Of a stretch of 38,349 nucleotides of DNA, positions 1 to 38,349 are shown one piece after another (position 1 is the first letter of the stretch; the number at the start of each line of letters is the position of its first letter). The position numbers and the translations under genes were made by a program. Below the pieces are notes generated by a model. That model made no database searches. It saw nothing but the letters and a program-made list of their open reading frames with translations, and had not been told where the DNA came from. Source of the DNA: Nitrospira sp. (GTDB lineage Bacteria; Nitrospirota; Nitrospiria; Nitrospirales; Nitrospiraceae); contig JABMDK010000017.1 in the NCBI GenBank assembly GCA_015903995.1, positions 189,786-228,134 of the forward strand, written 5' to 3'.

Positions 1-2020
1 AGAGCTCCCATCCCTTCACGATCCGTTGGCTGAACAACGAGAGGTTCAGGATGTAGAAGGGGCTGGTATCGTTTCCTAAGAGGGTGAGGCGAGAACTAGT
101 ATAGCGCCCTTCGAATCCGGCGAAGAGCTTGTCCTCGATGATTGGCACAATCACGTTGGTCTTCACCAGGTGCTGCGGGGAATTGGTGAGCATGTGATCC
201 ATCTGATTATTGCGAGAGGTCTGAATGGCGTAACTGACTCGTCCCTCAAACCCGGACGGCCATTTCCCTTCAACCGTCAATTCCGCGCCACGCGAGGTGA
301 TGTCATCCACGTTATTGAAGAAGATCAGGCCATCGACAGGGTCAACCGTCTGACTGATCAACCCGGAAATGTTGTACTGGTAGAGACTGCCGAGAGCGCG
401 GATGTGATTACCCAGATACTGTTCGAGAATGAGTTCGTAGGTCGTGATCTTCTCAGGTCTAAGATTGGGGCTTGTCTTGAAAGTCGTCCCAGTCACATAG
501 AACTGTTCAAACGGATTGGGGGCGCGGAAGGCCCGTCCATACAGTAATTTTACCGTCGTCTTGCCCCAGGTGGAGATGAGTCCAACTCGTGGATTGGTCG
601 TGCCTCCGAATGTGCTGTAGTGGTCATGCCGAAAGCCGGCATTCAAGGTCATATGATCCGTGATGGCCCATTCGTGCTGAAGATAACCGGCAATGAAACT
701 AGAATCCCGCTTGTCCTCAAGGTAGGTCGCTGGGGGCTCGACATCCTGGTTGGCCTGATATTGCCGGAACTGATCACGATACTCGGTTCCGACTGTGATC
801 TTGTGGCGGTCGAACAGTCGTTTGGTGGCCGTCAGTTCAGCTCCCCACCAGTCGGTTTGCGCACTGTCCCTGTTCAGAGTAAATGGGGGGATCCCGGCCC
901 CGCCATAATCGAAAGGGTAATCGCCACGATACCAGTACCGATCATAGTACAATCGGGCTTTCACATTGAGCTGATTCGCGAATTCATGTTGATAGCTGAA
1001 GTCTAGATAGGTCCGTTCATCGACGGTGTTGAAGCGATTGTCGTTGAAGACGGTACCGAACGCTGCGGTCGGTACCTGCTTCTTCCGCCACTTATAGCCT
1101 CCTGTCAACGTGAAATCACCATAGGTAAGTTTGCCGGTGTAGTAGTAAAAATTGTCTTTATCGGCATCCTTAGCGATCCCACTATTCGTGGAAGAAAATT
1201 CTGGATAAAACAGCTCCCGGTGCCCCTCGCTGCCCGAGTAGGAACCGGAGAGGAGCACCTCCATGCCGTTGGAGAATTTGTTGCCGTAGGAGAGGCGGCC
1301 TAGATAGGTGTTGAAACTGGAGGCTTCTCCGGATGCCTCAACCCCCTTGAGGTCTCGCCCGCGCTTCGTAATGACATTGATGACCCCAAAGAAGGCATTG
1401 GTGCCGTACAGGGAGGATGCGGGACCTTTGATGATTTCCACTCGATCGATCACATCCACGTCGAGCGGCGCCTCTGTGCCGATTGCGCCCTGATCGTACA
1501 CCGCGTCGTTCATGCGATGGTTGTCGATCAAAATCAGGACGCGGGTATTGTAGTCGCCAGGACGGTTGAAGCCTCTGATCCCCAGATACCCATAGTTCCG
1601 ATCAGTGGCGGTGAAAAGGCCAGGTACACTGTCCAGAATCTGCGAGAAGGTTCGATAGCCGTATTTCCGGATCTGTTCAGCTGTGATCAGGGTGACAGCA
1701 GCCGGCGCCTCATTGATCTTCTGATCGTATTTGGCTGCGCCATAAACGGAGGGGATTTCGTCGAACAGCGTTCTTTCGCTCACGGTTGAAGCAGTGGCGG
1801 AGTCTTGGGTGCCGGAAGTGGCGGGGGCTGGAAGGTTGAGTGGGAGATCCAGGGCTGGGTCAGCGGCAGAGTCGGCTTGAGCAGGATTCGGGGGTGGTGC
1901 GTCGGGAACTGTGGCTGCGTGGGATGGTGATTCTAATGCCAGGAGCAGAGCGGCTCCTAGCGCTGTGCGACTGATATATGGGAAAAGCCACCGGACAGAC
2001 TCCAAGCCTGATGATCGCAT
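1..2020 (-). CDS. TonB-dependent outer-membrane receptor (3' end cut by window edge)
   Basis: Reading the minus strand from the ATG at 2020 gives one open frame of about 673 residues that is still open at base 1. It begins with a signal peptide (RTALGAALLLALESPSHA), followed by a Pro/Ala-rich linker and a plug domain with the typical stretches ILDSVPGLF, LGIRGFN, VLILIDNHRMND, VEIIKGPASSLYGTNAFFG and VINVITKRG. The rest is aromatic-rich alternating beta-strand sequence of an outer-membrane barrel, including a late FRAPNPFEQFY segment. Such receptors import siderophores, vitamin B12 or other scarce ligands using TonB energy; nothing nearby indicates the substrate. The usual family length is 650-750 residues, so little is missing. 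The start at 2020 has GGAG six bases upstream; an in-frame ATG at 2032 is an alternative. It lies downstream of sthA on the same strand, separated by 330 bases, so it is probably transcribed on its own. Confidence 0.93.
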   Translation of the reverse strand, partial: MRSSGLESVRWLFPYISRTALGAALLLALESPSHAATVPDAPPPNPAQADSAADPALDLPLNLPAPATSGTQDSATASTVSERTLFDEIPSVYGAAKYDQKINEAPAAVTLITAEQIRKYGYRTFSQILDSVPGLFTATDRNYGYLGIRGFNRPGDYNTRVLILIDNHRMNDAVYDQGAIGTEAPLDVDVIDRVEIIKGPASSLYGTNAFFGVINVITKRGRDLKGVEASGEASSFNTYLGRLSYGNKFSNGMEVLLSGSYSGSEGHRELFYPEFSSTNSGIAKDADKDNFYYYTGKLTYGDFTLTGGYKWRKKQVPTAAFGTVFNDNRFNTVDERTYLDFSYQHEFANQLNVKARLYYDRYWYRGDYPFDYGGAGIPPFTLNRDSAQTDWWGAELTATKRLFDRHKITVGTEYRDQFRQYQANQDVEPPATYLEDKRDSSFIAGYLQHEWAITDHMTLNAGFRHDHYSTFGGTTNPRVGLISTWGKTTVKLLYGRAFRAPNPFEQFYVTGTTFKTSPNLRPEKITTYELILEQYLGNHIRALGSLYQYNISGLISQTVDPVDGLIFFNNVDDITSRGAELTVEGKWPSGFEGRVSYAIQTSRNNQMDHMLTNSPQHLVKTNVIVPIIEDKLFAGFEGRYTSSRLTLLGNDTSPFYILNLSLFSQRIVKGWEL

Positions 2021-2032
2021 AGATATCTCCAT

Positions 2033-2362
2033 GAAAAAGGTCCTTCACGACGATATCGGTGGATGAGAGTAGTAACTTGAAGTCAAGGCTTGTTATGGGC
2101 CGTTATGTCATCGAATATGGAGTTGCTGGATGGCTAAAGCAGTGAAGAAGGTTCCTGTTACCCGTTTCCCCGTCAGCTCTCTATGATGGGAACGGTTTTC
2201 TCTCAGGACCGAGACTCGGGAAGGTGGGGTGAGCACAGTAGAGGCAGGGGTCGCGGTGCTTCTGGATACGTGGTAAGCGATGATTCGTCATCGCATGGCC
2301 TGGCTATGCTGCCTCTTGGCAGCTGTGCTCATTCGACCGCTGGCTTTCGTTCTACACAGGCA
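2033..2362. other. Intergenic region between sthA and the TonB receptor
   Basis: No convincing gene lies in these 330 bases; open frames here lack a ribosome site and family resemblance. A small perfect hairpin (GCTGCC, loop TCTT, GGCAGC) lies at 2308-2323, about 40 bases past the sthA stop codon, but no T-run follows it, so it is at best a weak terminator or an mRNA-end stabiliser. The receptor promoter is presumably in this stretch. A TTGACT is present on the minus strand, but I see no good -10 box at the right spacing. Confidence 0.5.
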
Positions 2363-3778
2363 CTATGCGGCTTTGGCCGTTCGGCGTTTCGCCACTTGGC
2401 CCAGGATATCGAGTGCGGCAATACGGTAGGCTTCGGCATAGGTCGGAAAGTTGAAGATATTGTCGATAAACGATTCGATCGTGGCACTGTTCTGGAGGGC
2501 CAATTGCCCCACATGCACCAGTTCCGTGGCGGAATCGCCGACCACCTGCACCCCCAAAAGCCGTTCTCCGTTGGGATCAGCCACCATCTTGAGCAGGCCA
2601 TGACCGGCACCCGATATCTGGGCGCGGGCGATTTCCTCAAACTTCGCCCGTCCGATCAACGGATCTCGGTAACGCTCCCGCGCGCTCTTCTCATCAAGGC
2701 CGATGCTGGCCATTTCGGGGATCGTATAGATTCCCACTGGAATGGTTGAGGCGGCATCGCCGACGGGGAGGCCCAGCGCATGCCGGGCGGCGCGGCGTCC
2801 TTCTTCCATGGCCTTCGACGCAAGGGCTGGTGCGCCCACCATGTCGCCGACGACATAGATATGAGGGACGTTGGTTTGGCAATAGTGATTGACGGGGATC
2901 ACGCCTTTATCCGACACCGTGATGCCGGCTGCCGAGAGGTGGAGATCTTCGATGTTGGCCTGTCGCCCCATGGCGACCAGCATCTTGTCGCTGTTGATCG
3001 TCGTCCCGTTGCTCAGCGTGGTCACCACATGAGCCGCTCCGTCCCACTGCACCTCGGCGATGTGGCATCCGCCGTGATAGTGGCCGCCCTGATCTTCGAA
3101 GCCTTTTACGAACTGTTCGACCAGTTCGTGGTCCATAAACTGGAGAGGGTATGGAGCTTTGTCGATCAGGGTGACTTCCACTCCGAGCAGCGCGAAGACG
3201 GAGGCATACTCGCAGCCGATGACACCGCCTCCGATGACGGTCAAGGAGTGGGGGAGGTACATCATCGACAAGAGTGAATCGCTGTCGAGGATATGTTCAT
3301 GGTCGACCGGAATGTCTTTTGGATTTCTCGGGCGTGACCCGGTCGCAACGACGATCGTGCCAGCCGTGAATTGTTGACAGGCGCCATCGACGGTTTGCAT
3401 CTCGATGGTGTGGGCATTAACGAATCGCGCTCGCCCATGAAGCAGAGCGATGCCGTTTCGGCGGAGTTGCTTGCTCATGAACGCATCATGAGCTTGGACG
3501 ACTTGTTCAAGGCGACTGAGCAGCGTCGCGATTTGGGTATCTGGTTTCAGATTGAACTGTAGGGCTTCACCGGCTCGCTTGAGTCGATCGAGGTGGAGCG
3601 CACTTTCTCTCAATGTTTTGCTGGGAATAGTCCCCCGATGGACGCAGCTGCCGCCGATTCCTCGTTCTCGTTCAATGAGGGCGACTCGTTTTCCGGCCTT
3701 GGCGCCCTGAACTGCGGCTTTTTGGCCGGCGGGTCCGGCGCCGACCACGATGATGTCGTAGGTGTTTGGTGTGCTCAT
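2363..3778 (-). CDS. sthA: Soluble (Si-specific) NAD(P) transhydrogenase
   Basis: Flavoprotein of 471 residues that transfers hydride between NADPH and NAD+ in the cytoplasm, balancing the two nucleotide pools. The FAD-binding GAGPAG lies at residues 13-18. The segment CVHRGTIPSK (45-54) has the family signature in which the second cysteine of the dihydrolipoamide-dehydrogenase redox pair is replaced by threonine, which separates SthA from lipoamide dehydrogenase. The NAD-binding VIGGGVIGCEYASVF starts at 181, and the C-terminal dimer region contains FNFPTYAEAYRIAALD, all closely matching the E. coli enzyme in layout and length. Its ATG overlaps the stop codon of the upstream HDOD gene by four bases (ATGA), so the two are probably translationally coupled. 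A lipoamide dehydrogenase is the only realistic alternative and is unlikely given the missing cysteine. Confidence 0.95.
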   Translation of the reverse strand: MSTPNTYDIIVVGAGPAGQKAAVQGAKAGKRVALIERERGIGGSCVHRGTIPSKTLRESALHLDRLKRAGEALQFNLKPDTQIATLLSRLEQVVQAHDAFMSKQLRRNGIALLHGRARFVNAHTIEMQTVDGACQQFTAGTIVVATGSRPRNPKDIPVDHEHILDSDSLLSMMYLPHSLTVIGGGVIGCEYASVFALLGVEVTLIDKAPYPLQFMDHELVEQFVKGFEDQGGHYHGGCHIAEVQWDGAAHVVTTLSNGTTINSDKMLVAMGRQANIEDLHLSAAGITVSDKGVIPVNHYCQTNVPHIYVVGDMVGAPALASKAMEEGRRAARHALGLPVGDAASTIPVGIYTIPEMASIGLDEKSARERYRDPLIGRAKFEEIARAQISGAGHGLLKMVADPNGERLLGVQVVGDSATELVHVGQLALQNSATIESFIDNIFNFPTYAEAYRIAALDILGQVAKRRTAKAA

Positions 3779-4665
3779 AGGTTCATTGCATTCACAATGG
3801 TTAAGACCTGCTCTTTGGTTGTCAGGAGTTTATCGACGTCTTGAGGATACAGGTTCAACTCTGCGAATACCGGATGATCGCGGAGACTATCTTCGGACAT
3901 TTCTTCAGGTGTGAGAAGGTGGCTCGCCAATCGATCTGCAACAAAGGTGAGCATGCATTCCTGGCGGAAGGCGGAGGTATGCTCGTAGTTCCCGTAATAT
4001 TGGATCGCCTCCGCCACTTGTTTGGGCAGACTCCATTTACCGGCGATCAGAACGCCCACCTGGGTATGGTAGCCCTCGATCAAGGTTTTAATGTGGGATT
4101 TGTTATCCAGTATCGTGGCCAATGCTTTGGCCCAATCGTTTTTTTTGTCTCGAGCAATCGTCGTGGTTATTCGCAGGACGACGGGTTTCCCGATTTCATG
4201 CAACAGTCCGCAGAGATAGGCGCTTTCGACATTCATCCGTTTCGCCCGGGCGACTTCTTTTGCAAAGGCTCCGGTGGCCAGCGAATGCCGCCAGAGCTGT
4301 TTGACTTCATCTTCATATCCCGGTACCTGGAACGCACCGACCTTCAATGAGGCAGTAAAGGCGATTTCCGATAGGAAGGTGATCCCCAACATGGCGACAG
4401 CGTGCTGGAGCGAGACGACCGGACTTCTGGGCATGTAGGCCGGCGAATTGGCAATCTTCAACACATGAGCGGCGAGGGCTTGGTCTTGATGGATCAATGC
4501 GGAGAGCTTCGCCGCATCGGCATTTGGATCTGACGCGAGTGCCATTACTCTGCTGGCGGATTGCGGCAAGAGTGGAAGCTCAATCTCCCCTGTCTTGATT
4601 TTCTGTATGAGTGCCTGTTCAAGCTGTTCGAGTGGAGGCCAGACTGACTGTGCTTCAGAGGGCAT
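3775..4665 (-). CDS. HDOD-domain signalling protein
   Basis: A 296-residue protein whose central part is an HDOD domain: LPLLPQSASRVMALASDPN at the start, then LSALIHQDQALAAHVLKIAN, SLQHAVAMLGITFL and the later CGLLHEIGKPV. HDOD domains are degenerate relatives of HD phosphohydrolases found in bacterial signalling proteins; most lack the complete metal-binding set and their molecular role is poorly defined. No additional output or receiver domain is visible. It is the first gene of a two-gene unit, overlapping sthA by ATGA. GGGAG precedes the ATG by seven bases. The link to sthA may be regulatory or only positional; the sequence does not tell. Confidence 0.88.
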   Translation of the reverse strand: MPSEAQSVWPPLEQLEQALIQKIKTGEIELPLLPQSASRVMALASDPNADAAKLSALIHQDQALAAHVLKIANSPAYMPRSPVVSLQHAVAMLGITFLSEIAFTASLKVGAFQVPGYEDEVKQLWRHSLATGAFAKEVARAKRMNVESAYLCGLLHEIGKPVVLRITTTIARDKKNDWAKALATILDNKSHIKTLIEGYHTQVGVLIAGKWSLPKQVAEAIQYYGNYEHTSAFRQECMLTFVADRLASHLLTPEEMSEDSLRDHPVFAELNLYPQDVDKLLTTKEQVLTIVNAMNL

Positions 4666-4742
4666 GGAGCGGCTCCCAGGTTGTGACCCTGCTGTTCCAG
4701 ACAGTGCTTTGTCGGTTGCTTTCCCAAGAAAGTTTAGCGGTC

Positions 4743-4771
4743 GTGACTTTACTCTGGGTACTGACTATACT
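4743..4771 (+). promoter_or_regulatory. Candidate sigma-70-type promoter for the coiled-coil/cupin pair
   Basis: GTGACT at 4743-4748 and TATACT at 4766-4771 are separated by 17 bases and lie 25 bases upstream of the coiled-coil gene start, inside the short divergent gap with the HDOD gene. The -10 box is good (5 of 6) and the -35 box is moderate (4 of 6). Confidence 0.45.
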
Positions 4772-4795
4772 GCCCATTTCTGGGAGGGAGAGGCG

Positions 4796-5230
4796 ATGCG
4801 ATGTCGATGGTTGAGAGGGGTATTCTGGGTAGCGATAACCGGTTTGATCGTTTGTCAGAACGTTGGAGCTGAATCGACGACGGGGACAGACAAGATCGTC
4901 AAGGAAGCCCGTGAGACCATCGAGGCAACCAAGGAGTATACAGTCCAACAAAAGGAGGCGATTGAGCGGAAAGCGCAGGAAGAGTTTGCAGCGCTTCAAC
5001 GGCAAATCACCGAATTGCGTGGGAAGGTGACAAAAGCGTCCGATACCACACGAGCGGAGTTGCAGAAGTCGCTCAACGAATTAGAGAAAAAGAAAGGCGG
5101 TGTGAGAGAACAGCTTGATGAGCTGAAGCATACCACTGATAAGAAATGGCAGGATGTGCAGGATAGGATGAACAGCGCGTTGCACGAACTCAAACAGTCC
5201 TATCAGAAACTGTTATCGCGCATGCCGTAA
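4796..5230 (+). CDS. Exported coiled-coil protein of unknown function
   Basis: A 144-residue protein with an N-terminal hydrophobic signal segment (FWVAITGLIVCQNVGA) followed by an almost uninterrupted charged helix, rich in Lys, Glu and Gln, with heptad-like spacing (ELRGKVTKASDTTRAELQKS, LNELEKKKGGVREQLDELKH). This looks like a periplasmic or membrane-anchored coiled coil, similar in style to small stress-associated coiled-coil proteins, but I cannot name a family. The frame stays open further upstream, but the ATG at 4796 is preceded by GGGAGG and is directly followed by the signal segment, so I chose it. The cupin gene follows after 41 bases on the same strand, probably in one transcript. 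Confidence 0.75.
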   Translation: MRCRWLRGVFWVAITGLIVCQNVGAESTTGTDKIVKEARETIEATKEYTVQQKEAIERKAQEEFAALQRQITELRGKVTKASDTTRAELQKSLNELEKKKGGVREQLDELKHTTDKKWQDVQDRMNSALHELKQSYQKLLSRMP

Positions 5231-5271
5231 GGTTCGATGTCGTTGGTCCATGTGAGGTGAATGGAGCGCCC

Positions 5272-5595
5272 ATGATGAAGGTGATCACCCTGGCTGACTG
5301 TCAACAGTTTGCCAGCGACAAAATGAAGAAGAACAATCTGTTCCAAACGGAACGGTTGTTCTGCGATATTTATTGCTTCGAGCCTGGCCAGGAGCAAAAG
5401 GGCCATGTTCATGGCCATCAGGACAAGGTTTACATTGTTCTAGAAGGGCAGGGAACATTTCAGGTTGGCGCCGATCAACGAGTGCTCGATGCAGGGCAGG
5501 GAACCCTCGCATCAGCCGGGGAGGAACATGGGGTCAGGAATCATACCAACAACCGATTGAAAGTTCTGGTCTTTGTCGCGCCGAATCCATCCTGA
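5272..5595 (+). CDS. Small single-domain cupin protein
   Basis: A protein of about 107 residues made of one cupin barrel. Motif 1 is visible as GHVHGHQDKVYIVLEGQG (His ligands plus a downstream acidic/Lys region and Gly turn), and motif 2 as GEEHGVRNHTNN with its metal-type His. Such proteins bind a metal and may be sensors, isomerases or dioxygenases; the substrate cannot be read from the sequence. A GTG at 5257 is in frame, but GGAG sits five bases before the ATG at 5272, which also has a second ATG at 5275. It follows the coiled-coil gene closely and ends before a terminator hairpin. Confidence 0.85.
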   Translation: MMKVITLADCQQFASDKMKKNNLFQTERLFCDIYCFEPGQEQKGHVHGHQDKVYIVLEGQGTFQVGADQRVLDAGQGTLASAGEEHGVRNHTNNRLKVLVFVAPNPS

Positions 5596-5630
5596 TGGGT
5601 CGTCGGGATTGTCGTGTGTCGTAAAAGACG

Positions 5631-5663
5631 AAGGGGAGAAGCGGTCTCCCGCGTTCTCCCCTT
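5631..5663. terminator. Bidirectional terminator hairpin between cupin and cytochrome c genes
   Basis: AAGGGGAGAA (5631-5640) pairs perfectly with TTCTCCCCTT (5654-5663) around a 13-base loop. It sits between two convergent genes. T-rich sequence follows on the plus strand (GTTCTGTCT), and CTTTTA follows shortly after on the minus strand, so it can serve both genes. Confidence 0.7.
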
Positions 5664-5688
5664 GTTCTGTCTGATGAGAATCGAATGA

Positions 5689-6150
5689 TTATGGCTTGTA
5701 GTCAGAATGGTCGGACGGCTTCCCGTCGTGCGAGAACATGTGCTGATAGGCGATGACCTGCCAAATCTGCTGTTCCGACAACAGTCCCTTCCAGGCCTTC
5801 ATCTTCGTCTTTGGAACACCTTCCGATACACGCCAGAACCAATAACTGTCCGAGTACCGCGTCGTATTCTTCGGGTCTCGGAGGTCGCGTGCGCCCTTCT
5901 TGACCGGCTTGCCGTCCTTGCCGTGGCAACTGGCGCAGTTGATGTCGGTATTGAACTCGCCTCGATAAATCTTTCCACCCTCTTCGATGGCTTTCGGATC
6001 GGTCCATCCACCGGCGGGCATGTGTTTACCTGTATAGTCAGCTGGGACCGGGGCTAAGGGCGCGAGATCTTCGGCTGAGGCCAGTCCTGCTGAAAGGAGC
6101 AGGGCGCCTCCCATTACCAACACTGAAACGCTTACAGTCCTTCTCGTCAT
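5689..6150 (-). CDS. Periplasmic monohaem c-type cytochrome
   Basis: A 153-residue exported protein. A signal peptide ends around AGLASA at residues 21-26. A single haem-binding CASCH lies at residues 72-76, and KTKMKAW provides a likely axial methionine at residue 117, giving a class I cytochrome c with His/Met coordination. It should act as a soluble electron carrier in the periplasm; the partner is unknown. An excellent Shine-Dalgarno (AGGAGG) precedes the ATG by about five bases, suggesting strong expression. The gene appears to be monocistronic: it is convergent with the cupin gene and 215 bases away from transketolase. I see no second haem motif and no fused oxidase domain. Confidence 0.9.
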   Translation of the reverse strand: MTRRTVSVSVLVMGGALLLSAGLASAEDLAPLAPVPADYTGKHMPAGGWTDPKAIEEGGKIYRGEFNTDINCASCHGKDGKPVKKGARDLRDPKNTTRYSDSYWFWRVSEGVPKTKMKAWKGLLSEQQIWQVIAYQHMFSHDGKPSDHSDYKP

Positions 6151-6365
6151 TCGTACCTCCTCTTGAGTTGTAGTGGACGTTCTACCTACTTGTTTACGTG
6201 AGTTGATCGAGACTTCAAACCCGCCATCTGTTGCTAGTTACTATAGCATAAGTTTTTCGAAAACAGGCTGCTGGGCGACGCAAGACATCCGACAGTGTTC
6301 CGTTCGAAAAGGTTGACAGCAGGTAACCAGGTTGAGTCCATCGGTGTTCGATATTCATGATCGGG

Positions 6366-8231
6366 TTACTTGATGATCCGCTTCGTTACCTCAATAATGG
6401 ACCGCACGCCGATCCCGTAGTGATCCACGAGTTCTTCGGGTTTCCCACTGTGAGGGATCTCTCGAACGGCGAGTTTGTGGACGGCAATGCCTTCGGTACT
6501 CACCGCACTGAGGACCGCATCGCCAAGGCCTCCGTGGGCATAGTGATCTTCTACCGTGAGGATTCGGCGTTGAGTCGCATGCCCACTCTCCACCAAGGTC
6601 GTTCGGTCGATGGGCGCAATACTATAGAGATCGATCACGCGGACGGCGATCCCAGCTGCCTTGAGTTGGTCATGAGCCTTCAACGCTTCAAACAGCGTCA
6701 CTCCCGCGGCCACGATTGTGAGCGCATCCGATGCGCTCTGCCGAAGTATTTTGCTGCCGCCGATGCGGAACCGTTCGTCTGGCCTGTAGAGGACGGGCGT
6801 CTTTGGCCTTCCCGCTCGTATATAGACCATTCCCTTATGCTTCGCGGCTTCCTCGACCAATTGATATGTTGAGTTTCCATCTGAGGGGTAGAGTACCGTC
6901 ACGTTTGGCTGTGCCGCCATCATCGCGATGTCTTCCAGGCCCATTTGTGATGGGCCGTCTTCACCGATGCTCACGCCGACATGCGTGCCGACGAGTTTGA
7001 TATTTGAGCCGCTGATGGCGGCCATGCGAATGAAATCGTATGCACGGCTTAAAAAACAGGCAAACGTTGCGGCAAACGGGATCTTGCCGCAGGCCGCCAG
7101 GCCGGCGGCGGCACCCACCATGTTCTGTTCTGCAATGAAATTCTCGAAAAACCGATCGGGGAATTTCTTGCCGAACTTATCCGTATAGGTTGAATTTTTG
7201 ACGTCTGCGTCCAGAGCGACAACGGACGGGTTGGCCGATCCTAAGGCTTCCAGGGCTGCACCGAAGGCTTCACGTGTGGCGACGGAATCACCGATTCTAT
7301 AAGGCGCGCTGGGCATTGAGCCGATGGTGGAGGAGGTGACAACTGGAGCCGAGGGTTTACGGATCTGAACGACGGCGCCGTTCGGACTCAATTGTTTGGT
7401 GAGTTCATCGATCGCCTTCTGGGTTTCTTCGCCTTTCTTCAGCGGTTTACCGTGCCAGTCTGCTTTGTTCTCGATGAATGAAATGCCCTTGCCCTTATAG
7501 GTTTGAGCAAGTAACACGGTCGGTCGTCCCTTTGTGCGGGTGGCTTCATCGAAGGCATTGAGGATGGCGTTGAGATCATGACCGTCAATCACGAGTGCAT
7601 GCCAACCGAATCCGGCCCAGCGGGAACGGTACGCGTCCATGTCATGTTGCAACATGGTGGGATCACTCTGGCCAAGCCGGTTGATATCGACAATGGCGCA
7701 GAGATTATCTAGTCCGTGCTGCCGTCCTATCTCGGCAGCTTCCCACACCGAGCCTTCGACAGATTCGCCGTCTCCCATCAGCACATAGGTGCGGTGATCC
7801 AGCTTGTCGACGAACTTGGCATTCAACGCAATACCGACGCCGACCGAAAGTCCTTGCCCCAGCGAACCAGTTGCCATATCGACGAATGGTAAGCGGGGAG
7901 TGGGATGCCCTTCGAGGTCAGATGTTAAGGTGCGTAATTTCAAGAGCTCGCTGGTCGGAAAGAGCCCGGCTTCGGCCCACGCGGCATAAAGGAGTGGAGC
8001 GGCATGTCCTTTCGAGAGGATGAAGCGGTCGCTGTTGAGTGCTTTGGGATTTTGAGGATCATAGCGCATGACGGAGAAAAACAAGGCAGCGACAATGTCG
8101 GCGGCCGAGGCGCAGCTCGATGGATGGCCGCTTCCGGCCTCGCTGGTAGCCCGGACACTATTGATGCGAAGTTGAGTGGCCTTATTGTGTAAGGTGCTGA
8201 GTAATTCAGGCGAAGCAGCTAAACCGGCCAT
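6366..8231 (-). CDS. tkt: Transketolase, short animal-like type
   Basis: Single-chain transketolase of 621 residues, a thiamine-diphosphate enzyme moving two-carbon units in the pentose phosphate and Calvin-type pathways. GSGHPSS places the catalytic-region His at 36 and SKGHAAP a second at 76. The ThDP/metal motif is MGDGESVEGSVWEA ... DINRLGQSD. The pyrimidine half shows AEQNMVG, IGEDGPSQMGLEDIA and TVEDHYAHGGLGDA. The length and these blocks match vertebrate transketolase more closely than the roughly 660-residue E. coli type. An upstream in-frame ATG (8285) is possible, but AAAGGA lies six bases before the ATG at 8231, and the family N-terminus fits that start. It has no same-strand partner close by. 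Confidence 0.95.
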   Translation of the reverse strand: MAGLAASPELLSTLHNKATQLRINSVRATSEAGSGHPSSCASAADIVAALFFSVMRYDPQNPKALNSDRFILSKGHAAPLLYAAWAEAGLFPTSELLKLRTLTSDLEGHPTPRLPFVDMATGSLGQGLSVGVGIALNAKFVDKLDHRTYVLMGDGESVEGSVWEAAEIGRQHGLDNLCAIVDINRLGQSDPTMLQHDMDAYRSRWAGFGWHALVIDGHDLNAILNAFDEATRTKGRPTVLLAQTYKGKGISFIENKADWHGKPLKKGEETQKAIDELTKQLSPNGAVVQIRKPSAPVVTSSTIGSMPSAPYRIGDSVATREAFGAALEALGSANPSVVALDADVKNSTYTDKFGKKFPDRFFENFIAEQNMVGAAAGLAACGKIPFAATFACFLSRAYDFIRMAAISGSNIKLVGTHVGVSIGEDGPSQMGLEDIAMMAAQPNVTVLYPSDGNSTYQLVEEAAKHKGMVYIRAGRPKTPVLYRPDERFRIGGSKILRQSASDALTIVAAGVTLFEALKAHDQLKAAGIAVRVIDLYSIAPIDRTTLVESGHATQRRILTVEDHYAHGGLGDAVLSAVSTEGIAVHKLAVREIPHSGKPEELVDHYGIGVRSIIEVTKRIIK

Positions 8232-8353
8232 GGATGATCCTTTCAGGATATAAGAGATCAACGCGCGCGTAGGTGTTGGTTGCACACTCTCGGCAGTAGT
8301 CGCTAGGGCGTGAGGCTAACAAATCAGCTAGGTAGAGGTCAATGAAGAGATGA

Positions 8354-8388
8354 GCTCCCCTGGCAAGACCCACAAGACCCAGGGGAGC
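8354..8388 (-). terminator. Hairpin, possible terminator of the fibronectin-III lipoprotein gene
   Basis: GCTCCCCTGG (8354-8363) is the exact reverse complement of CCAGGGGAGC (8379-8388), with a 15-base loop. It lies 34 bases past the stop of the lipoprotein gene. The T-tract on the minus strand is weak (CTCATCTCTTCATTG), so termination may be partial. Confidence 0.5.
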
Positions 8389-8421
8389 GCTGAAACAGTG
8401 ATGACTCAGTGAACGGTGTGT

Positions 8422-9060
8422 TTAGCCTTGGGCTGGGGATGAAATCATGAGGACCTCATTTGAGCAGGGACTTTCTGCTTCGCCTTCTTCGCCTCCAAAG
8501 GCACTGATGGCAAAGAAATAGGGCGTATTAGGTTCAAGTCCGGTAATAATAGCTGGTGGAGCCTCGACTGATTGACTTGCCTCATAGGAGCATGAGCCTG
8601 GTTCTCCTGAAGATTCCTTCCCGTAATAGACACGGTAACCGGTTACTGTGGGATCAGGGTTTACAGCCCAGGTCAACCGCGCGGTGGCCTCGGTTGAAGT
8701 GAGGGGTATGTCTTCTCCCTCAGGGCCTGCCACAAGAGGTTCAGGGTCTGCCTCCGCAATCTCACTCGGGAAGGGTTCTATTTCTGTAGGTGCTTCAGAA
8801 ATCGTCGGATCGTCCTGTTCATTTGCAGCGGTTTCGGTAGGATTGGGGTCTGATTGCGCGTTCTCATTTTGATCAGTATCTTCAGTATCTGTTGTTGTGG
8901 AGAGAGAAGAAATGCTTGGTCCACCTTGTCCGTTATCACTACAGCCAGCCAGCGTGAGAACGATGAGGCCAAAAACCATGAGGCCAAAAACCATGGCGTG
9001 GGCCATTGCAATTGTGAAGTTTCGTTGGGCGAGGCCAACGGAAACTGCTTTTCTCAGCAT
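8422..9060 (-). CDS. Lipoprotein with acidic linker and fibronectin type III domain
   Basis: A 212-residue exported lipoprotein. A hydrophobic signal peptide ends in a lipobox, LTLAGC, with the lipidated cysteine at residue 40. A low-complexity linker rich in Asp, Glu, Thr, Asn and Pro follows (about 41-118). A C-terminal fibronectin-III-like beta-sandwich (about 120-205) shows ARLTWAVNPDPTVTGYRVYY and ITGLEPNTPYFFAISAF. Such domains usually mediate protein or polysaccharide contacts on the cell surface; the ligand is unknown. The signal peptide contains an exact duplication of MVFGL. AAGGAG lies eight bases before the ATG. Two cysteines in the domain (CSYEA and SPCSNE) could form a disulfide. 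It is a stand-alone gene. Confidence 0.83.
   Translation of the reverse strand: MLRKAVSVGLAQRNFTIAMAHAMVFGLMVFGLIVLTLAGCSDNGQGGPSISSLSTTTDTEDTDQNENAQSDPNPTETAANEQDDPTISEAPTEIEPFPSEIAEADPEPLVAGPEGEDIPLTSTEATARLTWAVNPDPTVTGYRVYYGKESSGEPGSCSYEASQSVEAPPAIITGLEPNTPYFFAISAFGGEEGEAESPCSNEVLMISSPAQG
8962..8991. repeat. 15-bp perfect tandem duplication
   Basis: The unit ATGAGGCCAAAAACC occurs twice in direct succession (8962-8976 and 8977-8991). It is in frame within the lipoprotein signal peptide and duplicates the residues MVFGL. Confidence 0.9.
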
Positions 9061-9105
9061 AAAAAAAACTCCTTAGAGCTTTAGGTGATTGTGCATGAAA
9101 CGATG

Positions 9106-9128
9106 ATTGCTTACGGCAAGTAAGCAAT
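9106..9128. promoter_or_regulatory. Inverted repeat in the leader of the fibronectin-III lipoprotein gene
   Basis: ATTGCTTAC and GTAAGCAAT form a perfect 9-bp dyad with a 5-base centre, 46 bases upstream of the lipoprotein start. On the minus strand a TATAAT (around 9148-9153) lies just upstream of it, so the dyad would sit in the 5' leader or around the transcription start. It could be an operator or an mRNA hairpin. Confidence 0.5.
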
Positions 9129-9306
9129 TTATGAGCCACGCGTGACGCGTAGATAAATATTATATTTCAGTGTCTTGTGAATTTGATGGGCGATGGAATG
9201 ATGCTAGGTGTGAAGGGTTCAGCCTTCAAGGACTACCAATAAGAGATTAAGCCACATGGTAGGGCCCATCTCATGACTGCTATGGAGAAAGGTCTAACGG
9301 AAGGTA

Positions 9307-10155
9307 TCAAGAAGGGATATGTTGGGGATCTGCTCGGTCTCTAAAAAAACGAAACAGCAGGTAGCCGTTTACGAAGACCACGATCGACAGGATACTGTAG
9401 GTGGTTATGGGTGTCGCAAGATTGAGTTCTACGAGTACCCGCGACAGGCCGAACCCGACGATGAGCCCGTCGAATGCCATGCAAATACGTCGGAACGTTT
9501 CAGGATCCATCAAGCGGATCAGATATGTCCCAAGTGGAATCCCGATCATGACGCTGGGCACGATATAGGGAATGATTTCCATGCTGCCGGCACTGTAGAA
9601 ACCGATAAACCCGTAGGCGATGGCCGTGAGTGAAGACTCTGTCAGGCGAATAATCCCTAATGCCGCACGGAAGTCTTGTTTCGGATAGCCTTGATTGTTA
9701 AAGAGGAGCGCCAAGGGAGGACCGGAAATCGTGGTGAGGGAGTAGAGGGTGCCAAGCCCGACTCCAAACGGTAGGCCGATCGCTTTTTCAGCACGAATGG
9801 GTTTTCGAATGCCCGCAGCCTGGAGAAGAATCAAGGGCAAGAGAAAGACATACGTCACAAACTTGATCCATGCCGGCTGCACCAAAAAGAGAAGATAGCT
9901 GCCGATGCCGACTCCGATCGCCAGACCGACGAGAATAGGTGCGACACGCCAGAAGATGTTCGGAATGCTCTTTCGGTTGATGAAAAGCACATAGGCATTG
10001 ATGACGAGCTCGACGAGGACGAGCGCAGGGTTCAGGATCTTGTTGGTGTAAAAGAGTAGAGCAACCGGTACGGTGATGGAGGAAAACCCATATCCCAGTG
10101 CGCCATTGACCGTGGCGGCGAAAAACGTAATCAGCACAAGAACGATGGTATCCAT
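9307..10155 (-). CDS. TauE/SafE-family anion (sulfite/organosulfonate) exporter-like membrane protein
   Basis: A 282-residue, very hydrophobic protein with about eight membrane-spanning segments. It has the two-fold repeat typical of the TauE/SafE family: the N-terminal FFAATVNGALGYGFSSITVP and, in the second half, GTLYSLTTISGPPLALLF. Family members move sulfite, sulfoacetate or related anions across the inner membrane; the true substrate here is not shown. It lies six bases downstream of an Rrf2-type regulator gene on the same strand, so the pair is almost certainly co-transcribed. The ribosome site overlaps the end of the regulator gene and is weak (GAGG about 12 bases upstream), consistent with coupling. 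Confidence 0.88.
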   Translation of the reverse strand: MDTIVLVLITFFAATVNGALGYGFSSITVPVALLFYTNKILNPALVLVELVINAYVLFINRKSIPNIFWRVAPILVGLAIGVGIGSYLLFLVQPAWIKFVTYVFLLPLILLQAAGIRKPIRAEKAIGLPFGVGLGTLYSLTTISGPPLALLFNNQGYPKQDFRAALGIIRLTESSLTAIAYGFIGFYSAGSMEIIPYIVPSVMIGIPLGTYLIRLMDPETFRRICMAFDGLIVGFGLSRVLVELNLATPITTYSILSIVVFVNGYLLFRFFRDRADPQHIPS

Positions 10156-10161
10156 CAGTGG

Positions 10162-10596
10162 TTAGCCTCGGCGTCGGCCCGACGAAAAGTCGGCCAGTGT
10201 GTAGTGATCGAGAATTCCGGCGATCGCATCGCGAACAGTTCCCATCACTTCCTGAACGGGACACCGCGCTTTGTTGGCGTAGGGACAGTCGCGGCATTTC
10301 TGATAGGCAGTCTTACTGACACAGCCGATGGGAGCCAGCGGCCCATCGAGGGTGCGGATGATTTGCCCAAGGGTAATATCGCTTGGTTGTTTGATGAGCG
10401 TGTAGCCGCCTTTAATCCCTCGGCGACTCGAGATCAGTCCGGCCCGTTTGAGCATAAGAAGAATTTGCTCCAAGAATTCGATCGGAATGTGTTGACGAGC
10501 CGCAATGTCGTGGCGTTGGAGCGTGGTTGTTCCATACGCCAACGTGAGTTCCAGCAACGCCCGAAGGCCATATTCACTTTTCTTCGAGAGTTTCAT
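10162..10596 (-). CDS. Rrf2-family transcriptional regulator with four-cysteine cluster motif
   Basis: A 144-residue winged-helix regulator of the Rrf2 family (relatives IscR, NsrR, CymR). The N-terminus MKLSKKSEYGLRALLELTLA and the wing region SRRGIKGGYTL are characteristic. The C-terminal half carries Cys92, Cys101, Cys104 and Cys112 (spacing CX8CX2CX7C), suggesting an iron-sulfur cluster or thiol sensor. It heads a two-gene unit with the TauE-like exporter, so control of sulfur anion export or of its own operon is a reasonable guess. A promoter and a pair of direct repeats lie just upstream. The cysteine spacing differs from IscR and NsrR, so the signal sensed cannot be assigned. Confidence 0.92.
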   Translation of the reverse strand: MKLSKKSEYGLRALLELTLAYGTTTLQRHDIAARQHIPIEFLEQILLMLKRAGLISSRRGIKGGYTLIKQPSDITLGQIIRTLDGPLAPIGCVSKTAYQKCRDCPYANKARCPVQEVMGTVRDAIAGILDHYTLADFSSGRRRG

Positions 10597-10601
10597 AATC
10601 T

Positions 10602-10655
10602 AGAGTTAGTTTATCAACAAGAGTTACAATAGGGGAGATCGCAATGGTTCGTCAA
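10602..10655 (-). promoter_or_regulatory. Promoter and direct repeats upstream of the rrf2-tauE unit
   Basis: On the minus strand TTGACG (10650-10655) and TATTGT (10626-10631) are 18 bases apart, about 30 bases upstream of the rrf2 start. Two copies of AGAGTTA on the plus strand (10602-10608 and 10620-10626), 18 bases apart start to start, lie between the -10 box and the start codon. They could be an autoregulatory site; this is inference. Confidence 0.5.
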
Positions 10656-10773
10656 GGTCAAAGTTTTTGGGATGGGCGACCTCACGCTTTGTTCAGACAT
10701 CTACTCCCAGCTGTTATTCCCTCCCTGCATACATTAAGATAGACGTCGGTTATCTTCTTCCACGAGGCTATGT

Positions 10774-12135
10774 TTGAAATCCAAGACCGTCTTTTCTTGC
10801 CAAACCTGTGGACATCAGGCGCCACGGTGGCTTGGCCGCTGTCCTGACTGCAGCGGCTGGAATACGATGAAAGAGGAGCGGCAAGCGGCGACAGGAAAGG
10901 GTCGTCCTGCTGCGATCAAGACAGCTCAGGCCAAGGCCACGCCCATTGGTGAAATCGAAGTGGTGGGAGAGGATCGTCGGCTCACCGGTATTGGTGAATT
11001 CGATCGAGTCCTGGGAGGCGGAGTCATTCCCGGCGGGGTAATCTTGATCGGGGGCGATCCGGGAATTGGGAAGACGACGCTGCTCTTGCAGGCCTTGCCA
11101 CGGTTGGCGACGAAGGAGGCACCGGTTCTCTACGTCTCCGGGGAAGAGTCTCCTCGGCAGATCAAGATGCGCGGGCAGCGGCTAGGCATCGAGCATCCGC
11201 ATCTGTTGATCTTGGCTGAAACTTCCCTTGAACAGATCCTGAAAGCAGTCCAGGAAATTGAGCCGGTCGCGGTGGTGGTCGATTCGATCCAAACGGTGTA
11301 CACGGAACAGATTACGTCCGCCCCCGGCAGTATCAGCCAAGTGCAAGAAGTGGCCGGACAGCTCATGTGGTATGCCAAGCGGGCCGGTGTGCCGGTCTTC
11401 ATCATTGGGCATGTCACGAAAGAGGGGGCGATTGCAGGGCCGCGGTTGCTGGAGCATATCGTCGATACGGTGTTGTACTTTGAAGGAGATAAGGGGCACA
11501 GCTACCGGATTCTCCGTGCCGTCAAGAATCGTTTTGGGTCGACGAATGAAATTGGGGTGTTCGAAATGAAGGACGTTGGACTCGAGGAAGTGAGCAATCC
11601 TTCAGAGTTGTTTCTGGCGGAACGTTCTCAACGGAGTACTGGATCGGTGGTGGTGTCGAGTCTTGAAGGGACGAGGCCGATACTGGTTGAGCTGCAAGCG
11701 TTGGTGTCCTCAACCACCTATGCCATGCCCAAACGAATGGCGAACGGCGTGGAAGTCAATCGAGTATCGCTGTTGCTTGCGGTGATGGAGAAACGGCTGG
11801 GGGTGCATCTGTCCGGGCAGGATGTGTATGTGAACGTCGTTGGAGGGATGCATATCGACGAACCGGCGATTGACCTGGGGATCGTGGCGGCCGTCATTTC
11901 CAGTCTACGTGAGGTGCCTGTTGAACCGGGAACGTTACTGCTGGGGGAGGTCGGTTTGGGTGGAGAGGTCCGTGCCGTCAGTCAGGCTGAATTGCGTATT
12001 CGCGAGGCTGCCAAAATGGGGTTCAAACGATGCATTCTGCCTGAACGAAATCTGGCGAAGATCGATCCCATCGACGGTATGGAGCTGATCGGTATTCAAG
12101 AGGTGCGAGAGGCATTGGATGTGGTATTGGCGTAG
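10774..12135 (+). CDS. radA: DNA repair protein RadA (Sms)
   Basis: A 453-residue RecA-like DNA helicase/branch-migration factor. The N-terminal zinc finger has Cys9, Cys12, Cys23 and Cys26. The Walker A motif GGDPGIGKTT lies at 93-102, and the RadA-specific KNRFG motif at 251-255. The C-terminal third is the Lon-protease-like domain that lacks proteolytic activity in this family (MHIDEPAIDLGIVAAVISS). Length matches the family. The start is a TTG at 10774: it gives the expected N-terminus just ahead of the zinc finger, and GAGG lies six bases upstream, while the ATG at 10770 is out of frame. RadA acts in recombinational repair. It is divergent from rrf2. Confidence 0.96.
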   Translation: MKSKTVFSCQTCGHQAPRWLGRCPDCSGWNTMKEERQAATGKGRPAAIKTAQAKATPIGEIEVVGEDRRLTGIGEFDRVLGGGVIPGGVILIGGDPGIGKTTLLLQALPRLATKEAPVLYVSGEESPRQIKMRGQRLGIEHPHLLILAETSLEQILKAVQEIEPVAVVVDSIQTVYTEQITSAPGSISQVQEVAGQLMWYAKRAGVPVFIIGHVTKEGAIAGPRLLEHIVDTVLYFEGDKGHSYRILRAVKNRFGSTNEIGVFEMKDVGLEEVSNPSELFLAERSQRSTGSVVVSSLEGTRPILVELQALVSSTTYAMPKRMANGVEVNRVSLLLAVMEKRLGVHLSGQDVYVNVVGGMHIDEPAIDLGIVAAVISSLREVPVEPGTLLLGEVGLGGEVRAVSQAELRIREAAKMGFKRCILPERNLAKIDPIDGMELIGIQEVREALDVVLA

Positions 12136-12229
12136 AAAGCGGGAAGCGAGCGGCAGACAAGGCTCGATACTCGCGCAACGCGCGCACACCATTCATCGAA
12201 TGATGGTTACAATGGGCGGGGTTTGTTGT

Positions 12230-13129
12230 ATGCGCGCAGGAGAGCCTTCTCTGCCGCTGCTTCCCTGCCGAGGGGAGAATAGTAGAAAAACGAGGCGGGC
12301 GCATTTTGTAGGTCTGTGTATCGCGACTTTCATGCTGGCTGGCTGTACTCTCATGCCCTCCAAGGAGGAACTGCCGCTCAGACAGGTGACGGCGCAGGAA
12401 TTGATGGCTCTTTTACGCCATCGTGAAGCAGCCGTTCAATCTCTGAAGGGATTGTTCACCGCGAAAGTGCGAGGTGGGCTTATTCCTGTTGCCTCACGAA
12501 TCGAGGGCACGGTCTACTACCGTCGGCCGAACGCATTGCGATTGAGAGGGTATTCTCCGCTCGGAAACGAGCTGTTCGACTTCGTTCAAGCTGATGATCA
12601 GTACAAGCTCCGTTTGCCTTTCGAGGGAAAGATTTATAGTGGGTCCCAGTCCGACCTGAACGATGCAGGGAATCTGGCTCGATTCTCTCAGTTGAGCATC
12701 TGGGCGGTCGGTGGTGTATTAGGGACGAACTCCATTGCCAGGGATGAAGTGGTGAAAGTCGTGGAAGAGAGAGGCCGATATCGTCTTGACGTCTATGCGC
12801 CAGCAACCGGGGGAGCAAGCTCCTCGCGCCTGCCGATCCGCCGTCTCTGGTTTGACCGCCGATTACTCGTGGTGCAAGAAGAGCGGCTTGGGTCGAGTGG
12901 GGATGTGGAGGCGACGATTCAGTATGACGACTTTAGGTTGCTCAAGGAGGTGGAAAGTCTTCCGGTACAGGTCGTAGGCGATCAGGATATTCGACTCTTC
13001 CGCCCGTTCAAGATTTCGCTGGAAGATGGTCGTGGGCAAGGCACCGTGCACATCACTTTCCACGAGATGCACCACAATCAAGCCATACGGGCGGAAGACT
13101 TTGGGCCGGATCTCATGAATCGGCAATGA
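12230..13129 (+). CDS. Outer-membrane lipoprotein, LolB/DUF4292-like
   Basis: A protein of about 299 residues with a basic n-region, a hydrophobic stretch and a lipobox FMLAGC (Cys39). The mature part resembles LolB-like or DUF4292 lipoproteins: AAVQSLKGLFTAKVRGG, then GTVYYRRPNALRLRGYSPLG and FDFVQADDQYKL, typical of a half-barrel that binds lipid or lipoprotein acyl chains. It may help sort lipoproteins to the outer membrane, but this rests on fold resemblance only. Its stop overlaps the tsaB start (ATGA), so the two are translated together. The frame is open back to 12119, and ATGs at 12200, 12203 and 12212 are alternatives; 12230 is the last ATG before the signal peptide. Confidence 0.8.
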   Translation: MRAGEPSLPLLPCRGENSRKTRRAHFVGLCIATFMLAGCTLMPSKEELPLRQVTAQELMALLRHREAAVQSLKGLFTAKVRGGLIPVASRIEGTVYYRRPNALRLRGYSPLGNELFDFVQADDQYKLRLPFEGKIYSGSQSDLNDAGNLARFSQLSIWAVGGVLGTNSIARDEVVKVVEERGRYRLDVYAPATGGASSSRLPIRRLWFDRRLLVVQEERLGSSGDVEATIQYDDFRLLKEVESLPVQVVGDQDIRLFRPFKISLEDGRGQGTVHITFHEMHHNQAIRAEDFGPDLMNRQ

Positions 13130-13917
13130 AAATTCTCGCGATTGAAACGGCTACGACGTGGCAGAGTGTCGCGATTCTTGAAGATGACCGCATCCTCGCC
13201 ACGCATGAGCAAGAGGCCGATGGTGTTCAAGGCTCTCTTCTCTTGCCCGCCATTGATCGGCTGTTTTCTCAATCCGGGCTAGCTCTTGGTGATCTGAGTG
13301 GGCTTGCCTGTTCGATCGGACCGGGTTCGTTTACCGGTATCCGAGTGGGGCTTGCAACGTGCCTAGGACTTCGGGGCGCCACGGGTCTTCCTCTCACGCT
13401 GGTACCGACACTGGAAGCCATGGCGAGCAGTCTTGAAGCGGCGCCCGGTCCTGTCTGTCCATTGCTGGTCAGTCGTCGTGGGGAAATGTACTGGGCGATT
13501 TTCCGTTGGACGGAGGCAGGGCGATTCGATCGTGTGGTCGATGAACAGGTTGGATCCCCAGAAGCCTTTGCACAGAGTCTCACCGAACCCACGTTGGTAT
13601 TCGGGGCGGGCTGGTCGTCGATGGAATCGGAGATTCGAGCGGCATTGCCTGCGTCGGTCACTGTGACCGTAGGACCACCGCACGTCTTCAAGCCGTCAGC
13701 TATTCACGTTGCGCGTATCGGGCTGGAACAACTGCGACGCGGTAAAATTGCCGGAGCTCCGGTGATGCCGCTCTATGTTCAGCGGACCGAAGCTGAAATC
13801 CAATACGAACGGTCAGGAGGTATGTCACCCGTTGCGAGACGCCGGCAGCGGGTTGAAACCAAAGTCGCCGAGCGATTGGCCCGTGGACGTCGGCGGTCAC
13901 CCCTGCGGGATCCGTGA
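13126..13917 (+). CDS. tsaB: tRNA t6A37 threonylcarbamoyltransferase complex subunit TsaB
   Basis: A 263-residue ASKHA-fold protein that partners TsaD and TsaE in making threonylcarbamoyl-adenosine at tRNA position 37. Characteristic segments are MKILAIETATTWQSVAI, then LLPAIDRLFSQSGL and the strongly conserved CSIGPGSFTGIRVGLATCLGL. TsaB is a degraded paralogue of TsaD that scaffolds the complex. It overlaps both neighbours: ATGA with the upstream lipoprotein and GTGA with rimI downstream. The C-terminus has an Arg-rich tail of about 30 residues (ARRRQRVETKVAERLARGRR) that is not part of the core fold. The partner tsaD is about 10 kb downstream; tsaE is not in the window. Confidence 0.95.
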   Translation: MKILAIETATTWQSVAILEDDRILATHEQEADGVQGSLLLPAIDRLFSQSGLALGDLSGLACSIGPGSFTGIRVGLATCLGLRGATGLPLTLVPTLEAMASSLEAAPGPVCPLLVSRRGEMYWAIFRWTEAGRFDRVVDEQVGSPEAFAQSLTEPTLVFGAGWSSMESEIRAALPASVTVTVGPPHVFKPSAIHVARIGLEQLRRGKIAGAPVMPLYVQRTEAEIQYERSGGMSPVARRRQRVETKVAERLARGRRRSPLRDP

Positions 13918-14423
13918 GTCGGGACATGCTGATTTCTGAGTTTCACATTGTCCCCGCGACACCGGATATGTTACCGGACATCCTTGCCTTGGAAGAGGCT
14001 TGCTTCTCGTCCCCTTGGACGCGCAAAATGCTGGAGGCTGAGTTAACGGACAATCAATTCGCACATTTTCTGGTTGCGCGGCAACGAGAAGAGTCGGTGG
14101 CACAGGCAGAGCCCACGATTATCGGGTACCATTGCTTCTGGATTGTCTTTGAAGAGCTACGATTGATGAATCTGGCGGTGCGAGAGTCGATGCGGAGGAG
14201 AGGGGTTGGGGGAGCGCTTGTCACCGAAGCCCTTCGACTGGGATTAGAGCAGGCGGTGACTCGGGCGGTCCTGGAAGTCAGAGCCTCGAACGATTCAGCA
14301 CGTTCTCTTTATACTCATCTAGGTTTTCTCCAAGTCGGTTGTCGCCCTCGGTATTACATGAATCCCATTGAAGATGCCGTGCTGATGGAAATGCATCCGC
14401 TCGTGCTGTCGAGTGGCTCGTAG
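13914..14423 (+). CDS. rimI: Ribosomal protein S18 alanine N-acetyltransferase (RimI-type GNAT)
   Basis: A 169-residue GNAT acetyltransferase. The acetyl-CoA pyrophosphate loop is RESMRRRGVGGALV, preceded by the strand LRLMNLAV, and the C-terminal part LEVRASNDSARSLYTHLGF is diagnostic of the RimI group. The N-terminal ALEEACFSSPWTRKMLEAEL also matches RimI. The GTG start at 13914 overlaps the tsaB stop (GTGA); an ATG at 13926 is an alternative. In many bacteria rimI follows tsaB, which supports the assignment. A different protein target cannot be excluded from sequence alone. Confidence 0.92.
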   Translation: MSRDMLISEFHIVPATPDMLPDILALEEACFSSPWTRKMLEAELTDNQFAHFLVARQREESVAQAEPTIIGYHCFWIVFEELRLMNLAVRESMRRRGVGGALVTEALRLGLEQAVTRAVLEVRASNDSARSLYTHLGFLQVGCRPRYYMNPIEDAVLMEMHPLVLSSGS

Positions 14424-14497
14424 CGGGAAAGGGGTTAGCTTTAGGATGTGGATCAGCTTCAACAGGCTCACTATAACCAGAACCAGGAGGTGTCGTT

Positions 14498-14737
14498 ATG
14501 TTGACGGAAGACGCGATTGTCGAACAGCTTCGCCACTCCAACACTGAATTCCGGGAATTAGAGGCCTCCCATCATCGCCTGGATCTTGAACTAAATGAGC
14601 TGCAGAAGCGCCATGTCTTGACCCCGTCGGAAGAAATTGAAAAAAAACGGATGCAAAAGGAAAAATTGGCGATGAAAGACAGGCTGGCAGAATTCATTCG
14701 CCTCTACCGAGACCAAAAGCTCGCGCCGGCGCGGTAG
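14498..14737 (+). CDS. YdcH/DUF465-family small coiled-coil protein
   Basis: A 79-residue cytoplasmic helical protein. The segment ELEASHHRLDLELNELQKR followed by LTPSEEIEKKRMQKEKLAMK and DRL is the recognisable DUF465 (YdcH) pattern, a short antiparallel coiled coil of unknown function. A strong AGGAGG ribosome site lies seven bases before the ATG. It sits 45 bases ahead of tatC in the same direction and is likely co-transcribed with it; functional relation is unknown. Confidence 0.88.
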   Translation: MLTEDAIVEQLRHSNTEFRELEASHHRLDLELNELQKRHVLTPSEEIEKKRMQKEKLAMKDRLAEFIRLYRDQKLAPAR

Positions 14738-14782
14738 CTGGTCCAGCGGCCACCGACTCTGCAGGCGGCTGAATCTATTGAT

Positions 14783-15559
14783 ATGGAACAGGCCATCCAT
14801 CCGCTTGCCTCTCACATTCAAGCCGTCAAGCGACGACTGATCATCATCGGAGGGACGGTCTTGGGCTCGTTGCTCCTGACCTTCTCTTTTTCCGCCGAAA
14901 TGGTAGCGTGGCTCAATCGACCCTTTTCAAACCAGCTGGCGTTTTATGGCCCAACGGAGGCGCTGTTCGCTTCGATCAAGGTCTCGTTGTTGGCCGCTCT
15001 TATTCTCAGCTTGCCGGTCATTTTTTATCAGTGCTGGAAGTTCATCGAGCCAGCCCTGTTACCGAAAGAACAGCGGTGGGCGATTCCGCTGTTCATGGTG
15101 GCCGGCGGGCTGTTTGCGTTAGGGCTGGTCTTCTGCAATATGGTGATTTTGCCGCTCGTGATCGATCTGTTTGTGAGTTTCGGACTCGATCGTGACATTA
15201 CTCCGCAGCTGGGCGTTGGCACCTATATTGATTTTAATGTGAAATTTCTGCTCATCTTCGGCTGTGCGTTTGAACTCCCCTTGGTCATGAGCCTCGTGGC
15301 GATGGCAGGAGCGGTCTCAGCAGACACCTTCGCTCGTTTCCGGAAGCATGCCATTTTGTTGTGTCTCATTGTTTCTGCCATCGTCACTCCGGATGCGACG
15401 CTTTTCACCATGCTCTTGATGGCGGTTCCCTTGATGGCGCTGTATGAGATCGGAATTCTCGGTGCCCGGCTGTTCGGGCGAAATCAGGACCAAGGGGGGA
15501 TTGATATGCCGCTTGATCCGGATCTGCCGATCAACACTGCGGGAACGAGGTTGCGATGA
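14783..15559 (+). CDS. tatC: Sec-independent (twin-arginine) protein translocase subunit TatC
   Basis: A 258-residue integral membrane protein with six hydrophobic segments. The N-terminal region (HPLASHIQAVKRRLIIIGGT) carries the cytoplasmic basic part that recognises signal peptides. The conserved first periplasmic loop has LNRPFSNQLAFYGPTEALF, followed by ASIKVSLLAALILSLPVIFYQ and the family motif FIEPALLPKEQRW. Conserved late segments are FELPLVMSLVAMAG and IVSAIVTPDATLFTMLLMAVP. TatC forms the receptor core with TatA/B, whose genes are not in this window. Its stop codon overlaps the start of the beta-propeller gene (ATGA). Confidence 0.96.
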   Translation: MEQAIHPLASHIQAVKRRLIIIGGTVLGSLLLTFSFSAEMVAWLNRPFSNQLAFYGPTEALFASIKVSLLAALILSLPVIFYQCWKFIEPALLPKEQRWAIPLFMVAGGLFALGLVFCNMVILPLVIDLFVSFGLDRDITPQLGVGTYIDFNVKFLLIFGCAFELPLVMSLVAMAGAVSADTFARFRKHAILLCLIVSAIVTPDATLFTMLLMAVPLMALYEIGILGARLFGRNQDQGGIDMPLDPDLPINTAGTRLR

Positions 15560-16653
15560 GGTATGGGGCTGTAAAGGCTCAGCGCAGACGCATGATCGTT
15601 ACGGTGGTAGTAGCGTGTGGTGTTCTTCTCGGTTTGTCCTGGGGAGAACGCCTCCAGGCCTCCGATCCGCTGTTAGTGCCCACACCGTTGGGGATGACAG
15701 AATCTTCGACGACTTCAGGGCCATCTGAATATTCCGCAACAAGCGTGCAGGCTCTTGTGATAGGCGGCAAAGGGGTCATGTATGCGGGATCCTTCGGGCA
15801 TGGGATTTTTCGCACCCTGGACCGGGGTGCGACGTGGGATCGCGTAGGAGGTGGCATCACTGATCCGTTTATCTTGAGTCTGGCCTCCGCAAAAAACGGA
15901 GCGGTCTATGCCGGGACGTTTCGTGGCGGAGTGTTTCGCTCACGAGACGAAGGGAACAGCTGGCAGCCCGTCAATTCGGGGCTCAAACGGCTTGAAATCA
16001 AGGCCTTGTTGGCAGTGGACCACGACTTGTTTGCAGGCACCGGAGACGGGGTCTATCGCCTGCATGGCTCCGAGGATCACTGGACGCCTGTGACCTCAGG
16101 GTTAGACGACATTCTGGTCCACACACTCGCACGTTCTGCTGATGGAACCTTGTTTGCCGGGACTTCCGGTCAAGGTGTCTTTCGGTTCAGCCCTCGTTCA
16201 AGCGGTTGGGTGCGCATGCGGCATGGATTGAAGGACCATGAGGGAATGATCGAAAACTTCATTCGCGTTCTTGTTATCGATCAGGATCAAAGCATTTTGG
16301 CCGGCACGTTCGACGGCGGGGTCTTTCGTAGTGCCGACGGCGGACTGACGTGGCGACCAATCAGCCGGGCGCTGCCCAATGACTCGATTCGGGGTATTGT
16401 CTTCAGCGGGGAAGGAGTGGTTGTGGCAACCGGGAACGGGATTTTTAAGACGGTGGATAAGGGCAAGCAATGGATTCCCATCAATAACGGCTTGGCGAAT
16501 CTTGCCGTACAAGTGTTGATCGGATCGGGGGATAAAGGTCTGTATGCAGGGACGAGTTCAGGGGTGTTTCGAAGCGATGATGGGGCTTCGTGGATAGCCG
16601 TCAATCAGGGGCTGGAGGCGGGGATCGCGCCCCCGCCATTTCTCTTTCGCTAA
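15556..16653 (+). CDS. Exported seven-bladed beta-propeller (BNR/Ycf48-like) protein
   Basis: A 365-residue protein with an N-terminal signal segment (MIVTVVVACGVLLGLSWG) preceded by RRR, then seven repeats of about 40 residues centred on YAGTxxGGVFRSxDxGxxW. Examples are YAGSFGHGIFRTLDRGATW, YAGTFRGGVFRSRDEGNSW, LAGTFDGGVFRSADGGLTW and YAGTSSGVFRSDDGASW. The pattern matches BNR/Asp-box propellers such as the photosystem assembly factor Ycf48 and sortilin-like domains. No catalytic residues of a sialidase are evident. A role as a periplasmic assembly or binding factor is plausible. It overlaps tatC by four bases, and the arginines before the signal segment make a Tat substrate conceivable but unproven. 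Confidence 0.87.
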   Translation: MRYGAVKAQRRRMIVTVVVACGVLLGLSWGERLQASDPLLVPTPLGMTESSTTSGPSEYSATSVQALVIGGKGVMYAGSFGHGIFRTLDRGATWDRVGGGITDPFILSLASAKNGAVYAGTFRGGVFRSRDEGNSWQPVNSGLKRLEIKALLAVDHDLFAGTGDGVYRLHGSEDHWTPVTSGLDDILVHTLARSADGTLFAGTSGQGVFRFSPRSSGWVRMRHGLKDHEGMIENFIRVLVIDQDQSILAGTFDGGVFRSADGGLTWRPISRALPNDSIRGIVFSGEGVVVATGNGIFKTVDKGKQWIPINNGLANLAVQVLIGSGDKGLYAGTSSGVFRSDDGASWIAVNQGLEAGIAPPPFLFR

Positions 16654-16672
16654 ATCAGAAAGGACGAATGTA

Positions 16673-17185
16673 ATGGCCGAGATAGGTGAGAAAACACGGG
16701 CAACCATAGCCGTGATAAGTAAGGGACAACCCCTGGGGGAAATCGTGCTTCGGTTTTTCCCGGATGTGGCGCCCGGTCACGTCAGTAATTTTGTGCAGCT
16801 TTCCAAGGATGGGTTTTACAATGGGACGACATTTCACCGTGTTATTCCCGGCTTCATGATTCAGGGAGGAGATCCCAACAGTAAGAATTCCGACCGTTCG
16901 TCCCATGGAATGGGTGGACCGGGTCATAAAGTCAAGGCAGAGTTCAACAGCAAGCCGCACAAGCGAGGGATTGTCTCGATGGCTCGCGCGAACGATCCGG
17001 ACAGTGCAGGGTCACAGTTCTTTATTTGTGTCGCAGACGCGAATTTTCTGGACTGGCAATACACGGTTTTTGGGGAAGTGGTCAGTGGAATGGAGGTTGC
17101 CGATACGATCGTCACGATGAAGCGTGATGGACGAGACAATCCGTTGGAACGAGCGGAGATGACCGTCACAATCAATGAGGGGTAA
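16673..17185 (+). CDS. Cyclophilin-type peptidyl-prolyl cis-trans isomerase
   Basis: A 170-residue single-domain cyclophilin that speeds prolyl isomerisation in protein folding. The active-site blocks FHRVIPGFMIQGGDP, VSMARANDPDSAGSQFFI and NFLDWQYTVFGEVVSGMEVA are intact, including the catalytic arginine in FHRVI. There is no signal peptide, so it is cytoplasmic. AAAGGA lies eight bases upstream of the ATG. It follows the propeller gene by 19 bases and precedes a lipoprotein by 18 bases, so these are probably one operon. Confidence 0.95.
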   Translation: MAEIGEKTRATIAVISKGQPLGEIVLRFFPDVAPGHVSNFVQLSKDGFYNGTTFHRVIPGFMIQGGDPNSKNSDRSSHGMGGPGHKVKAEFNSKPHKRGIVSMARANDPDSAGSQFFICVADANFLDWQYTVFGEVVSGMEVADTIVTMKRDGRDNPLERAEMTVTINEG

Positions 17186-17203
17186 AAGGGAAGGGGGTGA
17201 GAA

Positions 17204-17959
17204 GTGAGCTGCAAGGAGACCCATAGTCAGCCAGGCTGGATCATTACCGGACTCCTCACTCTGTACTCTGTTCTATCGGTCGGTTGTGCCGCTCCGCATG
17301 TGCCATCGCGAATTATATACGAGGATCCGGTGAGTTTCGTGCGGTTGGAAGAAGACTCGGAAGTGCTTGCGGAATGGCCGCCGAGCCATCATACCCATCC
17401 GTTCACGATTAAACCAGATAAATTACGGGCGATTTTGTCTGGATTGAAGGTGCAGGAGCATTGGATTGCGCTGCAGCGGTGGATGCGAGGTGAGTCTCCG
17501 CTGGTTCAGGCGTTTACGGAGGAGGAGCTGGACTTCTTGTCTGCGCGCATCTCAGAGGCACTGGCTGAGGCGAAGGACAACGAGCGAGTGACCTTCTATG
17601 TGAGCCAGCCGCAGACATTCGCGCGGCGAATTATAACGACGGGCGGGTTCTATGTTCATGGGACAGAATTGCACATCATTCTGGGGAATTGGAGAATCAT
17701 TTACGGCATCCCGGCCTATGGGATGATTTATGATCGGCGATACCCGATGCGGCCGACCGCTGCGAAAGGCTTTGATTTAAGGTTTCAACCAGCTGAGGCC
17801 GTTGTTCCGACGAAGAGCAGCCTGCTGGACGGGGTTTTGGCGAATGCCAAGGACGAACTCATCATCGATCTGACTAAGCTCGATCCGCCGGATCCTGAGG
17901 CTTCTCTCATACGATCGTGCCTGAATCATCAGTTTTTGTGTTACCGATCCGGGGGGTAG
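17204..17959 (+). CDS. Lipoprotein of unknown function
   Basis: A 251-residue protein with a signal peptide and lipobox LSVGCAA, lipid cysteine at residue 28. The mature part has no family I recognise. It contains an Arg/Tyr-rich central portion (IIYGIPAYGMIYDRRYPMRP) and a C-terminal acidic helix (LANAKDELIIDLTKLDPP). The start is a GTG at 17204 with a strong AAGGGGGTG-like ribosome site. Codon use matches the neighbours. It is the last gene of the plus-strand run and converges on the glycosyltransferase gene. Confidence 0.72.
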   Translation: MSCKETHSQPGWIITGLLTLYSVLSVGCAAPHVPSRIIYEDPVSFVRLEEDSEVLAEWPPSHHTHPFTIKPDKLRAILSGLKVQEHWIALQRWMRGESPLVQAFTEEELDFLSARISEALAEAKDNERVTFYVSQPQTFARRIITTGGFYVHGTELHIILGNWRIIYGIPAYGMIYDRRYPMRPTAAKGFDLRFQPAEAVVPTKSSLLDGVLANAKDELIIDLTKLDPPDPEASLIRSCLNHQFLCYRSGG

Positions 17960-18026
17960 CAGGGCTCGCGCTCGATGTGACGCAGGTAGCCTGTGCCGAA
18001 AGATTTGAAACAAGAAGAGAAGTGCC

Positions 18027-19022
18027 TTATCGACTGTTTAGACTCAATAAATACATTTTGGGTACTTCCACCAGCGCTTCGGCGATGGATTGCCAGCCGA
18101 GCTTGCTTTGGCCTTCAATGCGATCGCAAAATCTGATGGGTAATTCATCCACATCTGCACCCAGCTGTACGGCCCGCCATGCCAGCTCCACTTGAAAGAT
18201 GTACCCCTTTGCTCGGACAGTCGAGAGGCTCAGTCGTGTCAAGAGCTCACGGCGGTAGCAGCGGAATCCTCCTGTCCAGTCGTGGAGGGGCGAACCCAGA
18301 AAAAGGCTGACGTAGGTATTCCCGCAGCGAGAGACAAAACGACGTCTTGCGTCCCAGTTTTCGGTCCCGCCCCCAGGTACGTAGCGACTCCCAATCACCA
18401 GGTCAGCAGTTTGGCAGCGGTGCACCAAGCGTGGTAGATCCCAGGGGGCATGGCTGAAGTCACAATCCATTTCGATGATGAACCCGTAGTTTCGCTGCAG
18501 CGCCCATGCGAACCCCGCGAGATAGGCCGGTCCCAGACCTTCCTTTTTCGTCCGGTGCAGGACGTGTATATGTCTATGCTGGTAACTGAGTTGATCGGCT
18601 AACTCTCCGGTCCCATCCGGGGAGTTATCATCTACGATCAAGATATCAGTGACAAGATATTGGCGGATTGCCCGGACGAGCGCTTCAAGATTGGCGCGTT
18701 CATTGTACGTCGGGAGAACAATGACAATCGATTGTTTGAAGTCGAACGGTGAGGAGGGGACGAGCTGTTTGCCTGTCGTTACTTGAGAATATTTCCGAGA
18801 CTGGCTTTCGGGAGAATCTTGTGGGCTGATGGCAATGCGTGCGCTGTCAGCGCCACGGGCGATCAGCTCCTCAGCGAGTTCAAAGTTTGGTACAGCATAG
18901 GCTTCATCCATGCCTAGTTTCCGGAGAGGCGTTGTACCATCATTCTTATCGATGCGATGGAAGTGTATGAAGGGCGCGGGAATTTTATCCAACGATGGAA
19001 TGAGTGATTGGCTACCGGACAT
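18027..19022 (-). CDS. GT2-family glycosyltransferase, polyprenol-phosphate mannosyltransferase-like
   Basis: A 331-residue protein whose catalytic domain starts near residue 98. It has VIVLPTYNERANLEALV, the nucleotide-binding LIVDDNSPDGTGELADQL, MDCDFSH with the metal-binding acids around 186-188, and the DPM1-type block GGGTENWDARRRFVSR followed by GFRCYRREL. This is the pattern of dolichol/polyprenol phosphate mannose or glucose synthases, which load a sugar on a lipid carrier at the inner face of the membrane. There is no C-terminal membrane domain. The first ~95 residues do not belong to the GT2 fold and are unusual. No good internal start was found that would remove them. Confidence 0.88.
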   Translation of the reverse strand: MSGSQSLIPSLDKIPAPFIHFHRIDKNDGTTPLRKLGMDEAYAVPNFELAEELIARGADSARIAISPQDSPESQSRKYSQVTTGKQLVPSSPFDFKQSIVIVLPTYNERANLEALVRAIRQYLVTDILIVDDNSPDGTGELADQLSYQHRHIHVLHRTKKEGLGPAYLAGFAWALQRNYGFIIEMDCDFSHAPWDLPRLVHRCQTADLVIGSRYVPGGGTENWDARRRFVSRCGNTYVSLFLGSPLHDWTGGFRCYRRELLTRLSLSTVRAKGYIFQVELAWRAVQLGADVDELPIRFCDRIEGQSKLGWQSIAEALVEVPKMYLLSLNSR

Positions 19023-19197
19023 GAAATTGTTCGCCTACGGCATGGCCTGGTGGAGGGGGACCTGTCCGTACATGAAGGATGTGAGGAATAATCGGTATAC
19101 GATGTGTGAAGCTCAACAGGAAGTGGTGGGGCAACAGAGGACTCTCCATATTGAAACCGGCGGTATTCTAGTCGACAGCAGAGAGGTGCGCAAGTAG
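19021..19197 (+). CDS. Possible small protein, 58 residues
   Basis: The ATG at 19021 opens a 58-codon frame divergent from the glycosyltransferase; the two start codons overlap in the sequence CATG. The product begins MKLFAYGMAWWRGTCPYM and has two cysteines, TCPYM and TMCEA, plus a charged tail. It fills an otherwise empty stretch of about 300 bases. There is no clear ribosome site and I recognise no family, so this is a candidate only. The frame continues upstream inside the glycosyltransferase antisense strand, which I judge to be chance. Confidence 0.3.
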   Translation: MKLFAYGMAWWRGTCPYMKDVRNNRYTMCEAQQEVVGQQRTLHIETGGILVDSREVRK

Positions 19198-19234
19198 AGA
19201 TTCAGTCGGTTATGCCGGTGGCTGGTTGTGTATT

Positions 19235-19264
19235 TTGACAGTGCGGGAACAGCTATGCTACAGT
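19235..19264 (+). promoter_or_regulatory. Promoter for the ferredoxin/NADP reductase-like gene
   Basis: A perfect TTGACA (19235-19240) and TACAGT (19259-19264) are 18 bases apart, ending 57 bases upstream of the ATG at 19322. Confidence 0.55.
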
Positions 19265-19321
19265 CCGCGATCCATTGATATTGCAGGCTTTTCTATCACT
19301 TAACCTCTTAAGGAATACTGT

Positions 19322-20674
19322 ATGAGCGGGACACAGACGCAAGTGATTGTTGTGGCAGGAGCAGGACCGGCTGGGATGGCTGTCGCCAGTGCGCTCTCGA
19401 AAGCAGGCCACGAAATCATTATTCTCAATCGCGATATTAAATTCGGCGGATTGGCTGAATACGGGATCTTTCCCTCTAAGCTGAAACTCCGTGGCGGTCT
19501 TAAGAAACAGTATTGGGAACTTCTTCAGCAGAAGAACGTTCATTATTTCGGGAATGTCTCCATCGGGAACGGAAAGGACCTTACGGTCGAAGATGTGCGT
19601 GGGCTGGGGGCGAACGCGGTGGTTTTCACGATCGGTGCGCAGGGGACCAAGGCCATTGGTGTCGAAGGGGACTCAGCTCAGGGCGTGTTTCACGCGAAAG
19701 ATGTGGTCTATCACTTCAATCGTCTACCGGGCTTCGGCGACCGTCCATTTGAAATGGGAAAACACGTCGCTGTGATTGGGGCGGGAGATGTGATGGTGGA
19801 CATTGCCCACTGGTTGATCCGCTACAAGAAAGTTGAGAGGGTGACGGCTATCGTAAGACGTGGTCCCGTGGAACGTAAGTACAATCCAAAGGAAATTCGC
19901 AGCGTCTGTGCCAACATGGATCTTGAGGGAATCAAAGCCGAGTTTGAGCGCATCAAGGACCGTCTCGCCAAGGTCGGCCAGAACTCCGGTGAGGTCTTGA
20001 AGGCATTCACAGACGAATTTACAAAATGTGAGGCGAAGGTATCCGAGACAAAGATGGGGTTCCGTTTCCTTGCGTCCCCGAAGCGTATTCTGGTTGACGG
20101 CAATAATCGGGTTCGTGGACTTGAAATGGAAGATAACCGGCTTGACCCGAAAGGTGAGGATACGGTCGCAGTGGGCTTGAAAGCGTATTACGAGTTTCCA
20201 TGTGATTCAGTTGTCTTTGCCGTCGGTGACAAGGTGGATGAGACCGTCGGGCTACCCTATAAGAACGGCATGTTTACCACGAATCCAAACAAGACCGGGA
20301 ATGATCCTGACGATGCGCTCTTTCAGGCGTACGATGAATCGGCAGGCAAGGTGATGGACGGCGTATTTTTGGCCGGTTGGGCTCGTAAAGCCAGCGAGGG
20401 CCTCGTCGGAGTTGCGAAGCGTGACGGAGATTGGTGTGCGGAGGTGGTCGAACGGTACCTTGCAACCAAGGCGGGTGAGGGAGACGTCAACATTGTTCTG
20501 GATCGCTTGCATGCGCGGTTAAGGCAACGCCAGAGTCGCCCGGTCGACGTGAATGGGTTGCGGGCACTGGATGTGGCGGAACGCTCATTTGTCGAGAAGT
20601 CCGATTGTATCGGGGAGTTCAAGTTTTCAGCCAATCAGGAGATGCTCAAATGCATTGAGCGGGGGAGAGTGTGA
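19322..20674 (+). CDS. Adrenodoxin-reductase-like FAD/NAD(P) oxidoreductase (probable ferredoxin-NADP reductase)
   Basis: A 450-residue flavoprotein. The FAD site is VVAGAGPAGMAVASALS near the N-terminus; a second nucleotide site is AVIGAGDVMVDIAHWLIR. The following VRRGPVERKYNPKEIRSV and GFRFLASPKRIL, and the late FLAGWARKASEGLVGVAKRD, line up with the corresponding blocks of adrenodoxin reductase and FprA (RRGP, GLRFF-SP, GWVKRGPTGVI). These enzymes pass electrons between NADP(H) and ferredoxin. In an autotroph with ferredoxin-dependent carbon fixation this could link the two pools. AAGGA lies seven bases before the ATG. GltD-like glutamate synthase small subunits share the two nucleotide sites but need an N-terminal Fe-S domain that is absent here. 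Confidence 0.85.
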   Translation: MSGTQTQVIVVAGAGPAGMAVASALSKAGHEIIILNRDIKFGGLAEYGIFPSKLKLRGGLKKQYWELLQQKNVHYFGNVSIGNGKDLTVEDVRGLGANAVVFTIGAQGTKAIGVEGDSAQGVFHAKDVVYHFNRLPGFGDRPFEMGKHVAVIGAGDVMVDIAHWLIRYKKVERVTAIVRRGPVERKYNPKEIRSVCANMDLEGIKAEFERIKDRLAKVGQNSGEVLKAFTDEFTKCEAKVSETKMGFRFLASPKRILVDGNNRVRGLEMEDNRLDPKGEDTVAVGLKAYYEFPCDSVVFAVGDKVDETVGLPYKNGMFTTNPNKTGNDPDDALFQAYDESAGKVMDGVFLAGWARKASEGLVGVAKRDGDWCAEVVERYLATKAGEGDVNIVLDRLHARLRQRQSRPVDVNGLRALDVAERSFVEKSDCIGEFKFSANQEMLKCIERGRV

Positions 20675-20695
20675 CGTGTCCGCAAGTCTGCATCT

Positions 20696-21556
20696 TCATG
20701 CATGCCCCCATTTCAGTTTTTCCCGCAACACTTCATAGTAGTGACTTTCTGGGAATCTGATCAATCGGGTCCGATAATCTGAAGTTTGAATGACGGCCGT
20801 ATCTCCTTGTGTGATGGAGATGCCGACCTGACCATCCAGTGTGGCCATCGATCCGTCATCCTTGCTCGTCAACGTCACTTCAATGACGACATTGCCCGGT
20901 ACGATTAATGGGCGATGCGTCAATGTGTGTGGACAGATTGGCGTCAGGATGAGCGCCTGCAGGGCCGGATTCATGATAGGCCCTCCGGCAGAGAGCGAGT
21001 AGGCCGTAGAGCCTGTCGGTGTTCCAATGATCAGGCCGTCCCCGCGTAGATTCGTCACGAACTGGCCATCTATGGCGATGTGCAGTTCAATCATGCGAGC
21101 CAGGGTTCCTTTGCTGATGACGACATCGTTGAGTACGATGCCTCTCGCAACGGTTTCTCCATGCCGATGGATGTGTGTGGCCAGCATCAGTCGTTCATCA
21201 AGGGTAAAATCGTTGGCAAATACCCGTTCGAGGGAAGGATAGAGGTTGTCCAATCGGACTTCAGTTAAGAAGCCAAGGCCTCCCATATTGACGCCCAGGA
21301 TAGGGATGCTCCGTTCTGCTGCGAGCCGTGCGGCATTGAGAATAGTTCCGTCCCCTCCCAGCACCAGGAGAACATCGGCTTTCTGAGCCAGTTGAGTTTT
21401 GGGAATTCCTCCGACCTCGCTTAAGAGTGCTGCAGATGTGGTGTCGAGCAAGACATCAATACTACGGGCACGGAGCCAGGCAGCCACACCGAGCAGCGTG
21501 TCTCTTACTTCGGGGAACTTGGGCTTGGTCAAGATCCCGATGCTTTTACTTTTCAT
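20696..21556 (-). CDS. nadK: NAD kinase
   Basis: A 286-residue kinase that phosphorylates NAD to NADP. The GGDGT motif lies at 67-71 within VLLVLGGDGTILNAARLA. The conserved VNMGGLGFLTEV, NDVVISKG and GLIIGTPTGSTAYSLSAGGP blocks follow. Length is normal. It is convergent with the flavoprotein gene (21-base gap) and divergent from clpC, with its own near-consensus promoter. The ribosome site is weak. Confidence 0.97.
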   Translation of the reverse strand: MKSKSIGILTKPKFPEVRDTLLGVAAWLRARSIDVLLDTTSAALLSEVGGIPKTQLAQKADVLLVLGGDGTILNAARLAAERSIPILGVNMGGLGFLTEVRLDNLYPSLERVFANDFTLDERLMLATHIHRHGETVARGIVLNDVVISKGTLARMIELHIAIDGQFVTNLRGDGLIIGTPTGSTAYSLSAGGPIMNPALQALILTPICPHTLTHRPLIVPGNVVIEVTLTSKDDGSMATLDGQVGISITQGDTAVIQTSDYRTRLIRFPESHYYEVLREKLKWGHA

Positions 21557-21593
21557 GGGTATCAGGCATATGGTTGGATGAACGGGGAGTGTG

Positions 21594-21623
21594 ATTGTAT
21601 CGGGATGCTGATTTTCATGTCAA
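21594..21623 (-). promoter_or_regulatory. Strong promoter for nadK
   Basis: On the minus strand a perfect TTGACA (21618-21623) is followed after 18 bases by TACAAT (21594-21599). The -10 box is about 38 bases upstream of the nadK ATG. Confidence 0.7.
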
Positions 21624-21717
21624 CGGAAAGTCTATTGACGTTCCGGCCCTGTCGACACCGCAGAACAAGAGAAGGGGGGCGTGGCCTTTAACTCGTTGTC
21701 TCGTTCTCCGCTCAATC

Positions 21718-21751
21718 TTGACTCTCACACATACTGTGGTTAGAATCACAG
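21718..21751 (+). promoter_or_regulatory. Strong promoter for clpC with a dyad over the -10 box
   Basis: TTGACT (21718-21723), 17 bases, TAGAAT (21741-21746), each matching 5 of 6 consensus bases. CTGTG (21734-21738) and CACAG (21747-21751) form a dyad flanking the -10 box, a possible repressor site. The leader to the clpC ATG is about 65 bases. Confidence 0.7.
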
Positions 21752-21815
21752 CAAGGTTTTTCAATGGTTTTGCTCGAACGCGGCCAGGAGTTTCACTCTC
21801 TGAGAAGGAGGCAGG

Positions 21816-24242
21816 ATGTTCGAACGATTCACGGATAAAGGTCGAAAGATCATCATCCTCGCGCGCGAGGAGGCCGAGCGGCATCAAAACGACTATCTAG
21901 GGACTGAACATCTCGTCCTGGCCATCCTCCGTGAGTCCGATGGCATTGCCCTTATGATTCTGAAAAAGATGGGGCTCTCTACTGAGCAGATCAGGTTGGA
22001 AATTGAGAGAAATCTGCCCGGCGGCGGGACAACGATGACGTTCGGGGAAATCCCATTTAGCCCACGCGTCAAGAAGGTCATTGAATATGGTGTTGAAGAG
22101 GCCCGCCTGTTGGGCCACAACCATATCGGGAGCGAGCATTTGCTCCTTGGACTGTTGCGGGAAGAAGAGGGAATCGGCGGGAAAATTCTTCGGAGTTTGG
22201 GCGCAAATCTTCTGACGGCGCGTCAGCTGACCGTGACGTTTTTGCGGAAATCGGCTCCCCGTGAACGTGATCGAAAGAGCAATACTCCGGCGCTGGATGA
22301 ATTTGGCCGTGATCTCACGCAGTTGGCTCAAGAAGGTCAATTGGACCCGGTGATCGGTCGAGCCGACGAAATCGAACGTGTGTTACAGATTCTCAGTCGG
22401 AGAAGCAAGAACAATCCCGTCCTTATCGGCGAGTCTGGTGTGGGGAAAACCGCGATCGTCGAGGGGCTGGCTCAGCGGATTATTCAATCCGAAGTTCCCG
22501 ATAATCTGCTCTCGCGCCGAGTCATTGCGTTAGACCTGGGGTCTCTCGTCGCCGGCACCAAATACCGCGGGCAGTTCGAAGAACGACTCAAGGTCGTCAT
22601 GAAGGAGATCGTTCAAGCCGGCAACATCATCATTTTCATCGATGAGCTCCATACGCTGGTTGGAGCAGGAGCCGCAGAGGGATCTATCGACGCCTCCAAT
22701 ATGTTGAAGCCGGCCTTATCGCGCGGCGAGATACAATGTATCGGGGCTACGACCTTGGATGAGTACCGAAAGCATATTGAAAAAGACGGTGCGTTGAAAC
22801 GGCGATTCCAACCCATTCACGTTCAGCCGCCTAATCTCGACGAAACGGTTCTCATTATCCAAGGACTTCGGGACCGGTACGAAGAGCATCATGGAGTGGA
22901 AATCACGGAAGACGCCATCGTTGAGGCCGTTAAGTTGTCGGATCGGTACATCACCGACCGGTTCCTTCCGGACAAGGCGATCGATTTGATCGACGAAACT
23001 GGTTCGCGCGCCAAGCTTCAGACCTATGCCCTTCCTTCTGAATTGAAAGCGATGGAGCAAGAACTGAAGAAGGTTGCACGGGAAAAAGAGCTCTCGATTT
23101 CCATGCAGAATTTCGAGGAAGCCGTACGGCATCGGGAGGAAGAGGAGCGGCTGCGTAAGCTGCTCGATGAATCCAAGCGAGAATGGAAAAAGAACCAGGA
23201 AAAGAACAAGCCTGTGATCGGCAAAGAGGATGTCGCCTACGTCGTCTCAAAAATGACCGGTATTCCGCTCTTCAAGCTGGAGGAAGAAGAGTCCAATAAG
23301 CTCTTGCGCATGGAAGAGTTTCTCCATAAACGAGTCATCGGTCAAAATGAAGCGATCTCCGCGGTCGCTCGTGCCATCCGCCGCTCTCGTGCCGGTTTGA
23401 AGGAAGCTCGGAAGCCGATCGGCTCGTTCATTTTCTTGGGGCCGACGGGCGTGGGCAAGACAGAGCTAGCCAGGACATTGGCAGAGTTTCTGTTCAACAG
23501 CGAAGATGCGTTGATTCGTGTCGATATGTCCGAATACCAGGAGAAATTTACAAGCTCTCGGCTCTTCGGCGCGCCTCCCGGCTATGTGGGGTATGAAGAA
23601 GGGGGGCAGCTGACCGAGAAAGTTCGTCGTCGGCCTTATTCTGTCGTATTGTTCGATGAGATCGAAAAGGCGCATCCGGATGTGTTCAATGTCCTCCTTC
23701 AAGTGTTAGACGACGGTGTATTGACCGATAGTCTTGGACGAAAGGTTGATTTCAAGAATACGGTCGTCATTATGACGTCCAATATCGGGACGAAAATGAT
23801 TCAGAAGGGTGTTTCGCTTGGTTTCCAGAGTACGGAAGGCGAAGCCGCGCGTCGGAAGAAGGAAGAAGTACTCGGAGAGCTTCGGAAGTCGTTCAGTCCG
23901 GAGTTCCTGAACCGGATCGATGAAATCGTGATCTTCCATCAGCTGGAAAAAGAGCAGCTCTATAGCATCTTGGATATCCTGCTTCGTGAATTGAACCTCC
24001 GCCTATTGGATAAAGGTATTGAGATTGAGGTCGACGATGAAGTCAAACAATGGCTTATTAAAGAGGGCTATGAGCCGTTGTACGGAGCGAGGCCAATGCG
24101 GCGGGCGATCCAACGTGCCATCGGTGATCCGCTCTCAGATGAGCTCATCAGAGGACGCTTCAAAGAAAGCCGCAAGGTGAAAGTAGTTCTTCGTGACGGA
24201 GCCCCGACTTTCATCGAGCAGGAGGCCATGGCCGGAGTCTAG
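21816..24242 (+). CDS. clpC: ATP-dependent Clp protease ATP-binding subunit ClpC
   Basis: An 808-residue AAA+ unfoldase that feeds substrates to ClpP. It has a double Clp-N domain (about 1-145, beginning [20 protein letters not shown]) and a first ATPase with GESGVGKT at 205-212. The middle coiled-coil region (about 400-460) includes a UVR-like segment, [20 protein letters not shown]. The second ATPase has GPTGVGKT at 542-549. The tripeptide LGF at 668-670 sits in the loop that docks on ClpP. Length and order are those of ClpC rather than ClpA or ClpB. GGAGG lies just ahead of the ATG. Its transcript probably ends at the hairpin at 24282. Confidence 0.97.
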
Positions 24243-24281
24243 CGCCCTTTGTGATCATTTACGTCCCCATGCAATCAGGAG

Positions 24282-24320
24282 CGGCCTCTGTGGCAGATCG
24301 CTGCAGAGGCCGTTTTGTTA
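24282..24320 (+). terminator. Intrinsic terminator after clpC
   Basis: CGGCCTCTG (24282-24290) pairs perfectly with CAGAGGCCG (24304-24312), followed directly by TTTTGTTATT. This is a classic rho-independent terminator 40 bases beyond the clpC stop. Confidence 0.88.
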
Positions 24321-24350
24321 TTCACTGCTATCTGGTCTATTCGTAACGCG

Positions 24351-25427
24351 ATGTGTTCTTCCCCTAATCAGTCTGCGTTTCAACCTGGAGCTCAATGGCG
24401 TCCTGGCCCGATTCTGGGAATCGAATCGTCATGTGATGAAACGGCTGCCGCCGTTCTTAGTGGTGAAGGAGCGGTGCTGTCCAACATTGTGTCTTCACAG
24501 GTGGCCGTCCATGAAAAGTTCGGTGGCGTCGTTCCGGAATTAGCCGCACGCGCGCATCTTGGGATGATCGACATGGTCGTCGAAGAAGCGTTGGCGACCG
24601 CCCAATTCTCAAAACATGCGCTCGGTGCCGTGGCCGTCACCCAGGGACCTGGATTAGCTGGAGCGCTGTTAGTGGGAGTGAATTATGCCAAAGCCTTGAG
24701 TTACGGCTTGGGGATTCCGATCATCGGGGTCAATCATCTGCAAGGTCACATCGCCTCCGCATGGCTCGCCGATCCGACATTCCCGTTGTCCTGCATTGTG
24801 CTGGTCGTATCGGGTGGCCACACTCATCTTTATCACCATGATATCGGTGGTCGATGTATTCTCATGGGACGCACTCGCGACGATGCCGCCGGTGAGGCGT
24901 TCGACAAGGGGGCCCAGATGCTTGATTTAGGGTATCCGGGCGGGCCAGCCGTTGATCGAATCGCACGTTTCGGTGACGCAGAGGCTATTCGATTTCCTCG
25001 ATTCCACCGGGCAAAGAGCAGTCTCGAGTTCAGCTTTAGTGGGCTCAAGACGGCGTTGCTGTATAAGTTACGAGAAATGGGTGGTTCTCTGCGACCTCAT
25101 CAGACGGCCGACTTGGCGGCCAGCTACCAAGAGGCTATCGTGCAAGTCCTGGTCACGAAGGCGTTTGCAGCCCTCAAACAGTCCAACCTGGCTGCGCTGG
25201 CAGTCGTAGGAGGGGTTTCAGCGAATTCACGGTTGAGGGCCTTATTGAGCGAGCGTGCGACACGTGAAGGGATACGCCTCTCGTTGCCGCCTCTTGAGTA
25301 TTGCACCGATAATGCGGCCATGATTGCTTCGGCGGGGCGTCAGTCGCTGATGAATGGAGGGCAACTACATGCCGATCTCGATATCAGCCCGGCTGAGAGA
25401 TTCGTGACGATTCATGAGGAAAACTGA
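24351..25427 (+). CDS. tsaD: tRNA t6A37 threonylcarbamoyltransferase TsaD
   Basis: A protein of about 358 residues, the catalytic subunit that attaches the threonylcarbamoyl group to A37 of ANN-decoding tRNAs. Motifs are ILGIESSCDETAAAV, the metal-binding NHLQGH (His129 and His133), LVVSGGHTHL, GEAFDKGAQMLDLGYPGGP and a late CTDNAAMIA. The frame is open upstream to a TTG at 24315, but that codon lies in the T-tract of the clpC terminator, so I place the start at the ATG at 24351. No clear Shine-Dalgarno is present there. hflX follows in the same frame, 39 bases after the stop. Confidence 0.94.
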   Translation: MCSSPNQSAFQPGAQWRPGPILGIESSCDETAAAVLSGEGAVLSNIVSSQVAVHEKFGGVVPELAARAHLGMIDMVVEEALATAQFSKHALGAVAVTQGPGLAGALLVGVNYAKALSYGLGIPIIGVNHLQGHIASAWLADPTFPLSCIVLVVSGGHTHLYHHDIGGRCILMGRTRDDAAGEAFDKGAQMLDLGYPGGPAVDRIARFGDAEAIRFPRFHRAKSSLEFSFSGLKTALLYKLREMGGSLRPHQTADLAASYQEAIVQVLVTKAFAALKQSNLAALAVVGGVSANSRLRALLSERATREGIRLSLPPLEYCTDNAAMIASAGRQSLMNGGQLHADLDISPAERFVTIHEEN

Positions 25428-25438
25428 TCACCTATCAG

Positions 25439-25460
25439 TTATCTCTACGAGATAAGGAGA
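25439..25460 (+). promoter_or_regulatory. Hairpin abutting the hflX ribosome-binding site
   Basis: TTATCTC (25439-25445) and GAGATAA (25449-25455) form a perfect 7-bp stem with a 3-base loop. Its right arm overlaps the first bases of the AAGGAGA Shine-Dalgarno (25454-25460) of hflX, so folding could limit ribosome access. Confidence 0.6.
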
Positions 25461-25466
25461 ACGCCC

Positions 25467-27161
25467 ATTTCTGATATCCGAGGTCAGATCACAGGACTAC
25501 GCACCAGCCAAGTTGCGTCGGTTGAACGACTGTACCGACGTCGTGTCTCACCCGACAAGGTCCTGACTCCGGAGCTCGCAAAGGCCATGGCCCAGCTGAC
25601 CATTGAGCTTCGTCGCCCGATTGGGGTGCTGTTGACCAGGCGTGGACAGGTTCAGGACGTGATTGTGGGAACGGAATTGACGTTGTCTTCCGCAACGCTG
25701 ACTCTGTTCCGCACAGGTGCGCGATCGCTCCGTGGTTTGAGGTTCATTCGTACGCAATTGCACGATCAGCCCATCAATCAAGAGGTGTTGACAGATCTCG
25801 CCTTCTTGCGACTTGATCTGATCGGCCTGCTCTCCGTCACGGAGGATGGTCAACTAGGCAATCTGTATCTCGCTCATCTGCTGGCACCCAATTCAACCGG
25901 TCAATTGTTCAAAGTGCTCAAGGCTGTCCCGTTCCACAATCTCACCATACTGTTCGACCAATTCATCGAAGAGCTTGAGGCAGACCTTCAGCAGGCGCGA
26001 GCTCACTATGCGATTGAGAACGGTAAGGAATCGGCGATACTGGTCAGCGCCTCTGTCAAAAGTCGGTCCGAGCAGGAAGAGCGGTTAGCCGAATTGGCGG
26101 AATTGGCGGCCTCCGCCGACGTCACGGTGGTCGACCGTGTCGTACAACGAACGCCGGACGGACATCAGCGCTATCTCTTGGGCCGCGGCAAGATGAAGGA
26201 TGTCCTGATTCAGACTCTCCATCGTGGCGCCGATATGGTGATCTTTGATCAAACGTTGTCACCGGCTCAACTCCGAGCCATTTCAGAGATGACCGATATC
26301 AAGGTGATCGACCGGACGCAACTGATCCTGGATATCTTTGCCCGCCGAGCGCACAGTCGTGAAGGCAAAGTACAGGTAGAACTCGCGCAGTTACGGTACC
26401 TGCTTCCACGCTTGTCCGGAAAGGGTGCCCAACTCTCGCGCCTGGGTGGAGGGATCGGCACTCGTGGGCCGGGTGAAACCAAATTGGAAACCGATCGTCG
26501 CCGTGTGCGTGACCGGATCACGCACTTAGAACGGGAGCTGGCCCAATTTGGGCGTCAGCAAGACCAACGTCGGTCCAGGCGAGATCGGCACGGACTTCCC
26601 GTCGTGTCTCTCGTGGGCTACACGAACGCCGGTAAGTCGACGTTGCTCAACGTGCTGACGAACAGTCAGGTATCAGCTCAAAACAGATTGTTCGAAACTC
26701 TGGACACGACGAGCCGACGTCTGAGGTTCCCGGAGGATCGCGAAGTCATCATTACCGATACGGTCGGATTTATCCGGGATCTTCCGCAAGAACTGGTCGG
26801 CGCTTTTCGGACAACGCTCGAAGAACTCCGAGAGGCTGATCTTCTACTGCACGTGGTCGATGGCAGCGCCGCAGACATCGACATTCAGATTACCGCCGTC
26901 GTCGCCATTCTTGAGGACTTGCATTTGAGCGCGATCCCAAGATTACTGGTGATGAATAAGTGCGACCAGGTGTCCCCATCGAGTGTCGAGTTGCTGTGTC
27001 GGCGGTACGGGGCTATTGGCATTTCGGCGCTCCAGCCTGAGACGCTTCGTCCGCTCTTCTCTCACCTGGAAGCACACGTGAGATCTCTGCTGATCGGTGA
27101 ACGTCAGACAGTTGGCCTGCCGCTGCAGGATGATGCGCTGGTGCTTGCATCTCGTCGGTAA
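25467..27161 (+). CDS. hflX: Ribosome-associated GTPase HflX, probable ATT start
   Basis: A long-type HflX of about 564 residues; HflX splits stalled ribosomes under stress. From the N-terminus: an extra ~170-residue domain beginning ISDIRGQITGLRTSQVASVE, the HflX nucleotide-binding N-domain, the glycine-rich linker GGIGTRGPGETKLETDRRRV, then the G domain with GYTNAGKST (about 384-392), DTVGFI and NKCD. No ATG, GTG or TTG occurs in frame between the tsaD stop and 25587. The conserved first 40 residues lie before that ATG. AAGGAG ends seven bases before an ATT at 25467, which I take as the start. Starting at 25587 would remove the conserved ERLYRRRVSPDKVLTPELA block and leave no ribosome site. 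Confidence 0.88.
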   Translation: MSDIRGQITGLRTSQVASVERLYRRRVSPDKVLTPELAKAMAQLTIELRRPIGVLLTRRGQVQDVIVGTELTLSSATLTLFRTGARSLRGLRFIRTQLHDQPINQEVLTDLAFLRLDLIGLLSVTEDGQLGNLYLAHLLAPNSTGQLFKVLKAVPFHNLTILFDQFIEELEADLQQARAHYAIENGKESAILVSASVKSRSEQEERLAELAELAASADVTVVDRVVQRTPDGHQRYLLGRGKMKDVLIQTLHRGADMVIFDQTLSPAQLRAISEMTDIKVIDRTQLILDIFARRAHSREGKVQVELAQLRYLLPRLSGKGAQLSRLGGGIGTRGPGETKLETDRRRVRDRITHLERELAQFGRQQDQRRSRRDRHGLPVVSLVGYTNAGKSTLLNVLTNSQVSAQNRLFETLDTTSRRLRFPEDREVIITDTVGFIRDLPQELVGAFRTTLEELREADLLLHVVDGSAADIDIQITAVVAILEDLHLSAIPRLLVMNKCDQVSPSSVELLCRRYGAIGISALQPETLRPLFSHLEAHVRSLLIGERQTVGLPLQDDALVLASRR

Positions 27162-27182
27162 CCCCTGCACAATCGGGCCGCC

Positions 27183-27848
27183 ATGAAGAAAGTCAAACGA
27201 ACGAGGAATCAGGCCGCTCTCGACCGTCCGGCGCAGATTGCCATGAGCCTCCGTCATGCCATGCCGGTGGCTCAAATGGAATTAACGCATCGTTCGCCCT
27301 GGGAGCTGCTGGTTGCTACCATTCTCTCAGCGCAGTGTACGGACCAGCGAGTGAATCAGGTCACGCCGGCTCTCTTCAAACGGTATCGCACACCTCAGGG
27401 GATGGCGAAAGCAATGTCGACGGAACTAGAGGCATTGATCAGATCGACCGGATTTTATAAGAACAAGGCGAAACACTTGATCGGTTGTGCGCAGGTCATT
27501 ACCACCCAGTTCAAGGGACAAGTTCCGGATACGATGGAAGAACTTACCTCGATACCCGGTGTCGGGCGGAAAACAGCCAATGTCCTCCTTGGGGCCGCAT
27601 TTGGGAAACCGGGTATTGTGGTCGATACGCATGTGCAACGGGTGGCCAACCGACTCGCCCTGACCCATTCAAGTGATCCCGAGCATATCGAACGTGATTT
27701 GCAATCGCTGTATCCGCAAACCCAGTGGACAGATGTGTCCCAACGGCTGCTCCTTCATGGACGGTACGTGTGTCTTGCGCGGAAGCCTCGTTGTTCGGTT
27801 TGCCCGATCTACGATGTGTGTGAGTGGGAAGGAAAACGACCGACATGA
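27183..27848 (+). CDS. nth: Endonuclease III (DNA glycosylase/AP lyase)
   Basis: A 221-residue base-excision repair enzyme removing oxidised pyrimidines. The helix-hairpin-helix LTSIPGVGRKTANVLLGAAF contains the catalytic lysine, followed by VVDTHVQRVANRL with the catalytic aspartate. The C-terminal iron-sulfur ligands are CLARKPRCSVCPIYDVC (CX6CX2CX5C). It follows hflX by 21 bases, and its stop overlaps the yicC start (ATGA). Confidence 0.97.
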   Translation: MKKVKRTRNQAALDRPAQIAMSLRHAMPVAQMELTHRSPWELLVATILSAQCTDQRVNQVTPALFKRYRTPQGMAKAMSTELEALIRSTGFYKNKAKHLIGCAQVITTQFKGQVPDTMEELTSIPGVGRKTANVLLGAAFGKPGIVVDTHVQRVANRLALTHSSDPEHIERDLQSLYPQTQWTDVSQRLLLHGRYVCLARKPRCSVCPIYDVCEWEGKRPT

Positions 27849-28723
27849 TTAAGAGTATGACAGGATTTGGGCGACGACAGGGGGCATGGTCCGACGGGAC
27901 GGTCAGCGTTGAAGTGAGATCAGTGAACCATCGTTTCCTTGAAACCTCCATTCGCCTGCCGAAGTCGATGAGCGGGCTGGAAGAACACTTCAAGAAGACG
28001 ATCCAACAACAGTGTGTACGTGGGCGAGTCGATCTTGCGGTGCTGCTTCAGGGGGGGCGAGGAAGTACTCGCGCAGTGCAACTTGACGTTGGGCTAGCGA
28101 AACAGTACCATCAGGCTCTCCGTACACTCCAGCGCACGCTGAAACTTAAAGGCTCCATTGACATCGCACTGTTGGCTGGTTTTCGCGATATTGTCGCGCT
28201 TTCCGAGCAGGCCACCGACGATCCTAAGCTTACAAAAATGGTGGAAAAACTAGGGCTGCTCGCGGTATCGGATATGGTGAAGATGCGAGAGAAGGAGGGA
28301 GTCTTGCTTGCGAAAGATATCCTGGCTCGGCTCGACCATGTTCGTCAATGCAGGAGTGCGGTATCGTCCCGTGCTCCCTTCATTGCCCAGGAGGCCTTCG
28401 ACCGTATGAAGCAGCGAGTGGAGAAATTGTTGGCGGAAGCTATCCCTGACCTTCCTCGGCTCAATCAAGAGTTGGCCCTGTATGCCGATCGGTGCGACAT
28501 TACGGAAGAATTGGTCAGATTAGACACCCATATGATACAGTTTGAGCGGGCGCTCCAAGGGACCGAGCCGGTGGGGAAGACGTTGGATTTTCTTCTTCAG
28601 GAATTAGGCCGGGAAGTCAATACCATTGGATCGAAAGCCAACGACGCAGCGATCAGGGCCGACGTGGTACGCATGAAAGCCGAACTTGAGCGGATACGGG
28701 AACAGATACAGAATGTCGAATGA
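27845..28723 (+). CDS. YicC-family endoribonuclease
   Basis: A 292-residue protein. The N-terminus MIKSMTGFGRRQG and the block VEVRSVNHRFLETSIRLP are diagnostic of the YicC family, and the C-terminal DUF1732 ends GKTLDFLLQELGREVNTIGS with KANDAAI. Members are endoribonucleases in E. coli and B. subtilis. The frame extends 21 bases upstream, but the ATG at 27845 overlaps the nth stop (ATGA) and matches the family N-terminus. It is followed by gmk with another ATGA overlap, a common yicC-gmk-rpoZ arrangement. Confidence 0.94.
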   Translation: MIKSMTGFGRRQGAWSDGTVSVEVRSVNHRFLETSIRLPKSMSGLEEHFKKTIQQQCVRGRVDLAVLLQGGRGSTRAVQLDVGLAKQYHQALRTLQRTLKLKGSIDIALLAGFRDIVALSEQATDDPKLTKMVEKLGLLAVSDMVKMREKEGVLLAKDILARLDHVRQCRSAVSSRAPFIAQEAFDRMKQRVEKLLAEAIPDLPRLNQELALYADRCDITEELVRLDTHMIQFERALQGTEPVGKTLDFLLQELGREVNTIGSKANDAAIRADVVRMKAELERIREQIQNVE

Positions 28724-29436
28724 GCACCGCGATGACCACAAATAACCTCCCTCCGGGTGTGACAGGGAATCGGCAAGGTCCTGAACGTCGGGGGATTCTG
28801 TACATTATTTCAGCTCCTTCAGGCGCAGGAAAGACGACTTTGTGTAAACAGATCGTGGCGTCGGTTTCCGGGGTGTGGCATTCGGTGTCGTTCACGACCA
28901 GAACACCGCGTCCAGGAGAAGAACACGGACGCGAGTACTTCTTTATCGACGAGAACGTCTTTCACGATATGGTTGCCAGGAATGAGTTCTTGGAGTACGC
29001 GCACGTGTATTCCAATTGGTACGGAACACCGCGAAAGCCCTTAATGGATAAGATGGAGCAGGGTATCGATGTCTTACTGGAAATCGATGTCCAGGGTGCG
29101 CTTCAGATTAAAAAGAAATTCGGCGATGCCGTCTACATTTTCATCCTTCCTCCATCGATGGACATTCTGCGTGCTCGGCTCCAAGGTCGGGGGTCCGATT
29201 CTCAAGAGGAGATTGTTCGCCGACTGCAAAAGGTGAAAGAAGAAGTCTGGTGTTTCAGAGAATACTATTACATCGTCCGCAACGATGATCTGACGCGATC
29301 TCTTCATGAGCTGCAAAGTATTTTTGTGGCGGAACGTTTGAAGACCAAACGGATAGACATGCATTGGCTTGAACAAAGCTTTATTCTTGAGAAAGATGCA
29401 AAGTTTCAGGAAACGGAACCGTCATCCATTTTATAG
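28720..29436 (+). CDS. gmk: Guanylate kinase
   Basis: A 238-residue kinase converting GMP to GDP. The P-loop is SAPSGAGKTTL; the GMP-binding block is FTTRTPRPGEEHGREYFF; the lid/later block has EIDVQGALQIKKKF. The core is flanked by about 25 extra N-terminal residues, compared with the usual ~205-residue enzyme, and a short C-terminal extension. The ATG overlaps the yicC stop (ATGA). It lies directly before rpoZ. Confidence 0.96.
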   Translation: MSTAMTTNNLPPGVTGNRQGPERRGILYIISAPSGAGKTTLCKQIVASVSGVWHSVSFTTRTPRPGEEHGREYFFIDENVFHDMVARNEFLEYAHVYSNWYGTPRKPLMDKMEQGIDVLLEIDVQGALQIKKKFGDAVYIFILPPSMDILRARLQGRGSDSQEEIVRRLQKVKEEVWCFREYYYIVRNDDLTRSLHELQSIFVAERLKTKRIDMHWLEQSFILEKDAKFQETEPSSIL

Positions 29437-29455
29437 CAAGGGAGCAAGATCTATT

Positions 29456-29815
29456 ATGATCGACATGCTGAGTTTGTTGCCGCAATACACGCCCAAGGAG
29501 TTTGATTCCCGTCACCGCTTGGTGATCGTCGCGTCACAGCGTGCGAAGCACTTGACGCAAGGTGCGAAGTCAACCTGGTCCTCTCGCTTCACAAAAGAAA
29601 CCACCATTGCGCTCGACGAGGTGCTGAGAGGTCACGTCAAGTATTTGACCGGCAAAGAGGCCCGCGATGCGATGAAGGAAGCGAAGCGAGGGAAAGAGGG
29701 GGAAACAGAGCGTATCGCGATGATGACTGGAGAGGATGCCCGCGAAATCAAGAAAGAACTCAGTGTCTACGTCGACGATACGGTGCAGCCGACGGTGGCT
29801 CCGGCTGAGGAGTAG
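29456..29815 (+). CDS. rpoZ: RNA polymerase omega subunit
   Basis: A 119-residue protein in the canonical position between gmk and coaBC. The core SRHRLVIVASQRAKHLTQGA and the later KETTIALDEVLRGHVKYL match omega, which helps assemble beta-prime. It is longer than most omegas (70-90 residues) because of a charged C-terminal stretch ending in an Ala/Pro/Glu tail. GGGAG lies about 11 bases before the ATG; a second ATG at 29465 is possible. Confidence 0.88.
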   Translation: MIDMLSLLPQYTPKEFDSRHRLVIVASQRAKHLTQGAKSTWSSRFTKETTIALDEVLRGHVKYLTGKEARDAMKEAKRGKEGETERIAMMTGEDAREIKKELSVYVDDTVQPTVAPAEE

Positions 29816-29818
29816 GCC

Positions 29819-31063
29819 TTGGGGGAAGTGCAAGTGCCGACCAATCTCTTGGGCAAGCGGCTTGTGCTTGGAGTCACGGGGAGTATCGCTGCGTATAAAG
29901 CGGTCGGGTTGCTTCGTGCCTTTGTGCGTGACGGCGCCGTTGTGTCGGTGGTCATGACCAAGGCAGCCACGAAATTTGTGACGCCCCTTACGTTCGAAGT
30001 CCTGTCAGGAAGGCGGGTCGCGACGGAGCTCTTTGAGTCTCATGAAGAAATGGTCCATCTTGCCGTCCCAGAACAAGCCCATGCGATGATTGTGGCGCCG
30101 GCTACGGCCAATTTTCTGGCTAAGGCAGCGCTTGGTCTGTCGGATGATCTATTAAGTACGATGCTGTTGAACGCTCGGTGTCCCGTGATTGTCGCTCCGG
30201 CCATGGACGGAGACATGTGGACACATCCCACGGTCGTTCAACATGTGCAAGCGCTCCGAGCTCGTGGTGTCGTCGTGCTTGATCCTGAGGTCGGTCCGCT
30301 GGCATCAGGACAAGTCGCACAAGGGAGGCTTCCGACAGAGTCACGAATCACACAGGCCGTGCATGCCTTGCTGAACCCTCGGAGGGATTGGCAAGGACAG
30401 CGGGTGTTGGTCTCCGCGGGTCCGACTCAGGAGCCCATTGATCCGATTCGCTTTATTTCGAACCATTCCTCTGGGAAGATGGGGTATGCCATCGCAGAAG
30501 CCGCACGGGATCGAGGTGCGGAGGTTATCCTGGTGACAGGGCCGTCAGCGCTACCACCTCCTCTGGGGGTCGCCACTGTTTCGGTCACTACAGCGAGCGA
30601 AATGACCGATGCATTGAATCGGCATTTCCCTGCTGCAACGGTTCTGATCATGGCTGCGGCGGTTGCAGACTTTCGTCCCAAAAGTCAGGCCACACAGAAG
30701 CTCAAGAAGCAGGGGAAATCTGAACTCGTGCTTGATCTGGAGGCGACCCCGGACATTCTCGCGATGCTGTCCGCGCGTCGGACATCGCAAATTGTGGTTG
30801 GGTTCGCGGCGGAAACGGAACACGTCTTGTCTCATGCGAAAGACAAATTAAGAGGGAAAGGGCTGGATCTCATCATTGCGAATGATGTCACGCAAGCGGG
30901 AGGTGGGTTTGGTAGTGACGACAATGCGGTCGTCATTCTCTCGGCTGCGGGTGAACAGAGAGTCCTGGGTCTGATGCCCAAGCGGCGTCTGGCCGACGAA
31001 ATTCTGACTGCTGTGCATGAGCTATGTCTGATTTCGCCTCGTCGCGAGTCCTTGGTGGAGTGA
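29819..31063 (+). CDS. coaBC: Bifunctional phosphopantothenoylcysteine decarboxylase / phosphopantothenate-cysteine ligase
   Basis: A 414-residue two-domain enzyme of coenzyme A synthesis. The FMN-dependent CoaC half has LGVTGSIAAYKA, the catalytic His at residue 80 (MVHLAV) and PAMDGDMW at 127-134. The CoaB half has AGPTQEPIDPIRFISNHSSG with KMGYAIAE, then AAAVADFRP, KLKKQG and IIANDVTQ. The usual active-site Cys of the CoaC flap is replaced by Ser163 (PLASGQVAQGRL). The start is TTG 29819 with GGAG upstream overlapping the rpoZ stop; a GTG at 29828 is an alternative. It lies three bases after rpoZ. Confidence 0.95.
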   Translation: MGEVQVPTNLLGKRLVLGVTGSIAAYKAVGLLRAFVRDGAVVSVVMTKAATKFVTPLTFEVLSGRRVATELFESHEEMVHLAVPEQAHAMIVAPATANFLAKAALGLSDDLLSTMLLNARCPVIVAPAMDGDMWTHPTVVQHVQALRARGVVVLDPEVGPLASGQVAQGRLPTESRITQAVHALLNPRRDWQGQRVLVSAGPTQEPIDPIRFISNHSSGKMGYAIAEAARDRGAEVILVTGPSALPPPLGVATVSVTTASEMTDALNRHFPAATVLIMAAAVADFRPKSQATQKLKKQGKSELVLDLEATPDILAMLSARRTSQIVVGFAAETEHVLSHAKDKLRGKGLDLIIANDVTQAGGGFGSDDNAVVILSAAGEQRVLGLMPKRRLADEILTAVHELCLISPRRESLVE

Positions 31064-31071
31064 CTGGATCT

Positions 31072-31815
31072 ATGGCGTCAGGTTCAAAAAAGTCAGGCAA
31101 TGCCGCTGAAATTGATCGGTTGGCCTTAGTCTTTGCTAAAGATCCTGGGTCCAAGGTGTTTATTCCTCTGGCAGAGGAATACGGCAAAGCCGGCATGTGG
31201 GAAGAGGCGGTTGCTGTTCTTGAAGATGGGCTGAAGACCTATCCAGGTTTCATCACGGCCATGGTGGCGTTAGGTCGCGCCTATGAACAGATGAACCAAC
31301 CGGTCAAGGCCAAGGCCATTCTTGAAGAGGCCATCAAGGTAAGCCCAGACAATCTTCGTGCGCATCGAACATTGGCCAAGCTCTATGCAGCTCAAGGGGC
31401 CAAGGAATCGGCCATTCGGTCGTGCAAGGTCATATTATCCATCAATCCGCATGACCAAGAAGCCTTGTCGCTTTGTGCCGGGCTTGACGTATCGACGGCT
31501 CATGGAGTGGAAGCCTCACCGCAAGGACAAGTGCGTGAGAAGCCGGTCAACACTGCAAGCATCGACGCCAATCGTTTTCCAGGCGAGAGAATGACATTCC
31601 CCGTAGACGAGGCGACGTTGATAACGAAAGTTGAGGCTGATGGGTTGTTGAGTGGCGTACCCCGTTCAGAAGAAGCCCTTGTTCCTACATTCGGACCCAC
31701 GGCCCAGGCCGCACAGAAAGCCAGAAACCCAGTGATTGGACGGCTTGAGCAGTGGCTCAGCTTGATCCAGGATCGCCGACGAGATTCCCAAGCCTCTTCT
31801 CGACTCCACTCGTGA
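31072..31815 (+). CDS. Tetratricopeptide-repeat protein
   Basis: A cytoplasmic protein of about 247 residues. The first half contains at least three TPR units: KVFIPLAEEYGKAGMWEEAV, then ITAMVALGRAYEQMNQPVKA and LRAHRTLAKLYAAQGAKESA. The second half is low-complexity without a recognised domain. TPRs bind other proteins; no partner is indicated. Possible starts are ATG 31024 (overlapping coaBC by 40 bases), GTG 31060 (GTGA overlap) and ATG 31072; I use the last because GGA lies just upstream, but the GTG is also credible. Confidence 0.82.
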   Translation: MASGSKKSGNAAEIDRLALVFAKDPGSKVFIPLAEEYGKAGMWEEAVAVLEDGLKTYPGFITAMVALGRAYEQMNQPVKAKAILEEAIKVSPDNLRAHRTLAKLYAAQGAKESAIRSCKVILSINPHDQEALSLCAGLDVSTAHGVEASPQGQVREKPVNTASIDANRFPGERMTFPVDEATLITKVEADGLLSGVPRSEEALVPTFGPTAQAAQKARNPVIGRLEQWLSLIQDRRRDSQASSRLHS

Positions 31816-31831
31816 ACTTCCCCATGATTGC

Positions 31832-31866
31832 AGCAGTTTGACCCTCTGAGAGGGGACTGCTAGAAT
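31832..31866 (+). promoter_or_regulatory. Promoter with central dyad ahead of aroQ-efp-accBC
   Basis: TTGACC (31838-31843), 17 bases, TAGAAT (31861-31866), both 5 of 6 matches. The spacer holds the dyad CCCTCT-G-AGAGGG (31842-31854), and AGCAGT (31832-31837) pairs with ACTGCT (31856-31861) outside it. The combined symmetry could be an operator; as RNA it could act as a terminator-like hairpin for the upstream TPR gene. Confidence 0.65.
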
Positions 31867-31922
31867 GCCGCCCTTGACGTGGTGGAGTGAGGCAGGTTCC
31901 TAGGGGAGGTCATGCACACGAT

Positions 31923-32382
31923 ATGCTGCGGATACTGGTCCTTCACGGTCCCAATCTGAACCTATTGGGTCATCGGGAAGCGTCCATTTACGGGACCACG
32001 ACTCTGGATATGATCGATGCGTCACTGAAAAGTCTGGGTGGAACTGGTGATTCATCAGTCGAATCTTGAAGGGGAATTGGTGAACTGGATTCAGGAAGCA
32101 CGACGCGGGTATCACGGCATTATCATCAATCCAGCGGCCTACACGCATACCAGCATTGCGATACGTGACGCCCTGGCCGCCGTTGAGGTGCCCACCATCG
32201 AGGTCCATCTGTCTAACATCTATCGGCGTGAAGAATTCAGACAGCATTCATATGTGTCGGGGGTTGCCTTGGCACAGATCGCCGGGTTCGGTGCCACCGG
32301 GTATCTCTTGGCCTTGCGAGGATTATGCGAGCACCTATCTGCTACCGGACCCAAGGGTTCTTCAGTGGCAGTGCCTCAATAA
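31923..32382 (+). pseudogene. aroQ: 3-dehydroquinate dehydratase type II, interrupted by a frame change
   Basis: Two reading frames together encode one AroQ, a shikimate-pathway enzyme. Part 1 (from ATG 31923) has [20 protein letters not shown] with the catalytic-type Arg18 and Tyr23, runs to SLKSLG and then meets a stop at 32067-32069. Part 2, in the +1 frame from about 32038, resumes with [38 protein letters not shown] and [17 protein letters not shown]. The joined protein lacks about four residues relative to the family at the join, so a loss of about 14 bases is the simplest explanation. Neither half carries all catalytic residues. This may be a real mutation or a sequence error. It sits in the conserved aroQ-efp-accB-accC order. 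Confidence 0.82.
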
Positions 32383-32453
32383 GCGGAGCGAAGACGGAGG
32401 CGCAGTGAGCCTATCACCGGGCCGGTTGTGTTCTTCATAGAAGGGAGTTGCGA

Positions 32454-33014
32454 GTGATTTCTACGGTGGATTTTCGTAGCGGTGTGCGCTTGATGGTCGA
32501 AGGCGAGCCGTTTCATATCGTCGAGTTTCAACATGTCAAGCCCGGCAAGGGCGGTGCCTTCGTCCGGACGAAGTTGAAAAGCTATCTCTCCGGCAATGTG
32601 TTGGACCGAACGTTTCGCTCAGGAGAACGGTTTGAAGAGCCAGATTTGGAAGAGCGGGACATGCAGTTCCTCTACGCGACCGGAGATTCCTATACGCTGA
32701 TGGATACGGAGACGTATGAGCAATTGACGTTTGAGAAGAGTCAGTTGGGAGAGAACGCCGATTTATTGAAGGAAAATATGATCGCCAAGATCCTCGTCTA
32801 CGAGCATCGCCCGATCGCCGTTGAGTTGCCAAACTTCATCGAGCTCAAGGTCGTGGATGCGGATCCTGGCGTCCGGGGAGACACGGCATCCGGGGGAACC
32901 AAGCCGGCGATCGTGGAAACCGGGGCGACGATCAAAGTTCCGCTTTACCTGGAGGTCGGCACCGTCATCCGGATCGATACTCGTACCAGATCCTATGTGG
33001 AGCGTGTTCGGTGA
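32454..33014 (+). CDS. efp: Translation elongation factor P
   Basis: A 186-residue factor that relieves ribosomes stalled at polyproline. The N-terminal KOW-like domain has HVKPGKGGAFVRTKLKS with a lysine (Lys32) at the loop tip, the position modified in EpmA-type systems. The C-terminal OB domain ends with GTVIRIDTRTRSYVERV. I chose the GTG at 32454: it gives the expected N-terminus MISTVDFRSG, and GGGAG lies six bases upstream. A TTG at 32448 is in frame but sits against the ribosome site. The stop overlaps accB (GTGA). Confidence 0.96.
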   Translation: MISTVDFRSGVRLMVEGEPFHIVEFQHVKPGKGGAFVRTKLKSYLSGNVLDRTFRSGERFEEPDLEERDMQFLYATGDSYTLMDTETYEQLTFEKSQLGENADLLKENMIAKILVYEHRPIAVELPNFIELKVVDADPGVRGDTASGGTKPAIVETGATIKVPLYLEVGTVIRIDTRTRSYVERVR

Positions 33015-33574
33015 GCCGTCGTCGATCTCCTCATTCAAAGACCAAGGCTCGTCGGGTTGTATTGCCGCAGACTGGGGAGGAAACCGGCCATGAGGTTTCA
33101 CTCACAGGGGGGTCGACCAAGCAAATCCAAGAACTGATCGACTTGCTTCGGCGTAATAATTTGACCGAGCTTGAGTTTGAACGACAAGGCTTCCGCATCC
33201 GCGTCCGCCATGACCTCGCAGCCAGACCGCTCGCGACATCGGTGCAGGAGTTTGTCCCTGTTCCGCCTCAACAACCGATGCATTCGGCTTCAGCTACGCC
33301 ATCGGTGTCAGACGCAGGCACGGGTTTCCTGACTGTCACGTCTCCCATCGTCGGCACATTCTACCGATCGCCCTCACCCGATGCCGATCCATATGTTGAG
33401 GAGGGTGACGCCGTGAAGAAAGGCCAAGTGTTGTGTGTGGTCGAAGCGATGAAACTCATGAATGAAATTGAGTCGGAAGTGGACGGTCGTCTTGTCAAGA
33501 TCTTGGTGGAAAACACAAAGTCAGTGGAATATGGTCAGGCACTGTTTCTGATCGATCCCAAAGCCGCTTCATAG
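33011..33574 (+). CDS. accB: Biotin carboxyl carrier protein of acetyl-CoA carboxylase
   Basis: A 187-residue subunit carrying biotin on Lys148 within VVEAMKLMNEIE. The N-terminal helix STKQIQELIDLLRRNNLTEL and the Pro/Ala linker are typical; the biotinyl domain (about 107-187) includes SPIVGTFYRSPSPDADPYVE. About 30 basic residues precede the family core, suggesting that the true start could be internal, but the GTG at 33011 overlaps the efp stop (GTGA), as for several other pairs here. It acts with AccC in the first step of fatty acid synthesis. Confidence 0.95.
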   Translation: MSRRRSPHSKTKARRVVLPQTGEETGHEVSLTGGSTKQIQELIDLLRRNNLTELEFERQGFRIRVRHDLAARPLATSVQEFVPVPPQQPMHSASATPSVSDAGTGFLTVTSPIVGTFYRSPSPDADPYVEEGDAVKKGQVLCVVEAMKLMNEIESEVDGRLVKILVENTKSVEYGQALFLIDPKAAS

Positions 33575-33617
33575 GGCATTCTAAAGGCGGTCCTCGCCAT
33601 CGTATCGGAGCCGAGAC

Positions 33618-34958
33618 GTGTTTAAAAAAGTTCTAGTCGCCAATCGCGGAGAAATCGCGCTGCGAGTAATCCGCGCCTGTAAAGAACTTGGCATCAAGAC
33701 TGTGGCGATTCATTCCGAAGCGGATGCGCTTGCCATGCATGTTCGAGCGGCCGACGAAAAGGTGTGTGTGGGGCCGGCGGAATCGGCATTGAGCTACCGA
33801 AATATTCCCAATGTCTTGAGTGCCGCAGAGATTACGGGTGTCGATGCGATCCATCCCGGGTATGGATTTCTGTCGGAGAACGCCCATTTTGCCGAAGTCT
33901 GCGAGTCAATCGGCATCAAGTTTATCGGACCGAGCTCGGAAAATATCGCCATGATGGGGGATAAGGCGAAGGCGCGTGAAATCGTGGCGAGGCGGGGCCT
34001 TCCGGTCACACCGGGAAGTCCAGGCGAATTGCGCAGCGAGGAGGATGCGTTGCAGGCGGCGCAGAAGATCGGCTTTCCCGTCATTATTAAAGCGACGGCC
34101 GGAGGGGGAGGACGAGGCATGCGTGTCGTCAACAAGGCCGAAGACCTGGGACGAGCTTTTCAGGCCGCGCAGGCGGAAGCGAAATCGACCTTCGGCAACG
34201 ATGGGGTCTACCTCGAACGATACTTTCTAGAGCCGCGTCATATTGAAGTGCAGATCTTGGCCGATCAACATGGTCGGGTGGTGCATCTCGGGGAGCGGGA
34301 CTGCTCGATCCAACGACGGCATCAAAAACTGGTCGAAGAAACGCCGTCCCCGGTCGTCGATCACAAACTGCGTCGGGAAATCGGCAAGGTAGCCGTGGAG
34401 GCGGTCAAGGCTGCCCATTACCGAAACGTGGGCACCGTCGAATTTTTGCTCGATAAAGACCGAAATTTTTATTTCATGGAAGTGAATACCCGTATCCAGG
34501 TCGAGCACCCCATCACCGAAATGGTGACCGGCATCGATTTGATCAAAGAACAGATTCGTCTGGCCGCAGGTCATCCCCTCTCCATTCGGCAACAGGATGT
34601 CGTGCTGACCGGGCACAGCCTGGAGTGTCGAATTAATGCCGAAGATCCGGAGAAGTTTACGCCGTCTCCCGGAATGATTACCAAGTACAGTCCGCCCGGA
34701 GGGTTCGGCGTACGGGTCGACTCCGCCATGGAGTCAGGCTCTGTGGTCGTTCCATACTACGATTCAATGATTGCCAAGTTGATCACTCATGGTCGCGATC
34801 GACAGGAGTCATTGGCTCGTATGAGGCGTGCGCTCGGTGAGTTTGTCATTGAGGGGATTAAAACCACCCTCCCACTTCACCGTCGGATCCTTGATGATCC
34901 GGACTTTCAGAAGGGCCAGGTGTCGACGACGTTCCTGGACCGGTTCTTGGCGGGATAA
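33618..34958 (+). CDS. accC: Biotin carboxylase subunit of acetyl-CoA carboxylase
   Basis: A 446-residue ATP-grasp enzyme carboxylating the biotin of AccB. Motifs are [20 protein letters not shown], the glycine-rich ATP loop [31 protein letters not shown] and the catalytic block [19 protein letters not shown]. The length matches stand-alone AccC. The start is a GTG at 33618 with GGAG seven bases upstream. Last gene of the aroQ-efp-accBC unit. The carboxyltransferase genes (accA, accD) are not here. Confidence 0.97.
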
Positions 34959-34989
34959 TCCTGCGAATTTTTCCCTCTCCAATTCCTGT

Positions 34990-35012
34990 CTTGACAGTGT
35001 GTCCCCGTCAAG
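34990..35012. terminator. Weak hairpin after accC
   Basis: CTTGAC (34990-34995) and GTCAAG (35007-35012) form a 6-bp stem with an 11-base loop, about 30 bases after the accC stop. There is no T-run, so its role is uncertain. Confidence 0.3.
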
Positions 35013-35163
35013 AGATCCCATTCCTTGGTGGGCCGCTTGGCCTGTGTTAAGCTCAATACGGTAGTGTGAACGGGAGACCCGCTGCGTCCTCTGGGCCGTG
35101 AGGTGCATCGCTCGGGGCCTTCCTGTTAGGATAGTCACATCTTCGGGCCTAGATGCAGGGTAT

Positions 35164-36417
35164 ATGCGACGTATCGCCTTTATCATCGGTGTCGTAGCCA
35201 TTGGACTTGCTATCGGTGGCTATGTGTTTTTTACCGGGGAGCGGAAGGCCCCAGTTCGATACCGAACCGCGGCGATCGAGCTCGGTCAGGTTACGTCTTC
35301 CGTCAGCGCCACGGGGACGATCAACCCTGTTGTATCGGTTCAGGTAGGCACGCAAGTGTCTGGGATGATCAAGAGCCTCCACGCGGATTTCAACTCACGG
35401 GTGAAGGCCGGGGATACGGTTGCGGTCATTGATCCAGAACCCTTCAAGGCTCGCCGAGAACAGGCTGCCAGCAATCTGGAGATGGCGCGGTCAAATGTTG
35501 CACGGTCCAAAGCCGACCTGGCGCAGCGAAAACGCGAACTCGACCGCGTGGAATCTTTGCTGCCGCAGCAGTTTGTTTCACAAAACGATGTCGATGTCGC
35601 ACGCACCAATTTCCAAAGCGCGGAAGCACAGATGAATGTCGCCGGAGCGCAGGTCAAGCAAGCGGAAGCGGCGTTGAATTCGGCTGAGTTGGAACTGAAA
35701 TATACCGTCATTCGGTCGCCCGTTGATGGCATCGTCGTCGCGCGTAACGTCGAGGTCGGCCAGACGGTTGCCTCCAGCTTTGCCACGCCGAATCTATTTC
35801 TGATCGCCCTCGATTTGACCAAAATGCAGGTCGACACCAATGTGAGCGAGTCGGATATTGGAGGGATGGCCGAAGGGAAGGAAGCCGTCTTCACCGTGGA
35901 TGCCTACCCTGGTGTGACCTTTACCGGCACCATCAGGCAGGTACGACTCGCACCTATCAACGTCCAGAACGTCGTGACCTACAATGTGGTTGTCGGCGTG
36001 GAGAACAAGGACTTACGGCTCAAGCCAGGCATGACGGCCAATGTGTCGATTATTGTGGCACAGAAAGACCAGATTCTTAAGGTTCCCAATGCGGCGCTCA
36101 GATTTTCTCCGCCGAAGGGTGAGGGGGGTCGTCGGGAGGCCGATGGGCACGTCGCCAACAGGCATGGAGGAGGTCCGATCAAAGTAGATGCCGGCACGCT
36201 ACCGTCGAAAACCATCTGGAGGCTATCGGAGAACGGTGACCTCGCCTCTCTGCCGGTCCACACTGGTATTTCGGATGGCCTCACCACTGAAGTACTCTCC
36301 GGCGGTCTCAAGGAAGGGGATCTCGTGGTTGTCGGTATCGAACAGCCTTTCGGCGAGAGAAAAGGGAGTGAATTGCCGCCGGGGTTTGGAAACCAGCAGC
36401 GTCCTCGCTCTCGATGA
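35164..36417 (+). CDS. MacA/HlyD-type periplasmic adaptor of an efflux pump
   Basis: A 417-residue membrane-fusion protein: an N-terminal anchor RRIAFIIGVVAIGLAIGGYV, the first lipoyl half with SVSATGTINPVVSVQVGTQV, a long helical hairpin (about 95-175; REQAASNLEMARSNVARSKA), and the second lipoyl half with YTVIRSPVDGIVVARNVEVG. Beta-barrel and membrane-proximal domains follow. A Gly/Arg/His-rich insert lies in the membrane-proximal domain (PPKGEGGRREADGHVANRHG). With the ATPase and permease that follow, it forms a MacAB-like inner-membrane assembly exporting drugs, peptides or lipopeptides. The ATG at 35164 leads directly into the anchor; longer frames back to 35098 lack support. Confidence 0.92.
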   Translation: MRRIAFIIGVVAIGLAIGGYVFFTGERKAPVRYRTAAIELGQVTSSVSATGTINPVVSVQVGTQVSGMIKSLHADFNSRVKAGDTVAVIDPEPFKARREQAASNLEMARSNVARSKADLAQRKRELDRVESLLPQQFVSQNDVDVARTNFQSAEAQMNVAGAQVKQAEAALNSAELELKYTVIRSPVDGIVVARNVEVGQTVASSFATPNLFLIALDLTKMQVDTNVSESDIGGMAEGKEAVFTVDAYPGVTFTGTIRQVRLAPINVQNVVTYNVVVGVENKDLRLKPGMTANVSIIVAQKDQILKVPNAALRFSPPKGEGGRREADGHVANRHGGGPIKVDAGTLPSKTIWRLSENGDLASLPVHTGISDGLTTEVLSGGLKEGDLVVVGIEQPFGERKGSELPPGFGNQQRPRSR

Positions 36418-36538
36418 GGCGGCTGATAGCCTTCGATCGTGGTGTGTGAACGTCGCTTGTCGTCGGATCAGGCATAGTGCACTCCCATCATTCCATCTGC
36501 ATGATTTGCGTTGAAGGCGCATAGGATGAGCAAGTTCT

Positions 36539-37249
36539 GTGAACCCATTGATCGTCGGTGAAGATATTTGGAAGGTCTATCGAGTGGGCGATGTCGAGGT
36601 GCAGGCTCTGCGTGGGGTGAGTGTTACCATCGAACAGGGGGAGTTTGTCGCGATCATGGGGTCGAGCGGATCCGGGAAGTCCACGTTGATGAATATTCTC
36701 GGGTGCCTCGATCGACCGACCAAGGGCCATTACCGGTTGAACGGCGTCGAGGTCGGACAATTACGACCCGACCAGTTGGCGGAGATCCGGAATCAGCAAA
36801 TCGGCTTTGTGTTCCAGAGCTTCAATCTCATTCCCCGAACCAGTGCCCTGGAAAATGCCCAGTTACCCCTGTTCTACAGAGGACTTTCCCTCAAAGAGCA
36901 GCGTACGCTCGCATTCGCTGCGCTCCAACGTGTCGGATTGAAGGGGCGCGAGCATCATTCTCCCACGCAACTGTCGGGTGGCCAACAACAACGGGTGGCG
37001 ATCGCTCGGGCGCTGGTGACCGCACCCTCTTTGTTGCTGGCGGACGAGCCAACCGGAAACCTTGATACGGAGTCCAGCCAGGACATCATGGGGATTCTTG
37101 AAGGATTGAATCGGGACGGTATGACGGTGATCCTGGTCACGCACGAAATTGATATTGCCGTCTATGCGTCGCGCGAAATCGTCGTCAAGGATGGTCGGAT
37201 CCTCAGTGATCGAGCAACCAAGGGACGGTCGCGGGCAGTGGGAGTGTAA
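36539..37249 (+). CDS. MacB-type ABC transporter ATP-binding protein
   Basis: A 236-residue ATPase of the LolD/MacB class. Walker A is GSSGSGKST (41-49), the Q-loop lies in [12 protein letters not shown], the signature is LSGGQQQR from 145, Walker B is [12 protein letters not shown] from 165, and the switch His is in VTHEID. The start is a GTG at 36539 with AGGATG about a dozen bases upstream. The permease starts immediately after its stop codon, so the transporter is split into separate ATPase and permease genes, unlike E. coli MacB. Confidence 0.94.
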
Positions 37250-38349
37250 ATGCCGGCATTTGTATGGCTGACAGTGGTCACTGCTTTGCGAGTCTTGGGG
37301 CGCAACCGGCTGCGCGCTGGTTTGACCATGCTTGGGATTATTATCGGAGTCGGGGCGGTCATTGCGATGGTCAGCATCGGAGAAGGGGCGAAACAGGCGG
37401 TGCAGAAGCAGATCGCCACGATGGGGACCAATGTCATTATGATCTGGCCCAGTTACGTGACCGTCGGCGGCGTGCGGGGTGCACAAGGCGGTGCCGTCAC
37501 ACTGACGGTGACCGACGCACTGGAGCTGAAGAAAAGGATTCCAATTCTGTCTGAAACCGGGTGGCTCATTCGAAGCACCATGCAAATTGTGAATGGGAAC
37601 CGCAATTGGAATGGTCCGGTTCACGGAGCATCACCCAGCTATGTCACGATCCGAGACTGGTCTTTCAGCAGCGGAGGGTCCTTTACCCAAACAGATATGG
37701 AGAGTGCCGCCCGGGTCGCGCTCCTTGGACAAACCGTGGTCGAAAACATTTTTGAACCAGGTGAAGAACCGGTTGGCGCGATCATCCGCATAAAGAATGT
37801 CCCGTTTCGAGTCATCGGAGTCTTATCTCCTAAAGGGCAGTCTGTTCAGGGATCCGATCAGGACGATATCGTCTTTATCCCCTTCACGACTGCGGAGCGA
37901 AAAGTCTTCGGAACATTGTTTCTTGGGTCGGTCGGAGGGATTTTTGTCTCGACGGAACGGACTGAGGATCTGGCGGAGGCCGTCGAACAAATCCGCCAGG
38001 TGATGAGGGCTCGGCATCGCTTGCAGGGTGAGCAGCCGGATGATTTCACCATTCGCACCCAGGTCGAAATCGGAAAGGTGCAGGAAGGGACGAGCGAAAC
38101 CTTGACGGTCATGTTGATGATCATCGCGTCTGTCTCGCTTCTTGTCGGCGGCATCGGGATCATGAACATTCTGCTTGTCTCCGTCACTGAGCGGACACGA
38201 GAAATCGGAATCCGGATGGCGGTTGGAGCCAAACGGTTCCACATCCTCATGCAGTTTTTGATCGAAGCCTTGACGCTCAGTGTGGTCGGCGGGGTGATCG
38301 GTATCGTATTCGGTGTGCTTGCGGCCCGCTTGACGACTGTGATCGCCGG
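37250..38349 (+). CDS. MacB/FtsX-like ABC transporter permease (3' end cut by window edge)
   Basis: The frame from ATG 37250 is open to the last base (366 codons). It has the MacB layout: a first membrane helix RAGLTMLGIIIGVGAVIAMV, a large periplasmic domain (about residues 55-275), and the conserved block IASVSLLVGGIGIMNILLVS followed by VTERTREIGIRMAVGA. The usual length is about 400 residues, so two thirds of the last helix bundle is present and roughly 35-45 residues are missing. The start codon directly follows the ATPase stop (TAA then ATG). Confidence 0.93.
   Translation, partial: MPAFVWLTVVTALRVLGRNRLRAGLTMLGIIIGVGAVIAMVSIGEGAKQAVQKQIATMGTNVIMIWPSYVTVGGVRGAQGGAVTLTVTDALELKKRIPILSETGWLIRSTMQIVNGNRNWNGPVHGASPSYVTIRDWSFSSGGSFTQTDMESAARVALLGQTVVENIFEPGEEPVGAIIRIKNVPFRVIGVLSPKGQSVQGSDQDDIVFIPFTTAERKVFGTLFLGSVGGIFVSTERTEDLAEAVEQIRQVMRARHRLQGEQPDDFTIRTQVEIGKVQEGTSETLTVMLMIIASVSLLVGGIGIMNILLVSVTERTREIGIRMAVGAKRFHILMQFLIEALTLSVVGGVIGIVFGVLAARLTTVIA

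Follow-up and report, generated by a model that had tools for sequence, protein, structure and literature searches.

The hflX gene of a Nitrospira genome probably starts at an AUU codon whose weak class is conserved across relatives and may be restrained by initiation factor IF3

The hflX locus and its predicted start

In the window (the whole stretch of DNA analyzed, 38,349 nucleotides), hflX lies behind tsaD on the forward strand. The locus comprises the following features:

24351..25427, + strand: tsaD, the upstream gene, with its TGA stop (25425-25427) in the hflX frame
25439..25455, + strand: perfect 7-bp hairpin (TTATCTC-TAC-GAGATAA), probably incidental
25454..25459, + strand: Shine-Dalgarno (SD) sequence AAGGAG, 7 nt ahead of the ATT at 25467
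25467..25469, + strand: predicted hflX start codon ATT; codon class and protein edge kept across relatives
25467..25586, + strand: N-terminal 40 codons, conserved as protein in relatives and lost if the start is placed at 25587
25467..27161, + strand: hflX, 564 codons plus TAA, matching the HflX models TIGR03156, PF13167, PF16360 and PF01926
25587..25589, + strand: ATG, first canonical in-frame codon (codon +40 from the ATT), probably an internal Met

Read from the ATT, the encoded protein is HflX. It scored 442.6 bits against the curated equivalog model TIGR03156, for which the cut-off is 216.75, and it also matched PF13167, PF16360 and PF01926; with the narrower model NF008280 (ribosome rescue GTPase HflX) the score of 317.9 was below the cut-off of 441. 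The protein carries an N-terminal extension of approximately 185 residues, solved HflX structures matching only from about residue 188. Its closest named relatives come from Nitrospira metagenome-assembled genomes (MAGs), with identities of up to 96%, and N. moscoviensis was also among the matches. The same genome encodes a second, short-type HflX (L031; G000:C57:112130-112999), which has ATG codons near its N-terminus.

An earlier note on this DNA had proposed the ATT as the start of hflX, and its description of the sequence was correct: the tsaD stop shares the hflX frame, no ATG, GTG or TTG occurs from that stop until the ATG at 25587, and AAGGAG precedes the ATT with a spacing of 7 nt. The 13 codons between the TGA and the ATT are devoid of canonical codons (ATG, GTG or TTG), and the window thus has no canonical start between the in-frame stop and the conserved N-terminus. 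Only the ATT at 25467 is predicted to fit the start of that N-terminus in the window.

The note had also anticipated that automated annotation would truncate the protein by 40 residues. We compared the annotated starts in the best 120 of 7995 database matches and found them at 29 positions, with 14 records starting at the equivalent of 25587, 5 at the ATT and the rest at 27 others; one NCBI record (P0001) already reads the ATT as Met. The truncation therefore occurs in 14 of these 120 records, but hflX N-termini are misannotated in both directions. Scattered database starts set against a sharp conservation edge offer a route to further genes of this kind.

Conservation of a predicted weak start codon

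We read the hflX start codon in 33 families, using the 202 distinct loci left after 230 fetched loci had been deduplicated by sequence. The set contains no outgroups, infC loci or HflX paralogs, and families f6, f10, f13, f16, f21, f24, f26, f37, f41 and f43 were outside the hflX reading. The loci are non-independent samples from a phylum that is apparently Nitrospirota, as judged from named relatives. Starts were called by alignment position, with preference for position 0 (the ATT in the window) and then +1, and SD sequences were counted afterwards.

The codon read as the start was ATT in 124 loci, ATC in 42 (41 at position 0 and one a codon later), ATA in 13 and ACG in 17 (all one codon later), so that a weak start was present in 196 of the 202 loci. 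Five loci were canonical (ATG in L034 and L040, TTG in L046, and TTG two codons later in L134 and L253), and one (L257) was unassigned. At least one non-canonical locus was found in 32 of the 33 families, and 28 families were solely non-canonical.

Searches at E values of 0.001 or better gave some match in 58 of 59 genomes of the order, 145 of 146 of the class and 245 of 245 of the phylum; these figures count matches rather than hflX genes, the best match in some genomes (e.g., G028, G061, G075, G082 and G176) being weak and probably another GTPase. Every locus read in the genus had ATT or ATC. Among the matches listed, 80 further loci were read in the class and 40 loci, representing 21 further families, in the phylum. 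Named contigs contributed 68 loci, and the 53 Nitrospira-group loci with a readable start each had ATT or ATC. An isolated assembly error was ruled out as the origin of the codon, since Nitrospira moscoviensis (L196), an isolate, has the same codon class, as do many MAGs.

The earlier note had pointed out that the 40 codons before 25587 resemble the N-terminus of long-type HflX, and alignment with relatives bore this out: the frame is conserved as protein from the ATT onward, and the codon class and the SD are conserved with it. In the window's family, position 0 encodes Ile in all 104 loci; nearby residues vary (Ile in 79, Val in 21 and Leu in 4 at +3), and codons upstream of the start vary freely save for an Arg-Arg pair forced by the SD. 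Upstream of the SD, protein-level conservation was gone (codons -14 to +15 were read, and later codons were judged by eye).

Canonical codons are scarce around this edge. None occurs between the in-frame stop and a conserved Gly at +5 in 136 of the 202 loci, nor up to that Gly in 83 of the 89 loci with a stop at most 10 codons upstream, and the stretch from -10 to +5 is free of them in 180 of the 202 loci. Counted from position 0 onward, the site of the first canonical codon differs between loci, with 36 positions represented. Three loci (L012, L056 and L169) have a TGA two codons ahead of the ATT. On the other side, 16 of the 196 non-canonical loci contain an ATG, GTG or TTG between -10 and +5 that could act as an alternative start, and in the five canonical loci such a codon lies no more than two codons from the expected start.

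An SD match of at least 4 nt was found in 197 of the 202 loci, with a gap of 5 to 10 nt in 189 of these 197, and a match of at least 5 nt in 153 of the 202; at the weak end, 44 loci matched over just 4 nt and 5 had no match. Families f11, f12, f14 and f15 appear to use ACG at the start in 17 of 17 hflX loci, compared with 25 of 101 downstream Thr codons, and by a hand calculation that ignores shared ancestry 17 of 17 would arise by chance with a probability of about 5e-11. To our knowledge, ACG starts have hardly been documented in bacteria. The ACG loci are L137, L140, L142, L144, L147 and L149-L160; L140 has no SD match, and in L137 and L160 a GTG or ATG lies at most three codons ahead of the ACG.

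The edge of conservation, the absence of canonical codons, the ACG bias and the scatter of the first canonical codons together argue that position 0 is the start rather than an internal residue. For the window, the conserved codon class, the SD and the protein boundary across the phylum strongly support the ATT at 25467 as the predicted hflX start.

We then considered the codon itself. A tree of the 202 proteins, built with the start excluded, required at least 25 changes of codon state, 13 for ATT/ATC alone, and five changes between canonical and non-canonical states, a number equal to that of the canonical loci. The hflX codon thus drifts within the weak set and seldom changes to AUG, GUG or UUG. 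In the control gene tsaD, a canonical start was present between the stop and the first motif in 53 of 53 testable loci. We also took 400 kb of the genome, containing 309 likely genes, and searched it for frames that combine an SD of at least 5 nt with a near-cognate codon 15 or more codons upstream of the first canonical one. Three frames were retrieved, one of which was hflX. The second had a negative coding score. The third, starting at an ATA at window position 10090, had a coding score of 1.7 versus 0.7 for hflX; it lies antisense to an Rrf2 gene and gave no Pfam match. The 400-kb sample contained no second convincing weak-start gene, and this genome therefore does not seem to use weak starts freely. 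Starts other than ATG, GTG or TTG are commonly regarded as sporadic exceptions; hflX, by contrast, retains such a codon across an entire phylum, and the fact that it seldom turns strong suggests that its weakness is selected.

Proposed restraint by IF3 and alternative explanations

We consider it likely, with a probability of about 0.68, that hflX starts at the AUU at 25467 and that the weak codon is kept by selection so that IF3 limits HflX synthesis. In E. coli, HflX splits 70S ribosomes under stress, and IF3 is an anti-association factor for the 30S subunit (PMC9067457). By the proposed mechanism, IF3 would eject fMet-tRNA from codons of the AUU, AUC, AUA and ACG type, and HflX would be kept low until ribosomes need splitting. 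A shortage of IF3 relative to free 30S subunits would allow synthesis of both factors; HflX would then split idle or stalled 70S ribosomes, and IF3 would hold the 30S halves apart. If true, the two factors would form a simple homeostatic loop that is directly testable. Judging from sequence comparison, restraint by IF3 appears to be the likeliest and best-fitting mechanism for the hflX codon.

The gene for IF3 itself, infC, probably has a weak start in most of these bacteria. In the genome of the window (L061; G000:C124:123895-124392), its likely start is an ATC behind AAGAGGTGG, just before the conserved block. ATC, ATT or ATA behind an SD was found in 62 of 75 distinct infC loci from 14 families, and in 12 of these families, which indicates that IF3 autocontrol probably operates in most of these bacteria. 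The loci outside the 62 comprise 11 with ATG in family f3, one unassigned in f26 and one ambiguous in f20 (TTG under the weak-SD rule). In f3, reading placed the ATG at -4 in all 11 loci, five of which the weak-SD rule had labelled ACG. These f3 ATG codons have no recognizable SD (L062, L070, L071, L073, L076, L083, L090, L327, L328, L334 and L335).

A broader possibility, to which we give somewhat less than an even chance, is that hflX and infC form an ancient two-gene IF3 regulon, phylum-wide and perhaps beyond. The start codon would then be a conserved regulatory element tying HflX synthesis to the balance between IF3 and free 30S subunits, drifting among AUU, AUC, AUA and ACG and all but barred from AUG.

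The main rival to restraint by IF3 is a fixed low dosage. The weak start would be real, yet it would set constitutively low HflX synthesis, as described for pcnB of E. coli, with IF3 providing no signal; an unregulated, constitutively low yield would be reflected in the sequences in the same way. We regard this explanation as unlikely, at roughly one chance in four. Against it, AUU, AUC, AUA and ACG are all near-cognate codons that IF3 reportedly discriminates in E. coli. A poorer SD could also lower dosage, yet the SD matches over at least 5 nt in three-quarters of the loci (153/202). In favor of fixed dosage, family f3 retains ATT at hflX in 17 of 19 loci although its infC has ATG in 11 of 11, so that the hflX codon is not simply tied to that of infC and the two genes need not be co-controlled. 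In poor medium, non-canonical starts of Staphylococcus aureus yielded approximately 10% of what AUG gave, and the AUU of cvfC1 showed no medium effect (PMC13009471); pcnB, too, is described as translationally limited by its AUU.

Less probable still is coupled re-initiation, in which unrecycled ribosomes leaving tsaD would restart at the AUU, so that hflX would report failing recycling and HflX would provide an alternative splitting route. In families f1 to f4, tsaD lies directly upstream of hflX in 132 of 134 loci, including 104 of 104 in the window's family. Its stop was located in 161 loci, and in 153 of these tsaD overlaps the hflX start or ends no more than 56 nt from it. In the other 29 families, a tsaD query from the Nitrospira C-terminus, which could miss diverged copies, detected no upstream tsaD in any of 68 loci. 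As judged by eye, promoter-like sequences often occur close by in these 68 loci. The codon class is nevertheless the same there and is thus independent of the tsaD neighbor, which argues that the codon itself is selected and that coupling cannot be the general reason for it. Coupling may be an addition within the window's order, where the SD usually lies within the last part of tsaD or shortly after it and ribosomes finishing tsaD would probably supply initiating subunits.

The tsaD end itself varies. It falls at +8, inside ATTCCTGA-like sequence, in 35 loci (L095 being doubtful). In L006, L008 and L022, tsaD extends across the hflX SD to a stop inside ATTCCTGA, which makes tsaD and hflX overlap at the hflX start. 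The window's tsaD has a shortened C-terminus, with the TGA at 25425-25427 where several near relatives have an Arg codon and continue for about 8 or more residues. Read-through of the tsaD stop was ruled out as a source of the hflX N-terminus, since the tsaD stops of relatives lie in differing frames relative to hflX (-11, -14, -25, +8, etc.).

The earlier note had also suggested the hairpin at 25439-25455 as a second control. The perfect 7-bp hairpin is present in the window, its last two bases being the first two of AAGGAG, and in 19 near relatives 88.5% of cells pair, compared with 55 to 76% for slid versions. Masking of the SD by this hairpin, as a thermosensor or second switch, is nonetheless very improbable: no measure rose above shuffles in the 19 near relatives, letters are missing at one of the seven pairs in 17 of the 19 rows, and the overlap with the SD is just 2 nt. 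Covariation lay within shuffles, and folding around the hflX start (-40 to +25) gave a mean z of +0.09 over the 202 loci against shuffles that keep base composition only, with no conserved or covarying helix over the SD of the kind expected of an RNA thermometer. A second hairpin, over the tsaD stop (AACTGAT/ATCAGTT, or AACCGAT/ATCGGTT in relatives), was rejected because its apparent covariation by eye was within shuffles, and it falls in the tsaD coding sequence of relatives.

Least probable of all is translation from a downstream canonical codon, here the ATG at 25587, with the conserved block left untranslated: that codon is canonical and is the annotated start in the 14 records mentioned above, but the frame is conserved as protein from codon 0, the first canonical codon is scattered over 36 positions between loci, and the SD points to position 0.

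Other weak-start genes and hflX outside the phylum

Restraint by IF3 would place hflX in a small set of genes with conserved start codons of the IF3-responsive type. Literature on non-canonical starts with IF3 or infC pointed to infC, pcnB, lepA, sigR, cvfC1 and ccpN. Among the open-licence papers listed for HflX combined with start codons or IF3, no title or abstract opening described a non-canonical hflX start.

One close parallel is infC, which starts at AUU, AUC or AUA and in E. coli is autoregulated by IF3; like hflX, it has a near-cognate codon behind an SD, conserved across species. It differs in that infC encodes IF3 itself, whereas the target in hflX is HflX and the dependence on IF3 is proposed. 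IF3 represses Streptomyces sigR at its GTC start, and infC is autoregulated through ATT/ATC (PMC5472188). Like hflX, sigR belongs to the stress response and has a non-canonical start, which is wrongly annotated in the streptomycete genomes available. Its GTC is a feature of one bacterial group and its dependence on IF3 is shown, whereas hflX uses ATT, ATC, ATA or ACG over 32 of 33 families. The S. aureus genes cvfC1 (AUU) and ccpN (AUA) also combine a conserved non-canonical start with a strong SD; they are other genes, and HflX does not appear in the main text of PMC13009471. Another ribosome-associated GTPase likewise needs an AUU for its full length, in two species and by inference from genomes. 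In pcnB of E. coli, the AUU limits yield as the hflX codon might, but it acts as a dosage limit and the product is not a ribosome factor. The weak start of hflX is conserved to an unusual depth.

Twelve outgroup hflX loci with the N-terminus were also read. Canonical codons lie at or near the expected start in six of them (L222, L223, L224, L228, L231 and L232), an in-frame ATG or GTG touches the SD in L225, L227 and L229, and L233, L234 and L238 have no nearby canonical codon. As a lead only, the weak hflX start may reach beyond the phylum. In L225, L227, L229, L233, L234 and L238, which come from Syntrophobacteraceae, Hydrogenedentota, a proteobacterial MAG and Desulfohalobiaceae, hflX may start at ATC, ATT, CTG or ATA.
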